Of a DNA stretch of 56,643 nt, positions 1 to 56,643 are shown one piece after another (the stretch's first letter is position 1; the number at the start of each line of letters is the position of its first letter). Source of the DNA: Clostridia bacterium (GTDB lineage Bacteria > Bacillota > Clostridia > Christensenellales > CAG-138); the NCBI GenBank assembly GCA_017525875.1, contig JAFXSG010000038.1, forward strand, positions 1-56,643, read 5' to 3'. The notes beneath the pieces were generated by a model that had not been told where the DNA came from, did no database searches, and saw only the letters and a list, made by a program, of their open reading frames with translations. The position numbers and the translations under genes were made by a program.

Positions 1-95
1 CCACCTGTTCTCATTCCGAACACAGAAGTTAAGCCCACATACACCGAAAGTACTGTGCTGGAGACGGCATGGGAGGATAGGCAGCCGCCGGGATC
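1..95 (+). rRNA. rrf: 5S ribosomal RNA, 3' portion (5' end outside window)
   Basis: The first ~95 bases match the conserved body of bacterial 5S rRNA: the CCGAACACAGAAGTTAAGC segment (positions 16-34), a GGAGACGGCATGGGAGG-type helix and a closing GCCGCCGGGAT end. The 5' third lies off the window. It is probably the last gene of an rRNA operon running into the window, because terminator-like hairpins follow within 10 bases. The exact 3' end is estimated. Confidence 0.93.
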
Positions 96-104
96 CCAAA
101 AGAC

Positions 105-138
105 AAAGAGGACGACTCAGGTCGTCCTCTTTGCTTTA
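105..138 (+). terminator. rho-independent terminator of the rRNA operon
   Basis: A perfect 12-bp stem (105-116 with 121-132) closes a 4-base loop TCAG, and the descending arm ends in TTTGCTTTA. It sits ten bases past the 5S gene. The arm GTCGTCCTCTTTGCTTTA recurs in nearly the same form at 199-215, so the terminator arm was partly duplicated. Confidence 0.85.
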
Positions 139-140
139 TG

Positions 141-167
141 ACGAAAGCTCCTCCGCGGAGCTTTCGT
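141..167 (+). other. second stem-loop after 5S
   Basis: Perfect 11-bp stem (141-151 with 157-167) with a 5-base loop TCCGC, directly behind the first terminator. There is no T tract. It is probably a back-up terminator or RNA-stabilising hairpin of the rRNA transcript. Confidence 0.55.
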
Positions 168-215
168 CTGTACTTATTAACAGCGAGTTTGATCCTTGAT
201 CGTCCTCTTTGCTTT

Positions 216-246
216 AGAAGAACGACCCTCAAAGGGCCGTTCTTCT
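216..246 (+). other. third stem-loop after 5S
   Basis: A ~14-bp stem with one mismatch (216-229 with 233-246) closing a short loop. It is preceded by a repeat of the 5S terminator arm (GATCGTCCTCTTTGCTTTA, 198-216). The stacked hairpins insulate the rRNA operon from the convergent minus-strand gene that ends at 300. Confidence 0.5.
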
Positions 247-299
247 GTTATATGATACATTGCGTCTTCGTAACTGAGCATAGCACCTCACAGGCGGGT

Positions 300-779
300 T
301 CATTCCCTGTCAAGAAAATCCTCTAAGTTCTCACTGTAATGGAAAAACCGTCTGAAATCGTCGACTATCTCTTTCTCACGGCTGAACAGAAGGGTCAAGG
401 AGCTGTCCCACGGAACGATCTCTATTGCAGCCAACGGATGCTGAATGGAAAGCGGCTTTTGCCAGAATCCCTTATAGCCGTCTGCATAGGGAAGATCGTA
501 TTTCAACACTTCCGAAAGCTCGATCGACTTATCAAATCCGGATAATACCGCCCATATCCATTGAAAATCCTCTCGTGCGACAAGTTCCGTCAGATCGTCT
601 CCGCTTATCCAGCAATAATCCTTAGATAGCATTTCGTCGGTTTCCGGGTCACGAGGATAACAAACAGCATATGATATCAGCCAGTTGTATTCGCGCTGCC
701 TGTTTTTTATTGCCTCGAACACCCTGCTGAGATGAGTATAAAACCTTTCGCCCTTATTATTGATTGCTGCATATATCAC
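300..779 (-). CDS. hypothetical protein, possibly DUF2691-like / immunity-like
   Basis: This 159-aa acidic, Trp- and Tyr-rich cytoplasmic protein has no signal peptide or membrane segment. Its C-terminal half (PYADGYKGFW, then QHPLAAIEIVPWDSS) resembles, from memory, small Bacillota proteins of the DUF2691 type, some of which behave like immunity or SUKH-like proteins. That match is unverified. The start is a GTG at 777-779 with GGGGTG about six bases upstream. The fragment ORF 784-975 ends only four bases before it, so the two may share the promoter inside the repeat at 821-849. Base composition is lower in GC than the housekeeping genes, which suits acquired cargo. No partner toxin is in the window. 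Confidence 0.6.
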   Translation of the reverse strand: MIYAAINNKGERFYTHLSRVFEAIKNRQREYNWLISYAVCYPRDPETDEMLSKDYCWISGDDLTELVAREDFQWIWAVLSGFDKSIELSEVLKYDLPYADGYKGFWQKPLSIQHPLAAIEIVPWDSSLTLLFSREKEIVDDFRRFFHYSENLEDFLDRE

Positions 780-783
780 ATTA

Positions 784-975
784 TCACCCCTGGGAGTATT
801 GTTTCTTTGATATCACGGGCATTATACCACTCAAAACCGTCACAGGCAACCCGAACATGGTATAACGTTTTACACCGGGAACCAATCCGCACTTCGCGGC
901 GGCGGTTGCGATCTTCTTCTTTTCACTCTCCGTCAGCCTCACGGCCACCCGGGGAGGTTCCTTTTTTCTGCCCAT
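784..975 (-). pseudogene. truncated ribbon-helix-helix (MobC/relaxosome-like) fragment, copy 1
   Basis: The ATG at 975 opens MGRKKEPPRVAVRLTESEKK followed by a short Ala-rich helix, the usual N-terminus of small ribbon-helix-helix proteins carried by mobilisable elements (MobC-like accessory proteins or antitoxins). After the CGL triplet the protein stops looking like that family; the remaining ~30 residues are read through a promoter-like sequence (821-849). I read it as a 5' gene fragment fused to a promoter rather than a working regulator. A near-identical but frameshifted copy lies at 1595-1719. A functional short DNA-binding peptide cannot be excluded. Confidence 0.5.
821..849 (-). promoter_or_regulatory. 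sigma-A-like promoter inside repeat copy 1
   Basis: Read on the minus strand: TTGCCT, a 17-base spacer, then a perfect TATAAT. It points at the gene that starts at 779 and would give a leader of about 35 nt. The same element is preserved in the second copy (1566-1594). Confidence 0.65.
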
Positions 976-992
976 GGCATCACATCCTTTCT
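821..992. repeat. direct repeat copy 1 (promoter cassette)
   Basis: About 170 bp almost identical to 1566-1736 in the same orientation. On the minus strand it carries, in order, a ribosome binding site and ATG, a ribbon-helix-helix gene fragment, and a sigma-A-like promoter. Differences seen include ACAGGCAA versus ACGGGCAA, GGTTGCGATCTTCTT versus GGCTTCGATCTTTTT, and one T fewer in the T run of the second copy. Confidence 0.9.
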
Positions 993-1057
993 ATTATTTG
1001 GGGCAACAAAAAAGCGCCCGAGGTCGGACGCTGTACTGATATTGATTTCGCTTTTTA

Positions 1058-1507
1058 CTATTTGGAGCGGTCAGTAATAGTGATCTTATCGGGAAGCTCT
1101 CTGTCTTGCTTTTGCATACCGCCGCCATGTTCTCCGACAAAGCATGCATAATAACGAACGGTCTCGTGTCCGTTAATACTAATATGCTCTGCGGGCTCAA
1201 GCAACTGCTCTATGTTTTCCTCATTTACTTCTACGGTTGCGCTGAAAATATAAAGCTTCAGCGAGCTGTCCTTAAGAAGTCCGTTTTTCACGTCCTCCAT
1301 CGACTCGGCAGTAACATCGATTATTTGTTCATCGTCGCTTTTATTCACAAATTCCAAAGAGCAGAGCATATAGACCTTTCCGTCATGTATGATCATACGG
1401 TCAAAGAAGCTGTTTTGCGACAAAATAACGGCATTCTTAGAAACGCACCCACTTATTGCAATAAAGCAAAACGCAGTTATCAAGATTATGCAGCATACTC
1501 TTTTCAT
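1058..1507 (-). CDS. small lipoprotein of unknown function
   Basis: Using the ATG at 1505-1507 (GGAGG four bases upstream) the product is 149 aa with a short Lys/Arg start, a hydrophobic stretch and a lipobox ending ISGC (Cys 21), so it should be exported and lipid-anchored. The mature part is a small beta-rich domain (FVNKSDDEQIIDVTAES near the middle) with a charged tail; I do not recognise the family. A longer reading from GTG at 1693 would prepend the ribbon-helix-helix fragment and is rejected because the signal peptide and RBS fit the internal ATG. Transcription probably starts at the promoter in repeat copy 2 (1566-1594), about 50 nt upstream. Confidence 0.7.
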   Translation of the reverse strand: MKRVCCIILITAFCFIAISGCVSKNAVILSQNSFFDRMIIHDGKVYMLCSLEFVNKSDDEQIIDVTAESMEDVKNGLLKDSSLKLYIFSATVEVNEENIEQLLEPAEHISINGHETVRYYACFVGEHGGGMQKQDRELPDKITITDRSK

Positions 1508-1565
1508 ATTGCCTCCATTGCTTTTATTATGATTCATATAGAGCATCTTCTTTAGAGTCACTATG

Positions 1566-1594
1566 ATTATACCACTCAAAACCGTCACGGGCAA
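1566..1594 (-). promoter_or_regulatory. sigma-A-like promoter inside repeat copy 2
   Basis: Minus strand: TTGCCC, 17-base spacer, TATAAT. It drives the lipoprotein gene (ATG at 1507). Confidence 0.65.
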
Positions 1595-1719
1595 CCCGAA
1601 CATGGTATAACGTTTTACACCGGGAACCAATCCGCACTTCGCGGCGGCGGCTTCGATCTTTTTCTTTTCACTCTCCGTCAGCCTCACGGCCACCCGGGGA
1701 GGTTCCTTTTTCTGCCCAT
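1595..1719 (-). pseudogene. ribbon-helix-helix fragment, copy 2, frameshifted
   Basis: The ATG at 1717-1719 corresponds to the ATG at 975, but one base is missing from the A run that encodes the Lys residues, so the frame reads MGRKRNLPGW and hits a stop within about a dozen codons. Further along, the downstream codons recover the same ribbon-helix-helix peptide in another frame. The loss shows that this fragment is not under selection as a protein in this copy. Confidence 0.6.
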
Positions 1720-1814
1720 GGCATCACTTCCTTTCTGTATTTTTGTGTATTGATTTAACTCGGAACGTCCTGTATAATACTGATTGATAAGGTACTCAAA
1801 GGGGAGGCGTTATT

Positions 1815-2543
1815 GTGGATATTCAGAATACGATTCGTGATTTCCTGACGGACAAAATGGATATAATCACATTTCGCGCTCTGTACGATTCCGATCCGTC
1901 CATAGAGCAGTTCCTGCAGGGGATAATCGACGATATCCGTGACGGCAAAAGGCCGCTTATGAAATACCATGTTGTAAACGGCGGCCGAGAATACGAAACC
2001 CCGGGCGAGATACCCTATCTGCTTTCGCCCGAAACCTCGCCCGGTCTTATTTACGGCAATCATCAATACGACTCCGTGCACAATTTTCTGACCTATGAAT
2101 GGAGAATGTGCACGCATGACGTCGAGACCGCGCAGGGCGCTTTGAACTTTTACGACGGAGTCTATCAGATCTTCTATCAGATCGACCAAAGCATACCACG
2201 CTTGGAGCGTTACAGCGAAGCTTATGGATTTATGCTCGAAGTGATACCGGAATATCTAGCGGGCGGCGAAGCGGAGAAATACATTCAAAAGCATATAATC
2301 CCGCTTTTCCCCGATACGATGAAAACGGGCGAGCGCAAGAAAGCCATCAAAGCAAAGATACGCGAGGAGTTCAAACGCGAAAAGGGCTATCCCTGCTGGG
2401 CTCAAAGCTCGGATTGGCCGCTTGGCAAAGACGGACGCCCCGCAACCTATCTAGGCAAGGGCAAAAGCGAGGGCGATCTGAGACGTTGGCGGTTCAGAGA
2501 CGAATCCACGGGCGAGATAATCGTGGTGGAACAATACCTGTAA
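1815..2543 (+). CDS. hypothetical cytoplasmic protein
   Basis: A 242-aa protein with no signal peptide or membrane segment, starting at GTG 1815 with GGGGAGG eight bases upstream. The N-terminal two thirds are acidic and helical, with many aromatic residues. The last ~60 residues form a separate basic-to-beta module (PCWAQSSDWPLG ... TGEIIVVEQYL) of a style I associate with short Bacillota proteins near toxin/immunity cassettes, but I cannot name a family. It is the only plus-strand gene of the 0.3-2.8 kb accessory patch and sits between the duplicated cassette and a likely mobile-element scar, so it may be cargo. Confidence 0.6.
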   Translation: MDIQNTIRDFLTDKMDIITFRALYDSDPSIEQFLQGIIDDIRDGKRPLMKYHVVNGGREYETPGEIPYLLSPETSPGLIYGNHQYDSVHNFLTYEWRMCTHDVETAQGALNFYDGVYQIFYQIDQSIPRLERYSEAYGFMLEVIPEYLAGGEAEKYIQKHIIPLFPDTMKTGERKKAIKAKIREEFKREKGYPCWAQSSDWPLGKDGRPATYLGKGKSEGDLRRWRFRDESTGEIIVVEQYL

Positions 2544-2760
2544 ATACATAGGTGGTGTCAAATGGCATCACTTTTTTTGTATAAATCACCGGGGGTATTA
2601 GGGGGCGTCCCCCTAAAGAAGTGCCCATTGGGCTCCCCACGACATTTGCGGCACACAAACGTCCTGCCGGTTACGAAGTTGATCCGGGCCCGGACCTTGT
2701 GCATGGGGTGTATCGTGATTCTCATTAGGCCGTTTATCGCCATGGCTCCCCTTTGCAGTG
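2544..2760. mobile_element. probable mobile-element scar
   Basis: No convincing gene. The stretch has a small GC-rich inverted repeat (GGGGGCGTCCCCC, 2600-2612) and, on the minus strand, a 61-codon frame with a CRKC pair that looks like the residue of a short Cys-containing ORF common in Clostridia mobilisable elements (recalled, not searched). With the broken ribbon-helix-helix fragments nearby, it suggests a decayed integrated element between the rRNA operon and sipL. 2760-2900 holds nothing I can support. Confidence 0.35.
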
Positions 2761-2900
2761 CAGAATCGAGAGATAATCAAAAAAAGGGTCCGAGGAAAGC
2801 ATATTATTTGCCGATCTCGGATCCTGTTCGTATAGTCGTATTCGTTTTAACGATAAGCTTCCTTATCACCATTTGGCGATACAGGCAGTTCTCTTTTGAT

Positions 2901-4406
2901 TCAGAGCACCAGCAGCACCTTCGAGCCCTCGCTGAACGGTCGATCGGGGTTCAGCTCCTTTACTCGGGCGGTGGGGAGGCGGAAGCGCTTGGCGATATCG
3001 AATGCGTCCTCATTGGGGCCGACGGTGTGGATGATCATGCCGGTGAATGCCTCCGGAACGAACGGATCTCCGCCCGTCTGCGCCTGACCGTTGCGCTCCG
3101 CAAGCCCTACGACGAGCTCCGCAGGCTCCGTGCTCCAGAACTCCGCCGCACAGCCAATGCTGTACGTGATCTGCGCCGCGCGCCCGCTGCCGCCCGTCAC
3201 TGAACAGGAACAGCCCATTCGCAGCCTCGCAGTGTCAGCCCCGTTCGGCGCCGCCATGCGGATCGCAAACGGGACGTCCTCCGAAAACGCGCCGATCCTG
3301 CCGCCGTCCGAACGGTAGACGAGCCGCGTCGGGAGCAGGCCTTCGACCGTGAGCTCACCGCCCGCGATGCCGACGTTCGTTGCGATCGGCCGAGCTGAGA
3401 CGGAGAGCGCGGCGAAGATATCCGCCATGCCGTCCGGCACGGAGACGTTCTCGCGCACGGTGTGCTGGCTGTCCGCGCCGCCGAGAGAGCTCAGAAGCAG
3501 CGTTTTTTTGCGCACACAGTCGAAATTGATCGTCGGCGAAAAAGCGTCGAGCGGGAGCTGCAAGGCCGTTTTGCGCAGGCCGAACACGCGTATCTCAGCG
3601 TCCGCCTCGAACGAGATCAGCGAAAACTCCGTGCCGAGCGCGCGCACGCTCGATTCGTTTAAGCGCACGAGAGCAAACACCTCGTCCGCGGCGCCGTCCG
3701 TCTGCACGCTCTCGCGGAACGGCAGGTTCCGGATGATCTGCAAAAGCTCCCCGTCCGCACTCTTTGCAAGCACCGTCACCGCCGCCATGCCGCTGACGGT
3801 CACGCCCCCGTTCTCAAACGCCGTATCGCGCACGCTGAGCTGCACGCCGCTCGACAGCACAGTGTCCGCGCCGCTCGACGCGATCTCGTCTGAAAGGCGA
3901 ATGACGGCGCTTCCGAGCTCCGTGCGGGTCCTAATCGGGACCTCACGCGTTTTCAGCTCCATATCCGGCGCGCCGTTCACGCCGCCGATCGCGCGGATCG
4001 GCCGGGCGGAGGTGACCATGCAGTCAAGGTCGACCACGGCGGAAAGCAGCAGCCTCCCGTCCGGCGCGCGGCGGATGCTCAGGGCGGTGAGCGTCGGGAT
4101 CACGTCCGCGAGCATCCCGGGCTCAAGCGCCTCGTTTGAGAGGGTGTGGGTGAACGCGGATTCGGAGATGAAGGAATAGAGCTCGCCCGAGTCGTCCGCG
4201 GCAACGAGCTCCGCGGTGATCCTTCCCTCGATATCCAGTCTGCCGGCGTCCGTGCGGCAGGAGCTCACGAAGACCTCGGCCGTGTAGTCCGGCAGCTCGC
4301 GCACGGTCCGCCCGTCCGGCGGGGGAACGGCGCCTTCAAGCTGCGTCTGTGCCGTCTCGCGGAGGATCAGCTCGACCGCGTTTATTTCGTTCCAAATCAG
4401 TTCCAT
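2901..4406 (-). CDS. sipL: SipL-like spore coat morphogenesis protein (SPOCS/DUF3794 + LysM)
   Basis: The 501-aa protein is close in size to SipL, the partner of SpoIVA that anchors the coat to the forespore in Clostridia. It has repeated beta-rich SPOCS (DUF3794) domains over the first ~440 residues and a LysM domain at the C-terminus (about residues 455-501: IIHTVGPNEDAFDIAKRF, ending in a KVLLVL strand). There is no signal peptide, as expected for a mother-cell protein acting on the outer forespore surface. The gene has a DnaA-box cluster directly upstream and no neighbour in its transcription unit. Other SPOCS-LysM proteins exist, so the symbol rests on architecture and length. Confidence 0.82.
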   Translation of the reverse strand: MELIWNEINAVELILRETAQTQLEGAVPPPDGRTVRELPDYTAEVFVSSCRTDAGRLDIEGRITAELVAADDSGELYSFISESAFTHTLSNEALEPGMLADVIPTLTALSIRRAPDGRLLLSAVVDLDCMVTSARPIRAIGGVNGAPDMELKTREVPIRTRTELGSAVIRLSDEIASSGADTVLSSGVQLSVRDTAFENGGVTVSGMAAVTVLAKSADGELLQIIRNLPFRESVQTDGAADEVFALVRLNESSVRALGTEFSLISFEADAEIRVFGLRKTALQLPLDAFSPTINFDCVRKKTLLLSSLGGADSQHTVRENVSVPDGMADIFAALSVSARPIATNVGIAGGELTVEGLLPTRLVYRSDGGRIGAFSEDVPFAIRMAAPNGADTARLRMGCSCSVTGGSGRAAQITYSIGCAAEFWSTEPAELVVGLAERNGQAQTGGDPFVPEAFTGMIIHTVGPNEDAFDIAKRFRLPTARVKELNPDRPFSEGSKVLLVL

Positions 4407-4557
4407 TACTGCTTCTCCTTGCTTTGCCCGCCCCGCGGGGCGGTGGATCGTTGCTAAAGTTTATGCAGGGAGAGCGTAAAAATGCCTCCGGGAGAGGACG
4501 GCGCGGGGAGCCTTCCACCAAATAGGTGCAATGGGGCTTGAGCCGCGCCAAAGAAAG

Positions 4558-4720
4558 TTATCCACAATTTTTGAGGGGTTATCCACAGCATGCGGACAAA
4601 GTTATCCACATTATCCATAGGGTTATCCACTTTTTGCAGGGATAAAAGAGTTTTTGGTGTTGATAAAATTTCGTGTGAAAAAGTGCCGAAAAGATAATAT
4701 ATTTGTCGCCGGATCGCTTA
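4558..4720. other. oriC: candidate replication origin: DnaA-box cluster plus AT-rich stretch
   Basis: Three perfect DnaA boxes TTATCCACA (4558-4566, 4579-4587, 4602-4610) and two one-mismatch boxes (TTATCCATA 4611-4619, TTATCCACT 4623-4631) lie in the same orientation within 74 bp. An A/T-rich segment (about 4640-4713, ending AAAAGATAATATATTTG) follows, as expected of an unwinding element. The arrangement fits a bacterial oriC or another DnaA-binding site. dnaA and dnaN are not in the window, and genes on the right are mostly on the minus strand up to 20 kb, so origin status is inferred from the boxes only. Confidence 0.6.
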
Positions 4721-4773
4721 AAAGCTTGACAAAAGGATGCCCGGAACGGTAAAACGACGCCTCGAAAAAGACG

Positions 4774-4848
4774 GTCCCCCTCCCTCGGCGGCCGGGCCGC
4801 CCGCACGGCAGCGGCGGACGCCGAAACCGCTGTTCCGGGGAGGGGGAC
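4774..4848 (-). terminator. long GC-rich stem-loop behind spo0A
   Basis: An 11-bp stem (4774-4784 with 4838-4848, GTCCCCCTCCC type) closes a ~53-base GC-rich loop. Read on the minus strand it is followed by a run of T (complement of 4764-4770), so it can end the spo0A transcript. The rest of 4849-4941 holds nothing I can support. Confidence 0.5.
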
Positions 4849-4941
4849 TGCGCCGGGAGCGGCCGGCGCAAACAAAGCGGGCGGGGGGACCCGATTGTTT
4901 TCAATGCCAAAAAGAAATCACGTTTTGCGTTACTGCGGATC

Positions 4942-5745
4942 TCACTTCGCGCCTGCGCTGCGGGCCGTGCCGGAGCCGCGGCCGTCCTCGATGATGAGCT
5001 TATCCGCGACCAGCGCGATGAACTCGCCGTTCGTGGGCTTGTCGTTTTTGCCGTACACGTTGAAGCCGAAGAGCTTGTTCACGTTTTCGATCTTGCCGCG
5101 CATCCAGCTGACCTCGATCGCGTGGCGGATCGCGCGCTCCACCTTGCTGGGCGTGGTGTTGAAGCGCTTGGCGATGCCGGGATAGAGCTCCTTGGTGATG
5201 CGGCTGATGAGCTCGGGCCGGTAATAGACCATGCGGATCGCCTCGCGCAGGAAGTGGTAGCCCTTGATATGCGCCGGGATGCCGACCGAGAGGAAGATCG
5301 AAGTGATCTTTTCATCGAGCGACCTTTCCTGTGGCTGCGGGGAGAAGGTGACCTCCTTTTCGGCGGAGCCGGCTGTAAGCAGATCCTTCATCCTGCGGTG
5401 CAGGAATTCGGGCTCCACGGGCTTGAGCATGACGTAGCTTGCGCCCTTTTGAAACGAGCGTTCGAGAAGGCTGTCGCTGCGCATATATGAGACCATGATT
5501 ATGATGTTCGGGCGGTTGACGGCTTCAAGACGGAGCTGTTCAAGCAGGTCCAGCCCGTCCAGCTTGGGCATCACAAGCTCCGTCACGAGCACGTCGAAGC
5601 GCTCCTCGCGCAGCTTGTCCAGCGCGGCCTGCCCGTCCGCCGCCTCTTCAACGCGGATGAGCTCCTTGTCCGTGCGGAAGTACTCTGCCGCGGCGTGCCT
5701 GAACTGCGCGTTGCCGTCCGCTATCAAAACACGGTATTCTGCCAT
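4942..5745 (-). CDS. spo0A: Spo0A, sporulation master regulator, with altered receiver site
   Basis: The 267-aa protein has an N-terminal receiver (about 1-120) and the diagnostic Spo0A effector domain (about 145-255) with [16 protein letters not shown] and [12 protein letters not shown]-like segments (here [18 protein letters not shown]) and [15 protein letters not shown]. Spo0A~P switches cells into sporulation by binding 0A boxes. Key receiver residues differ: position 56, the phosphorylated Asp in Bacillus subtilis, is Glu (VLVTELVMP); position 11 of the acidic pair is Gly (ADGN, B. subtilis ADDN); Asp 10 and the Lys of the MLKP motif remain. The DNA reads GAG at codon 56. The start has AAAGGAGG upstream. 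Glu could mimic the phosphorylated state or mark loss of phosphorelay control. Confidence 0.93.
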
Positions 5746-5922
5746 AAAAACTTATCCTCCTTTGTGTTTCACCGTTTTCGGATGAAATAATTGTAACAGC
5801 GCAAAATCCGCATTTCCACGGTAAAGATGGTCTGCTTTTGTTGCTTTTTGTTGTTCCGCCGGTCTTTCTTTGGCCCTTTTTGTCCTACAGCACTGATAAT
5901 TGCGTTTTCCTGCGCCGGGCGC

Positions 5923-5949
5923 AAAAAAAGGACCGTCATGAGACGGTCC
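5923..5949 (-). terminator. terminator of the cyclophilin gene
   Basis: An 8-bp stem GGACCGTC/GACGGTCC (5930-5937 with 5942-5949), loop ATGA, followed on the minus strand by a seven-T run (complement of 5923-5929). It lies 15 bases past the stop codon of 5965-6678. Confidence 0.85.
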
Positions 5950-5964
5950 CGTGGGAAACAGGCG

Positions 5965-6678
5965 TTAATCCATGATCTTGTCCGGCGGGGGAAGCTCGGG
6001 CCCGTCGACCGTGATCGTGCGGATCACAACGGGGGTGAGCGGCTTGTTGCCTTCGCCGGTCGGGGTGTTGGCGATGCGGTCGACGACGTCCATACCGGAG
6101 GTCACGCGGCCGAACGCGGCGTACTGCCCGTCGAGAGAGGGATAGTCGACGTGCATGATGAAGAACTGGCTGCCGGCGCTGTCGAGGGGCCTTGAGCGCC
6201 TTGCCCAGGAGATGACGCCGCGGGTGTGCTTGAGGTCGTTCGGGAAGCCGTTCGCCTCGAACTCGCCCTTGATGCAGTAGCCAGGTCCGCCGGTGCCGTT
6301 GCCCAGCGGGTCGCCGCCCTGGATCATGAAGCCGGGGATGATGCGATGAAAGGTCAGGCCGTCATAGAAGCCCTGACGCGCCAGGTAGCAGAAGTTGCGG
6401 ACGGATTGGGGAGCGAGGTCGGGATAGAGCTCCAGCTCGATGACGCCGTCGTCCTCCATGGTGATCGTTGCGTGGATCTTGTTCATGTATTTTTCTCCTT
6501 GTGGTTCTGTGGTGTTTTCTTCGGGAGCATCCGTGGCGGGAGCCCTCGTTATCGGGACGGAAGTCTCCCCTGCGTGACTGTTCGCGTCCTCCGACGGCGC
6601 TGCGGGCTTATTCGCGCCGCTGCAGGCCGCAAACGCCAGGAAGACCGTGCATAAAAGGATCGCAAGAATTCGTTTCAT
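5965..6678 (-). CDS. cyclophilin-type peptidyl-prolyl isomerase, lipoprotein
   Basis: A 237-aa lipoprotein with a short basic start, hydrophobic stretch and lipobox AFAAC (Cys 19), a ~45-residue Pro/Thr/Glu linker, and a cyclophilin domain from about residue 68 to the end. The signature FHRIIPGFMIQGGDP, then AGSQFFI and GRVTSGMDVVD, are intact, so cis-trans isomerisation of proline bonds is expected outside the membrane, helping folding of exported proteins. The start has GGAGG seven bases upstream. It stands alone between spo0A and the ycaQ group and has its own terminator. Confidence 0.9.
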   Translation of the reverse strand: MKRILAILLCTVFLAFAACSGANKPAAPSEDANSHAGETSVPITRAPATDAPEENTTEPQGEKYMNKIHATITMEDDGVIELELYPDLAPQSVRNFCYLARQGFYDGLTFHRIIPGFMIQGGDPLGNGTGGPGYCIKGEFEANGFPNDLKHTRGVISWARRSRPLDSAGSQFFIMHVDYPSLDGQYAAFGRVTSGMDVVDRIANTPTGEGNKPLTPVVIRTITVDGPELPPPDKIMD

Positions 6679-6730
6679 AATGCCTCCTTGAGTGAGATCG
6701 GATAGAGTTTATCACATAACGGGCAGAAAA

Positions 6731-7957
6731 TCAATCGCGGGAAGAAGCTTCAGGCATCACGAGCCCGCTGCAGCCGTTGAAGCGTGCGAAGCGCTCCGCG
6801 GCGGAGCGAACGGCGGCGGAAAGCCGCTTCCCTTTCCTGACGCCGGCCTCGAGCCAAACGTTTTTGACGGTGGGGACACCTGCCTCGCGATCCGGGATCG
6901 CTTCGATCCTGCCGATGAAGCGTTCGCCGTAAACGACGGGCAGCACATAGCAGCCGAATTCCCGTTTTTCCGCCGGAACGTAGATCTCCCATGAATATGA
7001 AAACCCGAAGATACTTTCGATGAGCTTTCTGTCCCAGAGGAAGGGATCGAGCGGCGCGATGAATTCACAGCGCGGCTTGAACTCTGCGGGCGACGCGGCA
7101 AGCTCCGCAAGCGGAAGATCCTCCGTCCGCAGATAGAACGGACCGGAGATCCCTTCAACGCGCGCTTCGGTGAGCAGCTCTTTCGACAAAAGAGCGGAAA
7201 CCGCCCGCTTACGCTCCTCCGCGCCAAAGCGCGCAAAGCCGGAGATCCCGAGAAACGCCGGAGAATTGCGGTCCCAAAGCAGGCCGACCGCTCCGATGCG
7301 CTTCATGACGCGCCATTCAAGGTGCTCCTCCGCGCCGGGCAGGGGGTCGGGCGCGTTCAGGTATTCGGAGGGGATGCAGCGCTCCGCAAGATCATAGCTC
7401 TTGCGCGTGCCGCTTTTGTGATGGATCGCGAGCTCCCCGGCGGTATAGAGCTGCTCGAGGACGGCGCGCGCCGCGTTCGTTTCGCCGTGCCAATTCCCGC
7501 TCCAATGGATCGCGGAAAACCACCGTGTTTTGCCCTCTATGGGCAGCGACGAGGACTCGACGGGGCCGTGCGCTTTGATATAGTCGAGCGCGGTTTTCCT
7601 AAGGCCGGCCATATCGGGGAACTGCGCCGCGTGAGCCTTGCAGTGTTCGCGGTAACGAAGGAAATACGGCCAGCTTTCGACGGGAAGGATCGCAAGCTCC
7701 TTATCGAGATAGTCGAAGAGCAGGCGGTCCTTATACAGCAGGTCGTAAAGCATTTTCTTCGTGAACCTGCCGACGCGGGACTGCAGCGTCAGCTCCGCGT
7801 TCCGCCCGCATACGTCCACGGGGTCGAACTGGATGCAGCCGCATTGGCGGACGTAGTCCAGCACGCCCTCTTTCCCGACAAAACGCCGCTCGCCGAGAAG
7901 CCCCTGACAGAGGAGCATGAAACGGCGCGCGGCGGTTTTTGAAAGAGTGATCATCAT
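6731..7957 (-). CDS. YcaQ/AlkX-type winged-helix DNA glycosylase
   Basis: The 408-aa protein matches the HTH_42 (AlkZ/YcaQ) superfamily of DNA glycosylases that unhook interstrand crosslinks and remove N-alkyl lesions. Near residue 43 it has Gln-Phe-Asp (CIQFDPVDV), the Gln-x-Asp catalytic pattern of the YcaQ/AlkX branch rather than the Gln-x-Gln of AlkZ. Winged-helix repeats and a C-terminal beta barrel follow, with the DPFLWDRKL motif near residue 310. It is five bases downstream of truA and shares its strand with truA, the AlaX gene and the MFS gene, so it probably belongs to that transcription unit. The substrate is inferred from the motif. Confidence 0.82.
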   Translation of the reverse strand: MMITLSKTAARRFMLLCQGLLGERRFVGKEGVLDYVRQCGCIQFDPVDVCGRNAELTLQSRVGRFTKKMLYDLLYKDRLLFDYLDKELAILPVESWPYFLRYREHCKAHAAQFPDMAGLRKTALDYIKAHGPVESSSLPIEGKTRWFSAIHWSGNWHGETNAARAVLEQLYTAGELAIHHKSGTRKSYDLAERCIPSEYLNAPDPLPGAEEHLEWRVMKRIGAVGLLWDRNSPAFLGISGFARFGAEERKRAVSALLSKELLTEARVEGISGPFYLRTEDLPLAELAASPAEFKPRCEFIAPLDPFLWDRKLIESIFGFSYSWEIYVPAEKREFGCYVLPVVYGERFIGRIEAIPDREAGVPTVKNVWLEAGVRKGKRLSAAVRSAAERFARFNGCSGLVMPEASSRD

Positions 7958-7962
7958 GAGGT

Positions 7963-8757
7963 TCAGAGCGTGTTAAAGGAGTTCTGCGAGAGGATATCCT
8001 CCGTGTCGAACGCGTCGTACTCCACGCGCCAGAGCGTCAGCCCGTGCGCGGGTGCGGTGTCGCCCGCGTTTTCGCGTGTGGGCTTGGCGAGCGCGTTTTC
8101 TATAACGGAGAGATCATCATAGCCCATGCCGATGCGCAGCATGGTGCCGACCATGATCCGGACCATGTTGTAGAGGAAGCCGCTGCCCGCCACGTCGTAG
8201 ACGAGCATATCGCCCTCGCGGCGCCATTCGGATCTATAGATAGTGCGGACGGTCGTCGCCGCCGTGCTGTTGACGGCCTTGAACGCCGCGAAATCATGCG
8301 TGCCGAGGAAGAGCGCCGCGGCCGCGTTGAGCCTTTCAAGGTCGAGCGGATAGTGGACGTGAAGCGCGGTGTCCGCGGTGAACGCGCTGTCGTGGAGCGT
8401 GTTGAGCACGCGGTAGCGGTAATGCTTTTTCCTGACGGAGAAGCGCGAATGGAAGCCGCCCTCGGCCTCGGGAGCAATAAAGCTCGCCTTGACGCGGATA
8501 TCCTTCGGCAGGCGCGTATTGACCGCGAACGCGATCTTATCCGCCGGGATGCGGCTTTCGGTGTCGAAATGCGCCACCTGCGCGCGGGCGTGAACGCCGC
8601 TGTCGGTCCTGCCGGAGGCGTGGAGCTTTATCTCCTCGCCCGTCACTTCGCCGAGCGCTTTTGCGAGGACCTCCTGCACGGAAACGCCGTTCGGCTGCAC
8701 CTGCCAGCCGACGTAGTTCGTTCCCCAGTATTCGATTATCAGAACGATGCGCTTCAA
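7963..8757 (-). CDS. truA: tRNA pseudouridine synthase A
   Basis: 264 aa, the usual TruA length. It isomerises U38-U40 in the anticodon stem-loop of many tRNAs. The catalytic Asp lies in GRTDSGVHARAQVAHF near residue 52; YRYRVLN and the C-terminal FLYNMVRIMVGTML segment are also typical. Spacing to the AlaX gene upstream is four bases and to ycaQ downstream five bases, consistent with one operon. In many Clostridia truA sits beside ABC cobalt transporter genes; here its company is different. Start at ATG 8757. Confidence 0.96.
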   Translation of the reverse strand: MKRIVLIIEYWGTNYVGWQVQPNGVSVQEVLAKALGEVTGEEIKLHASGRTDSGVHARAQVAHFDTESRIPADKIAFAVNTRLPKDIRVKASFIAPEAEGGFHSRFSVRKKHYRYRVLNTLHDSAFTADTALHVHYPLDLERLNAAAALFLGTHDFAAFKAVNSTAATTVRTIYRSEWRREGDMLVYDVAGSGFLYNMVRIMVGTMLRIGMGYDDLSVIENALAKPTRENAGDTAPAHGLTLWRVEYDAFDTEDILSQNSFNTL

Positions 8758-8761
8758 CAGC

Positions 8762-9991
8762 TTATCCCTCTATTGCCTTTATCATATAGCTTTTCAGCAT
8801 ATCCACGGTCTGCGCGTCCACCCCGCGGGAGGTCTTGCCCTGCGCGAAGAGAGGACTGCCGCCGCCCTTGCCGTTCACTGCCGCGTTCACGGCGGCGCAG
8901 AGCTCCTTCATCGAGAGCTTCACTCCCTGTGAACAGGCCATGCGGTAGTCCGTCCCGCCCTCGCGGTTTTCCGCGAAAACGAGCGCGGCAAAGGGCTCTT
9001 TCGCGCTTTCGGCAAGCCGGTCGCAGACGAGCTTGAGGTCGTTCGCGTTCATTCCGGCGAGCTTTTCGCACGTTATGAGCACGCTGCCGGCCTTAACTGC
9101 GTTTTCAACGAGAGCCGCCGCCGTGCCCGCCGCCAGGAGCGCGGACTTTGCCTTGAGCTCCGCTTTGGCGGCCGTAAGCTCGTCCATCTGCTTGCGGATG
9201 GCGTTCGGCAGCTCCTCGCGGGAGGTGGAATACTGCCTTGCGAGCGCGGTGAGCGCGGCGTGCTCGCGTACAGAGGCGCTGCTTGCGCGGCCGCCGCAGG
9301 CGAACCACAGCCTCGTGCCGCCCTTGTAGTGCTGGCTGTCCGTGATGCGGATCGCGCCGACCATGCCCGTATGGGGCAGGTGGGTGCCGCAGCAGGTGCA
9401 GCTGTCCACCTTGCCGTTGTCGATATAGACGATGCGCACCTCGCCCTGCGCCTTTTCCGCGCGTTTCCTGAGGCGCCGGCTGCTCGCGTCGTCCCCGTCC
9501 GTGACTTCGGTATGCACGGGCAGATCAGCCCGCACGGCGCGGTTCGCCGCAAGCTCCAGCTCCACGAGCTGCTCGGGCGCGAGCTCGATATCCAGATCGA
9601 TCGTGCAGTAATCCTCCGCCATGTGAAAGCCCACGTTGACCGCGCCGAAGAGCTTGCTCGCAAGGCCGGAGAGGACGTGCTCGCCGGTGTGCTGCTCGGC
9701 GTGATCGAGCCGGCGCGGCACGTCGAGATTGACCGTGACGGCTTCGCCCGGCGTGAAAGGCGCGGAGCAGGTGTGGAGGATCTCGCCGCCGACGGTATGG
9801 CAGTCGGTTATCTCGGCGGTCCCTGCGCCGGAAACGATGCTCCCCCGGTCCGGGAGCTGGCCGCCGCCCTCGGGGAAGATCGGCGTGCGGTCGAGCGCAA
9901 CGAGGTACGCCCCGTCCTTTGCGGTGCAGGAAACGACCTTTGCGGTGCAGGAAACGACCATAGGATATTCATAGTAAAGTATTTCAGTCAT
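8762..9991 (-). CDS. alanyl-tRNA editing protein, AlaX-L type
   Basis: The 409-aa protein is a free-standing relative of the AlaRS editing domain, which deacylates Ser-tRNA(Ala) and Gly-tRNA(Ala). It has the PEGGGQLPDRG entry motif, the zinc ligands HTGEH (HxxxH) and CTCCGTH (CxxxH), and a C-terminal DHHA1-type domain ending in a Gly-rich GKGGGSPLFAQG segment, so it is the long AlaX form. Near the N-terminus seven residues are repeated back to back (VVSCTAK VVSCTAK), caused by a 21-bp tandem duplication at 9916-9957. It overlaps the MFS gene by eight bases and is followed by truA after four, so translation is probably coupled. Confidence 0.9.
   Translation of the reverse strand: MTEILYYEYPMVVSCTAKVVSCTAKDGAYLVALDRTPIFPEGGGQLPDRGSIVSGAGTAEITDCHTVGGEILHTCSAPFTPGEAVTVNLDVPRRLDHAEQHTGEHVLSGLASKLFGAVNVGFHMAEDYCTIDLDIELAPEQLVELELAANRAVRADLPVHTEVTDGDDASSRRLRKRAEKAQGEVRIVYIDNGKVDSCTCCGTHLPHTGMVGAIRITDSQHYKGGTRLWFACGGRASSASVREHAALTALARQYSTSREELPNAIRKQMDELTAAKAELKAKSALLAAGTAAALVENAVKAGSVLITCEKLAGMNANDLKLVCDRLAESAKEPFAALVFAENREGGTDYRMACSQGVKLSMKELCAAVNAAVNGKGGGSPLFAQGKTSRGVDAQTVDMLKSYMIKAIEG
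9916..9957. repeat. 21-bp tandem duplication inside the AlaX gene
   Basis: Two adjacent identical 21-mers (9916-9936, 9937-9957; CCTTTGCGGTGCAGGAAACGA on the plus strand) add seven codons in frame just before the PEGGGQ motif. It looks like replication slippage; both copies are identical, so it is recent or conserved at base level. Confidence 0.9.
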
Positions 9992-11264
9992 CGGTTTCGC
10001 TCCTTTCGGGCGGAGTATCGGTTTCGTACAGCTTCGGATAGACTTTTTTATCGAGGATGAGCAGTATAACGGTCAGCAGGGCGGAGACCGCGAGCAGTGA
10101 GATTATGAGGATCCACGCCGCGGAGGAGCCGGCCTTGTCGTACAGCCTGCCGACGGAGATCTCGATCGCGCCCATGAAGACCGCGCTGACGACGGATATG
10201 ACGCCGGTCACGCGGCCCCTGTGGCTCGCCGGGATGCGCTTGGTCAGGTACGGCCCGTCGGCGAGCGTCGCGAAGATCTCGCCCCAGGTGAAGAGCAGCA
10301 TAGCGCAATAGTACGCGGGGATATGGCCGAGCAGCAGCAGGAACAGCAGATAGCCCGTCCCGACGAGCGCCTGCCCCGCGAGCAGCTTTTTGATCTCCGA
10401 AACCCGGCGCAGCAGCTTTGTGAAAAGCGGGGTGAACAGCACCACGACGATGCAGTTGAGGCTGGATATCGTGCCGAAGATCAGCGCGCCGTCTTCGCCG
10501 TGCACGCGGCCCATATCGAGGGGCATGATGTAGCTGTACTGGCTGTAGACCGCGCCGTAAACGGCGGCGATGACCACGTAGAGCAGCAGGATGCGGTTCT
10601 CCCTGAGAACTGCGAAAACGCCCGCCTTCCGCTCCTGCTGATAGACGGCTTCCCCGCCGTCGTCCGGTTCCTTGGAGATATCGCGCACGAAGAACAGGAT
10701 GAGCAGCGTCGAAAGAGCGATCGCCGCGCCGCTGATGATGAATATGAGATCGAGATGATCCTTGAAGAGAAGTCCTGCGATGGTGGGAGAGAGCACGAGG
10801 CCGAGATTCATGCCGAGGTAGGAGAGCGAGAACGCCTTCTGCCGGTCGCGCGTGGCGCTCATGTCCGCAAAGAGCGCGGAATAGGAGGGGTGCTCCATGC
10901 TCTGCAAAATGGCCGCGATGAGGATCAGCACGATAGTGGCCGGGCCGAGCGGCACGAAGCCCGCGGCGATATAGCAGCTGACCGAGATGAAATCGCAGAT
11001 CACGATCACGTTCTTTTTATTGTATCGGTCGGCAAGCTTACCGCCCACGAGGTTTGCGGGCAGCAGAACGAGGCCCGCCGCGATCATGAGCTCCGCGATA
11101 TCCTGCGCGCTCATGCCGAGCTTGCCGCTCAGTATCATGGTCAGCATCGGCCAGACCATGGAGCCCATGCCCGTCACGATCCTGCCGATGAACAGCACGT
11201 ATATTTCCCTGCGAAGGCCCCTGTACTGCGAAAAGAGGCCGGCGAGCTTTCTGAACATTTTCAC
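9984..11264 (-). CDS. major facilitator superfamily permease, efflux-like
   Basis: The 426-aa hydrophobic protein has about 12 membrane segments. The loop-2 motif of MFS exporters is present (GGKLADRYNKKNVIV, around residues 76-90) and a second RXXXR-type loop follows in the middle (RKAGVF ... ). It should export a small molecule, possibly a drug, across the cytoplasmic membrane; the substrate cannot be read. It is the first gene of the minus-strand run to ycaQ and overlaps the AlaX gene by eight bases. No regulator is adjacent. An importer role is less likely but not excluded. Confidence 0.85.
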   Translation of the reverse strand: MKMFRKLAGLFSQYRGLRREIYVLFIGRIVTGMGSMVWPMLTMILSGKLGMSAQDIAELMIAAGLVLLPANLVGGKLADRYNKKNVIVICDFISVSCYIAAGFVPLGPATIVLILIAAILQSMEHPSYSALFADMSATRDRQKAFSLSYLGMNLGLVLSPTIAGLLFKDHLDLIFIISGAAIALSTLLILFFVRDISKEPDDGGEAVYQQERKAGVFAVLRENRILLLYVVIAAVYGAVYSQYSYIMPLDMGRVHGEDGALIFGTISSLNCIVVVLFTPLFTKLLRRVSEIKKLLAGQALVGTGYLLFLLLLGHIPAYYCAMLLFTWGEIFATLADGPYLTKRIPASHRGRVTGVISVVSAVFMGAIEISVGRLYDKAGSSAAWILIISLLAVSALLTVILLILDKKVYPKLYETDTPPERSETDD

Positions 11265-11361
11265 CTTCTGCCGGACAGCGTCTTTTTATCCGGCGCCATC
11301 CTTTATTTTATCAAGCCCGGAGCAGAAAAGCAAGCGCGGAAAAAGCAAACGCCCGCAGGTG

Positions 11362-11391
11362 TTGACGGAAGCGGGCGGCGCGGGTTATAAT
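11362..11391 (+). promoter_or_regulatory. promoter for the chromate-transporter pair
   Basis: TTGACG (11362-11367), 18-base spacer, TATAAT (11386-11391). It lies 45 bases upstream of the ATG at 11436 and runs away from the MFS gene. Confidence 0.7.
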
Positions 11392-11435
11392 CTGGTCTGT
11401 AATGACGGGAGAGGACCACGAAAGGGCGAACGGAA

Positions 11436-12047
11436 ATGGGAAGCCGTGATAAAACCGAAAAGAAAAGCCTTATAAAGACGCTGGCGGAGCTCGCACTGAC
11501 CTTCTTCAGGATAGGTCTGTTCACGTTCGGCGGGGGCTATGCCATGATCTCGATAATCGAGCACGACTGCGTTGAAAAACGGGCATGGATAACGCACGAC
11601 GACATGATGAACATCACCGTTATCGCGGAGAGCACGCCCGGGCCGGTCGCGATCAACTGCGCCACGTTCGTGGGCTACAAGCGGGCGGGGCTCCCCGGCG
11701 CCGCCTGCGCGACGCTCGGCGTGGTGCTGCCCTCGTTCATAATCATCTATCTGATATCGCTTTTTTTGAACGGACTGCTCGAGATAAAAGCGGTCGCAAG
11801 CGCGTTCCGCGGGATCAAGCTCGCGGTCGGCGTGCTGATCGTTCAGGCGGCGGTGAACATGATCCGCAAGATGAAAAAGGACACACTTGCCGTCACGATC
11901 CTCAGCCTGTCCTTTGCGGCGATGCTGCTTATCAATATCTTCGCGCTTGATTTCTCGAGCATCAGCCTGATGCTGATCGCCGCGGCGGTGAGCCTTGCGG
12001 CGTACTGCGTGAGCCTGCTCAAAAACAGGAAGGAGGGCGAAAAATGA
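11436..12047 (+). CDS. chrA: chromate transporter, N-half subunit (short CHR)
   Basis: A 203-aa membrane protein of the chromate ion transporter (CHR) family in its split form. It has the FTFGGGYAMISIIEH entry motif and ESTPGPVAINCATFVGYKRAG, and about five hydrophobic segments. In short-chain CHR systems two homologous subunits together form the exporter. The gene starts at ATG 11436 with a weak AAGGG-like site. Its stop codon overlaps the start of the second subunit (ATGA at 12044), so the two are translationally coupled. The physiological substrate may be an oxyanion other than chromate. Confidence 0.88.
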   Translation: MGSRDKTEKKSLIKTLAELALTFFRIGLFTFGGGYAMISIIEHDCVEKRAWITHDDMMNITVIAESTPGPVAINCATFVGYKRAGLPGAACATLGVVLPSFIIIYLISLFLNGLLEIKAVASAFRGIKLAVGVLIVQAAVNMIRKMKKDTLAVTILSLSFAAMLLINIFALDFSSISLMLIAAAVSLAAYCVSLLKNRKEGEK

Positions 12048-12619
12048 GCCTTCTCGAACTGTTCTGGGGCTTCCTCAAGGTCGGCTGCTTCTCGTTCGGC
12101 GGGGCGTACGCCGCTATACCGATCATCCGCGATATCGTCCGCAGCTACGGCTGGCTCACGGACGAGGCGCTCGAACACATGATCGCCGTCAGCGAAAGCA
12201 CGCCCGGCCCGATCATGGTCAACCTCGCGACCTACGTCGGCGCGGATCGGGGAGGCTTCCCCGGCGCGGCGCTGGCGACCTTCGCCGTGGTGCTGCCCGC
12301 GTTCCTGATAATCGTCTTACTGCTCGCCGTGTTCAAGAACGCGGAGAAGAACCGCTTCGTGCAGGCGCTGCTCGCGGGGCTCAAGCCCTGCGTGACCGGC
12401 GTCATCCTCGCGGTCGGCGCGTACATGATCCTCTGCAATATCATGCCCGGGGAGAACGGAGGCTTCGCGGCTGCCGGCTTCGACCTCAAAGCGCTCGTCA
12501 TCACGCTGATCCTCGGCGCGGCGGCGATCCTCTGGCGAAAACTCAAAAAGAAACGGCTCTCACCGATCCTGCTGATCGTCATCGCGGCTGGGCTCGGGAT
12601 GATCGCCTACGGGGTGTGA
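12044..12619 (+). CDS. chromate transporter, C-half subunit (short CHR)
   Basis: 191 aa, the second subunit of the pair. It repeats the family motifs in the same order: SFGGAYAAIPIIRDI, ESTPGPIMVNLATYVG, GFPGAALATFAVVLP. It is a separate CHR domain rather than a fragment cut from the first gene, because it has its own start and complete N-terminal motif. The hairpin array at 12627-12808 and a terminator at 12828 follow directly, so this operon ends here. Confidence 0.88.
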   Translation: MSLLELFWGFLKVGCFSFGGAYAAIPIIRDIVRSYGWLTDEALEHMIAVSESTPGPIMVNLATYVGADRGGFPGAALATFAVVLPAFLIIVLLLAVFKNAEKNRFVQALLAGLKPCVTGVILAVGAYMILCNIMPGENGGFAAAGFDLKALVITLILGAAAILWRKLKKKRLSPILLIVIAAGLGMIAYGV

Positions 12620-12626
12620 AAAGAGA

Positions 12627-12808
12627 AGCTAAATTCGCTGCGCGAGCTAAATTATGCTTTGCATAGCTAAATTTGCTCCGCAAGCTAAATTCGGCTCCGC
12701 CGAGCCAAAGGCAGCGAATTTAATCTAGCTGAAAACCGCAGGTTTTCAATTTAGCTGTTTGCCGCCGGGCAAACAATTTAGCTGTCGCGCAATGCGCGGC
12801 AATTTAGC
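12627..12808. repeat. array of mini-hairpins joined by AGCTAAATT linkers, inverted in the middle
   Basis: The left half has four direct AGCTAAATT linkers (12627-12635, 12645-12653, 12665-12673, 12683-12691) separated by small self-complementary inserts of differing sequence (CGCTGCGCG, ATGCTTTGCAT, TGCTCCGCA, CGGCTCCGCCG). The right half has the reverse complement AATTTAGCT (12748-12756, 12775-12783, partial 12801-12808) separated by longer hairpins (12731-12747, 12757-12774, 12784-12800). Every insert is a hairpin, and the two halves can pair with each other. It follows the chromate-transporter operon and precedes a terminator. I know no named family for it. Confidence 0.85.
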
Positions 12809-12827
12809 CAAAATGAAGCACAAGAAT

Positions 12828-12866
12828 AAAGAACAGATCGATCACTTCGGTCTGTTCTTTCATTTT
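12828..12866 (+). terminator. bidirectional terminator between chrA pair and spoIVFB
   Basis: A 10-bp stem AAAGAACAGA/TCTGTTCTTT (12828-12837 with 12851-12860), extendable by a G-T pair, followed by TTTCATTTTA. On the minus strand the stem overlaps the stop codon of spoIVFB (12860-12862), so it can serve both convergent genes. Confidence 0.8.
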
Positions 12867-13744
12867 ATCAGTTCCCCGAGCTTCGCCCGCGTTTCCCCGC
12901 GAAGCACGGCCTCGGTGAGGCGGCCCTCGTCCACGGCGCCGACGGTGCGCAGCGCGTCGTCCACAACGAGGATCAGCCCGTAGCCGCCGCCCTCCACGGC
13001 GCGCAGCGCGTCCGAAACGGTGCAGGAAAGGTGCATCGCGGCGGGCGTGACGCGAAGCGGCCTGCCTCCGGCCAGCCTGACCGCCGCGGCGAGCCTGCGC
13101 CGCGCGCTGAGCCCGGCGGAGCGGCGGCGTTCCCGAAAAGCGGCGAAAACGAGGAAAATGCCGGTCAGCACAAGCGAGCAGTTCGCGGCGGCGCTCCCGC
13201 GGGCAGAAATCAAAAGAAGCGAACCGCCGAGCGCCAAGAGAACGCCTGCGGCGGCGCCCAAAAAGGCAAGGACAGCCACCGCCCGGCCTCCGCCCCGCCC
13301 GCGTTCAATAAAAGCGAGCGCGAGCCGCCCGCCGTCGAGCGGCAGAACGGGCAGAAGGTTGACCGCTCCGAGCGTCAGATTGAATGAAGCAAGCAGCCTG
13401 AGCGCCTCCCGGGGAGCGGCGCCGGCCGCCTCCGCAAAGCCGGCGGCACAGACGGCGATGAGCAGGCTCGTCACCGGCCCGGCGGCAGCGATCGCCAGGT
13501 CCTCATTCGGCGTTTCGCCGCCGCGGTCGAGCCTTGCGATGAAGCCGAAGGGCCATACCTCGAGCGCGAGCACGCGGCAGCCGAGGCGGCGCGCCGTGAA
13601 CGCGTGCGCCAGCTCGTGCGCGGCGAGCGAGGAGAGCATGACGAGCGCTTCATCCGTCCTGCCGGCGATCACCGCAGCGGGCAGCAGGAGCAGCACGGGC
13701 ACGGAGCAGTTGAGCTCCGTTCTGCCGAAATACGCGACGCGCAT
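12860..13744 (-). CDS. spoIVFB: SpoIVFB-type intramembrane metalloprotease (site-2 protease)
   Basis: 294 aa, M50 family. The zinc motif HELAH is near residue 44 and the second motif NLLPVLPLDGGR near residue 133; several hydrophobic segments surround them. A CBS-like domain occupies the last ~70 residues. SpoIVFB cleaves pro-sigma-K in the mother cell, held in check by SpoIVFA. The gene starts at the TGATG overlap with the upstream M23-like gene, the classical spoIVFA-spoIVFB order. The C-terminal CBS module agrees with the Bacillus protein, where it senses ATP. High GC and codon use match the neighbours. Confidence 0.9.
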   Translation of the reverse strand: MRVAYFGRTELNCSVPVLLLLPAAVIAGRTDEALVMLSSLAAHELAHAFTARRLGCRVLALEVWPFGFIARLDRGGETPNEDLAIAAAGPVTSLLIAVCAAGFAEAAGAAPREALRLLASFNLTLGAVNLLPVLPLDGGRLALAFIERGRGGGRAVAVLAFLGAAAGVLLALGGSLLLISARGSAAANCSLVLTGIFLVFAAFRERRRSAGLSARRRLAAAVRLAGGRPLRVTPAAMHLSCTVSDALRAVEGGGYGLILVVDDALRTVGAVDEGRLTEAVLRGETRAKLGELIK

Positions 13745-14436
13745 CAGCCGAGCCTTGCGCGGACGCCGAGGAACTCGAGCGGGTCGACGGGCCGCCCTGC
13801 CTTCGTGACGCGGATATAGAGCACGTCGCCGCGGAGCGTTCCGAGCACGGTGCGCTGCAGCAGGGGCTGACCGCGCTCAACGAGCACCGTGTCAAGCCCG
13901 TAATAGGTCACCTCGATATCCCCGCTGTGGGCGACCGTCACGACGCCGCCGGCGCCGTCCGTTCCCGCCTGAACGGATCTCACCGTCCCCGCAAGGACGG
14001 AGAACACCTCGCTCCCCGCGGCGGCGTAGATCTTTGCGGTCAGATCGTCGTTCACAAAGCCGCTGTCCATGGCGAGCGGCAGGATCGGGCTGTCCGTCGG
14101 GGCGAAGACCTCGATGAAATTGCTCATCTCGATCAGCTTCAGCCTGCCGAGCCGCTCTTCGCCGCTCTCCTCGCCGGGATCCGACTGCGCCGCGGAAGCG
14201 AGGACCGCGAGCGTTTCGCCGGAAAGATCGCTCCTTGAAAGCTCCAGGGCGAAAAACAGCGAGAACGCGCATACCGCCGCGAGAAAGACGGCGAACAGCG
14301 CCGAGGGCGACGGACCTAAGCGCCGCCGCACCCGCATTACGGGCGGAGCAAAGCTCCTTGCGGCGCGGTCAGTCGGGAGCGGCGCCGGGGTGCGGACGTA
14401 TGAATGGAAGTTCATGCCGTTATCGTTGCTGTTCAT
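13744..14436 (-). CDS. spoIVFA: SpoIVFA-like membrane-anchored M23 protein
   Basis: 230 aa: a cytoplasmic basic N-terminus (about 1-45), one membrane segment (about 46-66, ALFAVFLAAVCAFSLFF), and an extracellular LytM/M23 fold in the second half. The His-x-His and HxxxD zinc residues of active M23 peptidases are not visible, which is normal for SpoIVFA, a regulator that is cut by SpoIVB to release SpoIVFB. It is directly upstream of spoIVFB with a 1-base stop/start overlap. The symbol rests on context plus domain. Confidence 0.82.
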   Translation of the reverse strand: MNSNDNGMNFHSYVRTPAPLPTDRAARSFAPPVMRVRRRLGPSPSALFAVFLAAVCAFSLFFALELSRSDLSGETLAVLASAAQSDPGEESGEERLGRLKLIEMSNFIEVFAPTDSPILPLAMDSGFVNDDLTAKIYAAAGSEVFSVLAGTVRSVQAGTDGAGGVVTVAHSGDIEVTYYGLDTVLVERGQPLLQRTVLGTLRGDVLYIRVTKAGRPVDPLEFLGVRARLG

Positions 14437-14494
14437 AAGGATCCCTGCCTCTGCTTTTTTTACAGCTTATTCGGCAGGGAGGGCAAAAATGCGA

Positions 14495-14524
14495 AAAACA
14501 GCACGGCCGGAGCCGTGCTGTTTT
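14495..14524 (-). terminator. terminator of the zinc-ribbon gene
   Basis: A 13-bp perfect stem (14495-14507 with 14512-14524), loop CGGA, with AAAA/TTTT at its base, so it can act in both directions. It lies 24 bases past the stop of 14548-15192 on the minus strand. Confidence 0.85.
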
Positions 14525-14547
14525 GCTGCCTGACGGATAAAAACCGA

Positions 14548-15192
14548 TTACTTGATGATCTTGACGCCGCCGACGATGGGGAGATCCTTCTTGTTGCCCT
14601 TTGCCGCGTGGACGATGCCGAAGATCGCAAGCACGACGATGGCGATAGCCGCAATGATGAAGAGCACGTTGAAGATGTAGAACGGGAAGTGCCTCTTGAT
14701 GACGTAGGTAACGCCGTAGAAGCTGTCCTTCTTGACAAAGATCAGCCAGTTGAGCCAGCGGAGGATCAGAAGACCGATGGCACAGATGCTGAGGATGAGG
14801 CCGTTATTGGTGTGGAAACGGGCGAACGGAGAGTTCTTGCCGACGAAGAACGGAACGAGCAGGATGCCGCCGACGAAGATGATCTCAATGAGGATGCCGC
14901 CCAAACGGTTGGTGGTCATAGCGGAGAAAGCAAGCGAGATCGCCACAGCGTAGGCAAGGATCGCCATGATCTTGTTCTTCACGTTGTTTGCGTCCGCGCG
15001 CTCCTCTTCGGTCTTCTCGACGGTCTTGGTGTTGAAATAGCCGGCGAGCTGGCCCTTTGCGTCATTGGTGTTCAGCTTGATGTCGGGCGCGGTACGCTCG
15101 CTCTTTTCGGGCTCGGCGACGGCCGCACCGCAGTACGGGCAGAATTTGGTTTCCGCGGGAACTTCTTTTCCGCATTTGCTGCAAAATGCCAT
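14548..15192 (-). CDS. zinc-ribbon membrane protein
   Basis: 214 aa with an N-terminal zinc ribbon (CSKCGKEVP ... CPYCG, residues 4-21), an acidic Lys-rich linker, and four hydrophobic segments from about residue 75 on. The ribbon-plus-membrane design is common in Clostridia and resembles DUF4870-type proteins; the function is unknown. It has GGAGG upstream of its start, a terminator of its own, and lies 42 bases downstream of the coiled-coil/hydrolase gene on the same strand, so they may be co-transcribed. Confidence 0.75.
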   Translation of the reverse strand: MAFCSKCGKEVPAETKFCPYCGAAVAEPEKSERTAPDIKLNTNDAKGQLAGYFNTKTVEKTEEERADANNVKNKIMAILAYAVAISLAFSAMTTNRLGGILIEIIFVGGILLVPFFVGKNSPFARFHTNNGLILSICAIGLLILRWLNWLIFVKKDSFYGVTYVIKRHFPFYIFNVLFIIAAIAIVVLAIFGIVHAAKGNKKDLPIVGGVKIIK

Positions 15193-15234
15193 AATGAATG
15201 CCTCCTGATAATGATTATATGTTAAGCTGCGAGC

Positions 15235-17568
15235 TTAATCATCGCTTCCGTACCCGGCGGGGATGAACGAGCGGACGAGCTCATAGATCCTGTCGGGCTT
15301 TTCTTCGTGGACGAGGTGACCCGCGTTGCGGACGATCGTCAGCGCCGCGTTCGGGATGGAGGAGCGGTACAGGCCGCTGCCGTCCACGGGGTGCCATTTG
15401 TCGTCGTCGCCCCAGATGATGAGCACGGGCGCCTCGATCTCTCTCAAAGAGGCGGCGAGCTCGTCTTCATCGAAGCCGGAGACCGTGCGGCGGATCGCGT
15501 AGCGTCCGTCCGAGGTGCTGGCGGGGCGGAAATATTCCTTCACGTCGTGCGGGCCGATAACGGTGTGGTCGAACACGCACTCGTTGAGCATCTTTTCAAC
15601 GCTGCGGACGCGGTACAGGCGGCTTGCGAGCGGCCCGAACAGCCCGCTTTCGATCATGCGGACGGAGAGGGGCATGGAGCCCGTGATGCCGCCGGGGGAG
15701 ATCGCAACCACGCGGCCGACGCGGTCCGGATGGAGCTTAGCAAGCTCCAGCGCAAAGCCGGCGCCCATCGAGAAACCGAGCAGATGCGCATACTCTATGT
15801 CCATCGCGTCCATAAAGCGGACGATGCTCTCGGCGTGCTCGCGCAGCTCGTAATCGAAGAAATCCGGATGATCGGAATAGCCGTGGCCCATGAGGTCGAT
15901 CGCGATAACGCGATAGCTCATCGCAAGCTTGTAGAACAGGCTGCGGAAGGTGTACAGCGACTGGCCGGCGGTATGGATCAGGATGATCGGCTCGCCCTTG
16001 CCGCTCTCGAGATAGTGCATCCGGGCGGTCTCGTACTTGGTCTCGATAACGTGGATGTTCGCGTTGAGACGCTGCGCCTCGCTCATTGCGCTGCGGCTGT
16101 TCTCCTGCGCGTCCTCAAGCTTGTTGCGGGCTTCCACAAGGTGCAGCTCGATCGCGGTGATGCGGTCCTTGAGCTCGCCCCTGCGCGTCGCCGCCGCGTC
16201 GAGCGCGCGCTTTTCCTCGTCGGTCCTGGTGCTGATCTTATCGAACTCGGAGCGCTTCTCCGAGAAGATCTTTTCGTGGTTGTCGGTCACGGCCTTGGCG
16301 GCGTCGTAGACCTGCTTTTTCTCCTTATATTCGGCTTCCGCGCTCTCGATGAGCGGCTTTGCGCTCTCGATCTCCGCCTCCGCGGAGGTGATGGCGGCGG
16401 AGGCCTCCTCCTGCGCCTTTTTGAGGGCGGCGATGCGGCCGCGTGCGGTCTCGAGCTTTGAGGAGACGGTCTCTACCTTGGACCTCTGCTCCGAAAGCCT
16501 GAGCCCTTCGGCCGTCATGGTCTCGTTCGCCTTGCGGGAATTCTTTTTGGATTCGTCAAGGCGCTTTGTCGCTTCGGCAAGCTTCCCGGTGTTTTCGGTG
16601 ATGTTCTGCTCGCAGGCGGCCAGCTTATCCTGGGTCGCCTTTAAGAAATCCTGCTCCTTTTCATAGTTCGCAAAACGGACGCGCTCCTCGGCCTCGGCCG
16701 TGTCGAAACGGGACTTGGCCTGCGCAAGACGCATGGCGTCCTTTTCGGAATCGCGCTTCTTGTCCGCGGAGCGGAGCGCCTCGTACTGCTTTTCGGCAAG
16801 CTCGCGGTCGGCCTGGGCCTTCTGGTGATCCTTGCCGGCGCGGGTCTCGCTGATCTGCGCCTCCGCAAGCTGCTTTTCGAGCACGCGCTTTTCAACGCTC
16901 AGTGAGACGGATTCGTCCTTGAGGGAATTGAACTCCGCCAAACTGGCGGTTTCGAGCCGGACCATGGCCTCCGCGGCGTCGATCGAGTTCTTCGAACGGC
17001 CCTCGGCCTCGGCAAGCTCCGATTTTTCCTTGTCGAGCTGAGCGGAAAGCTCGCCCTCCTCGGCGGTGGCGGCGGTGCAGTCGCCCCTCGCCTTTTCAAG
17101 CGCGGCACGGTTGTCCTCGGCGCGCTTCTCGGCGTCCTGACGGTTCTTTTTGATGGAGTTCAGCTTCGCCTCCGCGGAGGACTGCTCGGCCTCGAGCTTG
17201 TCGCTTTCGGCCTTCTTCGCGCTGAATTCCTTCTTTGCGGCGTCCATCGCCGCCTTTTTGTCGTTGAAATCGGGCAGCAGCGCCTCGTGGTTCTTCGTGC
17301 ATTCCGCGAGCTTGGCTTCTGCCTGCGCGAGCTCCTCCTTGGTGCGCTTGAGGTCCGCCTCGGCCTCGGTAACGCTCGAGAGGGCCAGACGCTCCGCGTC
17401 CTCCCTCGCCCTCGCCTCGCGGGACGCGCGCTCCGCAGCCGCCTTGTCGCGGCGCACGGTGCGGATCTCGTCCTGGCCGACGGGCAGCTCACCGGGCAAA
17501 GTGACCGTGATAAAATCGCCGATATGCTCGGAATTCGTGAACTTTCTGACTTCGAGTGAAAGACTCAT
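15235..17568 (-). CDS. long coiled-coil protein fused to an alpha/beta hydrolase
   Basis: 777 aa in two parts. Residues ~1-40 are a short globular start. Residues ~40-500 form an almost unbroken Ala/Glu/Lys/Arg coiled coil, with many Glu-Ala-Glu and Lys-Lys repeats, SMC-like in style but with no Walker motifs. Residues ~502-777 are a complete alpha/beta hydrolase: IILIHTAGQ oxyanion region, nucleophile in GFSMG (Ser 600), acid in WGDDD (about Asp 723) and His 751 in NAGHLVHEE. All triad residues are present, so an esterase/lipase-type activity is expected. No signal peptide or membrane segment is visible. The start has AAGGAG upstream. I do not know this fusion from any named family. Confidence 0.85.
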   Translation of the reverse strand: MSLSLEVRKFTNSEHIGDFITVTLPGELPVGQDEIRTVRRDKAAAERASREARAREDAERLALSSVTEAEADLKRTKEELAQAEAKLAECTKNHEALLPDFNDKKAAMDAAKKEFSAKKAESDKLEAEQSSAEAKLNSIKKNRQDAEKRAEDNRAALEKARGDCTAATAEEGELSAQLDKEKSELAEAEGRSKNSIDAAEAMVRLETASLAEFNSLKDESVSLSVEKRVLEKQLAEAQISETRAGKDHQKAQADRELAEKQYEALRSADKKRDSEKDAMRLAQAKSRFDTAEAEERVRFANYEKEQDFLKATQDKLAACEQNITENTGKLAEATKRLDESKKNSRKANETMTAEGLRLSEQRSKVETVSSKLETARGRIAALKKAQEEASAAITSAEAEIESAKPLIESAEAEYKEKKQVYDAAKAVTDNHEKIFSEKRSEFDKISTRTDEEKRALDAAATRRGELKDRITAIELHLVEARNKLEDAQENSRSAMSEAQRLNANIHVIETKYETARMHYLESGKGEPIILIHTAGQSLYTFRSLFYKLAMSYRVIAIDLMGHGYSDHPDFFDYELREHAESIVRFMDAMDIEYAHLLGFSMGAGFALELAKLHPDRVGRVVAISPGGITGSMPLSVRMIESGLFGPLASRLYRVRSVEKMLNECVFDHTVIGPHDVKEYFRPASTSDGRYAIRRTVSGFDEDELAASLREIEAPVLIIWGDDDKWHPVDGSGLYRSSIPNAALTIVRNAGHLVHEEKPDRIYELVRSFIPAGYGSDD

Positions 17569-17804
17569 GTTCGCTCCTTATTCAATGCCGCGGGGATCGC
17601 GCGGCCGGAATATTTCTTGTTTATGGGCACAGCGCGCGGGGCGCTTGAGCCCCGAACGCGGACAGATACCCATTCAACATATTATTTTACACGAAAAATA
17701 TGCCGGATGCAAGCAATAACCGGCAGTTTGTGTAAATATTGATAAAAATTTTTGCGCGGCCTCGACGCCCGCCGACAAAAGCGGAGCCCCTTTCGGAAAA
17801 CAAA

Positions 17805-17829
17805 AGAGCTCCGCGGCTTGCGGAGCCCT
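17805..17829 (-). terminator. terminator of the lipoprotein gene 17842-18849
   Basis: Minus strand: GGCTCCGC stem with a 5-base loop and GCGGAGCT, then TTTTGTTTT (complement of about 17796-17804). It lies about 12 bases after the stop codon. 17569-17795 holds the promoter region of the fusion gene but no gene; I see no other structure there. Confidence 0.8.
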
Positions 17830-17841
17830 TTCTCGGGTCGG

Positions 17842-18849
17842 TCATTTGATTATGATATAGCACTCGCCCGTCCGCGCATCGGTCTCCCCGGGCAGAGAGG
17901 CTATAACGAGCATCACGGTGCTCCCGTCGACGGGCGAAACGCAGAAGCTGCGCTCGCGGACGGCAAGGTCTTCATAGGCGAGACCGGACCGGTTGAAGCA
18001 GACGGCGGCCTCGCTTGCGATGAGCCCGTCGATATCCGCGCCTTCAAAACGGCCGATATCGTCGGGGAGCGGATCGAATGCGCCGTCCTCATAGATGCAG
18101 AAGCTTACAAAACTGCCCTTCGAGGTCAGCTTGACCGCGATCCTGTCCATCGTATCCTCGCCCAGCACCTTGCGGCAGAAAACGTAATCGTAATAGTCGA
18201 AATGCATGCTTTCGGGCTTGTTCCATTCCAGGACCCCGGCCTCTTTCAGCTCGTATTCCGTCAGATCCACGAGCTTCCCGGCATATTCGCGCGCGAGCGC
18301 CTCGGTCCCGGCTGCGGGATCGGCAAGCTCCGGCTTCGCGTTCTCCGCCTCTATCTCGTCGTCGAAAACGATCGAGCGCGTGAACCCCACCGTCGCGCCC
18401 GTGCGCGGATCGACCTCAAAACTGCAGCTGCCGTTTTTGTAATGGTCCCTGACGTACGACGTGCGATTGACGCATAAGGAATAGCCGTATTCGCCCGTTA
18501 GCTCAATCCCGTCAAAGCTTGCGGTCAGCTCCGCCGGCGCGCCGTCGCGCTGAGTCATCTGGGAGCTGAACTCCCAGATCACGAGCTCTTCTGCGGTTTC
18601 GCGTACCGTGCCGACGGTCCGCGGCTCGCCGTTCGCGTCGATAACGCAGGCGAAGCAGGTCAGCGCCTGCGCATCGTCCGTGCTTTCCGCGTCGGGCGCT
18701 TGAGAAGGCTCCGGCATCTCGTGCGGTTCCGCCGTCACGACGGGTGAAGAGGTCTCCGGCCCGACCGTCGGCGTGCACCCTGCAAAGACCAGGGCGGGGA
18801 CGATCAGCGCGGCGCAGATAAGCTTTATAAACAGTGATCTTCTATTCAT
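17842..18849 (-). CDS. lipoprotein of unknown function
   Basis: 335 aa with a lipobox VFAGC (Cys 25), a Pro/Ser/Glu-rich linker to about residue 60, and a mixed alpha/beta mature part with several ordinary Asp/Glu-rich loops (ELTGEYGYSLCVNRTSY, residues ~115-131). It should be anchored on the outer leaflet of the membrane. I do not recognise the family. The start has GAAAGGAG about six bases upstream. It ends in a strong terminator and is separated from the CCA gene, so it is probably monocistronic. Confidence 0.75.
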   Translation of the reverse strand: MNRRSLFIKLICAALIVPALVFAGCTPTVGPETSSPVVTAEPHEMPEPSQAPDAESTDDAQALTCFACVIDANGEPRTVGTVRETAEELVIWEFSSQMTQRDGAPAELTASFDGIELTGEYGYSLCVNRTSYVRDHYKNGSCSFEVDPRTGATVGFTRSIVFDDEIEAENAKPELADPAAGTEALAREYAGKLVDLTEYELKEAGVLEWNKPESMHFDYYDYVFCRKVLGEDTMDRIAVKLTSKGSFVSFCIYEDGAFDPLPDDIGRFEGADIDGLIASEAAVCFNRSGLAYEDLAVRERSFCVSPVDGSTVMLVIASLPGETDARTGECYIIIK

Positions 18850-18907
18850 TTTGCGCTCCTTTCAATTACCATTAAAAGTAAATAAGTCAATGATTGAAAT
18901 TAATGTT

Positions 18908-18936
18908 ATTATATGGTTTTGAGAAAAATGGTGAAA
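18908..18936 (-). promoter_or_regulatory. weak promoter for the lipoprotein gene
   Basis: Minus strand TATAAT (18908-18913) with TTTCAC about 17 bases further up. The -35 is poor. It is the best candidate in the AT-rich 18850-18962 gap. Confidence 0.35.
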
Positions 18937-18962
18937 AATAATGAGTACTGCTAATCAAGCCC

Positions 18963-20387
18963 TCAGCCGCCGCTTTTCGGGCAGATATCGAAGGCCAGCC
19001 TTTTAAGGCCCTCCTTCGTGTTGTCCCGCGGGTGCACTGCGCAGTGCGCGAGCATGCGGCGCTTGATATCCGCGACCGCGGGGCCGGGCGGTATGCCGAG
19101 CCATTCGATTATATCCGCGCCGGAGCAGTTGAGATCGTTCTCGGAGAACGGGGCGTTTTCACGCTTCATTTCGGCGAGGATGCGCTTCCAGCGCTCCGCC
19201 GTGGCGACCTTCCCGGTGATGACGCCGGAGCCGTGCACGTCCGCGATGCGGATCTCGGCGATATCGAGGCTGCGCTCATACCCCCAGCGGGCGAAGGTTC
19301 GGCGCAGCGTGCTGTCCTTCGCGGCGTTGTCAAGGTCGTACATGTGATGGTGGACGATAAAAACGACGCGATCGATCGTTTTGTTGTCGTATCTCAGGCG
19401 GCGGAGAATCTCGCGCGCGAGCTCCGCGCCGACGACGTCGTGCCCGTGCATTTTGCCGGTCTCGGCGAAGACCCGGGGTTTGGCGACGTCGTGAAGGAGC
19501 GCGGCAAGGCGCAGGGGCAGGGCGGGGACGGCCTCCGACGCAGCGTGCAGGGCATGACGGAGCACGTCGTAGCGGTGATATTCCTTTTTCTGTTCAAGGC
19601 CTTCGCCTTCGAGAAGCTCGGGCAGGATGACGCCGAGCGCGCCGACTTCTCTGAGCAGCGTGAGCCCGTGGAGCACGCGCTCCGCACTGCGTTCGCCGTA
19701 CTTGACGTCCGCAAGCAGGATCTTATTGAGCTCGTCGCGGATGCGCTCTGCGGAGATGTCCGCAAGGTTGGAAACGAGCTCGCGCGCGGCGGCCATGGAA
19801 GCGGGCTCGATATCGAAGCCGAGCTCCGCGGCGAAGCGCACGAGGCGCATGATGCGCAGGCCGTCGTCCGCAAGCACGGTGCGGGGATCGGGCGACGTGG
19901 TGCGGATGAGCCCGGCCTCAAGGTCGGCAAGGCCGCCGGTCGGGTCGAGCACCTCGCCCGAAAGGATATCGAAGTACATGGCGTTGACCGAAAAATCCCG
20001 GCGGAACGCGTCCTCCTCCGCGGAGGAGGAGAAGCGGACCTCGCTCGGGCGGTGCGCGCCGCCTTCGGCGTAGCTGTCGCTGCGGAAGGTCGTGTGCTCA
20101 AAGCTCTCTCCGCCGATATGCACCTCGACCATGCCGAAATCGATGCCCTTGGGGACGACCGTGAAGCCCTTTTCGCGGCAGAGGGCGATCATGCGCTCCG
20201 GCAGGATCGCGGAGCAGATATCTATATCGGAGATCGGGAGCCCCAGCAGCGAACTGCGCACGAGCCCGCCCACGGCATAGAGCCGGGCGCCTTCGAGTGA
20301 AACAAGCTCCGCAAGGAGGTAAAGCTCCTGCGGGATGTGTGAACGGACGACTTCGAGCTTTTCTTTTCCGATGAGAACGGGCTGCAT
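18963..20387 (-). CDS. cca: CCA-adding tRNA nucleotidyltransferase (class II, with HD domain)
   Basis: 474 aa from the ATG at 20385-20387, which has GGGGAG nearby; the longer frame to 20516 lacks an RBS and its first 43 residues do not belong to the family. Class II signature GGLVRSSLL and DIDI (about residues 37-51) lead the nucleotidyltransferase head, followed by DGLRIMRLVRFAAELGF for RNA binding. A central HD domain (ALLHDVAKPRVF, MHGHDVVG) follows. It adds or repairs the 3'-CCA of tRNAs. The HD version also has phosphohydrolase activity in relatives. It lies back-to-back with the T-box of thrS. Confidence 0.92.
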   Translation of the reverse strand: MQPVLIGKEKLEVVRSHIPQELYLLAELVSLEGARLYAVGGLVRSSLLGLPISDIDICSAILPERMIALCREKGFTVVPKGIDFGMVEVHIGGESFEHTTFRSDSYAEGGAHRPSEVRFSSSAEEDAFRRDFSVNAMYFDILSGEVLDPTGGLADLEAGLIRTTSPDPRTVLADDGLRIMRLVRFAAELGFDIEPASMAAARELVSNLADISAERIRDELNKILLADVKYGERSAERVLHGLTLLREVGALGVILPELLEGEGLEQKKEYHRYDVLRHALHAASEAVPALPLRLAALLHDVAKPRVFAETGKMHGHDVVGAELAREILRRLRYDNKTIDRVVFIVHHHMYDLDNAAKDSTLRRTFARWGYERSLDIAEIRIADVHGSGVITGKVATAERWKRILAEMKRENAPFSENDLNCSGADIIEWLGIPPGPAVADIKRRMLAHCAVHPRDNTKEGLKRLAFDICPKSGG

Positions 20388-20509
20388 GATACTCCCCTGT
20401 ATTCCTTCGTTTGCCGTATCCGCTTCGGGAACATACCGCGGCGGATCTTCAGGATGATAGTACCACCGCCTTGGCCCGCAGTCAAGGCTCGATATAACAA
20501 AAATCATGC

Positions 20510-20538
20510 TTGACATTCGCTGTTCGTTGTGCTAAACT
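20510..20538 (+). promoter_or_regulatory. promoter of thrS
   Basis: TTGACA (20510-20515), 17-base spacer, TAAACT (20533-20538). It starts the T-box leader at about 20545. Confidence 0.8.
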
Positions 20539-20544
20539 CGCTTC

Positions 20545-20815
20545 CATACGGATCGGGCTTGTTGAGAAATGAGCTCCGAATGCTTCCCGAAAGAGAGGGC
20601 GGAACGGCGAAGGCCGGGCTGAAAGCCGCCCGAGAAGCGCGGAGGGAATACCGACTCAGCGGCGTTTGGCAAAAGCCCGGGCAGGAGTGCCATACAACTC
20701 GGACTAAGAGGCGATGCCCGATCCTTACGGATAGGTGCAGCGCAATCAAGGTGGAACCGCGGTCTATGCCGTCCTTGAAGCGATTCAAGGGCGGCTTTAT
20801 TATTTGTCCGCGGAT
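20545..20815 (+). promoter_or_regulatory. threonine T-box riboswitch in front of thrS
   Basis: The leader has the canonical T-box AAGGTGGAACCGCGG (20748-20762), whose TGGAA bulge pairs with the NCCA end of uncharged tRNA. Stem I runs 20571-20660; its base pairs TGAG-CTCCG with CGGAG...CTCA, and the side loop holds ACC (20650-20652), a threonine codon, as specifier. The terminator is the 12-bp stem 20768-20779/20784-20795 followed by TTTATTATTT. Uncharged tRNA(Thr) should favour the antiterminator and so raise thrS expression. Stem I end points are estimated by eye. Confidence 0.92.
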
Positions 20816-20853
20816 ATTAATAAAGAACGATATTTCCAAAAGGAGTTACCATT

Positions 20854-22764
20854 ATGATCAACATCACGTTCCCCGACGGCTCAGTCCGCCAGTACGACGA
20901 CGGCGTGAACGCTTACGCCGTTGCGGAGAGCATCAGCCCCCGCCTGCGCAAAGCCACGCTTTCCGCGGAGCTGGACGGCAAGCTCTACGACGCCGCGCTG
21001 CCCATCCACGGCGACCATCAGCTCAAGCTGCTCACCTTTGCCGACGACGGCGGCCGCTGGACCTACCGCCACACCGGCTCCCATATCCTCGCCCAGGCCG
21101 TCAAGCGCCTCTGGCCCGAGGTGAAGCTCGCCATCGGTCCCGCGATCGACAACGGCTTCTACTACGATTTCGATACCGAGATCCCGTTCACGCCCGAGGA
21201 CTTCCCGAAGATCGAGGCCGAGATGAATAAGATCGTCAAGGAGAACTTGCCCCTTGAAAGGTTCGAGCTGCCCCGCGAGGAGGCCATTAAGTTCATGGCC
21301 GAAAAAGCCGAGCCTTACAAGGTGGAGCTCATCGAGGACCTGCCCGAGGACGCCGTCATCAGCTTCTATAAGCAGGGCGAATTCGTCGACCTCTGCGCCG
21401 GCCCGCATCTTGAGAGCACCGGCAAGTGCAAGAACATAAAGCTCATGAGCGTTGCGGGCGCGTATTGGCGCGGCAGCGAGAAGAACAAGATGCTCAAGCG
21501 CATCTACGCCACCGCCTTTGAAAAGAAGCAGGATCTGGACGACTATATCCACATGCTCGAAGAGGCGAAGAAGCGCGACCACAGAAAGCTCGGCAAGGAG
21601 CTCGGCCTGTTCGCGCTGATGGACGAGGGCCCCGGCTTCCCGTTCTATCTTCCCAAGGGCATGGTGCTCAAGAATACGCTGATCGACTACTGGCGCAAGG
21701 TGCACAAGAAGTGGGAATACGTTGAGATCTCCACCCCGCAGATCCTCCGCCGTACGCTGTGGGAGACCTCCGGCCACTGGGCGCATTATAAGGACAATAT
21801 GTATACCACCGTTATCGACGGTGAGGATTTCGCGATCAAGCCGATGAACTGCCCCGGCAGCATCCTCGTCTACCGCCTCGAGCCGCGCAGCTACCGCGAC
21901 CTGCCCCTCCGCTACGGCGAGCTGGGCATCGTCCACCGCCACGAGCTCTCCGGTGCGCTGCACGGGATGTTCCGCGTCCGCTGCTTCACGCAGGACGACG
22001 CGCATATCCTGCTTGCAAAGGAACAGATCAAAAACGAGGTCATCCGCATCGCGAGCCTGTTCGACGAGGTCTATTCCACCTTCGGCCTTGAGTACACGAT
22101 CGAGCTTTCCACCATGCCCGAGGACCACATCGGCTCCGTTGAGGATTGGGACGTCGCGACCGCCGCGCTTGCGGACGCGATCACCAGCATCGGCAAGGAA
22201 TACGTCATCAACCCCGGCGACGGCGCGTTCTACGGCCCGAAGCTCGACTTCCACATCAAGGATTGCCTCGGCAGGACCTGGCAGTGCGGCACGATCCAGC
22301 TCGACTATCAGCTCCCCGGCCGCTTCGACCTTGAATACACCGGCGCGGACGGCGAAAAGCATTGCCCCGTCATGATCCACAGGGTCGTTTTCGGCTCCAT
22401 CGAGCGCTTCATCGGCGTCATCACGGAGCATTTCGCCGGCGCGTTCCCGACCTGGCTCGCTCCCGTTCAGGTCAAGGTCCTCGCCATGACCGACCGCACG
22501 CATGAAGAGTGCGCAAAGATCGCGGCCGAGCTTGACCGCGCGGGCTTCCGCGTTGAGACCGACCTTCGCAACGAGAAGATCGGCTTCAAGATCCGCGAAG
22601 CGCAGATGCAGAAGATCCCCTACATGCTCATCATCGGCGACAAAGAGGTCGAAAACAACGTCGTTGCCGTCCGTTCGAGAAAGGGCGGCGACCTCGGCAC
22701 GATGCCCCTTGCGGACTTCATCGCGAAGGTCGGCGAGGAGGTCGCCTCGAAGGCAAGGGACTGA
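20854..22764 (+). CDS. thrS: threonyl-tRNA synthetase
   Basis: 636 aa, full length. N-terminal TGS domain (about 1-62), editing domain with HTGSHILAQAVKRLWP (residues ~72-87) and zinc ligands, class II catalytic core with motif 2 FRVRCFTQDDAHIL, and a C-terminal anticodon-binding domain (about 535-636). It charges tRNA(Thr). The upstream T-box carries a Thr specifier, matching the product. AAGGAG sits eight bases before the ATG. A terminator at 22795-22828 ends the unit. Confidence 0.98.
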   Translation: MINITFPDGSVRQYDDGVNAYAVAESISPRLRKATLSAELDGKLYDAALPIHGDHQLKLLTFADDGGRWTYRHTGSHILAQAVKRLWPEVKLAIGPAIDNGFYYDFDTEIPFTPEDFPKIEAEMNKIVKENLPLERFELPREEAIKFMAEKAEPYKVELIEDLPEDAVISFYKQGEFVDLCAGPHLESTGKCKNIKLMSVAGAYWRGSEKNKMLKRIYATAFEKKQDLDDYIHMLEEAKKRDHRKLGKELGLFALMDEGPGFPFYLPKGMVLKNTLIDYWRKVHKKWEYVEISTPQILRRTLWETSGHWAHYKDNMYTTVIDGEDFAIKPMNCPGSILVYRLEPRSYRDLPLRYGELGIVHRHELSGALHGMFRVRCFTQDDAHILLAKEQIKNEVIRIASLFDEVYSTFGLEYTIELSTMPEDHIGSVEDWDVATAALADAITSIGKEYVINPGDGAFYGPKLDFHIKDCLGRTWQCGTIQLDYQLPGRFDLEYTGADGEKHCPVMIHRVVFGSIERFIGVITEHFAGAFPTWLAPVQVKVLAMTDRTHEECAKIAAELDRAGFRVETDLRNEKIGFKIREAQMQKIPYMLIIGDKEVENNVVAVRSRKGGDLGTMPLADFIAKVGEEVASKARD

Positions 22765-22794
22765 GCGCAGGCCCACAGGCACATATAACGGAAC

Positions 22795-22828
22795 AAACGG
22801 AGCTTCGCCGCGGCGGGGCTCCGTTTTT
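22795..22828 (+). terminator. terminator of thrS
   Basis: A 9-bp stem AAACGGAGC/GCTCCGTTT (22795-22803 with 22818-22826), with inner GC pairs, followed by TTTTT. Confidence 0.85.
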
Positions 22829-22851
22829 CGTTATACATAAGGTATTAAATA

Positions 22852-22880
22852 TGGACAGAGCACGGAAATGCTGTTATAAT
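22852..22880 (+). promoter_or_regulatory. promoter of the 22973-29813 gene group
   Basis: TGGACA (22852-22857), 17-base spacer, TATAAT (22875-22880). It is the only clear promoter before the membrane protein and the double kinase. Confidence 0.75.
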
Positions 22881-22972
22881 ACAGTTGGGGTCACGTGAGC
22901 GCAGGCACAGGGAAAGCCCGGCTCATGGTCCTAAAGCTGAAGGTCACGGCAAGGCCCGTGCCGGGAGTGGAT

Positions 22973-23824
22973 ATGAGCAGATCGAGACTGAGACTTTTGA
23001 TGATATCATTGATAACGCTTGCGGCCTGCACCGTGGGCTTCCTGACATACCTCATCCTGCACCGCATCTCGATCCGGAACACGGAACCCGAGATCACCTG
23101 CGAGACGGACGTGATCCGCGTCAGCGTCAACGCCCCGCGCGAGGAGCTGCTTGCGGGCGTCACCGCCTTCGACGCCGAGGACGGGGACCTGACGGATTCC
23201 GTCATCATCGAAAGCATCTCGCAGTTCGTCGAGAAGGGCAAATGCACGATCACCTACGCCGTGTTCGACTCCCGCAACAAGGCGGCGACGGCGTCGAGAA
23301 CGCTCTACTACACCGATTACCATTCCCCTCGTTTTGAACTGCTGACCGACTTCATCTATTCGATCGGCACCGCCGTGAACCCGCTTGCGGGCATTCGCGC
23401 GTACGACGTTTTCGACGGCGACATAACCTCGAGGATCTCCATGACCACGGTAGGGTCGGACGAATTCTCCGGCGTGGAGTACCCGGAGGTCGAGTTCAGG
23501 GTCATAAACAGCTGCGGCGACGTGGCGACCCTCCGCGTGAATATCGTCACCGAGGAGCGCGCGTCGACGAACGTCCCCGTCATCAACCAGTCGAACTATC
23601 TCGTCTACATGAACGCGGGCGAAAAACTCGATCCGCTCGTGAACGTGGAGAGCATATACGTTTCGAGGCAGACCTATCCCATCGACGATTACGGCCGCGA
23701 CAGCCTGATGGCGGACACGAGCGGTTTCGACCCGAACAAACCCGGCCTTTACCGGATCCCCATCTACTGCGAAGCGGGCGACTACGTCGGAAGCACCGTG
23801 CTGTACGTCATCGTCGAAGGCTGA
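22973..23824 (+). CDS. membrane-anchored protein with Ig-like repeats
   Basis: 283 aa from ATG 22973 (GGGAG five bases upstream; a GTG at 22895 gives 26 more residues). A short basic start and one hydrophobic anchor (LLMISLITLAACTVGFLTYLI, written from about residue 8) precede an extracellular part of two bacterial Ig-like / cadherin-like modules of the DUF5011 type: DAEDGDLTDSV and DVFDGDITSRI are the repeating signatures. It lies 31 bases upstream of the double tyrosine kinase and under the same promoter, so it may belong to the same export or cell-envelope system. Its exact role is not readable. Confidence 0.7.
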   Translation: MSRSRLRLLMISLITLAACTVGFLTYLILHRISIRNTEPEITCETDVIRVSVNAPREELLAGVTAFDAEDGDLTDSVIIESISQFVEKGKCTITYAVFDSRNKAATASRTLYYTDYHSPRFELLTDFIYSIGTAVNPLAGIRAYDVFDGDITSRISMTTVGSDEFSGVEYPEVEFRVINSCGDVATLRVNIVTEERASTNVPVINQSNYLVYMNAGEKLDPLVNVESIYVSRQTYPIDDYGRDSLMADTSGFDPNKPGLYRIPIYCEAGDYVGSTVLYVIVEG

Positions 23825-23855
23825 CCGAACAGAACGAAAGGAAGAGCTCAAGCAC

Positions 23856-26800
23856 ATGCCTAAGTTCACCGAAAGCCGAAAAACCGAAGAGAAAAAGCCG
23901 AGCGCGAACCTCGAAACGATCGTTCTCCAGGTCCTGAGGAACTGGTGGCTGATCCTTATCGGGACGCTCATTTCCGTTATGCTGTTCTACGTGATCGTCA
24001 CGGAGACCTATCACCAGAAGTATTCCTCCACCGCCACGTTCGTCGTCAGCGGCAAGGGCTCCGTCACGAGCACGATGCTGACCGATATCGACACCGCGAA
24101 GAGCATGACGCAGGCGTTTGCGTACGCCCTCTCCAGCGACATACTGATGGAAAAGGTCGAGGAGGCGGTCGGCATCGACGAGTTTACCGGCAAGGTCGAA
24201 ACGAGCCAGCTGCCCGAAACGAACATCCTTTCGCTGACCGTCACGGCGGACACGCCGGAGCTCGCGTTCGACGTTATCAACGCGATCATCGAGAACCACC
24301 ACGTCGTTACCGACAGCATGATCCGCAACGCCGCTATGTACGTTCTGATGAAGCCGACGGTCCCCAAGGCCCCGGTCTCTCCGATCAACAGGCGCAGCAG
24401 GGTCATCACCTATTCGCTCGCGGCGATGTTCACCATCATCGCCGGGATCGTGCTTTCGACCGTATTCTCCAAAAAGATATTCACCGGCAGTGATTTTGAC
24501 AACAAGGTCGGCGGGCTCGAGAGGCTCGCGTCGTTCGATCACGAATCGAGCAGGAGGCGAAGCAGGCTGCCGCTCTTTATAAAACGCCAGCGAAACCGTT
24601 CGGGCAGTCTGCTCGTGAGCAACCCGACGACGAGCTTTTCCTATACCGAGACCTTCCGCCTGCTGCAGACCAGGCTGCAGGCCCTGATGAAGAACAGGGG
24701 CTACAAGACCCTGATGATAACCGGCGTTGAGGAGGACGAAGGGCGCTCGACCGTCGCCGCGAACCTCGCGCTGACCTTCGCAAGGGAGAACAAGCGCGTG
24801 CTGCTCGTTGAGGCGGATATGCGCGAAGCCTCGCTCGCGAAGATACTCGACTGCGAAAAGGACCTCACCGTTTCGATCGACGAATACATCATCGGCGAAA
24901 GGGGCGGGGAGCTCCTGCCCACGCCGGATTACGCAAAGAACCTGAGCCTGCTCATCTGCAAACACAGCGTTCCGGATTTTGAGAACCTGCTCATCTCCGC
25001 CCGTATGCAGAGCTTCATGGAGGAGGCCGCCAAATACTTCGACTATATCGTGATCGACACTCCGCCCATCGCGGTCTCAAGCGCCGCGGAGTACTGCGCC
25101 GAAAGCTGCGACGCCGCCGTCATGGTCGTGCGCAGGGGCTTTGCCTCGGCGCCGCGCATCGAGAGCGCGCTGTCCACCCTCTCGGCCTCGACGGAGGTGC
25201 TGGGCTATGTCATGAACGACATGGTCCACCTGCCCCTCTTCGGCTCCGGAGCGGAAGCGGGCGGCACAGGCTACGACCGCTACGGCCGCTACGGCCGATA
25301 CGGCAAATACGGCAGATACGGCCGCGGCTACGGCAATTACGGACGGTACGGCAAGTACGGCCCGGGCGGCTACGGGCATTACGGCAGCTACGGCAGCGGC
25401 GACGCTCAGGAAGCGGAGCCCTTGGCAGCCGCGGAGCCGGCGGAGTACGAGAGCTATGAGCGCAGGCGGCCGAGCGCGGCGGAAAGAAGGGCGCAGGCCG
25501 CCCGTGAAAACGCAGCGCGCGAAGACGCAGCGCCGGCGGAGGACGCCGACGAGAGCATGACCGAGGAGCCGGAGATCGATATCGGCAAGTTCCTTGTCGA
25601 TACCTTCCGCACCTTCTTCCGCATCTTCTGGCTGCCGCTCGGCCTTGCGGTCCTGCTCTCCGTGATCCTGTGCCTGAAGCTCGACCGGAACTATTCCCCG
25701 AGATATACGTCGAGCGCGACGTTCACGATCAGCGCGGTGGGCGTTTCCGGCACGGGCGCCGAGGAATACAACAAAAACGTCACCAAAAGGCTCTCGAGGG
25801 TCTTCCCGCACGTTCTGACCAGCGGCATACTGAACGACCTCATCTGCGAGGACCTGCAGCTCAAACGCATGCCCGCTTCGCTTGCGGCGCACGTGGAGGG
25901 CGAGACCACGCTGTTCACGCTGGAAGCGACGGCACGAAAGCCCGAGAACGCGCTGATGGTGCTTGAATCGGCGATCCGCAAATATCCGCAGATCACGAAC
26001 TTCGTTATCGGCAACACGAACATGACTCTGCTTCGCGAGCCCACGCTGCCCTCAAAGCCGATAAACCCGAAGAACTACGCCGCGCAGATAGCGGTCGGCA
26101 CGAGCATTGCCGTGCTGATCGGCCTCGCGGCCGCGATAATCATCAATATGACCCGCCGCACCGTCGGCGGCACGCAGGAGATACGAGACATCCTGAGCGT
26201 GCGCTGCATCGGTACGCTTCCCTTTGAAAGAGCCGCCAAAGAGGGCAGGCAGAGCCCGATCCTCAGCATTCAGGACAGCGGCATCTCCAAGGACTTCACC
26301 GATTCCATCAACCTGATCTGCCGCCGCCTTATCAAATCCGCGGATGAGCACGACGAAAAGGTGATCCTGTTCGCGGGCTCCATACCGGGCGAGGGCAAAT
26401 CCACCGTCGCGCTGAACACCGCATACGCGCTCGCCGCGTCGGGCAAGATGGTCGTGTTCATCGACTGCGATATCCGAAAGCCTTCCACGATCAGCGAGCT
26501 GCCCGAGATCCGCGAAAAGGGCCTCGTAGAGTACCTGCGCGGCGAAGCGGATATCGGCGAGATCGTCTCCCGCATCGCGGAGAACCTGTACGCGATCCGC
26601 GGCTCCAAGAAGAACTACAACGCGCCCGAACTGCTGCGCTCCGAAAAGATGCGGCGGCTCGTTGAGGCGATGGCGCAGAACGCGGATTTCGTGATCTTCG
26701 ACACTCCGCCCAGCGCGATCCTTGCGGACTCGCAGATCCTCTCCGAATTCGCGGACTGCGCGGTCTACGTCGTCTGCCAGGACTACACGATGAAGAACAG

Positions 26801-27116
26801 CCTGATCGCCGGCGTGAACAACCTTGCAAACACCGGCATACGCTTCATGGGCTACGTGCTGAACAACGCCGGCTCGACCGATACGGGCTACAGCTACGGC
26901 AAGCACAGGAGCTCCGGCTACGGCAGCTACGGCGGCTACGGCAAATACGGAAAGTACGGCGGCAGGGGCAAGTACGGGAATTACGGCGGCTACGGCAAGT
27001 ACGGAAAGTACGGCAAATACGGCAAATACGGCCGGTACGGCAGCTACGGCGGCTACGGAAACTACGGGAACGAAGGACCGAAGCCGGGCCAGACCGACAC
27101 GGACGACAGCGAATAA
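23856..27116 (+). CDS. double Wzz/BY-kinase fusion with two Tyr-Gly tails
   Basis: 1086 aa made of two complete units of the polysaccharide co-polymerase/tyrosine-kinase type. Unit 1: Wzz domain with membrane segments at ~31-48 and ~185-203, kinase at ~280-460, and a Tyr-Gly tail (~473-512, 13 Tyr). Unit 2: membrane segments ~594-608 and ~743-766, kinase ~830-1000, tail ~1012-1070 with 18 Tyr. The unit 2 P-loop is canonical (PGEGKST, Lys 848) and its Walker A' is FIDCDIRKP. The unit 1 P-loop reads EEDEGRST: the Lys is Arg 297 and the Pro-Gly is lost, and Walker A' reads VEADMRE, so unit 1 looks like a pseudokinase. Such proteins control length and export of surface polysaccharide; the Tyr tails are the autophosphorylation sites. 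No polysaccharide genes flank it here. Confidence 0.95.
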   Translation: MPKFTESRKTEEKKPSANLETIVLQVLRNWWLILIGTLISVMLFYVIVTETYHQKYSSTATFVVSGKGSVTSTMLTDIDTAKSMTQAFAYALSSDILMEKVEEAVGIDEFTGKVETSQLPETNILSLTVTADTPELAFDVINAIIENHHVVTDSMIRNAAMYVLMKPTVPKAPVSPINRRSRVITYSLAAMFTIIAGIVLSTVFSKKIFTGSDFDNKVGGLERLASFDHESSRRRSRLPLFIKRQRNRSGSLLVSNPTTSFSYTETFRLLQTRLQALMKNRGYKTLMITGVEEDEGRSTVAANLALTFARENKRVLLVEADMREASLAKILDCEKDLTVSIDEYIIGERGGELLPTPDYAKNLSLLICKHSVPDFENLLISARMQSFMEEAAKYFDYIVIDTPPIAVSSAAEYCAESCDAAVMVVRRGFASAPRIESALSTLSASTEVLGYVMNDMVHLPLFGSGAEAGGTGYDRYGRYGRYGKYGRYGRGYGNYGRYGKYGPGGYGHYGSYGSGDAQEAEPLAAAEPAEYESYERRRPSAAERRAQAARENAAREDAAPAEDADESMTEEPEIDIGKFLVDTFRTFFRIFWLPLGLAVLLSVILCLKLDRNYSPRYTSSATFTISAVGVSGTGAEEYNKNVTKRLSRVFPHVLTSGILNDLICEDLQLKRMPASLAAHVEGETTLFTLEATARKPENALMVLESAIRKYPQITNFVIGNTNMTLLREPTLPSKPINPKNYAAQIAVGTSIAVLIGLAAAIIINMTRRTVGGTQEIRDILSVRCIGTLPFERAAKEGRQSPILSIQDSGISKDFTDSINLICRRLIKSADEHDEKVILFAGSIPGEGKSTVALNTAYALAASGKMVVFIDCDIRKPSTISELPEIREKGLVEYLRGEADIGEIVSRIAENLYAIRGSKKNYNAPELLRSEKMRRLVEAMAQNADFVIFDTPPSAILADSQILSEFADCAVYVVCQDYTMKNSLIAGVNNLANTGIRFMGYVLNNAGSTDTGYSYGKHRSSGYGSYGGYGKYGKYGGRGKYGNYGGYGKYGKYGKYGKYGRYGSYGGYGNYGNEGPKPGQTDTDDSE

Positions 27117-27162
27117 CACCAAAGGCTCACTCCGAAATACCGAAAACGAAAGGAAACAGAGT

Positions 27163-28905
27163 ATGGACTATCGCAAGGAATACAAGAGCTGGCTCGAACA
27201 GCCCGCGATCACCGAGGCGGAGCGCGCGGAGCTCGCCGCGATCGCCGATGATGAAAAACAGCAGGAGGACAGGTTCTATACGGAGCTGGAGTTCGGCACC
27301 GCCGGGCTTCGCGGCGTGCTCGGGATGGGCACAAACCGCATGAACGATTACGTAGTCCGCCGCGCGACGGCGGGGCTTGCGGCATACCTTCTGCGCATTC
27401 CCGGAGCGAAGGACAAGGGCGTTGCCATCGCATACGACTCAAGGCGCTGTTCCGATCGCTTTGCGGAGGTCTCGGCGCGCACGCTCGCGGCGTACGGCGT
27501 GAAGAGCTTCCTCTATTCCACGCTCCACAGCGTGCCCCAGCTTTCGTTCACGGTGCGCGAGCTCGGCTGCGAAGCGGGCGTCGTCATCACCGCCAGCCAC
27601 AACCCGCCGGAATACAACGGCTACAAGGTCTACTGGTCCCACGGCGGCCAGTGCGGCCCCGCGCAGGCGGACGAGATCCTCGCGTCCATCCGTGATTTCG
27701 GGTATTTCGATACGCAGATCATGGACTTTGACGAGGCGAAGGAAAAGGGCCTCATCACCATGATCGGCGAAGAGGTGGACGAGATCTATTATAAAAAGAC
27801 CATGAGCGTGATGCTGAACCCGGAGCTCGTTCGGGAGGAAGCGCCGAAGATGAAGGGCAGTTTGGTCTATTCGCCCCTCCACGGCAGCGGCCGCGTCCCG
27901 GTGACGACGATCCTCGGGCGCATCGGCATCAACAATCTTTACGTGGTAAAGGAGCAGGAGGAGCCGAACGGCGATTTCCCGACCGTCAAGGCGCCCAATC
28001 CGGAGGACCCGGACGCTTTCGTTCTCGCGATGGAGCTCGGGCGGAAGGTCGACGCCGGAATGCTGTTCGCGACCGATCCCGATTCCGACCGCCTCGGCGT
28101 TGCCGTGCGGCTCGCGAACGGCGATTACCGAGTGCTGACCGGCAACCAGATCGGCTCGATCCTCATCTATTACATCCTCTCCGAGCTCAAGGCGCAGGGC
28201 AGGCTGCCGGAGGACGGCTTCGTGGTCAAGTCCCTCGTAAGCACCGCGCTTGCGGACGTCATCTGCCGCAGTTTCGGCATCGAGATCCGCCACGTGCTGA
28301 CCGGCTTCCGCTTCATCGCGGAGCAGATCGACCTTGCGGAGGAGAGCGGTCAGGGCAAATTCCTCTTCGGCTTTGAGGAGAGCTACGGCTTCCTTTCGGG
28401 CGGCTTTGCGCACGATAAGGACGCGGTGCTCGCCGCGATGCTCGTTTGCGAGGCGGCGATCGTTTACGCCTCCCGCGGGAAGGGACTTATCGACGTTCTC
28501 AACGAGATCTACGAAAAATACGGCTACTTCATTGAAAAGACCAAGTCCTACACGCTCAAGGGCAAGGAGGGCATCGAGCGCATCGCTCACGCGATGGCGG
28601 CGCTGAGAGAAACGCCCCCGACGGCGTTCGGCGAGGCCGAGCCCATCCTCATCCGGGAGGACTTCAAGATCAACGAAAAGGTCGACTGCGCGAGCGGCAG
28701 CGTCGGAGAGATCGGCCTGCCGGCGTCGAACGTGCTGCGCTACACGCTCGGGAACGACGCGTGGGTCGTCGTCCGCCCGAGCGGCACGGAGCCGAAGCTC
28801 AAGCTCTACGTCGGCGCGGCGGCGGAAAGCGAGCAGGCGGCAAACGAGCGCATGGAGCGCATCATGGCCGAGGGCGATAAGATACTTAAGGAGCTGCTGA
28901 AATGA
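27163..28905 (+). CDS. pgcA: phosphosugar mutase (alpha-phosphoglucomutase, PgcA type)
   Basis: 580 aa, alpha-D-phosphohexomutase superfamily. The phosphoserine loop is TASHNPPEYNGYK (near residue 146), the metal loop DPDSDRLGV, the sugar-binding loop FGFEESYGF, and the phosphate-binding loop VRPSGTEPKLKLYV near the C-terminus. It interconverts glucose 6- and 1-phosphate and may also serve mannose phosphates. It supplies glucose 1-phosphate for UDP-glucose, envelope polysaccharide and glycogen. It follows the double kinase by 46 bases on the same strand and overlaps the next lipoprotein gene by four bases. Confidence 0.94.
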   Translation: MDYRKEYKSWLEQPAITEAERAELAAIADDEKQQEDRFYTELEFGTAGLRGVLGMGTNRMNDYVVRRATAGLAAYLLRIPGAKDKGVAIAYDSRRCSDRFAEVSARTLAAYGVKSFLYSTLHSVPQLSFTVRELGCEAGVVITASHNPPEYNGYKVYWSHGGQCGPAQADEILASIRDFGYFDTQIMDFDEAKEKGLITMIGEEVDEIYYKKTMSVMLNPELVREEAPKMKGSLVYSPLHGSGRVPVTTILGRIGINNLYVVKEQEEPNGDFPTVKAPNPEDPDAFVLAMELGRKVDAGMLFATDPDSDRLGVAVRLANGDYRVLTGNQIGSILIYYILSELKAQGRLPEDGFVVKSLVSTALADVICRSFGIEIRHVLTGFRFIAEQIDLAEESGQGKFLFGFEESYGFLSGGFAHDKDAVLAAMLVCEAAIVYASRGKGLIDVLNEIYEKYGYFIEKTKSYTLKGKEGIERIAHAMAALRETPPTAFGEAEPILIREDFKINEKVDCASGSVGEIGLPASNVLRYTLGNDAWVVVRPSGTEPKLKLYVGAAAESEQAANERMERIMAEGDKILKELLK

Positions 28906-29813
28906 TAACGAATTTGAAAAAGCTGATCGCATTAGCTCTCTCAATTACGATGCTTCCTTTTGCGGCATGCAGTACAAAAGATCCGGCGAACAGCGGCGTA
29001 CAGGAGACACAACCGACGCCGACCGTAAGTCCGGACACGCGTTTGACCGCGCCGGACGAGTCCGACAAGACAGAGCTCGAAAAGCTGTTTGACGGGCTCG
29101 GATACGAGTATCTTGTCATCGACCCGGATCTTTCCAAAAAGAAAATCGTAAAATTATTCGAAGAGCAGACCGCAAAGGGACGGGAGGAGGGCTATACGCC
29201 TGTAATCGTGCCCTGCGGCATCGAGGGGAGGGATCTCCTTCTCGAAAGCGTCAGCGGACAGCTTGAAGACGGATTCGATATTGCGGATGAGCTGAAAAAA
29301 CCGCTTCCCGACGGCACAAGCGTGCTTGATGACAGAAAGGAAGAATTCCTGAGGCTGTACGGCTTGTCCATAGATTCCCTGATCGCGGAAACAGGCGAAG
29401 GCGTTGAATACTTTGGGAGTGACACGGCGGAAACGACCTTTGCGGGACTGCAGGCAGTCACTATGATGCAGGGGGAATGCCGGCTCATCCTTTTAAAACT
29501 GCCGACGAAAAACCCTTGGGAAGCGGTGATATATATACCGTTCGGCGGATTCAACGAATGTCCGGCGCCAAACGAAATGGCAGCCATATTGAAGTATTGG
29601 TATGAAAAATTCGGCGCTGTTCCGGCCGTGATCACCTTTGATATGCTCGACGTTTGGCTTCCGGAGCCAATCTCGGCGGACGATGCGAAAAAGACCGCTG
29701 CAGAACAGATCATATTCGATATCGATATGATGGAAGCGCTGATGATGGGGTCGATGCAGTCATTTGAAAAAGCGCTTACCGAGGCTAAAATCTGGTCATT
29801 TTGGTGGGATTGA
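28902..29813 (+). CDS. lipoprotein of unknown function
   Basis: 303 aa; its ATG overlaps the TGA of the mutase gene (ATGA). A lipobox PFAAC (Cys 23) and a Thr/Pro linker (to about residue 45) precede an acidic alpha/beta domain with no family I can name; the segment YTPVIVPCGIEGRDLL (residues ~107-122) is its most distinctive part. Base composition is slightly less GC-rich than the mutase. Co-translation with pgcA suggests a cell-surface role in the same process, but no mechanism is visible. Confidence 0.75.
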   Translation: MITNLKKLIALALSITMLPFAACSTKDPANSGVQETQPTPTVSPDTRLTAPDESDKTELEKLFDGLGYEYLVIDPDLSKKKIVKLFEEQTAKGREEGYTPVIVPCGIEGRDLLLESVSGQLEDGFDIADELKKPLPDGTSVLDDRKEEFLRLYGLSIDSLIAETGEGVEYFGSDTAETTFAGLQAVTMMQGECRLILLKLPTKNPWEAVIYIPFGGFNECPAPNEMAAILKYWYEKFGAVPAVITFDMLDVWLPEPISADDAKKTAAEQIIFDIDMMEALMMGSMQSFEKALTEAKIWSFWWD

Positions 29814-29825
29814 CGATAAATAATT

Positions 29826-29858
29826 AAAGCGGCTTTGCTTCGGCGGAGCCGCTTTTTT
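29826..29858 (+). terminator. terminator of the kinase-mutase-lipoprotein group
   Basis: A 9-bp stem AAAGCGGCT/AGCCGCTTT (29826-29834 with 29847-29855) followed by TTTTT. It ends the plus-strand run begun at 22852. Confidence 0.85.
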
Positions 29859-29880
29859 GTAGGGGCGGATATATCCGCCG
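29859..29880. repeat. dispersed GTAGGGGCGG palindrome, copy A
   Basis: GTAGGGGCGG with an arm-complementary CCGCC end, variable centre ATATAT. Two relatives lie at 38777-38800 and 38845-38865. It is a short intergenic palindrome of the REP-like kind. 29881-29994 shows nothing else I can support. Confidence 0.75.
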
Positions 29881-29994
29881 GTGGCAGCACTTTCCTTCGG
29901 AGCATCACACGCCCGCGGAAGATGCGGTCCTATCCGTATCGTTTCTCCCTTTCGACTGTTCCTGCCTGCAGATACAAAAATACACCGATTGATA

Positions 29995-30030
29995 TTGAAC
30001 TATCCTAAATTATCCTGTATAATTATACAG
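29995..30030 (+). promoter_or_regulatory. promoter of xthA with a 16-bp palindrome on the -10
   Basis: TTGAAC (29995-30000), 17-base spacer, TATAAT (30018-30023). The -10 is embedded in the perfect 16-bp palindrome CTGTATAATTATACAG (30015-30030), which is a good candidate for a repressor site on this promoter. Confidence 0.75.
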
Positions 30031-30091
30031 TCGGTAAGTATGACCCTGTGTCTGAAAACGCAGGGAAAATACCGACGGACGAGGTCAAAAG

Positions 30092-30847
30092 ATGAAATTC
30101 ATTTCCTGGAACGTCAACGGCCTGCGCGCCTGCATGGGCAAGGGCTTTTCGGAGTTCTTCGCAGCGGAGGACGCGGATATCTTCGCGCTGCAGGAGACCA
30201 AGCTGCAGCAGGGGCAGATCGACTTCGCGCCGGAGGGCTATCACTGCTATTGGCATTACGCCCTCAAGAAGGGCTATTCCGGCACCGCCGTCTTCACCAA
30301 ACAGGAACCGCTCTGCGTTTCATACGGCATGGGAAAGGCCGAGGAGTTCGAGGGCGAGGGCAGGGTCATAACGCTGGAGTTCCCGGAGTTTTATTTCGTG
30401 ACCGTCTACACGCCGAACGCGCAGCGCGAGCTGACGAGGCTCGAATACCGCTGCCGCTGGGAGGACGCGTTCCGCGAATACCTCTCGGAACTCGATAAGA
30501 CCAAGCCGGTCGTCGTCTGCGGCGATATGAACGTGGCGCACGAGGAGATCGACCTCAAAAACTCCAGGTCGAACGTGGGCAACGCGGGCTTCACCGATGA
30601 GGAGCGGGCAAAGTTCACCGAGCTTCTCGAAGCGGGCTTTGCGGACAGCTTCCGCAGGCTTTATCCGGACCGCGCGGACGGCTACACCTGGTGGAGCTAT
30701 ATGTTCAAGGCGAGGGAGCGGAACGTCGGCTGGCGCATAGACTATTTTGTGGTCAGCGAAAGGCTGCTTCCGCGCGTTCGGGACGCGCTGATCTATAACG
30801 AAGTCACGGGCAGCGACCACTGCCCGGTCGGCCTTATCCTCGAATAA
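30092..30847 (+). CDS. xthA: exodeoxyribonuclease III / AP endonuclease
   Basis: 251 aa, the exonuclease-endonuclease-phosphatase fold of ExoIII (ExoA). It cuts at abasic sites and trims 3' ends in base-excision repair. Visible active-site segments: WNVNGLRA at the N-terminus, LQETKLQ (metal Glu), GDMNVAHEEIDL (Asp/Asn), and SDHCPVGLIL (Asp-His) at the end. First gene of an xthA-dapF-dusB group with its own promoter carrying a palindrome on the -10. Start at ATG 30092, GAGGTC-like site nearby. Confidence 0.97.
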   Translation: MKFISWNVNGLRACMGKGFSEFFAAEDADIFALQETKLQQGQIDFAPEGYHCYWHYALKKGYSGTAVFTKQEPLCVSYGMGKAEEFEGEGRVITLEFPEFYFVTVYTPNAQRELTRLEYRCRWEDAFREYLSELDKTKPVVVCGDMNVAHEEIDLKNSRSNVGNAGFTDEERAKFTELLEAGFADSFRRLYPDRADGYTWWSYMFKARERNVGWRIDYFVVSERLLPRVRDALIYNEVTGSDHCPVGLILE

Positions 30848-30867
30848 CAAAACGGCGGGTGATCGAT

Positions 30868-31707
30868 ATGATATTTCAGTTTTCGAAAATGCACGGCCTC
30901 GGCAACGACATGGTCGTTATCGACGACCGCGAGGAGCGCATAAAGGACATCAACGCCTTCGCGCAGAGGATCCTGCACCGCAACACCGGCGTGGGAGCGG
31001 ACAGCCTGCTCGTCATCCGCAATTCGGATATCGCCGATATCAGGATGCTGATCCTCAATATCGACGGGTCGGAGGCGGAGATGTGCGGCAACGGCATCCG
31101 CTGCTTCGTCAAGTTCTGCATCGAAAAGGGCATTATAAACAAGACGGACTTCACCGTGGAAACGCTTTCGGGCATCAAAAAACCGCACGCGGTCGTTGAA
31201 AACGGCGTTGTGACGGGTATCGGCGTCAATATGGGCGAGCCGAAGCTCGACTGCGCGGATATCCCCGTCGCGGCCGAGGGCGATTTCCAGCAGAAGAGCC
31301 TGTTCTCGCACGGGCGCCGCTTCACGGTCACGAGCGTCAACACCGGCGTTCCGCACACGGTCGCGTTCGTTGACGACGCGGACCTGACGGACGTTGAATA
31401 CTACGGCAGGGACATCGAGCACAGCCCCATCTTCCCGAGAAGGACGAACGTGGACTTCGTGCAGGTGATCGACAGCGAAAACATCATCATGCGCGCCTGG
31501 GAACGCGGCTGCGGCTGCACGCTCTGCTGCGGCACGGGCGCCTGCGCTTCCGCCGTGGCCTGCATCCTTGCGGGCTATACGGGCAGGAAGGTCAACGTCC
31601 ACGTGGAGCTCGGCACGCTCGAGATCGAGTGGATGAAGGACAACACGCTCTATATGTTCGGCCCCGCCGCAACGGTCTGCGAAGGCAGCTTCTATCTTGA
31701 TGAATGA
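30868..31707 (+). CDS. dapF: diaminopimelate epimerase
   Basis: 279 aa from ATG 30868 (GGGTGAT six bases upstream; a GTG at 30859 would add three residues). It converts LL- to meso-diaminopimelate for lysine and peptidoglycan. Both catalytic cysteines are in their usual motifs: SEAEMCGNGIRCF near residue 71 and GCTLCCGTGACASA near residue 215, and the family start FSKMHGLGNDMVVID is intact. It sits 20 bases behind xthA and overlaps dusB by four bases, an operon with no functional theme beyond housekeeping. Confidence 0.96.
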   Translation: MIFQFSKMHGLGNDMVVIDDREERIKDINAFAQRILHRNTGVGADSLLVIRNSDIADIRMLILNIDGSEAEMCGNGIRCFVKFCIEKGIINKTDFTVETLSGIKKPHAVVENGVVTGIGVNMGEPKLDCADIPVAAEGDFQQKSLFSHGRRFTVTSVNTGVPHTVAFVDDADLTDVEYYGRDIEHSPIFPRRTNVDFVQVIDSENIIMRAWERGCGCTLCCGTGACASAVACILAGYTGRKVNVHVELGTLEIEWMKDNTLYMFGPAATVCEGSFYLDE

Positions 31708-32732
31708 TGAAGGCCGATAAAGGGGAAAGGCTTTTCGCCCTCCTCAAAAAGCAAAGCTCAAAGCCCGGGACGCCGCCCGTGCTGCTCGCTCCGATGGCGG
31801 GCATTACGGACAGCGCGTTCCGCCGCCTCGCGATCGATCGGGGCTGCGATTTCACGTTCACGGAGATGGTGAGCGCGAACGGGCTGCACTATAACAACCG
31901 CAAGACCGAGGAGCTCATCTCCATCTCCGGCGCGGAGACGCCCTGCGGCGTTCAGCTCTTCGGGCACGATCCCGCGATCGTTGCGGAAACGGTCGCCCGC
32001 CTTTTTGAAAGGCTCGTCACGCCCGCACAGGTCAGCGTCGTGGATATCAACATGGGCTGCCCCGCGCCGAAGATCACGTCAAACGGCGACGGCTCCGCGC
32101 TGATGAGGGACCCCTGCCTTGCCGGCAGGATCATCGAAGCGGCGGTCAAGGCTTCGCCCGTTCCGGTCAGCGTCAAGTTCCGCAAGGGCTGGGATGGCGA
32201 TAACGTGAACGCGGTGGAGTTTGCCCGAATGGCGGAGGAAAGCGGCGCGTCGTTCATCACCGTTCACGGCCGCACGCGCATGCAGATGTACGCGGGCACG
32301 GCGGACAGGGAGATCATAGCCCGGGTCGTGGACGCGGTCTCGATCCCGGTCGTCGGCAACGGCGATATCTTCTCGGGCGGGTCCGCGCTCGATATGTTTG
32401 AAAAAACGGGCTGCGCGGGCATAATGATCGCACGGGGGGCGCAGGGGGACCCGTTCATATTTGCGGAGGTCAAAGCGGCGCTCGCCGGCGAAAGCTATAC
32501 GCCGCCCACGGAAGCCGAAAGGCTGGACGCCGCGCTTTCGCATATTTCGGAATACCTTTCGGGGCACGGCACGCGCGCGTTCGCGGATATGCGCAAGCAC
32601 GTTGCGTGGTACACCAAGGGCATGTACGGCAGCACGGAGCTGCGGCGCCGCGTGAACGTCTGCGCGGATGCGGATGAGCTTATCGCGCTCGTGCGGGAGT
32701 TCCGCGCAGCAAGGCTCACTGAGGAAGAGTAA
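31704..32732 (+). CDS. dusB: tRNA-dihydrouridine synthase (DusB type)
   Basis: 342 aa, TIM-barrel flavoenzyme that reduces uridine to dihydrouridine in tRNA D-loops. Motifs: LLAPMAGITDSAFR, the NMGCPAPKIT segment with catalytic Cys (near residue 115), VKFRKGWDGDN, HGRTRMQMY and NGDIFSG. The start overlaps the dapF stop (ATGA, 31704-31707). The NifR3-type length and motifs favour the DusB subfamily. Substrate position in tRNA cannot be read. Confidence 0.94.
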   Translation: MMKADKGERLFALLKKQSSKPGTPPVLLAPMAGITDSAFRRLAIDRGCDFTFTEMVSANGLHYNNRKTEELISISGAETPCGVQLFGHDPAIVAETVARLFERLVTPAQVSVVDINMGCPAPKITSNGDGSALMRDPCLAGRIIEAAVKASPVPVSVKFRKGWDGDNVNAVEFARMAEESGASFITVHGRTRMQMYAGTADREIIARVVDAVSIPVVGNGDIFSGGSALDMFEKTGCAGIMIARGAQGDPFIFAEVKAALAGESYTPPTEAERLDAALSHISEYLSGHGTRAFADMRKHVAWYTKGMYGSTELRRRVNVCADADELIALVREFRAARLTEEE

Positions 32733-32767
32733 TTCAAAAAATCTATATAATACGGAGAGATCAAGCT

Positions 32768-35146
32768 ATGCTAATGGACGCAAAGGGAATCATCAGGCGC
32801 GCGGAGGACATCCTTCGCGGGGATTATCAGGTCGAGCTCACGGAGGCGAACAGCAAGCAGCTGCACCGCGCGATCTCGAGCGCGGTCATGTACGCGATCG
32901 CGGACGATTGGCGCCGCAGCCGCCGCGCGAGGGAAAAGAACCGCCGCGCGTACTACATCTCCGCGGAGTATCTGACCGGCAGGATGATCTACAACAACCT
33001 GTTCTCGCTGAGGCTGCTGGACGAAGTGACCCGGCTCCTCGCGGTCCGCGGCGTCGATATCAACATCATGGAGGATATCGAGGACTGTGCCCTCGGCAAC
33101 GGCGGCCTCGGAAGGCTCGCCGCCTGCTTCCTCGACAGCGCAGCCACGCACGACCTGCCCCTCGACGGCTACGGCATCCGCTACAAGTTCGGCCTGTTCA
33201 AGCAGGAGTTCGTGAGCGGTTTCCAGGCCGAAAAGGCGGACGACTGGCAGCGCCAGGGCGACCCGTGGAGCCGCCGCAGGGACGATAAGACCGTCACGGT
33301 CGAGTTCGCCACCGGCAAGGTGCTCGCCGTGCCCTACGATATGCCCGTCATCGGCTACAACACCTCCACCGTCGGCACGCTGCGCCTGTTCCAAAGCGAA
33401 GCGGAGGAGGAATTCAACTTCGCCGCGTTCAATTCGCAGGAATACGCCCTCGCCGTTCGCGAAAAGAACGCCGTCGAGGACATCACCCGCGTGCTCTACC
33501 CGAACGACAGCACCTACGAGGGCAAGCGCCTGAGGCTCAAGCAGCAGTACTTCCTCTCGAGCGCGTCCCTGCAGGATATCGTCCGCAGGCATAAGCGCGT
33601 TTTCGGCACGGTGGACAATTTCGCGGAGATGAACTGCGTCCAGCTCAACGACACGCACCCGACCGTTTCCATACCAGAGCTCGTCCGCCTGCTTGAAAAC
33701 GAGGGCAAGAGCTTTGAAGAGGCGTTCGACATCGCCCGCCGCACCTTCAACTACACGAACCATACCCTGATGAGCGAGGCGCTCGAGACCTGGGATATCG
33801 AGCTGTTCAAGACCGTCATCCCCAATATCTACACCATCATCGAGCAGATCGACGCGCGGCTTGAAAACGACCTCACCTCCCGCGGGGTGGGCGGCGAAAA
33901 GCTCCATAATATGCACATCATCGCGGGCGGCCGCATCCACATGGCAAGGCTCGCCACATACGTCTCCACCTACGTCAACGGCGTTGCGAAGATCCATTCG
34001 GGCCTTCTGCGCACCGAGGTGCTCAGGGACTGGTACGAGGTCTGGCCGGAGCGCTTCCAGAACAAGACCAACGGCATCACCCAGCGCCGTTTCCTCGGCC
34101 TGTGCAATCCGGGGCTTTCAAGGCTCATCGGCGAGCGCATCGGCTACGGCTTCCTCACCGACCTCGACGAGCTCAAGCAGCTTGAGCCCATGATCGACGA
34201 CCGGATGATCGACGAGTTCATCGCGGTCAAAAAGTCGCTCAAGCAAAAGCTTTCCCGCATCATCGCCGTGCGCGAGGGCGTGGATATCCCCGCGGATTTC
34301 GTCTTCGACGTGCAGGTCAAGCGCATGCACGAATACAAGCGCCAGCTCATGAACGCGCTCTCGATCGTCCATATCTACAAGGAGCTCAAGGCGGGTCGCC
34401 TTGCCGATATGCCGAACACCGCGTTCATCTTCGGCGCGAAGGCCGCCCCGGGCTACTTCATGGCGAAGAACATCATCAAGTTCATCAATGAGATCGCGCA
34501 CCGCGTCAACGCGGACCCCGACGTGAACGGGAAGATCCGCGTCGTGTTCTGCGCGAACTACAACTGCTCCTACGCCGAGCACATCATCCCCGCCGCGGAT
34601 ATTTCCGAGCAGATCTCACCCGCCGGCACGGAGGCGAGCGGCACCGGCAATATGAAGTTCATGCTGAACGGCGCCGTCACCCTCGGCACCTACGATGGCG
34701 CGAATATCGAGATCGTGGAGTGCGCGGGCGAGGAGAACAACTATATCTTCGGCGCGAAGGTGGAGGAGCTTGCGCGGCTCCGCCCGCACTACGACCCGAA
34801 GAACGTTTACGACAACGATCCGAACGTCCGCCGCGCGGTGGACAGCCTGATCGACGGCTCCATCGCCAACGATCCGGACAGCGCGCGCGTGTTCCGCGAG
34901 ATCTGGAACAGCCTGCTCGTGGGCGACTGGCGCAAGCCCGATTACTACTTCAACCTCTACGACTTCGAGGACTACGTGAAGACCAAGCTCCGCGCCATCT
35001 ACGACACTAAGAACGAGCGGGAGTTCGCGCTCAAATGCCTTAAAAACACCGTCAACGCGGGCAAATTCTCGAGCGACAGGACGATCCGCGAGTACGCGGA
35101 CGAGATCTGGCATATCAAGCGCAACGATCCGGACGGGATAATGTAA
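32768..35146 (+). CDS. glgP: glycogen/maltodextrin phosphorylase
   Basis: 792 aa, GT35. It releases glucose 1-phosphate from alpha-1,4-glucan ends. The PLP-binding Lys is in EASGTGNMKFMLNGA (about residue 627), with ALGNGGLGRLAACFLDS early in the chain and QLNDTHP in the middle. The size matches bacterial phosphorylases. It follows dusB by 35 bases; a TATAAT-like sequence at 32747 may add a local promoter. With pgcA (27163) and glgB (46616, other strand) it forms a scattered glycogen-use module. Confidence 0.96.
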   Translation: MLMDAKGIIRRAEDILRGDYQVELTEANSKQLHRAISSAVMYAIADDWRRSRRAREKNRRAYYISAEYLTGRMIYNNLFSLRLLDEVTRLLAVRGVDINIMEDIEDCALGNGGLGRLAACFLDSAATHDLPLDGYGIRYKFGLFKQEFVSGFQAEKADDWQRQGDPWSRRRDDKTVTVEFATGKVLAVPYDMPVIGYNTSTVGTLRLFQSEAEEEFNFAAFNSQEYALAVREKNAVEDITRVLYPNDSTYEGKRLRLKQQYFLSSASLQDIVRRHKRVFGTVDNFAEMNCVQLNDTHPTVSIPELVRLLENEGKSFEEAFDIARRTFNYTNHTLMSEALETWDIELFKTVIPNIYTIIEQIDARLENDLTSRGVGGEKLHNMHIIAGGRIHMARLATYVSTYVNGVAKIHSGLLRTEVLRDWYEVWPERFQNKTNGITQRRFLGLCNPGLSRLIGERIGYGFLTDLDELKQLEPMIDDRMIDEFIAVKKSLKQKLSRIIAVREGVDIPADFVFDVQVKRMHEYKRQLMNALSIVHIYKELKAGRLADMPNTAFIFGAKAAPGYFMAKNIIKFINEIAHRVNADPDVNGKIRVVFCANYNCSYAEHIIPAADISEQISPAGTEASGTGNMKFMLNGAVTLGTYDGANIEIVECAGEENNYIFGAKVEELARLRPHYDPKNVYDNDPNVRRAVDSLIDGSIANDPDSARVFREIWNSLLVGDWRKPDYYFNLYDFEDYVKTKLRAIYDTKNEREFALKCLKNTVNAGKFSSDRTIREYADEIWHIKRNDPDGIM

Positions 35147-35180
35147 GCCCCGGCAGGAGATCGGTAAACAGGATAAAACG

Positions 35181-35218
35181 AATGAAGCGGCGCCCCGTTC
35201 GGGAAACGCCGCTTCATT
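35181..35218 (+). terminator. bidirectional hairpin between glgP and the dockerin LRR gene
   Basis: A 12-bp perfect stem AATGAAGCGGCG/CGCCGCTTCATT (35181-35192 with 35207-35218). No long T tract, but it separates convergent genes (glgP plus, 35252-36808 minus). Confidence 0.65.
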
Positions 35219-35251
35219 GCGGAAAGGTATCGAAGAAGATCCTTGTATTGT

Positions 35252-36808
35252 TCAGTCAAGAAGCCCCATCGCCGTGCGCAGGATCACGAGCGCGTCTTCG
35301 ATGCTAACCGTCCCGTCGCCATTCATGTCGGCCGCAGCGGTCTGCTCGGGTGAGAACTCGAGAACACCCATAGCGCAGCGCAGGGCAAGCAGCGCGTCCG
35401 CGACCGAGACCTCGCCGTCCGCGTCGACATCGCCGGGGAGGGAGGCGATAGGAGCAAAACGGGCGATGTAATTATTCTTCACTTCGACAATTACGTCATC
35501 GAACCAGCCAGGGAATGGGATGCTGTTGATTACGCATTCCGCATCTGTCGAAAGCAGCTCTCCATTTTCATCAAACCAACCAACGAATTCGTAGTCTTCT
35601 TCGGGGTATGCATAAAGCTTTTCAACCAAATTAGCTTCCGAACTATCCCAGTCGTCCACATCTCTGGCATATCCTATATTGCCACCGGCCGTCGAAGTGA
35701 TATTGCCGGGCAAAAAGTGGGTGTTTTCAACAAGAGCAAGCTCGTCGAGGGGATTATTCGAGCATGTCAGAAGACTAAGATCTGTGTTATGCGATACATC
35801 GAGAGAGGTTAGATTGTTGTCATCGCAGAATAACCATTTAAGCGCGGTATTGTGCGTAACATCGATGGAAGTCAGCTTGTTGCGACTGCAATTCAGACTA
35901 AAAAGATTTGAAAATGCTGTCACATCGAGGCTGGTTAAAAGGTTATTCATACAGTTCAGATACGTCATCATCGTGCAGTTCTCGAAAATGAGTTCGTCAA
36001 TCTGATTATTAGCGCATTCCAAATCGTCCATAGCTGGATTGTTCGAAAAATCAAGCTTGGAAAGGAGGTTATCTGAACACCAGAGGCAGTGAAGATTACT
36101 GTTGTTTGAAATATCGATCTCAGTAAGCTCGTTTTGCCTGCATCTCAGTATTTGAAGCTGTGGGCATGCACTGACGTCTATACTCGTCAGATGGTTTGCA
36201 TCTGCATCCAGCCACATCCTAAGCCTCGTATTGTTGGAGATATCCAACTCCGTTAGCTCATTGTACCTGCAGTTCAGCGCCATCAGCATAGAACACTGCG
36301 AGATATCAAGAGAACGGATGCTATTGAATTCACAATCAAGGGACATAAGCATCGGTGTTCCCACAAAAGCAAGCTCTTCGATCACATTGCTTCCGCATTC
36401 GACGCTATAAAGGCCGGCGTCTCCGGTAACGTCCAGACCTGTAATTCTGTTATTGACACAGTATACTTCGGATAGATACTCACATCCGCTGACGTCAAGG
36501 TATCCAACAAGGTCCATGCCTGAAATCATTATCTGGCTGATCCGGTATCCTTCCTCGGTTTCTTCAAAAAAGAAGCTTTCTCCCCATGAAGAAGGGTTAT
36601 TAACATCATAATTACCGCTGATCTTTTCACCGTTCTTAACACCGTTTTCATCTTCCAATTCGAGAAAAGCGGCCAGCTTCTGGTAGTCATTTGAGTTATA
36701 ATCGCTCACATCTGAGCTGACGATCTGTCTTGTCTCAGCATGGGCGAGAGGTAGCAGCGAGAACGTCAGCAGCAGCGCAAGCAGCGCGGAAAGCAGTTTT
36801 CTTTTCAT
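35252..36808 (-). CDS. secreted leucine-rich-repeat protein with C-terminal dockerin
   Basis: 518 aa from ATG 36806-36808 (GGAGG upstream; the earlier in-frame ATG gives a non-signal start). Signal peptide ~1-25; then about a dozen LRRs of the Asn/Cys type (LDVSxN...LxCSxNxLT pattern, residues ~75-390), a segment with EFVGWFDENGELLSTD (InlB-B/List-bact-like), and a type I dockerin at the end with two DVDADGEVSVADAL / DMNGDGTVSIEDAL calcium loops. It should be exported and plugged into a cohesin-bearing scaffold on the cell surface. No enzyme domain is seen. Base composition is less GC-rich than the neighbours, and the regulator 37012 diverges from it. Confidence 0.9.
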   Translation of the reverse strand: MKRKLLSALLALLLTFSLLPLAHAETRQIVSSDVSDYNSNDYQKLAAFLELEDENGVKNGEKISGNYDVNNPSSWGESFFFEETEEGYRISQIMISGMDLVGYLDVSGCEYLSEVYCVNNRITGLDVTGDAGLYSVECGSNVIEELAFVGTPMLMSLDCEFNSIRSLDISQCSMLMALNCRYNELTELDISNNTRLRMWLDADANHLTSIDVSACPQLQILRCRQNELTEIDISNNSNLHCLWCSDNLLSKLDFSNNPAMDDLECANNQIDELIFENCTMMTYLNCMNNLLTSLDVTAFSNLFSLNCSRNKLTSIDVTHNTALKWLFCDDNNLTSLDVSHNTDLSLLTCSNNPLDELALVENTHFLPGNITSTAGGNIGYARDVDDWDSSEANLVEKLYAYPEEDYEFVGWFDENGELLSTDAECVINSIPFPGWFDDVIVEVKNNYIARFAPIASLPGDVDADGEVSVADALLALRCAMGVLEFSPEQTAAADMNGDGTVSIEDALVILRTAMGLLD

Positions 36809-36902
36809 TTTAGGCCTCCAAAAATATTCAGCGTCAGGCTTTTGCTCCTTTGTGGTCAACCAATTCAAGAAGCAGAACATGTCCTTTTGCTGTTGTACAT
36901 AT

Positions 36903-36931
36903 ATTTTAGCATTGTGATATACCTTTGTCAA
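36903..36931 (-). promoter_or_regulatory. promoter of the dockerin LRR gene
   Basis: Minus strand TTGACA (complement of 36926-36931), 17-base spacer, TAAAAT (36903-36908). The spacer contains GTGATAT on the plus strand (36914-36920), repeated at 36973-36979 near the other promoter. Confidence 0.75.
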
Positions 36932-36943
36932 CTATTTTTTTTC

Positions 36944-36979
36944 TTGATTTTGGTTCTCCTTTGCTGTAGAATGTGATAT
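36944..36979 (+). promoter_or_regulatory. promoter of the winged-helix regulator with shared GTGATAT
   Basis: TTGATT (36944-36949), 17-base spacer, TAGAAT (36967-36972), then the heptamer GTGATAT (36973-36979), which also lies in the opposing promoter. The paired heptamers are a candidate operator for the divergent regulator. Confidence 0.65.
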
Positions 36980-37011
36980 GTAAAGATTATCAGTAAACGG
37001 AGAAGCGGTAG

Positions 37012-38202
37012 ATGCACTATTATTCTGAAATTATCCCTCTTTTTGAAGCATTTGTTTATCTTTCCGAGCGGTTTTCCGAAAGCAGGACAAGCGATCGTAT
37101 CCGATCCTTTGAGCCGCGGAAGGAAGAAATATCCGCTGAGCGTTGGACATATTTTCAACGAATAGTCGAGCTTCAGAACGAGCTTGATGACCTTATCGCC
37201 CCCAGTGAATTGATCGAGCACTACTTTACACCATTAAAAACAAAAACTGAGTTGCCGGCGTATAGAACAATTACGCTCGGGGGACTGCTTCTTCAGATCC
37301 CCGCCCAAATGCAGCCACCGTTTGATTTCGATCAGTTGCTTTCATACTATAAAACCGCATCTCAAAAGGATCTTCTTGTGCTGTTTTACAGCAGCACTCT
37401 TGCTCCGTTCTTTAATGACACAAATAACTTCGACGACATAAGCGTATCCACTATTGTTGCTGCCGCAAACGATAATATCGTCAGCACGGAGGATAAGTGG
37501 GCACTGATCGATTGCATCACAAACCCATGCGAGCATCTTGAAAGGCTGCGCCCGGTCGTGGAGAAGGTAATGGATCATATCGAAAATCGAAGCGAGGCTT
37601 TTTCCGGATTTATTTCGAAGCAGATGGAGGGTGTGTGCGGAAAGGACAAATTCATCAGAAATATGAGCGAGCTTATGAGCACTGAGCTCAAGCAAAAGGA
37701 TATAGCGAATGCCTCCGTATATCCAAGCCTTTTTCTGTTCAATGCATACAAGGTCGATTATGAGGCTGCAAATAAGAAGAACACGCTCGAATTCTACAGG
37801 TTTATTATAGGCGTTTACTATAATACGCTCCTTGAGCTTCGCAGGCAGCGCGGAAATCCCGGAGTTCATATTCAACTGCTCAAAATGCTCTCCGACCAGA
37901 CCCGTTTCAACATCCTTCATGATCTGTGCGGAAAACAGAGCTACGGTCAGGAGCTGGCGGACAAATATGGCGGAGCTCGCAGCGCTATTTACTATCATTT
38001 GGATAAATTGCTGAGTTTCAATTTGATAGATTTAAAAATGACCGAGTACCGCAATCTTTATACCATGAACAAGCAAAACGTCTACGACAAGATGAACGCG
38101 ATCCGCGATTATCTTCTTAACGGATGGAAGCCGGAGGCAAAGCAGGAAGAGGCTCAAACTGAAACGCCGGAAACGGGCGGGGAGAGCGGCCCGGAGGAAT
38201 AA
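37012..38202 (+). CDS. large winged-helix (ArsR-like) transcriptional regulator
   Basis: 396 aa. The last ~110 residues contain an ArsR-type winged helix: LLKMLSDQTRFNILHDL, then GARSAIYYHLDKLLSFNLIDL, and a basic Ala/Glu tail. The long N-terminal part (about 1-280) is helical, with no signal peptide or membrane segment and no recognised sensor fold; it may be a ligand-binding or protein-binding module as in DUF5937-type regulators. GGAGA lies nine bases upstream of ATG 37012. It is divergent from the dockerin LRR gene and shares GTGATAT heptamers with that promoter, so it probably controls that gene and itself. Confidence 0.75.
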   Translation: MHYYSEIIPLFEAFVYLSERFSESRTSDRIRSFEPRKEEISAERWTYFQRIVELQNELDDLIAPSELIEHYFTPLKTKTELPAYRTITLGGLLLQIPAQMQPPFDFDQLLSYYKTASQKDLLVLFYSSTLAPFFNDTNNFDDISVSTIVAAANDNIVSTEDKWALIDCITNPCEHLERLRPVVEKVMDHIENRSEAFSGFISKQMEGVCGKDKFIRNMSELMSTELKQKDIANASVYPSLFLFNAYKVDYEAANKKNTLEFYRFIIGVYYNTLLELRRQRGNPGVHIQLLKMLSDQTRFNILHDLCGKQSYGQELADKYGGARSAIYYHLDKLLSFNLIDLKMTEYRNLYTMNKQNVYDKMNAIRDYLLNGWKPEAKQEEAQTETPETGGESGPEE

Positions 38203-38218
38203 CCGCACTGACGACATG

Positions 38219-38247
38219 AGGCCGCAGCGCAAACTGCGGTCTTTTTT
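38219..38247 (+). terminator. terminator of the regulator gene
   Basis: A 6-bp stem CCGCAG/CTGCGG (38222-38227 with 38234-38239), extendable by a G-T pair, and a run of T from 38242. Confidence 0.75.
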
Positions 38248-38256
38248 GATGAAATA

Positions 38257-38285
38257 TTGAAAAGAGCGGCAAAAAATGTTAAACT
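38257..38285 (+). promoter_or_regulatory. promoter of the dCMP deaminase gene
   Basis: TTGAAA (38257-38262), 17-base spacer, TAAACT (38280-38285). Confidence 0.65.
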
Positions 38286-38338
38286 GTATCTGTTAAGCAT
38301 TCTGTGGTGCTTTTACAGTACCCGCAAAAGGAGAAACC

Positions 38339-38773
38339 ATGAACCGCATCAGCAAGGACGAATACTATCTTTCCATCGCCGCTTCCGTGGCGAAGCGCTC
38401 CACCTGCCTGAGGAGGCAGTATGGCGCGGTCATCATCAAGAACGACGAGATAATCTCCACCGGCTACAACGGCGCGGCGAGGGGCGAGGCGAACTGCTGC
38501 GATACGGGCGTCTGCTGGCGCGAAGCGAACCACATCCCCCACGGCGAGCAGTACGAAAAATGCGTTGCCGTGCACGCGGAGCAGAACGCGATCATCTCCG
38601 CCGCAAGGGGCGAGATGCTGGGCGGAGTGCTGTACCTCGCCGGGTTCGACGCGAACGGCGAGCTCGCCGAGCCCGCTCCCTGCATGATCTGCAGCCGCAT
38701 GATCAAGAACGCCGGGCTTGCCGAGGTCGTCTGCAAGGCCGCCGACGGCAGCATCAAGCGCAAAAAGGTATGA
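38339..38773 (+). CDS. deoxycytidylate deaminase (ComEB/dCMP type)
   Basis: 144 aa, zinc deaminase fold. The zinc motif is HAEQNAI (HAE) followed by PCMIC (PCxxC). It should convert dCMP to dUMP, which ThyX (38954, 180 bases on) then methylates to dTMP, so the two genes form a compact thymidylate route. ATG 38339 has AGGAG upstream. The family also contains ComEB of competence, but the ThyX neighbour favours nucleotide metabolism. Confidence 0.9.
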   Translation: MNRISKDEYYLSIAASVAKRSTCLRRQYGAVIIKNDEIISTGYNGAARGEANCCDTGVCWREANHIPHGEQYEKCVAVHAEQNAIISAARGEMLGGVLYLAGFDANGELAEPAPCMICSRMIKNAGLAEVVCKAADGSIKRKKV

Positions 38774-38776
38774 CCC

Positions 38777-38865
38777 GTAGGGGCGGCAACCTGCCGCCCG
38801 CAAGCAGCTGACCGAGCAACCGCGGAGAAAAGAAAACACCCACCGCAGGGGCGGCAACCTGCCGC
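38777..38865. repeat. dispersed GTAGGGGCGG palindromes, copies B and C
   Basis: Copy B is 38777-38800 and copy C 38845-38865; both read AGGGGCGGCAACCTGCCGC. Relatives of 29859-29880. They lie between the deaminase and ThyX genes, where 38774-38953 has no other gene. Confidence 0.75.
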
Positions 38866-38888
38866 TCTTACACCTCATCAGTCTTCGA

Positions 38889-38932
38889 GCCCTGCCGGGC
38901 TTTCAGACAGCTTCCCCTCGAGGGGAAGCCCC
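38889..38932. repeat. second intergenic repeat with CCCCTCGAGGGG palindrome
   Basis: CCCTGCCGGG and GCTTCCCCTCGAGGGGAAGC (38912-38931) stand within one ~45-bp unit of a style I remember as common between genes in gut Clostridia. It is probably a mobile or extragenic repeat. Confidence 0.55.
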
Positions 38933-38953
38933 ATAGTAAACGCAGGAGAAAGC

Positions 38954-39562
38954 ATGAGAGTTATCGAACCTTCTTTTGAAATCATGGATCCCCCGGAGCG
39001 GGAGGCGGTGCTCCGTCACCTGGAGCTTTGCGGCCGCGTGTGCTACAAATCCGAGGGCAATATCGGCGAGGGCTCGGCGGAGAGGCTCATCGCGAGCATG
39101 CTCGCGCGCGGGCACGAGAGCCCGATCGAGCACATCTCCATCAGCGTCCGCGTGATCACCGACCGCGGCGTTTCACACGAGTGGGTGCGCCACCGCATCG
39201 CGAGCTATTCGCAGGAGAGCACGCGCTACTGCAATTACGCAAAGGACAAGTTCGGCGGCGAGATCACCTTCATAAAACCCGCGCAGCTCAACGAGGGAAC
39301 GCCGGAATACGAGGCTTGGGAAAGGGCGATGCAAAACGCCGAAAAGAGCTATTTCGAGCTGCTCTCTCTCGGTGTAAAGCCGGAGACCGCGCGGAGCGTT
39401 CTGCCAAATTCGCTCAAGACAGAGTTCGTCTGCACGATGAACCTCAGGGAGTGGCGGCATTTCTTCGCCCTGCGCACCGCGCCCGCCGCCCACCCCGATA
39501 TGCGCGCGGTCGCCTGCCCGCTTCGGGACGCGTTCCATGAACTGCTGCCGGAGCTGTTCTGA
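38954..39562 (+). CDS. thyX: FAD-dependent thymidylate synthase
   Basis: 202 aa, ThyX. It makes dTMP from dUMP with FAD and methylene-tetrahydrofolate, without producing dihydrofolate. The ThyX signature region is EWVRHRIASYSQESTRY (about residue 73-89), with EHISISVRVITDRGVSHE before it and RSVLPNSLKTEF and NLREWRHFF after it. AGGAG is seven bases upstream of the ATG. No thyA is seen in the window. It sits behind the dCMP deaminase, so dUMP and dTMP steps are adjacent. A terminator (39590) closes the unit. Confidence 0.95.
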   Translation: MRVIEPSFEIMDPPEREAVLRHLELCGRVCYKSEGNIGEGSAERLIASMLARGHESPIEHISISVRVITDRGVSHEWVRHRIASYSQESTRYCNYAKDKFGGEITFIKPAQLNEGTPEYEAWERAMQNAEKSYFELLSLGVKPETARSVLPNSLKTEFVCTMNLREWRHFFALRTAPAAHPDMRAVACPLRDAFHELLPELF

Positions 39563-39589
39563 CGGCGAAAAATCAATACGGACTGCAAT

Positions 39590-39619
39590 AAAAGCCGGGG
39601 AGCGATCCCCGGCTTTTTG
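39590..39619 (+). terminator. terminator of thyX
   Basis: An 11-bp perfect stem AAAAGCCGGGG/CCCCGGCTTTT (39590-39600 with 39607-39617), loop AGCGAT, ending in TTTTTG. Confidence 0.9.
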
Positions 39620-39729
39620 CATGCTTCGGGACAGCGCTTGACTGAATATATTTTCAAAAGCCTGTCCACTTTTGGCTCTCTCGATTGCTATATATATAGA
39701 GGGGAATGAAAAAGCGGTCCAAAACGGAA

Positions 39730-39739
39730 AATATATTAT
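39730..39739. other. AATATATTAT motif, copy 1, upstream of the first sigma promoter
   Basis: Exact AATATATTAT 16 bases upstream of the -35 at 39756. The same 10-mer occurs twice upstream of the second sigma operon (54477-54486, 54580-54589). Possible UP element or regulator site. Confidence 0.5.
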
Positions 39740-39755
39740 CGGGAGGGGTAGAACC

Positions 39756-39783
39756 TTGACAAGCTTCCGGCGGGTGGTATAAT
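39756..39783 (+). promoter_or_regulatory. promoter of the first sigma/anti-sigma operon
   Basis: TTGACA (39756-39761), 16-base spacer, TATAAT (39778-39783). Both hexamers are consensus. Confidence 0.85.
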
Positions 39784-39862
39784 CAAATTACGATATTCCG
39801 CTTGCCCGCTCCCTGCGGGAACGCGAATGAACCCATACCCACAAAGGACCCGAAAAACGAAA

Positions 39863-39894
39863 TGGCCGGAGCTTTCGGCGCCCGGCTGAAAAGG
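39863..39894 (+). promoter_or_regulatory. shared ~32-nt leader element, copy 1
   Basis: TGGCCGGAGCTTTCGGCGCCCGGC (39863-39886) is followed by a short A run and AGG before the sigma start. A variant stands at 44079-44115 before a dockerin gene. It can fold as nested hairpins (GCCGG...CCGGC around CCGGAGCTTTCGG). Unrecognised as a named riboswitch. Confidence 0.4.
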
Positions 39895-39896
39895 AT

Positions 39897-40502
39897 ATGC
39901 AAACGATGGATCCCGAACTGCAGTTGAATGAAGCCTTCGAACGGTATTACGGGCGACTGTTCGCCTATTGCCTGGCAAATCTCGAGGGCGACGAGCAGGC
40001 CGCGATGGACGCGGTCGACACGGTGTTTTTGACCGCAAAAAGCAAGGCCGCCGATATGAGCACGGTCAAAGATCCGGAGCTCTGGCTCACGGCCATTGCG
40101 AAAAACGCGGTCAGAAACATTCGAAAGACGGAAAAACGCTATAAATACAGATATCTGCTTTTCGACCCTCTAAGCGTCAGCATCGAAGATCAGACAAGGG
40201 GCACGAACCTTTCCTGGTGGGAAAAGCGGGCGTTTTCGCTTTTGACCGTCGAGGACGAGCTGATCGGCGAAAGGAAAATGTCAGAAAAAGAGCTCGGCGA
40301 GCTGAAGGAGCGGCTGCTCGGTACGCTTTCCGGCGAGGAGAGGGAGCTGTTCTGCAGCCGTTATGACGACGGCGTTTCAACAAAGCAGCTTGCAGCCCGC
40401 ATGGGGATCTCGCAGGACGCGGTCAGAGCGCGGCTGACGCGCATTTCAGTGAAGCTCGTTGACAGAATAAAAATATATTTTCAAAATCAGCGTTCGTTTT
40501 GA
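39897..40502 (+). CDS. ECF-type sigma factor
   Basis: 201 aa (192 if the ATG at 39906 is the start; the first ATG has its AGG only two bases away, the second has it eleven). Sigma-70 region 2 (about 13-95, FERYYGRLFAYCLANLE) and a region 4 helix-turn-helix at the C-terminus (STKQLAARMGISQDAVRARLTR) are visible; region 3 is absent, as in ECF sigmas. It directs RNA polymerase to a small regulon. A transmembrane anti-sigma-like protein follows after 33 bases. Parallel in design to 54672-55226. Confidence 0.88.
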   Translation: MQTMDPELQLNEAFERYYGRLFAYCLANLEGDEQAAMDAVDTVFLTAKSKAADMSTVKDPELWLTAIAKNAVRNIRKTEKRYKYRYLLFDPLSVSIEDQTRGTNLSWWEKRAFSLLTVEDELIGERKMSEKELGELKERLLGTLSGEERELFCSRYDDGVSTKQLAARMGISQDAVRARLTRISVKLVDRIKIYFQNQRSF

Positions 40503-40535
40503 ATTCGGCGTACACTTATTATATAGAGGTGGAAA

Positions 40536-41372
40536 ATGAAAAACAGATTTCTGACAGGAAGGGATCATGAAAAGCTCTTCGCAAGATCGAAGCGCTTGCT
40601 GGATCGCGAGCTTTCGAAGCCCTCCGCAGAATGGGATGAGAGCTTGATAGAGGAGCTTGAAAAAACCATGCTGTACTGCGCGGAAAGAAAAAGAGCGCTG
40701 GCAGAGACGCGGAGCAAAGGCTTGCGGCTGCCGCTCGCGCTGCGCAAAGCGCTCGTTGCCGCGGCCGTGGTGATCGCGGTGCTTGCGATATCCGCCTCCG
40801 TCGCCCAGGCTGCCGGATTCAGGGTTTGGTCGGCGCTCGTCCATTGGGACGCGGGCATGCTGCGTATAACAAATACGCAGCAAAGCGAAGGGGACCCGCC
40901 CACGACCAGCGCTTCGCAGAACGCTCAAGAACCGATAGAGGGGCCGGAAAGCGTTGTGCGGACTTTTGAAAACTACGATGAGCTGCTTGCGTATCTGGAT
41001 GGCAGGGTGCCGCTGCCCGCGGAAACTGCGGAGCTTCGGTTCGCGTCGGCGATAGTCACTTCCAATGAAGACGCCGCCATAATCAGCGCGACTTATCAGC
41101 TTGACGGCGAAAAAGCCCACGTTGGGGCGCAATACTTTGAGGTGTGGGATGATGAGCATTCCAATTATAACATGGCGACCGGCGTGGACCCCGGCAACGT
41201 CACGGTGAAGACGCTAAAAGGCTATGAATGCACGTTTGCCGCAAGCAAAGGAAGGCTTATGTGTTTCTTCGGGCGCGACGGTTTGTTTTACAATCTTGAC
41301 TTGCCCGAAGGAACGGACAAAGCGGAGACGATCGTGAATCAGATACTGGATCAGCTCGCGGATCGGTCGTAG
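40536..41372 (+). CDS. transmembrane anti-sigma-like protein (DUF4367-like C-domain)
   Basis: 278 aa: a charged cytoplasmic N-terminus (about 1-70), one membrane segment (about 72-95, ALRKALVAAAVVIAVLAISA), and an extracellular domain of about 150 residues that resembles DUF4367. This topology, with the cytoplasmic part able to hold the sigma factor, is that of ECF anti-sigma factors. It is 33 bases behind the sigma gene. I infer the role from context; the classic anti-sigma zinc motif is not visible. Confidence 0.72.
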   Translation: MKNRFLTGRDHEKLFARSKRLLDRELSKPSAEWDESLIEELEKTMLYCAERKRALAETRSKGLRLPLALRKALVAAAVVIAVLAISASVAQAAGFRVWSALVHWDAGMLRITNTQQSEGDPPTTSASQNAQEPIEGPESVVRTFENYDELLAYLDGRVPLPAETAELRFASAIVTSNEDAAIISATYQLDGEKAHVGAQYFEVWDDEHSNYNMATGVDPGNVTVKTLKGYECTFAASKGRLMCFFGRDGLFYNLDLPEGTDKAETIVNQILDQLADRS

Positions 41373-41446
41373 CATAGGCTCCGCATTATCCCGCTGTTTT
41401 CACGGGGACGGAATTCTTTATAACAACTCGCAAAAGGAGACAAAGC

Positions 41447-42412
41447 ATGGCACAGAAGTCAAAGATCTGGGTCGTTGAAACGGCCGACGGGCAGCATACG
41501 GTCGAGTTCTTCGAGCGGACCGCGTTCAAGCAGCCGAGGCTGGAGATCGACGGGCAGCCCGCGCCGCTCGATATCACCCGCGCCTACTACGAGGGCATAG
41601 ATCAGCCCATACTGACCGGAGGCGGGCACGATATCCGCATCGTTTCCACGCGAAAGAAGAACGATCTCACCTATGACGGCGTCTATATGGACAGCGGCGA
41701 AAGCTACGAGCCGCTGCCGAAGATGAGCAAGGCGAACTGGATCTTCGTGACGATCTCGCTCTGCGCGCTGTTCCTCGGCGGGGCGATCCCCGCGCTTTGC
41801 GCGGTCGGCGGCGCGGCGGCGGGCGCGGGCGTTGCGCTCAGCAAAAAGCTCTCGAACAAGACCAAGATCATCCTCGGCGTCGTGCTCATGCTGCTCACCT
41901 GGGCGGCGGCGATCGGCGTCGGCCTGCTCGCGGTCAAGGGCGTCAACGCCGCGAAGAAGGGCATTGGGGCCGATTTCGGCAAGGACGAATACAAGATCAC
42001 CCTGAACCGCGCTTTTAAGACGGACAACGACACGGACGATCTCGTTGACGAGAGCGCCGAGCTGCTCTTTGCCGCGATGAGCGAGGACGTGTACGCCTAC
42101 GCCCAGAAGCAGACCTTCAAAAAGCTGAAGCTCATGTACGGCATTCGCTGGTCGGACGCGGAGGAATACCTTGAAAACCTTCTCGAGATCGATGGGTCGG
42201 AGATCAAAAAGACCGAAAGCGGCGTCAGCTACGCCGTGCTGAACGAGGAGGAATACAGCTACGTCTGCTCCTGCATCGCGAAGAACGAAGCGTTCTACTA
42301 TACCGAGATGTACTGCACCGCGGAGGACGCGGAAAAGCTCGTTCCGAAGATGATCGAGTGGACAAGCGGCGTCACGGTCGCGGAGGCCGGGCAGGCGGAG
42401 AACGCCGGATAA
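41447..42412 (+). CDS. membrane protein of unknown function
   Basis: 321 aa: a soluble N-terminal part (about 1-95), two close membrane segments (about 97-160; LCALFLGGAIPALCAVGG and ILGVVLMLLTWAAAIGVGLLAV), and a cytoplasmic or extracellular acidic C-part rich in Glu and Lys. AAAGGAG lies upstream of ATG 41447. It follows the sigma/anti-sigma pair on the same strand without a clear terminator, so it may belong to that regulon. No family recognised. Confidence 0.7.
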   Translation: MAQKSKIWVVETADGQHTVEFFERTAFKQPRLEIDGQPAPLDITRAYYEGIDQPILTGGGHDIRIVSTRKKNDLTYDGVYMDSGESYEPLPKMSKANWIFVTISLCALFLGGAIPALCAVGGAAAGAGVALSKKLSNKTKIILGVVLMLLTWAAAIGVGLLAVKGVNAAKKGIGADFGKDEYKITLNRAFKTDNDTDDLVDESAELLFAAMSEDVYAYAQKQTFKKLKLMYGIRWSDAEEYLENLLEIDGSEIKKTESGVSYAVLNEEEYSYVCSCIAKNEAFYYTEMYCTAEDAEKLVPKMIEWTSGVTVAEAGQAENAG

Positions 42413-42479
42413 ACAGGCTTTCATGCGCTTGACAGCGCTGGAATATAACTCAAAAGCACTACGCTTTAAGGAGGAAACT

Positions 42480-44045
42480 ATGAGAAAAACAATGCTAAAG
42501 GCACTTTGCCTTATCACAGCGGCTTTAATGCTCGCGGCGGTCATTCCGCTGAACGTCCTTGCGGAGCCGGTGCGGGCGGTCCCGGCAGGCTACAACGAGC
42601 ATGACTTCAACTGCGTCAGGTCCTTCCTCAACGCCACTGCCGAGGACGGAAGGAGCAACGGCCGGGTCCTCTCCTCAAACTACGATCAATGGGATCCGAA
42701 CACCTGGGGAACGAAGGACGGGCTTCCGCGCTTCCGCTGGGAGCAGTACGACGGAGAACTGCATCTGGCTTATCTTGACGCATCCGGAGCGAGCTGCCGG
42801 CTTTCGGGGCCGCTTCTTATCTCGGACTGCGTAAGGCTCGCTCATATCGACTGCGCGGACAATGCGATCCAGATTTTCCACACCGAGAATGATCCGGAGC
42901 TCACGTATCTGGATTACAGCAACAACTCTCAAATTCTTCGGTCGCTCGACGTGAGCACGAGCCCGAAGCTTGAATACTGCGATTGCAGCAACAACGGCGT
43001 GCAAACTGTTGACATGAGCTCGAACCCGGAGCTCACGTACCTGAACTGCAGCGGAAATATGACCCAAAGCCTGAACGTATCAAACAACCATAAGCTGGAA
43101 TATCTGGGCTGTGCGGGTGCGTACGCGGAGGAGATCGACACTTCCGGCTGCCCGCTGCTTCGGACGCTGGACGCCGCGGGATGCTACAACGTGAGTGAAT
43201 ACGATCTTTCAAACAATACGCTGCTCGAATACGTCGACCTCAGAAACAATTTCCTTACGGCGCTCGACGTATCCATGCTTCCCGAGCTGATCGAGCTGAA
43301 CGTTTCGGGGAATTACATCGAACAGCTTGACGTTTCTCATAATCCGGCCCTCAAAAAACTGAATTGCGGAGGAAACAGTTATTTAACCGCGCTGGACGTT
43401 TCAAATTGCCCGGAGCTTATGGAGCTGGTCTGCGAAAGCAATGAGATCGGCCAGCTCGACGTTTCTCATAATCCCATGCTCGAAGTGCTGATTTGCAGCC
43501 GAAATCCGCTGACCGAGCTGGATCTTTCTCAAAACAGGCTTTTGTATGCGCTTGAATGCCTCTACTGCGAACTCGGGACGATAGACCTCAGATCAAACCC
43601 CGAGCTGCCGCTGAACTACGTTCGCGTATCCGGCAGCGGAACGGTCGGATACAGCCTCCTGACGGGAACCGAATATGATCAGGGAAGACCGGCGTTCGTT
43701 AACGCATTCAGCACAGAAAGCAATTTCGTGGGATGGTATGATGCAGCCGGTGAGCTTGTATCCGAAAACGGATTTATGTTTTTCTTCGATGAAGCGTCCG
43801 GCGGTCTCACTGCGCTCTTTTCCGACGGGCAGGTCCCCGGCCCTCAGCCCGACCTCCCCGGCGACGTGGACGGCGACGGCGAAGTCACGGTCGCGGACGC
43901 ACTGCTCGCGCTGCGCGCCTCGATGGGTCTCGTTGAGCTTACCGACGCACAGCAGGCCGCGGCGAACGTGGACGGCGACGCAGAAGTCACGGTCGCGGAC
44001 GCACTTATGATCCTGCGCGCCTCGATGGGGCTTTTGGAGCTGTAA
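42480..44045 (+). CDS. secreted leucine-rich-repeat protein with C-terminal dockerin
   Basis: 521 aa from ATG 42480 (AAGGAGG upstream; an earlier in-frame ATG at 42423 would bury the signal). Signal peptide ~1-28 ending in NVLA; an LRR block with LDVSxNPxL and LxCSxN repeats to about residue 410; a short NFVGWYDAAGELV segment; and a type I dockerin with DVDGDGEVTVADALLALRASMG repeated twice at the C-terminus. No catalytic domain. The signal peptide is nearly the same as that of the next gene, which starts 76 bases later. Together with 35252 it indicates a family of dockerin-tethered surface LRR proteins. Confidence 0.9.
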   Translation: MRKTMLKALCLITAALMLAAVIPLNVLAEPVRAVPAGYNEHDFNCVRSFLNATAEDGRSNGRVLSSNYDQWDPNTWGTKDGLPRFRWEQYDGELHLAYLDASGASCRLSGPLLISDCVRLAHIDCADNAIQIFHTENDPELTYLDYSNNSQILRSLDVSTSPKLEYCDCSNNGVQTVDMSSNPELTYLNCSGNMTQSLNVSNNHKLEYLGCAGAYAEEIDTSGCPLLRTLDAAGCYNVSEYDLSNNTLLEYVDLRNNFLTALDVSMLPELIELNVSGNYIEQLDVSHNPALKKLNCGGNSYLTALDVSNCPELMELVCESNEIGQLDVSHNPMLEVLICSRNPLTELDLSQNRLLYALECLYCELGTIDLRSNPELPLNYVRVSGSGTVGYSLLTGTEYDQGRPAFVNAFSTESNFVGWYDAAGELVSENGFMFFFDEASGGLTALFSDGQVPGPQPDLPGDVDGDGEVTVADALLALRASMGLVELTDAQQAAANVDGDAEVTVADALMILRASMGLLEL

Positions 44046-44078
44046 AACAGCGGAAAACGAAGCTGGGCTTACAGGCCG

Positions 44079-44115
44079 TGGCCGAAGCTTTCGACGCCCG
44101 GCAGATCAAAAGGAG
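44079..44115 (+). promoter_or_regulatory. shared ~32-nt leader element, copy 2
   Basis: TGGCCGAAGCTTTCGACGCC (44079-44098) then CGGCAGATCAAAAGG. It is close in sequence to 39863-39894, with changes that largely keep the hairpin. It lies just upstream of the second dockerin gene's RBS (AGGAGGAC). Confidence 0.4.
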
Positions 44116-44121
44116 GACTTT

Positions 44122-45681
44122 ATGAAAAAAACGATGTTAAAGGCACTTTGCCTTATCACAGCGGCGCTGATGCTCGCGGCGGTCATACCGCTCGCGGCGC
44201 TTGCAAAGACCGCGCCGGAGACCCGCGACATCTGGGACGGCAGCGTTGCGGAAGGCTTCGCCGGCGGCAGCGGCACCGCGGAGGACCCTTATCTGATCTC
44301 AAGCGGCGCGGAGCTCGCGTATCTTGCCGAACAAGTAAACGCGGGCGAAAGCTACGAGGGCTGTTTGTTCGAGCTGACGGACGATATTTACCTTAACGAT
44401 ACCGAGGGTTGGGAGGACTGGTCCGCAGAAAACCCACCCGCAAATATGTGGACGCCGATCGGATGGGCGGAATTATGCACCGATGGAGTTGCTGAATGGC
44501 ATGAAATGAAATGGTTCAAGGGCTCTTTCAACGGAGGAGGACACGCAATTTACGGGCTGTTCACATCTCCCGAGAGTGAAGCGAAGGTCACCAGCGGCTT
44601 GTTCGGCTGTATGTATGAGGCAGCGGTGTCCGGAATTTCTGTGCTTGAAAGCTGTGTCATCGGCAATTATACCTGCGCCGGTATCGTTGCATGGGGTGCT
44701 GATGTAAGTGTGTATGACAGTTCATTCCAGGGAATGATAGAGAGCGGCTCTTCCTGCGGAGGTATTTTCGGACACATAGAGGCCGCTGATGATTGTATAA
44801 GCAATTGTGTGTCTGTTGGAGTCTTTGAAGGGACAGAGGCTGTTGGAGGCATTGCAGGAAACTTTTCCGGAACCGGGATCAGCATAACGAACTGTAAAGC
44901 CAACTGCTTGGTCTACTCGGAAGGCGAAGCGGGAGGAATAGCCGGTGAGTTGAGCGGCCGTGCGGATTACTGCATGGCTGCGGGCCAGGTGATCGGTGAG
45001 GTAACAGCAGGAGGACTCATCGGATCGCTTTGGAACAGCGTCAGACATAGCTACAATTTGGCCTCGGTCATGGGCCTAAATGCAGGCGGTATTGCAGGAA
45101 GTGCCAACGATGCGGGCATCAGTGACTCATATAACTGCGGATCTGTTGAAGGAATTGAAAACACAGGCGGCATTTTTGGAATGGGATATCAGGCCTCTCT
45201 GAGGCAGTGCTACAACGTCGGTACTGTTACGGGCGGAGAAGCCACCGGTGCATTGTTCGGATTTGACTATGAAGGAAGCAGCAACTGTCAGAACTGCTTC
45301 TGCCTTGAAGGCTGCACCGAAGGCCAGCATATCGGCGCATTTGTGCTTACCGAGGAACAGATGACGGACGCTTCGAACTATGAGGAGTTCGATTTTGAGA
45401 ACGTCTGGACTATGGATGGCAATTCCGACTATCCTTATGCGGAGCTGATTGACAATCCGCACATTACAATAGATGATGAAGAGCCCGTACTCCCCGGCGA
45501 CGTGGATGACGACGGCGAAGTCACGGTCGCGGACGCACTGCTTGCGCTTCGCGCCTCTATGGGCCTTGTCGAACTGAACGACGAGCAGCAGGCTGCGGCG
45601 AACGTGGACGGCGACGAGGAGATCACCGTCGCGGACGCGCTGCTGATCCTGCGCGCGTCGATGGGGCTTTTGGAGCTGTAA
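44122..45681 (+). CDS. secreted GLUG/beta-helix protein with C-terminal dockerin
   Basis: 519 aa. Signal peptide ~1-27, nearly identical to that of the gene at 42480. A GSGTAEDPYLISSGAEL start is typical of beta-helix proteins; then GGI-A-G repeats of the GLUG type (AGGIAGEL, AGGLIGSL, AGGIAGSA, TGGIFGMG) across residues ~200-380, and a type I dockerin (DVDDDGEVTVADALLALR and a second loop). It should bind a cohesin scaffold or a surface partner; no enzyme motif is seen. It is the last gene of the plus-strand run and ends in the terminator at 45696. Confidence 0.9.
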   Translation: MKKTMLKALCLITAALMLAAVIPLAALAKTAPETRDIWDGSVAEGFAGGSGTAEDPYLISSGAELAYLAEQVNAGESYEGCLFELTDDIYLNDTEGWEDWSAENPPANMWTPIGWAELCTDGVAEWHEMKWFKGSFNGGGHAIYGLFTSPESEAKVTSGLFGCMYEAAVSGISVLESCVIGNYTCAGIVAWGADVSVYDSSFQGMIESGSSCGGIFGHIEAADDCISNCVSVGVFEGTEAVGGIAGNFSGTGISITNCKANCLVYSEGEAGGIAGELSGRADYCMAAGQVIGEVTAGGLIGSLWNSVRHSYNLASVMGLNAGGIAGSANDAGISDSYNCGSVEGIENTGGIFGMGYQASLRQCYNVGTVTGGEATGALFGFDYEGSSNCQNCFCLEGCTEGQHIGAFVLTEEQMTDASNYEEFDFENVWTMDGNSDYPYAELIDNPHITIDDEEPVLPGDVDDDGEVTVADALLALRASMGLVELNDEQQAAANVDGDEEITVADALLILRASMGLLEL

Positions 45682-45695
45682 AACCTAAGACAAGA

Positions 45696-45726
45696 AAACA
45701 GCCGGGGAGCGATCTCCGGCTGTTTT
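45696..45726 (+). terminator. bidirectional terminator behind the second dockerin gene
   Basis: A ~14-bp stem AAAACAGCCGGGGA/TCTCCGGCTGTTTT with loop GCGA. A-rich on one side and T-rich on the other, so it can serve the convergent gene at 45750. Confidence 0.85.
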
Positions 45727-45749
45727 GTGTTGGTTATTGTTTTAGCTGT

Positions 45750-46109
45750 TCAGAGCGTTTTCAGGAAGAAGAACAGCAGCGGCGCCAGCAGCACGGCTGA
45801 AATGACCAGCTCAATCAGGGCGGCGGTTTTTATCCGGCCCGGCTCGATCGCCTTTTTCGTGAGCGAAAGGGCTATGATCGAGAGGACGACCGCAGCCGCC
45901 AGGACGTGCAATGCGCCTACGAAGACAAGATACAGGAACACCATGGAGAGATAATCTTCGCGCGGCGGATGCGCGCCGTAAAAGCAGCGGATACCGACCA
46001 AACCGAGGACAGCAAGTACGATCAAAGCAGCGGCGAGCACGAGCGGTATGATCACAAGCGTCTTTGTGGCTTTGGACGGCTTGTCCGTGATACTCTGTGA
46101 ATACTTCAT
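45750..46109 (-). CDS. small membrane protein, three membrane segments
   Basis: 119 aa from ATG 46107-46109 (GGAGG upstream; a TTG four codons earlier is not used). Basic N-terminus with Ser/Thr, then three hydrophobic segments (TLVIIPLVLAAALIVLAVLG; VFLYLVFVGALHVLAAAVV; AALIELVISAVLLAPLLF). No family recognised. It is 54 bases downstream of the ferredoxin-like gene on the same strand. Confidence 0.65.
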   Translation of the reverse strand: MKYSQSITDKPSKATKTLVIIPLVLAAALIVLAVLGLVGIRCFYGAHPPREDYLSMVFLYLVFVGALHVLAAAVVLSIIALSLTKKAIEPGRIKTAALIELVISAVLLAPLLFFFLKTL

Positions 46110-46163
46110 AACGGCCTCCAAGCTCTCTTTATATCCATAAAACGGCTGACGTGCGGTTTCGGT

Positions 46164-46616
46164 TTATTTCAGGAACCCGGCGGCGTACGGCAGCAGCGCC
46201 CTCTCCGCCCGGAAGCGGACCATACCGTGTCTGCCGTCCGGCAGGGGATAGCTTTGGACGACCCGGCCTTCGCCGAGCGCTGCGCCGGAAAGATCGAGCG
46301 CGCGGACCGTTTCGCCGTCCGCGGGGAGCGCTGAGAGCGGGCATTTGACCGTGATCTCGCACTCGTCCGGCCCCTTCGAGCCGTCGACGAGGCGCATATT
46401 GAATCGCGGGCAGGCCTTGACGCAGGCGCCGCAGCCGATGCATTTATCGTGATCCACGATCGGTAAGCGTCCCGGCTTTTTGAGCGCGCCGAACCCGCAG
46501 GCCATAGCGCACATGCCGCAGCTGTCCTGCCCGGGGCAGGCGGTCACGGCGGCGCGGCCTCTCAAAAGGCGCTCGGGGGAGGGCAGGCGGCGATCGGTTT
46601 TCAAAGCATTATCCAT
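46164..46616 (-). CDS. two-cluster ferredoxin-like protein
   Basis: 150 aa from ATG 46614-46616, whose first base is the last of the glgB stop (TGATG). Two 4Fe-4S sets are visible: CPGQDSCGMCAMAC near residue 28-41 and CIGCGACVKACP near residue 61-72; the first has unusual spacing. The last ~75 residues form a domain of its own without a match I can name. It may transfer electrons for a reaction encoded elsewhere. Its coupling to glgB is curious; the two have no clear metabolic link. Confidence 0.7.
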   Translation of the reverse strand: MDNALKTDRRLPSPERLLRGRAAVTACPGQDSCGMCAMACGFGALKKPGRLPIVDHDKCIGCGACVKACPRFNMRLVDGSKGPDECEITVKCPLSALPADGETVRALDLSGAALGEGRVVQSYPLPDGRHGMVRFRAERALLPYAAGFLK

Positions 46617-48442
46617 CAAAACTTGTAGAACGCCGCTTCGAACGGGTAGAGCGGGATCTCCGCGTAGCGCTCGCCGAGGCGGACCTTGTGCACCTTGATC
46701 TCCGTATGCTCGCGGTTATGCGTGCTGAACGCGCAGCGCAGCGTGACGGAGGCGTTCGTCGCCTCGTCCATCGGAACGTGATACCGCTCGAACGTCACGG
46801 GCGTGAAGTTGAATATGCACACGAGCCGGCTGTGCCCCTCGCGGCGGACGAACGCGATGACGGAACGGTCCGCGTCGTCCACGGAGAGCCAGCGGAAGCC
46901 CACGAAGCCGGTGTCCTCGCGGTGCAGGCAGGGGTTTTCAAGGTAAAAATGGTTCAGCGCACGGGTGAATTCGTGCATCGCGCGGTGCGCGGGGTAATCG
47001 AGCAGGAACCAGTCGAGCTCGCGGTGGAAATCCCACTCGATGAACTGGCCGAATTCATTGCCCATGAAGTTCAGCTTCTTGCCGGGCTCCGCGATCTGGT
47101 AGGCGAGCAGCAGGCGCAGCTGCTCGAACTGCTGCTCATAGCTGCCGCCCATGCGCCCGATCAGCGACTTCTTGCCGTGAACGACCTCGTCGTGAGAGAA
47201 TGGGAGGATGTATTTCTCCGAATACGCGTAGGTCATCGGGAAGGTGAGGTTGCTGTGGTGATACTTGCGGTAGACCGGGTCCTTCTCGAAATAGGAAAGC
47301 GTGTCGTTCATAAAGCCCATGTTCCACTTGAAGTCGAAGCCGAGGCCGCCGTACGCGACCGGTTCGGTGATCTTCGGGAAAGCGGTGCTCTCCTCCGCGA
47401 TGATGAGGGAGCCGGGGCATTCGCGGTGAACGGCGACGTTCAGCTTTTTGAGGAAGTCGATCGCCTCGAGGTTGTCGTGATTGCCGTAGATGTTCGGCCT
47501 CCACTCGCTGCGGCAGAAATCATGGTAGAGCATGCAGCTCACCGCGTCCACACGGAGACCGTCCGCATGGAATTCGCGCAGCCAGTAGACCGCGTTGGAG
47601 ATCAGGAAGCTGCGGACCTCCGGGCGGCCGTAGTCGAACAGCAGCGTGCCCCACTGCGGCATCTCGGCGCGCAGGGGGTCGGCGGGCTCGAAGAGCGGCG
47701 TGCCGTCGAAGCGGCGGAGGCCGGGCTCGTCCTTCACGAAATGCGCGGGCACCCAGTCGAGGATGACGCCGATATTGCGGCTGTGCGCACGGTCGATCAG
47801 CTTCATCAGCTGCTCCGGCGTGCCGTAGCGGGCGGTGACCGCGTAATAGCCGAGGCACTGATAGCCCCAGCTGTCGTCGAGCGGGAACTCCGAAACGGGC
47901 AGCAGCTCGATATGCGTGTAGCCCATGTCCGCGCAGTAGTCCACAAGCTCCCATGCGAGGGCTTCAAAGTCCCTGCCGCTCTTCCAGGAGCCGGCGTGGA
48001 CCTCGTAGATGTTCATCGGCTTGATGAACGGGTTCTCACGGGTCTTGCGCGCCATATAATCCCCGTCGGTCCAATCGAACGAGGGGACGCCCCAGATCAC
48101 GCTCGCGGTGCCGGGCCGCATTTCGGCGCGGAAGGCGAAGGGATCGGCCTTGAGCACGGTGCTCCCGTCCGCACCGGTGATGCGGTATTTATAGCGCTGC
48201 CCGCGCCAGACGTCCTGCGCGAAGCACTCCCAGATGCCGGTCGTGCCCACCATGTGCAGCGGAGTCGCGCTTTCGTTCCAGCCGTTGAAATCGCCCACTA
48301 CCGAGATCGCCTTCGCGTTCGGCGCGTAGACCGAGAAGCGCCAGCCCTCGCGCTCGCCCTCGCGGGCAAGATGCGCGCCGAGCAGACGGTACGCGCTGGA
48401 GTTTTCTCCGATGTTGAAAAGATAATTTGCGTTAGTATCCAT
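46616..48442 (-). CDS. glgB: 1,4-alpha-glucan branching enzyme
   Basis: 608 aa, GH13. N-terminal CBM48 (about 25-110), then the catalytic barrel: DGLRVDAV with the nucleophile Asp, IIAEESTAFP with the acid Glu, LPFSHDEVVHGKKS with the transition-state Asp. It makes alpha-1,6 branches in glycogen. ATG 48442 is 26 bases behind mnmE on the same strand, so it is a read-through partner of the ribosome/membrane cluster. With glgP and pgcA in the window it belongs to the glycogen set. Confidence 0.96.
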   Translation of the reverse strand: MDTNANYLFNIGENSSAYRLLGAHLAREGEREGWRFSVYAPNAKAISVVGDFNGWNESATPLHMVGTTGIWECFAQDVWRGQRYKYRITGADGSTVLKADPFAFRAEMRPGTASVIWGVPSFDWTDGDYMARKTRENPFIKPMNIYEVHAGSWKSGRDFEALAWELVDYCADMGYTHIELLPVSEFPLDDSWGYQCLGYYAVTARYGTPEQLMKLIDRAHSRNIGVILDWVPAHFVKDEPGLRRFDGTPLFEPADPLRAEMPQWGTLLFDYGRPEVRSFLISNAVYWLREFHADGLRVDAVSCMLYHDFCRSEWRPNIYGNHDNLEAIDFLKKLNVAVHRECPGSLIIAEESTAFPKITEPVAYGGLGFDFKWNMGFMNDTLSYFEKDPVYRKYHHSNLTFPMTYAYSEKYILPFSHDEVVHGKKSLIGRMGGSYEQQFEQLRLLLAYQIAEPGKKLNFMGNEFGQFIEWDFHRELDWFLLDYPAHRAMHEFTRALNHFYLENPCLHREDTGFVGFRWLSVDDADRSVIAFVRREGHSRLVCIFNFTPVTFERYHVPMDEATNASVTLRCAFSTHNREHTEIKVHKVRLGERYAEIPLYPFEAAFYKF

Positions 48443-48468
48443 CGCCGTGCATTCCTTTCGGCGTATTC

Positions 48469-49830
48469 TTATTTTCCGACGCAGAACCGCGAGAAGATGC
48501 GGTCCAGCAGTTCCTCCGAGAATTCGCGCCCGGTGATCCCGGCAAGCGCGGAGAGCGCGGATGCGACAAGCTCCGAAACGAGGTCGGTCGAGCTTTCGTC
48601 AAGCGCCTTTTCAAGCTCCGCCTTCGCAAGCTCCATCAGGGCGATATGCCTTTCATTCGTAACGATCGCGCCGCCCTCGCCGGCGCCGAGCAGTGCAGCG
48701 GCCTTTCGAGCGAGCTCGTCTATGCCGGATCGCGTTTTGCAGCTTATGACGGCCGTTTCCGCATCCGCACGGAGCGCAGTAAGCTCCTTTTCGGCGGCAA
48801 GCGCGGTTTCGGGAGCGAGGTCCTGCTTGTTTATCACGAAAATGACCAGCATGCCCGAAGTCTTTTTAACGAGCTCGCGGTCCCCGCACGAGAGCGGTTC
48901 GGAACCGTCGATAACGAGCAGAACGAGCTCCGCCGTCTCCGCCTGCTTCTCGGCGCGGCCGATGCCGATCGCTTCCACGGGATCGGCGCTTTCCCGTAGA
49001 CCCGCCGTGTCCACAAGGCGGACGGGCAGCCCGCAGAGGCTCAGTTTTTCCTCAAGGATATCGCGCGTGGTGCCGGCGTATTCGGTCACGATCGCACGGT
49101 CCTCATTCAATAAAGCGTTGAGCAGACTGGATTTTCCCGCGTTCGGCCGGCCGATTATGACTAACTTCGCCCCGTCCCTCACTATTTTGTTCGTTTTGCC
49201 GTTTTCGATAAGGGAGCCAAGCTCCGACAAGGCGGGCAGGAGCGCGCCGGGGACGGATGAAAGCACCTCGTCCTCCATCTCCTCCGGGTAGTCCAGCGCG
49301 GCGCCGAGCTCCGACCCGAAGTCGAGCAGCTGTTCCTCTATGGCGCGGATCCTTGCGCTGAGGCCGCCGCGAAGCTGATCCATCGCGGCGCGGGCGGAGC
49401 GCTCCGTTTCCGAATTTATGAGGTCCATCACGGCGTCCGCCTGAACGAGATCCATCCGGCCGTTCAGGAAAGCCCTTTTCGTGAACTCGCCTGCGGGTGC
49501 GGGCTCGAGGCCCTTTGCAAGAAGAAGCCTCGAAACGGCAGTCACCACGGCGTAGGAGCCGTGAAGATCCAGCTCGAACATATCCTCGCCCGTGTACGAG
49601 TGCGGCGCGGGAAAGAACACAGCCATACATTCGTCGAGCACTTTCCCGCCGTCCGAAATGCGGCCGAAGCTCAGCAGCCTTTCGCTTATCCTGCCCGAAA
49701 AAACGCTTTCGAGCACGGGCCGGCAGAGGGGCCCGGTCGCCCGAATAACGGCAATCGCACCGCCCATCGGGGTGGACAGTGCGAAGACGGTGTTTGAAAC
49801 GCTTATCAAGTTTTCCCCGACGGCACTCAT
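48469..49830 (-). CDS. mnmE: tRNA modification GTPase MnmE
   Basis: 453 aa. N-terminal folate-binding domain; a G domain with GRPNAGKSSLLNALL (G1, about residue 225), EYAGTTRDI (G2), DTAGLRES (G3) and NKQD (G4); and the C-terminal CxGK end (FCVGK) needed for cmnm5U34 formation with MnmG. The ATG overlaps the jag stop (ATGA). mnmG usually follows mnmE in Bacillota; here glgB follows instead. Confidence 0.97.
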   Translation of the reverse strand: MSAVGENLISVSNTVFALSTPMGGAIAVIRATGPLCRPVLESVFSGRISERLLSFGRISDGGKVLDECMAVFFPAPHSYTGEDMFELDLHGSYAVVTAVSRLLLAKGLEPAPAGEFTKRAFLNGRMDLVQADAVMDLINSETERSARAAMDQLRGGLSARIRAIEEQLLDFGSELGAALDYPEEMEDEVLSSVPGALLPALSELGSLIENGKTNKIVRDGAKLVIIGRPNAGKSSLLNALLNEDRAIVTEYAGTTRDILEEKLSLCGLPVRLVDTAGLRESADPVEAIGIGRAEKQAETAELVLLVIDGSEPLSCGDRELVKKTSGMLVIFVINKQDLAPETALAAEKELTALRADAETAVISCKTRSGIDELARKAAALLGAGEGGAIVTNERHIALMELAKAELEKALDESSTDLVSELVASALSALAGITGREFSEELLDRIFSRFCVGK

Positions 49831-50873
49831 GCGCCGCGGTACTGCCTGCTGTTCCTCCGCTTGGGGGAGATAACAACGCGGCGGTTGGGCTCTTCGCCCT
49901 CGCTCTGCGTGGTCACGTAGGGGTGCTTCTGCAGGGCGGAGTGGATGATCCTGCGCTCATAGGGGTTCATGGGCTCCAGCGCCTTGGGGCTGTTCGTGGC
50001 CTTGACCTGCTGAGCGATCCTCTTTGCGAGGCGGATCAGCGTTTCCTCGCGCTTTTCGCGGTAGTCCTCGGTGTTGATGGTGACGCGGGTGTAGCCCTCG
50101 GTCTTGCGGTTGCGGTTGATGACGAGGGAGGTGAGGTACTGGACGGCGTCCAGCGTTTCGCCGCGGTGGCCGATCAGAACGCCCATCTCGCTGCAGTCGA
50201 TGCGCAGGCGGACGGCTTCTTCCTCCCTAGCGGCGAGGACCTTGCCCTCGATGTGCATCTTATCGATGAGGCCGGAAACGAACTGTGCAGCGGGCTCGTT
50301 TGCCGCCGCTTCTTCGGTGTAGACGATGGGCTCTTCCGCGGGCTGTTCCTCCGCGGGAACGGTCTCCTGCTCGCGGCGCTCGGGGCGGTCGTTCCTCGGG
50401 CGGCGTTCCCTGCGGGGCTCGCGGTGCGCGGCTTCCGACTGCTCGCCGTGGGCCTTTTCGGGGGCTTCCGCCTTTTCGGGGGCTTCCGCCTTTGCGGGCT
50501 CGGAAGCCTCCTGCGCGGGACGCTCCTCGCGGCGGTTCTCACGGCTTTCGCGGTTTTCGCGGCTTTCGCGGTTTTCGCGGCGGTCGCGATTCTCGCGGTT
50601 GTCACGGCGGTCGCGGTCATTGCGGCGCTCGCGCCTTTCATTGCGCTCGCGGCGCTCACGCTCGAGCTCTGCCGCGAAATCGGGAACGACGACCTCTTCC
50701 TGAGGCTTTTCGGTGAGGGTGACGATGGCGGGCTTTGCGCCGATGCCGAGGATGCCCTTGCTCTCACGCTGGACGATATCGATCGAGACCTCGTCTATCG
50801 AAAGACCGAGCTCGGTCAGGCCGCTGAATATCGCGGCGTCAACGGATTTGCCCGTTGCTTGTATTGAACGCAT
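49827..50873 (-). CDS. khpB: Jag/KhpB RNA-binding protein with an expanded basic linker
   Basis: 348 aa from ATG 50871-50873 (AAGGAG upstream). Jag_N domain (about 1-52: GLSIDEVSIDIVQRESKGILGIG), KH domain in the C-terminal half (MGVLIGHRGETLDAVQYL), and R3H (NPYERRIIHSALQ) near the end. Between Jag_N and KH lies a ~130-residue low-complexity linker made of Arg-Glu-Asn repeats and Ala-Pro-Glu-Lys repeats, longer than usual. KhpB acts with KhpA in RNA regulation of cell division and envelope in relatives. It overlaps mnmE by four bases. Confidence 0.93.
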   Translation of the reverse strand: MRSIQATGKSVDAAIFSGLTELGLSIDEVSIDIVQRESKGILGIGAKPAIVTLTEKPQEEVVVPDFAAELERERRERNERRERRNDRDRRDNRENRDRRENRESRENRESRENRREERPAQEASEPAKAEAPEKAEAPEKAHGEQSEAAHREPRRERRPRNDRPERREQETVPAEEQPAEEPIVYTEEAAANEPAAQFVSGLIDKMHIEGKVLAAREEEAVRLRIDCSEMGVLIGHRGETLDAVQYLTSLVINRNRKTEGYTRVTINTEDYREKREETLIRLAKRIAQQVKATNSPKALEPMNPYERRIIHSALQKHPYVTTQSEGEEPNRRVVISPKRRNSRQYRGA

Positions 50874-51035
50874 TATTTGCTCCTTTTCCCGCCCGGGAAT
50901 GCCCGGGACGGTTCCTTTCAAATTCGAATAAGAGGAAAACTTGGGCCCTTCATGCGGGGAGCGGATAAGGACGGCCGCCCGCCGCGCGCGGAATGGGAGA
51001 GGCAGGAAGGGAAGGACCCGTGCTGCCGAAGAGCG

Positions 51036-52085
51036 TTATTTCTGAACGATCTCGGCAGGCTTTTCTTTTTTGTTCATCAGGTAGTTGATGAGCGTGCTCG
51101 AGCCGATCTGCAGGACGCTGGAAAGCACCCAGTAGAGGGCGAAAGCGGAGGTGCTGGTCATACAGAACACGATACTCATGATCGGGAACAGATACATCAT
51201 GAAGTTCATATTCTGCTGCGCGGACGCCGCAGGGTTGGCCTTTTTCTGCTGCTTCTGGGAGAACCAGGCAAGCAGGAACTGGAACGCGGCCGCGAGGATC
51301 GGCAGGATGAACCAGCCGTTGTTGTAGCCCTTCTTGTAGACCTGCATCAGCTCGTCGTATTTCTGCTGCGAGGCCTCGTCCGAAAGCAGGAGCATCTGCT
51401 CGGTGCCGTATTCGCCCTTGGCGAGCCCGCTTTCGGTGAAGGTGCGCCAGATCTCCTCGCCGGAGACGAAGTTGCCGTCAAAATCGGTATAGCCGTCGTG
51501 CAAAATGACGAGATTGCCGATCTTGCTCGTGGTGGTATCCTGCTTTTTGAAGCAGGCAAAAAGGCTCTGATTGCTGCCGTAGGCCGCAACGGTCTTCGCG
51601 GGGGTGACGACCGGCGCAAGGCCGCTGTCGGGCTGCCAGATGTTGGTGATCCAGCCGAAGCGGAAGCTCTCGTAGGTCTGCTCGGCCCTGGTCTCGTTCA
51701 CGATGGTCTCATAGGTGAGCTTGACGGTCTGTTCATAGCCCCAGAAGCGGAACGCGGCGAGGAAGCAGAAGAAAAGGGGCAGCGTCAGCAGCATGGGAAG
51801 ACAGCCGGACAGGCACCCGATGCCGTTTTCGCGCATGAGCTTGTTCTGCTCCTGATTGAGCTTTTGAGGGTCGTTTGAGTATTTTTCTTTGAGCTTGTCG
51901 ATCTGCGGCTGAATCTCCGCCTGCTTTTTCTGGGTCTTGCGGCTCTGGATATCCGGGAAGATCTGAACGAGCCTGAGCACCAGGGTAACGGCAAGAATGG
52001 TCAGGAAATAGCTGTTGCCGAACACGCCGTACAGCCAGCGCAGAACGTAGAAAAACCACTCTGTGAGAAAGAAATCGTGGATCAT
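51036..52085 (-). CDS. yidC: YidC/Oxa1 membrane protein insertase with an enlarged external loop
   Basis: 349 aa. The YidC core is present: the TLVLRLVQIFP helix with the conserved Arg (residue 38), the coiled-coil cytoplasmic hairpin (about 48-88), and TM segments at ~96-112, ~256-275 and two near the end (YLFPIMSIVFCMTSTSAFALYWVLSS). No lipoprotein signal, so translocation is by the first helix. Between the second and third core TM segments are about 140 residues (117-256), longer than the short loop of Bacillus SpoIIIJ, forming an extra external domain. It inserts proteins alone and with SecYEG. AAAGG lies upstream of the ATG. Confidence 0.93.
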   Translation of the reverse strand: MIHDFFLTEWFFYVLRWLYGVFGNSYFLTILAVTLVLRLVQIFPDIQSRKTQKKQAEIQPQIDKLKEKYSNDPQKLNQEQNKLMRENGIGCLSGCLPMLLTLPLFFCFLAAFRFWGYEQTVKLTYETIVNETRAEQTYESFRFGWITNIWQPDSGLAPVVTPAKTVAAYGSNQSLFACFKKQDTTTSKIGNLVILHDGYTDFDGNFVSGEEIWRTFTESGLAKGEYGTEQMLLLSDEASQQKYDELMQVYKKGYNNGWFILPILAAAFQFLLAWFSQKQQKKANPAASAQQNMNFMMYLFPIMSIVFCMTSTSAFALYWVLSSVLQIGSSTLINYLMNKKEKPAEIVQK

Positions 52086-52175
52086 TTTTAACCTTTCAGG
52101 GGGCGGACGGCAATGCCGCGCGCCGGGCAGCCGCAGGAAGGCGGGAGAACTTTCAATACGGCAAAACCCCGAAAA

Positions 52176-52409
52176 TCATGATTTTTTCGGGGGAACGGGG
52201 TCATAGCCCCCTTTGCAGAACGGATTGCAGCGCAGGATGCGCCAAACCGCGAGCGCCAGCCCCTTGAACGCGCCGTGCGTTTCGATCGCCTCGATCGCGT
52301 AGCTGGAGCAGGTGGGTGTGAAGCGGCAGCGGGCGCCGTGCCTCGGCGAGATATAGGTCTGATAGCCGCGTATCAGATACACAAAAACACGCCCGGCAAG
52401 CCCTTTCAT
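52176..52409 (-). CDS. yidD: membrane protein insertion efficiency factor YidD
   Basis: 77 aa, the full family: [57 protein letters not shown]. It sits at the membrane near YidC/Sec during insertion. Its ATG overlaps the rnpA stop (ATGA), and yidC follows after ~90 bases, the usual order. Confidence 0.96.
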
Positions 52410-52786
52410 TGCGCGTCCCCCTGCTCCCCGTGCGCCTGTTCGAGCAGATCGGCCTTTTTCAGCAGATACCGCATCGTGGAGCGGATGGAGGTGAAGCTCT
52501 CCTCAAGGATGGGGGGCTTTGCGATGAATATGAGCCTGGAGCCCTGCTTAACGGAGGGTATGAACGGCGTGACCGCCTCACGAAGCCTCCGTTTTGTACG
52601 GTTGCGGACAACGGCGTTGCCGATCTTTTTGCCGACGGACATACCGATGCGGACGTTGACGTCCGCGGCTTTTGCCTGCTTTGCGGCCGCGTAAATGAGG
52701 ACCATACTCCTGCTGCCGACGGAACGGCCCGCGCGGTAGGTACGGCGGAATTCCTTGTTACGCTTTAATGAATAGCAACGCTTCAC
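52406..52786 (-). CDS. rnpA: ribonuclease P protein component
   Basis: 126 aa using a GTG start at 52784-52786 (GGGAG about 11 bases upstream); a longer ATG-started reading adds 27 residues that do not fit the family. The RnpA core is clear: [17 protein letters not shown] and the RNR motif [16 protein letters not shown]. The protein binds M1 RNA and helps remove tRNA 5' leaders. It lies between rpmH and yidD, overlapping yidD by four bases. Confidence 0.92.
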
Positions 52787-52879
52787 TGACTGCTTTTCTC
52801 CCGCTGACGCGGGGGCCATGAGTCGCACGGAGACCCGGCGCGATCCGCCGAGGGGCAGATCACGCACGGAACCGGACTG

Positions 52880-53014
52880 TTACGCAGACAGTTTCTTCCT
52901 GCCCTTGAGACGCCTGCGCGCAAGAACGTTGCGGCCGTTGGCGGTGCTCATGCGCTTGCGGAAGCCATGGACCTTTTTCCTCTGCCTGACCTTGGGCTGG
53001 AAAGTCATTTTCAT
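52880..53014 (-). CDS. rpmH: 50S ribosomal protein L34
   Basis: 44 aa, read directly on the minus strand from ATG 53012-53014 to TAA 52880-52882: the chain begins [18 protein letters not shown] and ends GRKKLSA, with the Arg-Lys-rich [20 protein letters not shown] centre. This is L34 in full. An AAAGAGG-like site precedes the ATG. It opens the rpmH-rnpA-yidD-yidC cluster, normally beside dnaA and the origin. Here the next gene upstream is a DNA-repair/Nudix fusion. Confidence 0.98.
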
Positions 53015-53155
53015 AGTACAGTACCTCTTTCTTGAATATCACAGGGACGACCGCCCGCACGAAACGGGGAAAGCGTTTTCGCCGCGCTCCCGAAAGAGCG
53101 CCGCAGACGCACTGAAGCGCCGAGGGCGGCAATTCCCATAGTGTCACATTTAGCT

Positions 53156-53185
53156 ATTATAACCGCAGAATGGGGAGCATGTCAA
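53156..53185 (-). promoter_or_regulatory. promoter of the rpmH cluster
   Basis: Minus strand TTGACA (complement of 53180-53185), 18-base spacer, TATAAT (53156-53161). Consensus in both hexamers; leader of about 140 nt to the rpmH ATG. Confidence 0.85.
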
Positions 53186-53264
53186 GCCCGAACGACGCTT
53201 ATTTTTGGGGAAAAACCGCCAAAAGCAGGATTATATTCTTTACGCGGCGCGTATTCCCGGCCTG

Positions 53265-54359
53265 TCAGCGCCTTTTACGCAGTACGCAATCGACGGCGAA
53301 CCTGTCCGCCGCGCAGAGCGCGAAGGAGCCGAGTTCCTCCGGGGAAACGAACCGCAGCTCGCTGTGCTCAAGGGGCGCCGGCTCGCCCTCGACGATCTCG
53401 GCCTCGATCGCGATAATATTCACGGAGACGTCCTCATAGGGGTATAAGCCGCCGCAGAGGCGCGAAAGCGGCTTCACCGTGCACCCGAGCTCCTCGCGGA
53501 TCTCCCTCACGAGCGCTTGCTCCGCGTTTTCGCCGCGTTCAAGCTTGCCGCCGGGGAACTCCCACAGCCCGGCGCGGGCCTTGCCTGCGGGACGGCGGCA
53601 GATCAGCACCTTGCCGCCGCGCCAAATGACGCCCGCCGCCACCTGTATCGGCCCGGGCTTGCCCCTTCCGCCGCGGCGCATTCCGCGCAGCCACTCCTTG
53701 TGCTCCGGCGTGATGCGGCAGCTCTCGCAGGCCTTCTGTATGGTCTTGTTGTGCGTCCATTCATCGAGCCGCCCGTCGAGGCAAGGCAGCGCTCCTTCGG
53801 GATTTTTCGCGAGCGCTGTCGCAAAATACCAGGCGCGCATCATGTTGACGTAGTATTCGTCGCTGACGATCCGGCAGACCATGTCCGCGTACTCCGGCCT
53901 GAACCGGTCGCCGAGGCCGTAGGTCATCAGCATCAGCACCGCGAAACGGACGGTGTAGGTCTTATCGCTCGCTGCCCAGCGGCGGATATGCGGGAGCGCG
54001 TCCTCAAAGCGGCGCGGCATCAGCTTGAAGCGCAGCGTGTCACAGACGGCCCAGTTATCTATATAAGGAAGGAACGCGTCGATCCGCTCGATGAGCCGGT
54101 CAAAGTCCTTTTCCGGCTCGAGGAGCATCGCGTGCAGCAGGTTCTCCTCATGAAAACCGTGGGGCAGCGCCGAAAGGAAATCCTCCGCTTCCCCGGAGGC
54201 GGCAAGCTCCTTCGCGAGCTTTCTGAGCGCGGGCAGGCGCACGCCGAGCACCTTCTCCCGCGGGACGGTCGGGATGAGCTTTGCGGTGAAATCCGCGTAG
54301 TCCGGTTCGCTCATTTCGCGCAGGCGGGCGAGGACGCCCGCGTTATCGTTTTTTTTCAT
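53265..54359 (-). CDS. DNA alkylation-repair (AlkD-like) / Nudix fusion
   Basis: 364 aa from ATG 54357-54359 (GGGAGGAG upstream). Residues ~1-225 are a HEAT-like DNA alkylation-repair domain of the AlkC/AlkD kind (ALPHGFHEENLLHAMLL, DNWAVCDTLRFKL, TYTVRFAVLMLMTYGL). Residues ~235-364 are a Nudix hydrolase with the box GKLERGENAEQALVREIREE and the MutT-like LWEFPGGK. The first part may remove alkylated bases; the second may destroy damaged nucleotides such as 8-oxo-dGTP. One chain would join repair and pool cleaning. It sits where dnaA is often found. Confidence 0.88.
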   Translation of the reverse strand: MKKNDNAGVLARLREMSEPDYADFTAKLIPTVPREKVLGVRLPALRKLAKELAASGEAEDFLSALPHGFHEENLLHAMLLEPEKDFDRLIERIDAFLPYIDNWAVCDTLRFKLMPRRFEDALPHIRRWAASDKTYTVRFAVLMLMTYGLGDRFRPEYADMVCRIVSDEYYVNMMRAWYFATALAKNPEGALPCLDGRLDEWTHNKTIQKACESCRITPEHKEWLRGMRRGGRGKPGPIQVAAGVIWRGGKVLICRRPAGKARAGLWEFPGGKLERGENAEQALVREIREELGCTVKPLSRLCGGLYPYEDVSVNIIAIEAEIVEGEPAPLEHSELRFVSPEELGSFALCAADRFAVDCVLRKRR

Positions 54360-54476
54360 ATCCGCTCCTCCCGCGGCCGGTTGGTATGCTTGCGGCGCGG
54401 GGCCCCAAACGGGGCAGCTCCATAGTAGCATAAGGCCTGTGCGGTGTCAATCCGCGGAGGCTGCGGAAAAGAATTT

Positions 54477-54589
54477 AATATATTATTTTGACGCCTTCCC
54501 GCCCGGCGCAAAAGCGGATTATCCTTTCTAATATATACAGCCGGGGAAGCCTTTTTCTGACATTTTTTTCACTAAAAATAATATATTAT
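54477..54589. other. AATATATTAT motifs, copies 2 and 3
   Basis: AATATATTAT at 54477-54486 and 54580-54589, upstream of the second sigma operon. The same 10-mer is at 39730-39739. Both regions are AT-rich islands in a GC-rich genome, so they may be regulator sites or UP elements. 54360-54476 holds no gene. Confidence 0.5.
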
Positions 54590-54596
54590 TAACCGC

Positions 54597-54625
54597 TTGA
54601 AAACCGGGATGGGCTGTGATATGTT
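54597..54625 (+). promoter_or_regulatory. promoter of the second sigma/anti-sigma operon
   Basis: TTGAAA (54597-54602), 17-base spacer, TATGTT (54620-54625). Weaker than the first operon's promoter. Confidence 0.55.
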
Positions 54626-54671
54626 ATAGAAAACCGTGGTAATATAAGGAAAACCGCGTGACAGGAGTTCT

Positions 54672-55226
54672 ATGCTGCCTTTTCTGGAGACGATAGACAA
54701 CGGCGATCAGCGCAGCCTCTTCGAGCGGCTGTACTACGACTATAAGGACGACATGCTGAAGCTTGCCATGCTTGAGCTCGACGATGAGGAAGAGGCGGAG
54801 GACGCGGTCCACGACGCCTTTGTTTACATTGCCCGGAACTATATGGGCAGGCTCGAGTCCTGCCCGGAGGCCGACCGCCGCTATTACCTGCTGCTCACCG
54901 CGCGGCACAGGGCTATAAACCGGCGGGAGAAGCGCAGCAGGGAGCTCCCGATGGAAAGCGTGCCGGGGATCGGGACGAAGGCGGCGCTTTCGGACGGCGA
55001 CTTTATCCGCCTGATCGAGCGGAACGAAAGCGACTCCCGCTTTGCCGCCATGCTGGACGCGCTGCCCGTTTTGTACAGGGACGTGCTCTTTCTCCGCTTT
55101 GCAAAGGGCCTTAAGGGGCGGGAGATAGCGGGCCTGCTCGGAATGAATCAAAGCACGGTATGGAAGCGGCTTGAAAGGGGCAAAAAGCTGCTTGCCGAAA
55201 TGCTTAAAAAGGAGGAAACAGAATGA
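54672..55226 (+). CDS. ECF-type sigma factor (second copy)
   Basis: 184 aa from ATG 54672 (ACAGGAG about six bases upstream). Region 2 (about 12-80, FERLYYDYKDDMLKLAMLEL) and region 4 (REIAGLLGMNQSTVWKRLERG at the end) are present; it is ECF in size. It overlaps the next gene by four bases (ATGA), so the sigma factor and its partner are translationally coupled. Similar in design to 39897-40502, but its sequence is only distantly similar. Confidence 0.88.
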   Translation: MLPFLETIDNGDQRSLFERLYYDYKDDMLKLAMLELDDEEEAEDAVHDAFVYIARNYMGRLESCPEADRRYYLLLTARHRAINRREKRSRELPMESVPGIGTKAALSDGDFIRLIERNESDSRFAAMLDALPVLYRDVLFLRFAKGLKGREIAGLLGMNQSTVWKRLERGKKLLAEMLKKEETE

Positions 55227-55897
55227 AAGGGACGGTTTTATCCGAAGGATCCCGCGCCGCGTTTACGGCCGCCGTGGGAAAGGAGCTTGAGCTCGCACTC
55301 GCCTCCTGTCCGGCGCCCGCCCCCTCAAAGGCGTTTGAGGCGCGGATGGAAGGCCTGATCGCCGACGAGAAGCGCCCCGTGCGCCGCCTCGTGAACTCCC
55401 GCGCAAAGCGCGTGGCAGCGGCGCTGATCGCCGCCGTGCTGCTGCTTTTGATGGTGGGCTTCACCTCGGAGAGGATCCGCTCGTCCGTCGCGGGCTTCTT
55501 CGTAGAGACCTTCGGGGATCACGTTGAGTACTTCGATCCCGCAATAACCAAAACAAGCATAGAGGAGGAATACGGCCTTGTGCCCGTACCGGAGGGGTTT
55601 GAGGAAAGCGTTGTATCGAAATCGGATTTGGGGATCAGAACCTGTTACTCCACTGCGGATGATGATACGATCTGGCTGTGGCAAACATGCAATAAATCGG
55701 GCATCTATAGTGTGGACAACGAACATGGGACGCAGATGGAAACCGTAATTGAAGGAAAGTCTGTTATGATCATACTTTCCGAAGACCATGCGCATGCCGC
55801 ATGGATCGAAAACGGCTACTATTTCACCTTATCATATACATCCCCGATCAGTATCGATCAGTTCAAAGAATGGATCGCATCCGTCGATCCTAAATAG
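55223..55897 (+). CDS. transmembrane anti-sigma-like protein with DUF4367-like domain (second copy)
   Basis: 224 aa: cytoplasmic N-terminus (about 1-65), membrane segment (about 70-90, VAAALIAAVLLLLMVGF), and an extracellular beta domain of the DUF4367 style (GLVPVPEGFEESVVSKSDLG ... SPISIDQFKEWIASV). Its likely job is to hold the sigma factor until an envelope signal arrives. The start overlaps the sigma stop. A terminator follows at 55910. Confidence 0.75.
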   Translation: MKGTVLSEGSRAAFTAAVGKELELALASCPAPAPSKAFEARMEGLIADEKRPVRRLVNSRAKRVAAALIAAVLLLLMVGFTSERIRSSVAGFFVETFGDHVEYFDPAITKTSIEEEYGLVPVPEGFEESVVSKSDLGIRTCYSTADDDTIWLWQTCNKSGIYSVDNEHGTQMETVIEGKSVMIILSEDHAHAAWIENGYYFTLSYTSPISIDQFKEWIASVDPK

Positions 55898-55909
55898 CAG
55901 ACGGAAGCA

Positions 55910-55948
55910 GCGCCACTGCCTTGATGATGCAGTGGCGCCGATTTTTCT
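55910..55948 (+). terminator. terminator of the second sigma operon
   Basis: A 10-bp stem GCGCCACTGC/GCAGTGGCGC (55910-55919 with 55929-55938), then ATTTTTCTT. It also separates the convergent gene at 55949. Confidence 0.85.
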
Positions 55949-56386
55949 TCAGTAAGTTACGGTATCCGTAAGAGTTATTACATCAGCCGAACCGCCCGTG
56001 CCTGAAACAGTATAAGTAACTGTTGTACGGTAGGTTCCTGTCGAACTCAGACTTGTTGAGAAAGTATGGCTGTAGTTTACGGCATTTACGGCATCGGTCC
56101 AAACGTTATTAGGGCAGCCTATGTCAACGCGGCTCCAGAAGACAAGAAGGAATCTTTTTTCAACGTAGAGCTCGACCTCGATCCTTGTCGTTTTTCCTTT
56201 GATCCCGGTTACCAACAGGTCTGCCGACAATTGGCCGCTTGAGCTTACGCTGCAGTTGAGCGTTGCCTGATTAACATTGTTGTACATGATCGCCGCCGAA
56301 GCCTTTTTGATAGGGACGGCGATGCTCATTGCGAGCAGCAGGAGAGTGAGGGCGAGGGTGCAAAAGCGTTTTGCTTTGGGTTTCAT
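55949..56386 (-). CDS. small secreted protein of unknown function
   Basis: 145 aa with a clear signal peptide (about 1-32, LALTLLLLAMSIAVPIKKASA) and a Ser/Thr/Asn-rich beta mature part with two Cys (C45, C90). Probably released or surface-associated; no family named. AGGAGG lies upstream of ATG 56386. It is convergent to the sigma operon and may be one of its targets; no evidence beyond position. Confidence 0.7.
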   Translation of the reverse strand: MKPKAKRFCTLALTLLLLAMSIAVPIKKASAAIMYNNVNQATLNCSVSSSGQLSADLLVTGIKGKTTRIEVELYVEKRFLLVFWSRVDIGCPNNVWTDAVNAVNYSHTFSTSLSSTGTYRTTVTYTVSGTGGSADVITLTDTVTY

Positions 56387-56542
56387 TCGTTTGTCCTCCT
56401 TAATGGGTTATACGTATATTAAACGATGAAAACGCTCGCTTTGCAAGGGGAGAAAAAAGGGCATTTTCGGCTTTTTTTGCCGGATCCTGCCGTCGGGGCG
56501 GCCGATCGCGGAGCAGACGGCGGAGCGGGCGGAGAAAAATCC

Positions 56543-56643
56543 TTAACAGCAAACGTTGATACGCCTGTCCATAGGGGAGAGCTCCGCCGGTTCGACGGCG
56601 ACGGCGCGATCACGGCCGCGGTCGGGAAGGAGGATCATCGGTC
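56543..56643 (-). CDS. possible 3' end of a gene cut by the window edge
   Basis: One minus-strand frame is open from the edge to a TAA at 56543-56545 (... PMDRRINVCC). The window is too short to identify it and no conserved motif is visible. 56387-56542 shows nothing else I can support apart from an A-rich stretch. Confidence 0.2.
   Translation of the reverse strand, partial: PMILLPDRGRDRAVAVEPAELSPMDRRINVCC

Follow-up and report, generated by a model that had tools for sequence, protein, structure and literature searches.

The window, the 56,643-nucleotide stretch of DNA analyzed here, encodes a single chain of 1086 residues (23856..27116, + strand) in which two non-identical Wzz/BY-kinase units are fused. 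The second, unit B, has a complete set of catalytic motifs, and the first, unit A, has lost two of the residues that define them. The account that best explains the whole, to which we give about an even chance, is that this is a PCP-2 co-polymerase and tyrosine autokinase, similar to Wzc or CapAB, whose two tandem units are old and would form an obligate hetero-ring with half of its sites off.

Anatomy of the fused protein

The reading frame opens with ATG and contains no internal stops, and the frame and its orthologues bear out the main lines of the initial annotation: one protein with two Wzz/BY-kinase units, both of which match, each with its own membrane segments and a Tyr-Gly tail. All features described below lie on the + strand. 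Hydropathy gives two segments in each unit, at residues 31–49 (23946..24002) and 183–201 (24402..24458) in unit A and at residues 590–608 (25623..25679) and 745–763 (26088..26144) in unit B. Family matches, orthologues, and solved chains delimit a kinase-like domain in unit A, a predicted pseudokinase (residues 259–455, 24630..25220), and a kinase domain with canonical P-loop and Walker motifs in unit B (residues 811–1005, 26286..26870). The tails hold 13 tyrosines in unit A (residues 473–513, 25272..25394) and 18 in unit B (residues 1012–1071, 26889..27068), as had been claimed; the DNA of the latter contains 9-bp and 27-bp repeats. The PCP-2 layout, two transmembrane segments around a Wzz-type outside part plus a BY-kinase, thus occurs twice in the chain, each time with the Tyr-rich C-terminal tail of BY-kinases. 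This membrane protein comes from a gut bacterium.

The TIGR01007 (eps_fam) model scores the whole protein at 215 bits against a cut-off of 108.05. Taken separately, half A lies just below that value (107.9 bits) and half B above it (109.0), and in the genome scan both kinase stretches exceed it (109.7 and 112.5 bits). Both kinase domains match solved Wzc/CapB chains. The Pfam Wzz model matches half A (26.8 bits, cut-off 25.5), falls below the cut-off for the whole chain (24.8), and leaves half B unmatched. Alignment of the two halves, which the annotation had proposed, gave 99.5% with hhalign for the unit-A profile against the unit-B profile. By profile comparison, then, the outside parts of both units are Wzz-like.

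The active sites of the two units differ, the P-loops in the manner first described. The P-loop of unit A reads EDEGRST, with Arg297 (codon 24744..24746) at the Lys position, and that of unit B reads PGEGKST, with Lys848 (26397..26399). Arg297 aligns to the Walker A Lys column, where three Wzc chains show Met, like the published inactive K540M construct. Walker A' is VEADMR in unit A, with Glu319 (24810..24812) at the first Asp position, and IDCDIR in unit B, which has both aspartates, the first being Asp870. The Walker B Asp is kept in both units (positions 401 and 949). The complete set (Walker A Lys, two Walker A' Asp, Walker B Asp) is therefore present in unit B and not in unit A, giving one full site per chain.

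Loss of catalytic residues in unit A

Besides the source genome, 28 genomes of the class gave a match, and the loci of 19 were fetched. From Clostridia we read 48 pairs of a unit 1 and a unit 2, including 21 of the fused protein's type (7 fused, 14 unfused). This count leaves aside a tandem pair from a cyanobacterium (L058) and two G636 BY-kinases, which fall outside the groups formed by the unit 1s and the unit 2s, as well as G034 and G799, where only unit 2 is present at contig ends, and G691 and G050, where unit 1 is broken or cut short. Across the 48 pairs the unit 1s cluster together and the unit 2s cluster together, which argues for one old duplication. The P-loop Lys is lost from 11 of the 48 unit 1s and from none of the unit 2s. 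All 11 of these unit 1s also miss a Walker A' Asp, whereas the 37 that keep Lys have both, as do all 47 unit 2s readable there. A unit-1 tree built with those columns left out requires at least three changes of Lys state; three losses in unit 1 versus none in unit 2 are few events.

The proposal of a catalytic and a degenerate half on one chain is supported by these counts and by the genus, where all eight members with the locus have Arg and Glu at the P-loop Lys and Walker A' Asp sites of unit A and keep Lys and both Asp in unit B. A further argument of the annotation, that loss of Pro-Gly marks the first P-loop as dead, has to be abandoned because the 37 Lys-keeping unit-1 P-loops (ENEGK, EHEGK, ENDGK) lack Pro-Gly before GK as well.

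Mean kinase-domain identity among the seven fused proteins is 62.7% for unit A and 64.4% for unit B, and dN/dS in five genome pairs is 0.09–0.43 for A and 0.14–0.35 for B, at dS values (0.6–2.0) that are in part near saturation. Between G000 and G003, unit A is the less conserved (66.0 versus 75.4% identity; dN/dS 0.43 versus 0.32). These comparisons put the two units at roughly equal conservation and place unit A under constraint.

We infer that unit A lacks activity, and in our preferred account unit B would be the kinase and unit A a pseudokinase retained for structure. There are two other ways to read the same residues. First, unit A could be a pure scaffold, its Wzz part stabilizing the assembly and its pocket and tail standing outside the phosphorylation cycle, with unit B signaling alone. 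This is a serious alternative, if a rather unlikely one: EcpK and HfsB are BY pseudokinases proposed as scaffolds (PMC12004946), and unit A is likewise without the Lys and without a Walker A' Asp. However, the EcpK/HfsB subfamily is defined by standing alone with neither Walker motifs nor a Tyr tail, and EcpK, which has lost all of these, is proposed to act with no live kinase beside it. In unit A, the Walker B Asp and the remainder of the P-loop are still present, the tail has 10–30 Tyr across the seven fused members, and the chain continues into a unit with intact motifs; a pocket and tail would be costly to retain if neither were used. Second, and less likely again, unit A may still be active or bind ATP, with Arg serving for Lys and the halves differing in substrates or regulation. 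An Arg in the P-loop need not abolish nucleotide binding, since a curated family of "KGGVGR-motif variant AAA ATPase" proteins exists and matches both halves weakly, and the domain is under constraint, with Gly-Arg-Ser/Thr-Thr and the Walker B Asp retained in unit A of all eight genus members. But a Walker A' Asp is lost precisely where Lys is lost (11/11 versus 0/37), the Walker A' Arg has gone from seven of the eight genus unit As (the window's own copy retains it), unit A of all seven fused proteins has lost the Asp that corresponds to D958 in unit B, and the Wzc K540M mutant is inactive.

Gene neighborhood

A sigma-70-like promoter, TGGACA-17-TATAAT (22852..22880, + strand, 11/12 matches), was the best of six found in a pattern scan in which shuffles averaged 2.5. 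Just before it, a terminator-like hairpin (22795–22826) lies behind what is presumably a ThrRS gene. There follows a gene for an Ig-like single-pass membrane protein, IgMP (22973..23824, + strand; PF16403, E 2.1e-8), which probably starts at ATG 22973 after GGGAG, the listed open frame running from GTG 22895. Under the family name DUF5011, the open-licence literature yielded nothing pertinent on an association of the Ig-like protein with tyrosine kinases. A relative of IgMP lies upstream of 45 of the 48 tandem pairs, and the other three begin at contig ends. Downstream, a gene that we take to encode a phosphoglucomutase/phosphomannomutase-like enzyme (27163..28905, + strand) starts 46 bases after the fused kinase and is possibly on the same transcript.

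The matching phosphatase that the annotation suggested looking for is present as a CpsB/CapC gene in the genome (G000:C37); a low-molecular-weight phosphatase was not detected there at E 0.001. CpsB/CapC genes adjoin 17 of the 48 pairs, though none was found beside the 21 pairs of the fused protein's type, two of which have no upstream DNA. In the source genome, the second pair (C21) precedes EpsG, cytidylyltransferase, LicD, and glycosyltransferase genes, and LytR-CpsA-Psr adjoins one pair. It is through this context of the C21 pair and of the relatives that the fused protein may be linked to polysaccharide chain length or export. The fused copy might instead belong to a membrane tyrosine-phosphorylation system not devoted to polysaccharide, signaling to other proteins. 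BY-kinases can phosphorylate other substrates, and by synteny the fused locus adjoins housekeeping-like genes (presumably those for ThrRS and phosphoglucomutase, an exonuclease, and dapF), not glycosyltransferases. Nevertheless, both units have conserved their Wzz parts and the second pair precedes EPS genes, and we consider this possibility quite improbable.

Origin of the fusion

The fused open frame is found in 6 of 11 genomes of the genus, and in a seventh the gene is fused as far as the contig end. In G001 the units are encoded by two overlapping genes, unit A already having Arg and Glu. The same downstream neighbor occurs at the seven fused loci, including that of the window, and in G001, and the unit-1 tree requires at least one change of fusion state. 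The annotation had held that close relatives with two separate genes and intact P-loops in both would indicate an artefact of assembly or of local fusion. Such relatives do exist, since in two further genera within the family all 13 pairs of this type that were read have Lys in both P-loops, but the artefact does not follow: with the fusion present in seven genomes of the genus, the two-gene, Lys-in-both state looks ancestral. Comparison at the sequence level confirms the fusion as genuine and conserved, and as derived from an old two-gene pair. Despite those two-gene relatives, an assembly artefact or decaying pseudogene has a negligible chance and is rejected because of the six open fused frames and the seventh at a contig edge, their shared neighbor, the constraint on unit A, and the lack of a conserved internal start in the fused genes.

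The source of the fusion lies in the tandem Wzz-BY-kinase pairs of Clostridia (G000:C21 and others), which have the same two units and the upstream Ig-like gene; these differ in being two genes and in keeping the unit-1 P-loop Lys in 37 of 48 cases, where the fused protein has Arg297. In 23 of the 32 unfused pairs examined, a unit-2 start preceded by a Shine-Dalgarno sequence falls between 20 bases before and 15 bases after the point where unit 1 ends, a spacing suggestive of coupled synthesis. A second product of the fused gene by internal initiation was considered and rejected: linker starts after a Shine-Dalgarno-like run occur in only two of the six contiguous fused genes, G000 (TTG 523, ATG 568) and G010 (GTG 611), and are absent from G003, G004, G006, and G007, and so are not conserved. 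An apparent second fusion in G642, an open frame of 966 residues, proved on inspection to be two frames split by a stop.

Relation to known systems

Wzc and Etk, the Gram-negative PCP-2 proteins, resemble each unit of the fused protein in joining a Wzz part, two transmembrane segments, a BY-kinase, and a Tyr tail in one chain. They have one unit per chain, and the kinases in their ring are all identical; E. coli K30 Wzc is reported to have five phosphorylated tail tyrosines. The fused protein, in contrast, has two non-identical units, one catalytically degenerate, with short outside parts and tails of 13 and 18 tyrosines. Active and inactive BY-kinases coexist within one genome in Staphylococcus aureus (CapA1/CapB1 and CapA2/CapB2) and Bacillus subtilis (PtkA/PtkB), the inactive one being suggested to be a pseudokinase, but the two S. 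aureus pairs occupy separate loci, each with a modulator of its own, and are not fused together (PMC3795738). EcpK/EpsV and HfsB/HfsA, too, are described as cases in which a BY-kinase fold without catalytic residues is kept in a polysaccharide pathway, and PCP chains joined to a pseudokinase exist, such as SMc01795 (both from PMC12004946). A fused or tandem pair of BY-kinases was not found in searches of the open-licence literature.

The control of polysaccharide length by phosphorylation of Wzc/CapB rings is hard to dissect because the subunits are identical, so that no single one can be altered on its own. A naturally occurring chain with dead and live sites in fixed order would offer a ring in which donor and acceptor of the tail can be separated by mutation. 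That only unit 1 loses catalysis, and that an Ig-like gene accompanies the pairs, both point to a class of such machines that is heteromeric.

A predicted hetero-ring

In Wzc, the tail enters the site of the neighboring subunit, the octamer comes apart on phosphorylation, and the inactive K540M form is octameric (PMC11986026 and PMC8285477). By analogy, four fused chains could form an eight-unit ring in which A and B alternate, with unit A contributing a Wzz segment and an interface helix as well as a pocket and the second of the Tyr-Gly tails. The tail of unit A would enter the live site of B and be phosphorylated there, and that of unit B would dock at the dead site of A. Phosphorylation could then loosen every second contact only, so that the octamer would come apart into A-B pairs and reform, but would never reach single units; the CpsB/CapC phosphatase would reset it, and the upstream Ig-like membrane protein may be a third, outside component. 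The built-in hetero-unit of the annotation is plausible as such a ring, and its idea that the Tyr-Gly tails phase-separate is speculation. The sequence data would fit equally an arrangement in two rings, or one in which B alone makes up the ring and A stays outside.

More tentatively, this alternating hetero-octamer may be general in the Clostridia branch, as an obligate three-part machine of Ig-like protein, unit 1, and unit 2. One genus would have locked it as a four-chain ring, with unit 1 sites permanently off and phosphorylation only halving the ring, and unit 1 would have been freed from catalysis repeatedly and unit 2 never. We regard this extension as possible, with the balance of probability somewhat against it.

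In the CapB octamer, half of the interface involves the motif EX2RX2R (PMC3795738). All seven fused proteins have ERQ at these positions in unit A and have lost the first Arg in unit B, and the 14 unfused pairs of the same type have ERR in A and DR[RK] in B. Erosion of the motif is not special to the fusion, because no more than 15 of the 48 pairs have the full ERR in unit 1, and the other type, 13 pairs with EKA or EKS, is unfused and has Lys intact.

Two BY-kinase units on one chain

The open frame at 23856-27116 on the forward strand encodes a single chain of 1086 residues in which, as the initial annotation held, two Wzz/BY-kinase units are fused. In each unit, two hydrophobic segments bracket an outside part and are followed by a BY-kinase domain and then a Tyr-Gly tail; the claimed 13 (unit A) and 18 (unit B) tail tyrosines were recovered. 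Against TIGR01007 (cut-off 108.05 bits), the isolated halves score 107.9 (A) and 109.0 (B), and a genome scan with this model places both stretches above the cut-off; the Pfam Wzz model matches half A and leaves half B unmatched. The outside and transmembrane parts of A and B match in a profile-profile comparison with 99.5% probability. Despite this match, identity between the two units of a single chain is only 16-22% in these parts and 24-32% in the kinase domain, and thus the duplication is old.

Unit B, said to be canonical, does keep Lys848 and both Walker A' Asp residues. In unit A, Arg297 occupies the P-loop Lys position and Glu319 that of the first Walker A' Asp; both units keep the Walker B Asp. 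Of the two signs of degeneracy first cited for the unit A P-loop, the loss of Lys stands, but the missing Pro-Gly is uninformative on activity because 37 unit 1s (the counterparts of A in tandem pairs) that keep Lys also lack it.

Among the seven fused chains, mean kinase-domain identity is 62.7% for A and 64.4% for B; the source genome and G003, whose whole proteins are the closest, give 66.0% and 75.4%. Across five genome pairs, dN/dS lies between 0.09 and 0.43 in unit A and between 0.14 and 0.35 in unit B (dS 0.6-2.0). Judged from these sequence comparisons, unit A is not decaying, and it evolves somewhat faster than B in one pair.

The DNA of the unit B tail (26918-27071) consists of 9-bp repeats (~17 copies) inside 27-bp repeats. 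Repeat slippage would be expected to alter tail length, and the fused orthologues do differ widely, with 7 to 30 YG in each tail. A short open frame of 80 residues in a related genome (G010:C36:3361-3504) matches the unit B tail and is possibly a small YG-rich protein.

Origin of the fusion

The initial annotation had considered that the fusion might be an assembly or local artefact. The fused gene has relatives: in a search of 11 genomes of the genus, source included, six (G000, the source, and G003, G004, G006, G007, and G010) share the uninterrupted frame on one contig, and in G009 unit A stays open into the first transmembrane segment of B, where the contig ends, with B on another contig. 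G001 has separate unit genes with a one-base overlap, and the genus search returned no copy of this locus type in G002, G005, or G008 (82, 68, and 95% complete). All eight genus copies have Arg and Glu in A and Lys and both Asp in B. On both unit trees, G001 falls outside the seven fused copies, which group with support of 100/99 in each and again 100/99 on a unit-1 tree built without the trait columns. Since G001, with two genes, already has Arg and Glu in A, loss of the catalytic residues preceded fusion. In named records, loci encoding these proteins are found in metagenome assemblies called Clostridia, Clostridiales, or Bacillota; two of the records carry the labels water buffalo abomasum and sheep omasum.

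We searched 103 family genomes and overlapping samples of 395 (order), 391 (class), and 398 (phylum), the latter three cut at E 1e-40; no fused frame outside this genus was seen among the matches listed. The fetched loci gave 48 pairs with both units readable. Unit 1s cluster apart from unit 2s (97/86 and 99/94), and the split recurs with SH-aLRT values of 92 and 82 in a second tree that was made quickly, has no outgroup, and contains many long branches; there, three unpaired unit 2s fall among the unit 2s. Unit 1 lacks the P-loop Lys in 11 of 48 pairs: eight in this genus, plus L109 (G053), L105 (G032), and the second pair of G745 (L161, G745:C42), from other genera and another family. One Walker A' Asp is absent from all 11, and both are present in all 37 Lys keepers. 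Unit 2 has Lys in 48/48 and both Asp in 47/47 readable cases. On the unit-1 tree without trait columns, Lys state changed at least three times and fusion arose once. Three Lys-loss events in unit 1 versus none in unit 2 are suggestive but not significant alone.

Among 32 unfused pairs examined, 23 have a unit-2 start with a Shine-Dalgarno sequence ahead of it, at -20 to +15 bases from the unit-1 end; seven have no start by pattern, and in two it is 36 and 187 bases off. A cyanobacterial contig (L058) carries two consecutive Wzc-sized BY-kinase frames, both with P-loop Lys; placed outside the unit-1 and unit-2 groups, it is a separate tandem duplication.

A possible alternating ring

In Wzc, as described in PMC11986026 and PMC8285477, each protomer's Tyr tail enters its neighbor's active site, the octamer is destabilized by sequential phosphorylation, and a cycle that restores the dephosphorylated octamer is proposed; K540M, an inactive mutant, is octameric. 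In the likeliest working model, the fused chain would form the same kind of ring, with A and B units alternating. A tails would then reach live B sites and B tails dead A sites, so that only half of the ring contacts would be breakable by phosphorylation.

Half of the CapB octamer interface is attributed to an EX2RX2R helix (PMC3795738). Fourteen unfused pairs of the fused-locus type (G001, G013, and 12 of genus g23) have ERR in A and DR[RK] in B; the seven fused chains have ERQ in A and have lost the first Arg from B. By these alignments, both motifs are altered on the branch where fusion arose. A permanent A-B pair is consistent with the covalent linkage and the altered motif. A special link to fusion is weakened, however, because many other unfused pairs also have an eroded unit-1 motif, the complete ERR being kept in 15 of 48.

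Inactive BY-kinases have been published (CapB1, and PtkB as cited in PMC3795738), and PMC12004946 describes BY pseudokinases that act as scaffolds, either alone or linked to a PCP. We found no report in the open-licence literature that describes a two-unit chain or treats the tandem pair as a family.

An Ig-like companion and other neighbors

Upstream of the fused frame, a gene at 22973-23824 encodes an Ig-like single-pass membrane protein (PF16403 match). A promoter (11/12 matches) lies 5' of it, itself after a terminator-like hairpin. Of the 48 pairs from the sampled Clostridia, 45 have an Ig-like relative upstream (three supplied queries; that of G089c, at a contig end, is fragmentary), and in the other three the contig begins ≤125 bases from the unit-1 frame. 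At 19 loci with only one BY-kinase domain, no such gene was found. This set leaves out loci truncated where a contig stops (G034, G049, G799, and the second halves of G004 and G009), the weak match G002x, and the G691 locus, which is broken but does have an Ig-like gene. The relatives include those in L037, L106, and L156. The Ig-like protein may be an unrecognized part of tandem BY-kinase machines; no report of such a companion was found in the open-licence literature.

A CpsB/CapC phosphatase gene adjoins 17 of 48 pairs and, in the locus DNA examined, none of the 21 of the fused-locus type. The matching phosphatase sought for the source genome is present as one CpsB/CapC gene, at another locus than the fusion; no low-molecular-weight phosphatase was found in this genome at E 0.001. 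The seven fused loci and G001 share a 3' neighbor, which we take to be phosphoglucomutase-like. The second pair of the source genome (L037, G000:C21:91000-110000) is unfused, has Lys in both P-loops, and lies ahead of EPS genes, being followed by EpsG, cytidylyltransferase, LicD, and glycosyltransferase genes. A gene near the L106 pair matches S24 peptidase weakly, below the cut-off. An ABC transporter gene precedes the L037 pair, and the L105 and L114 pairs have similar genes nearby.
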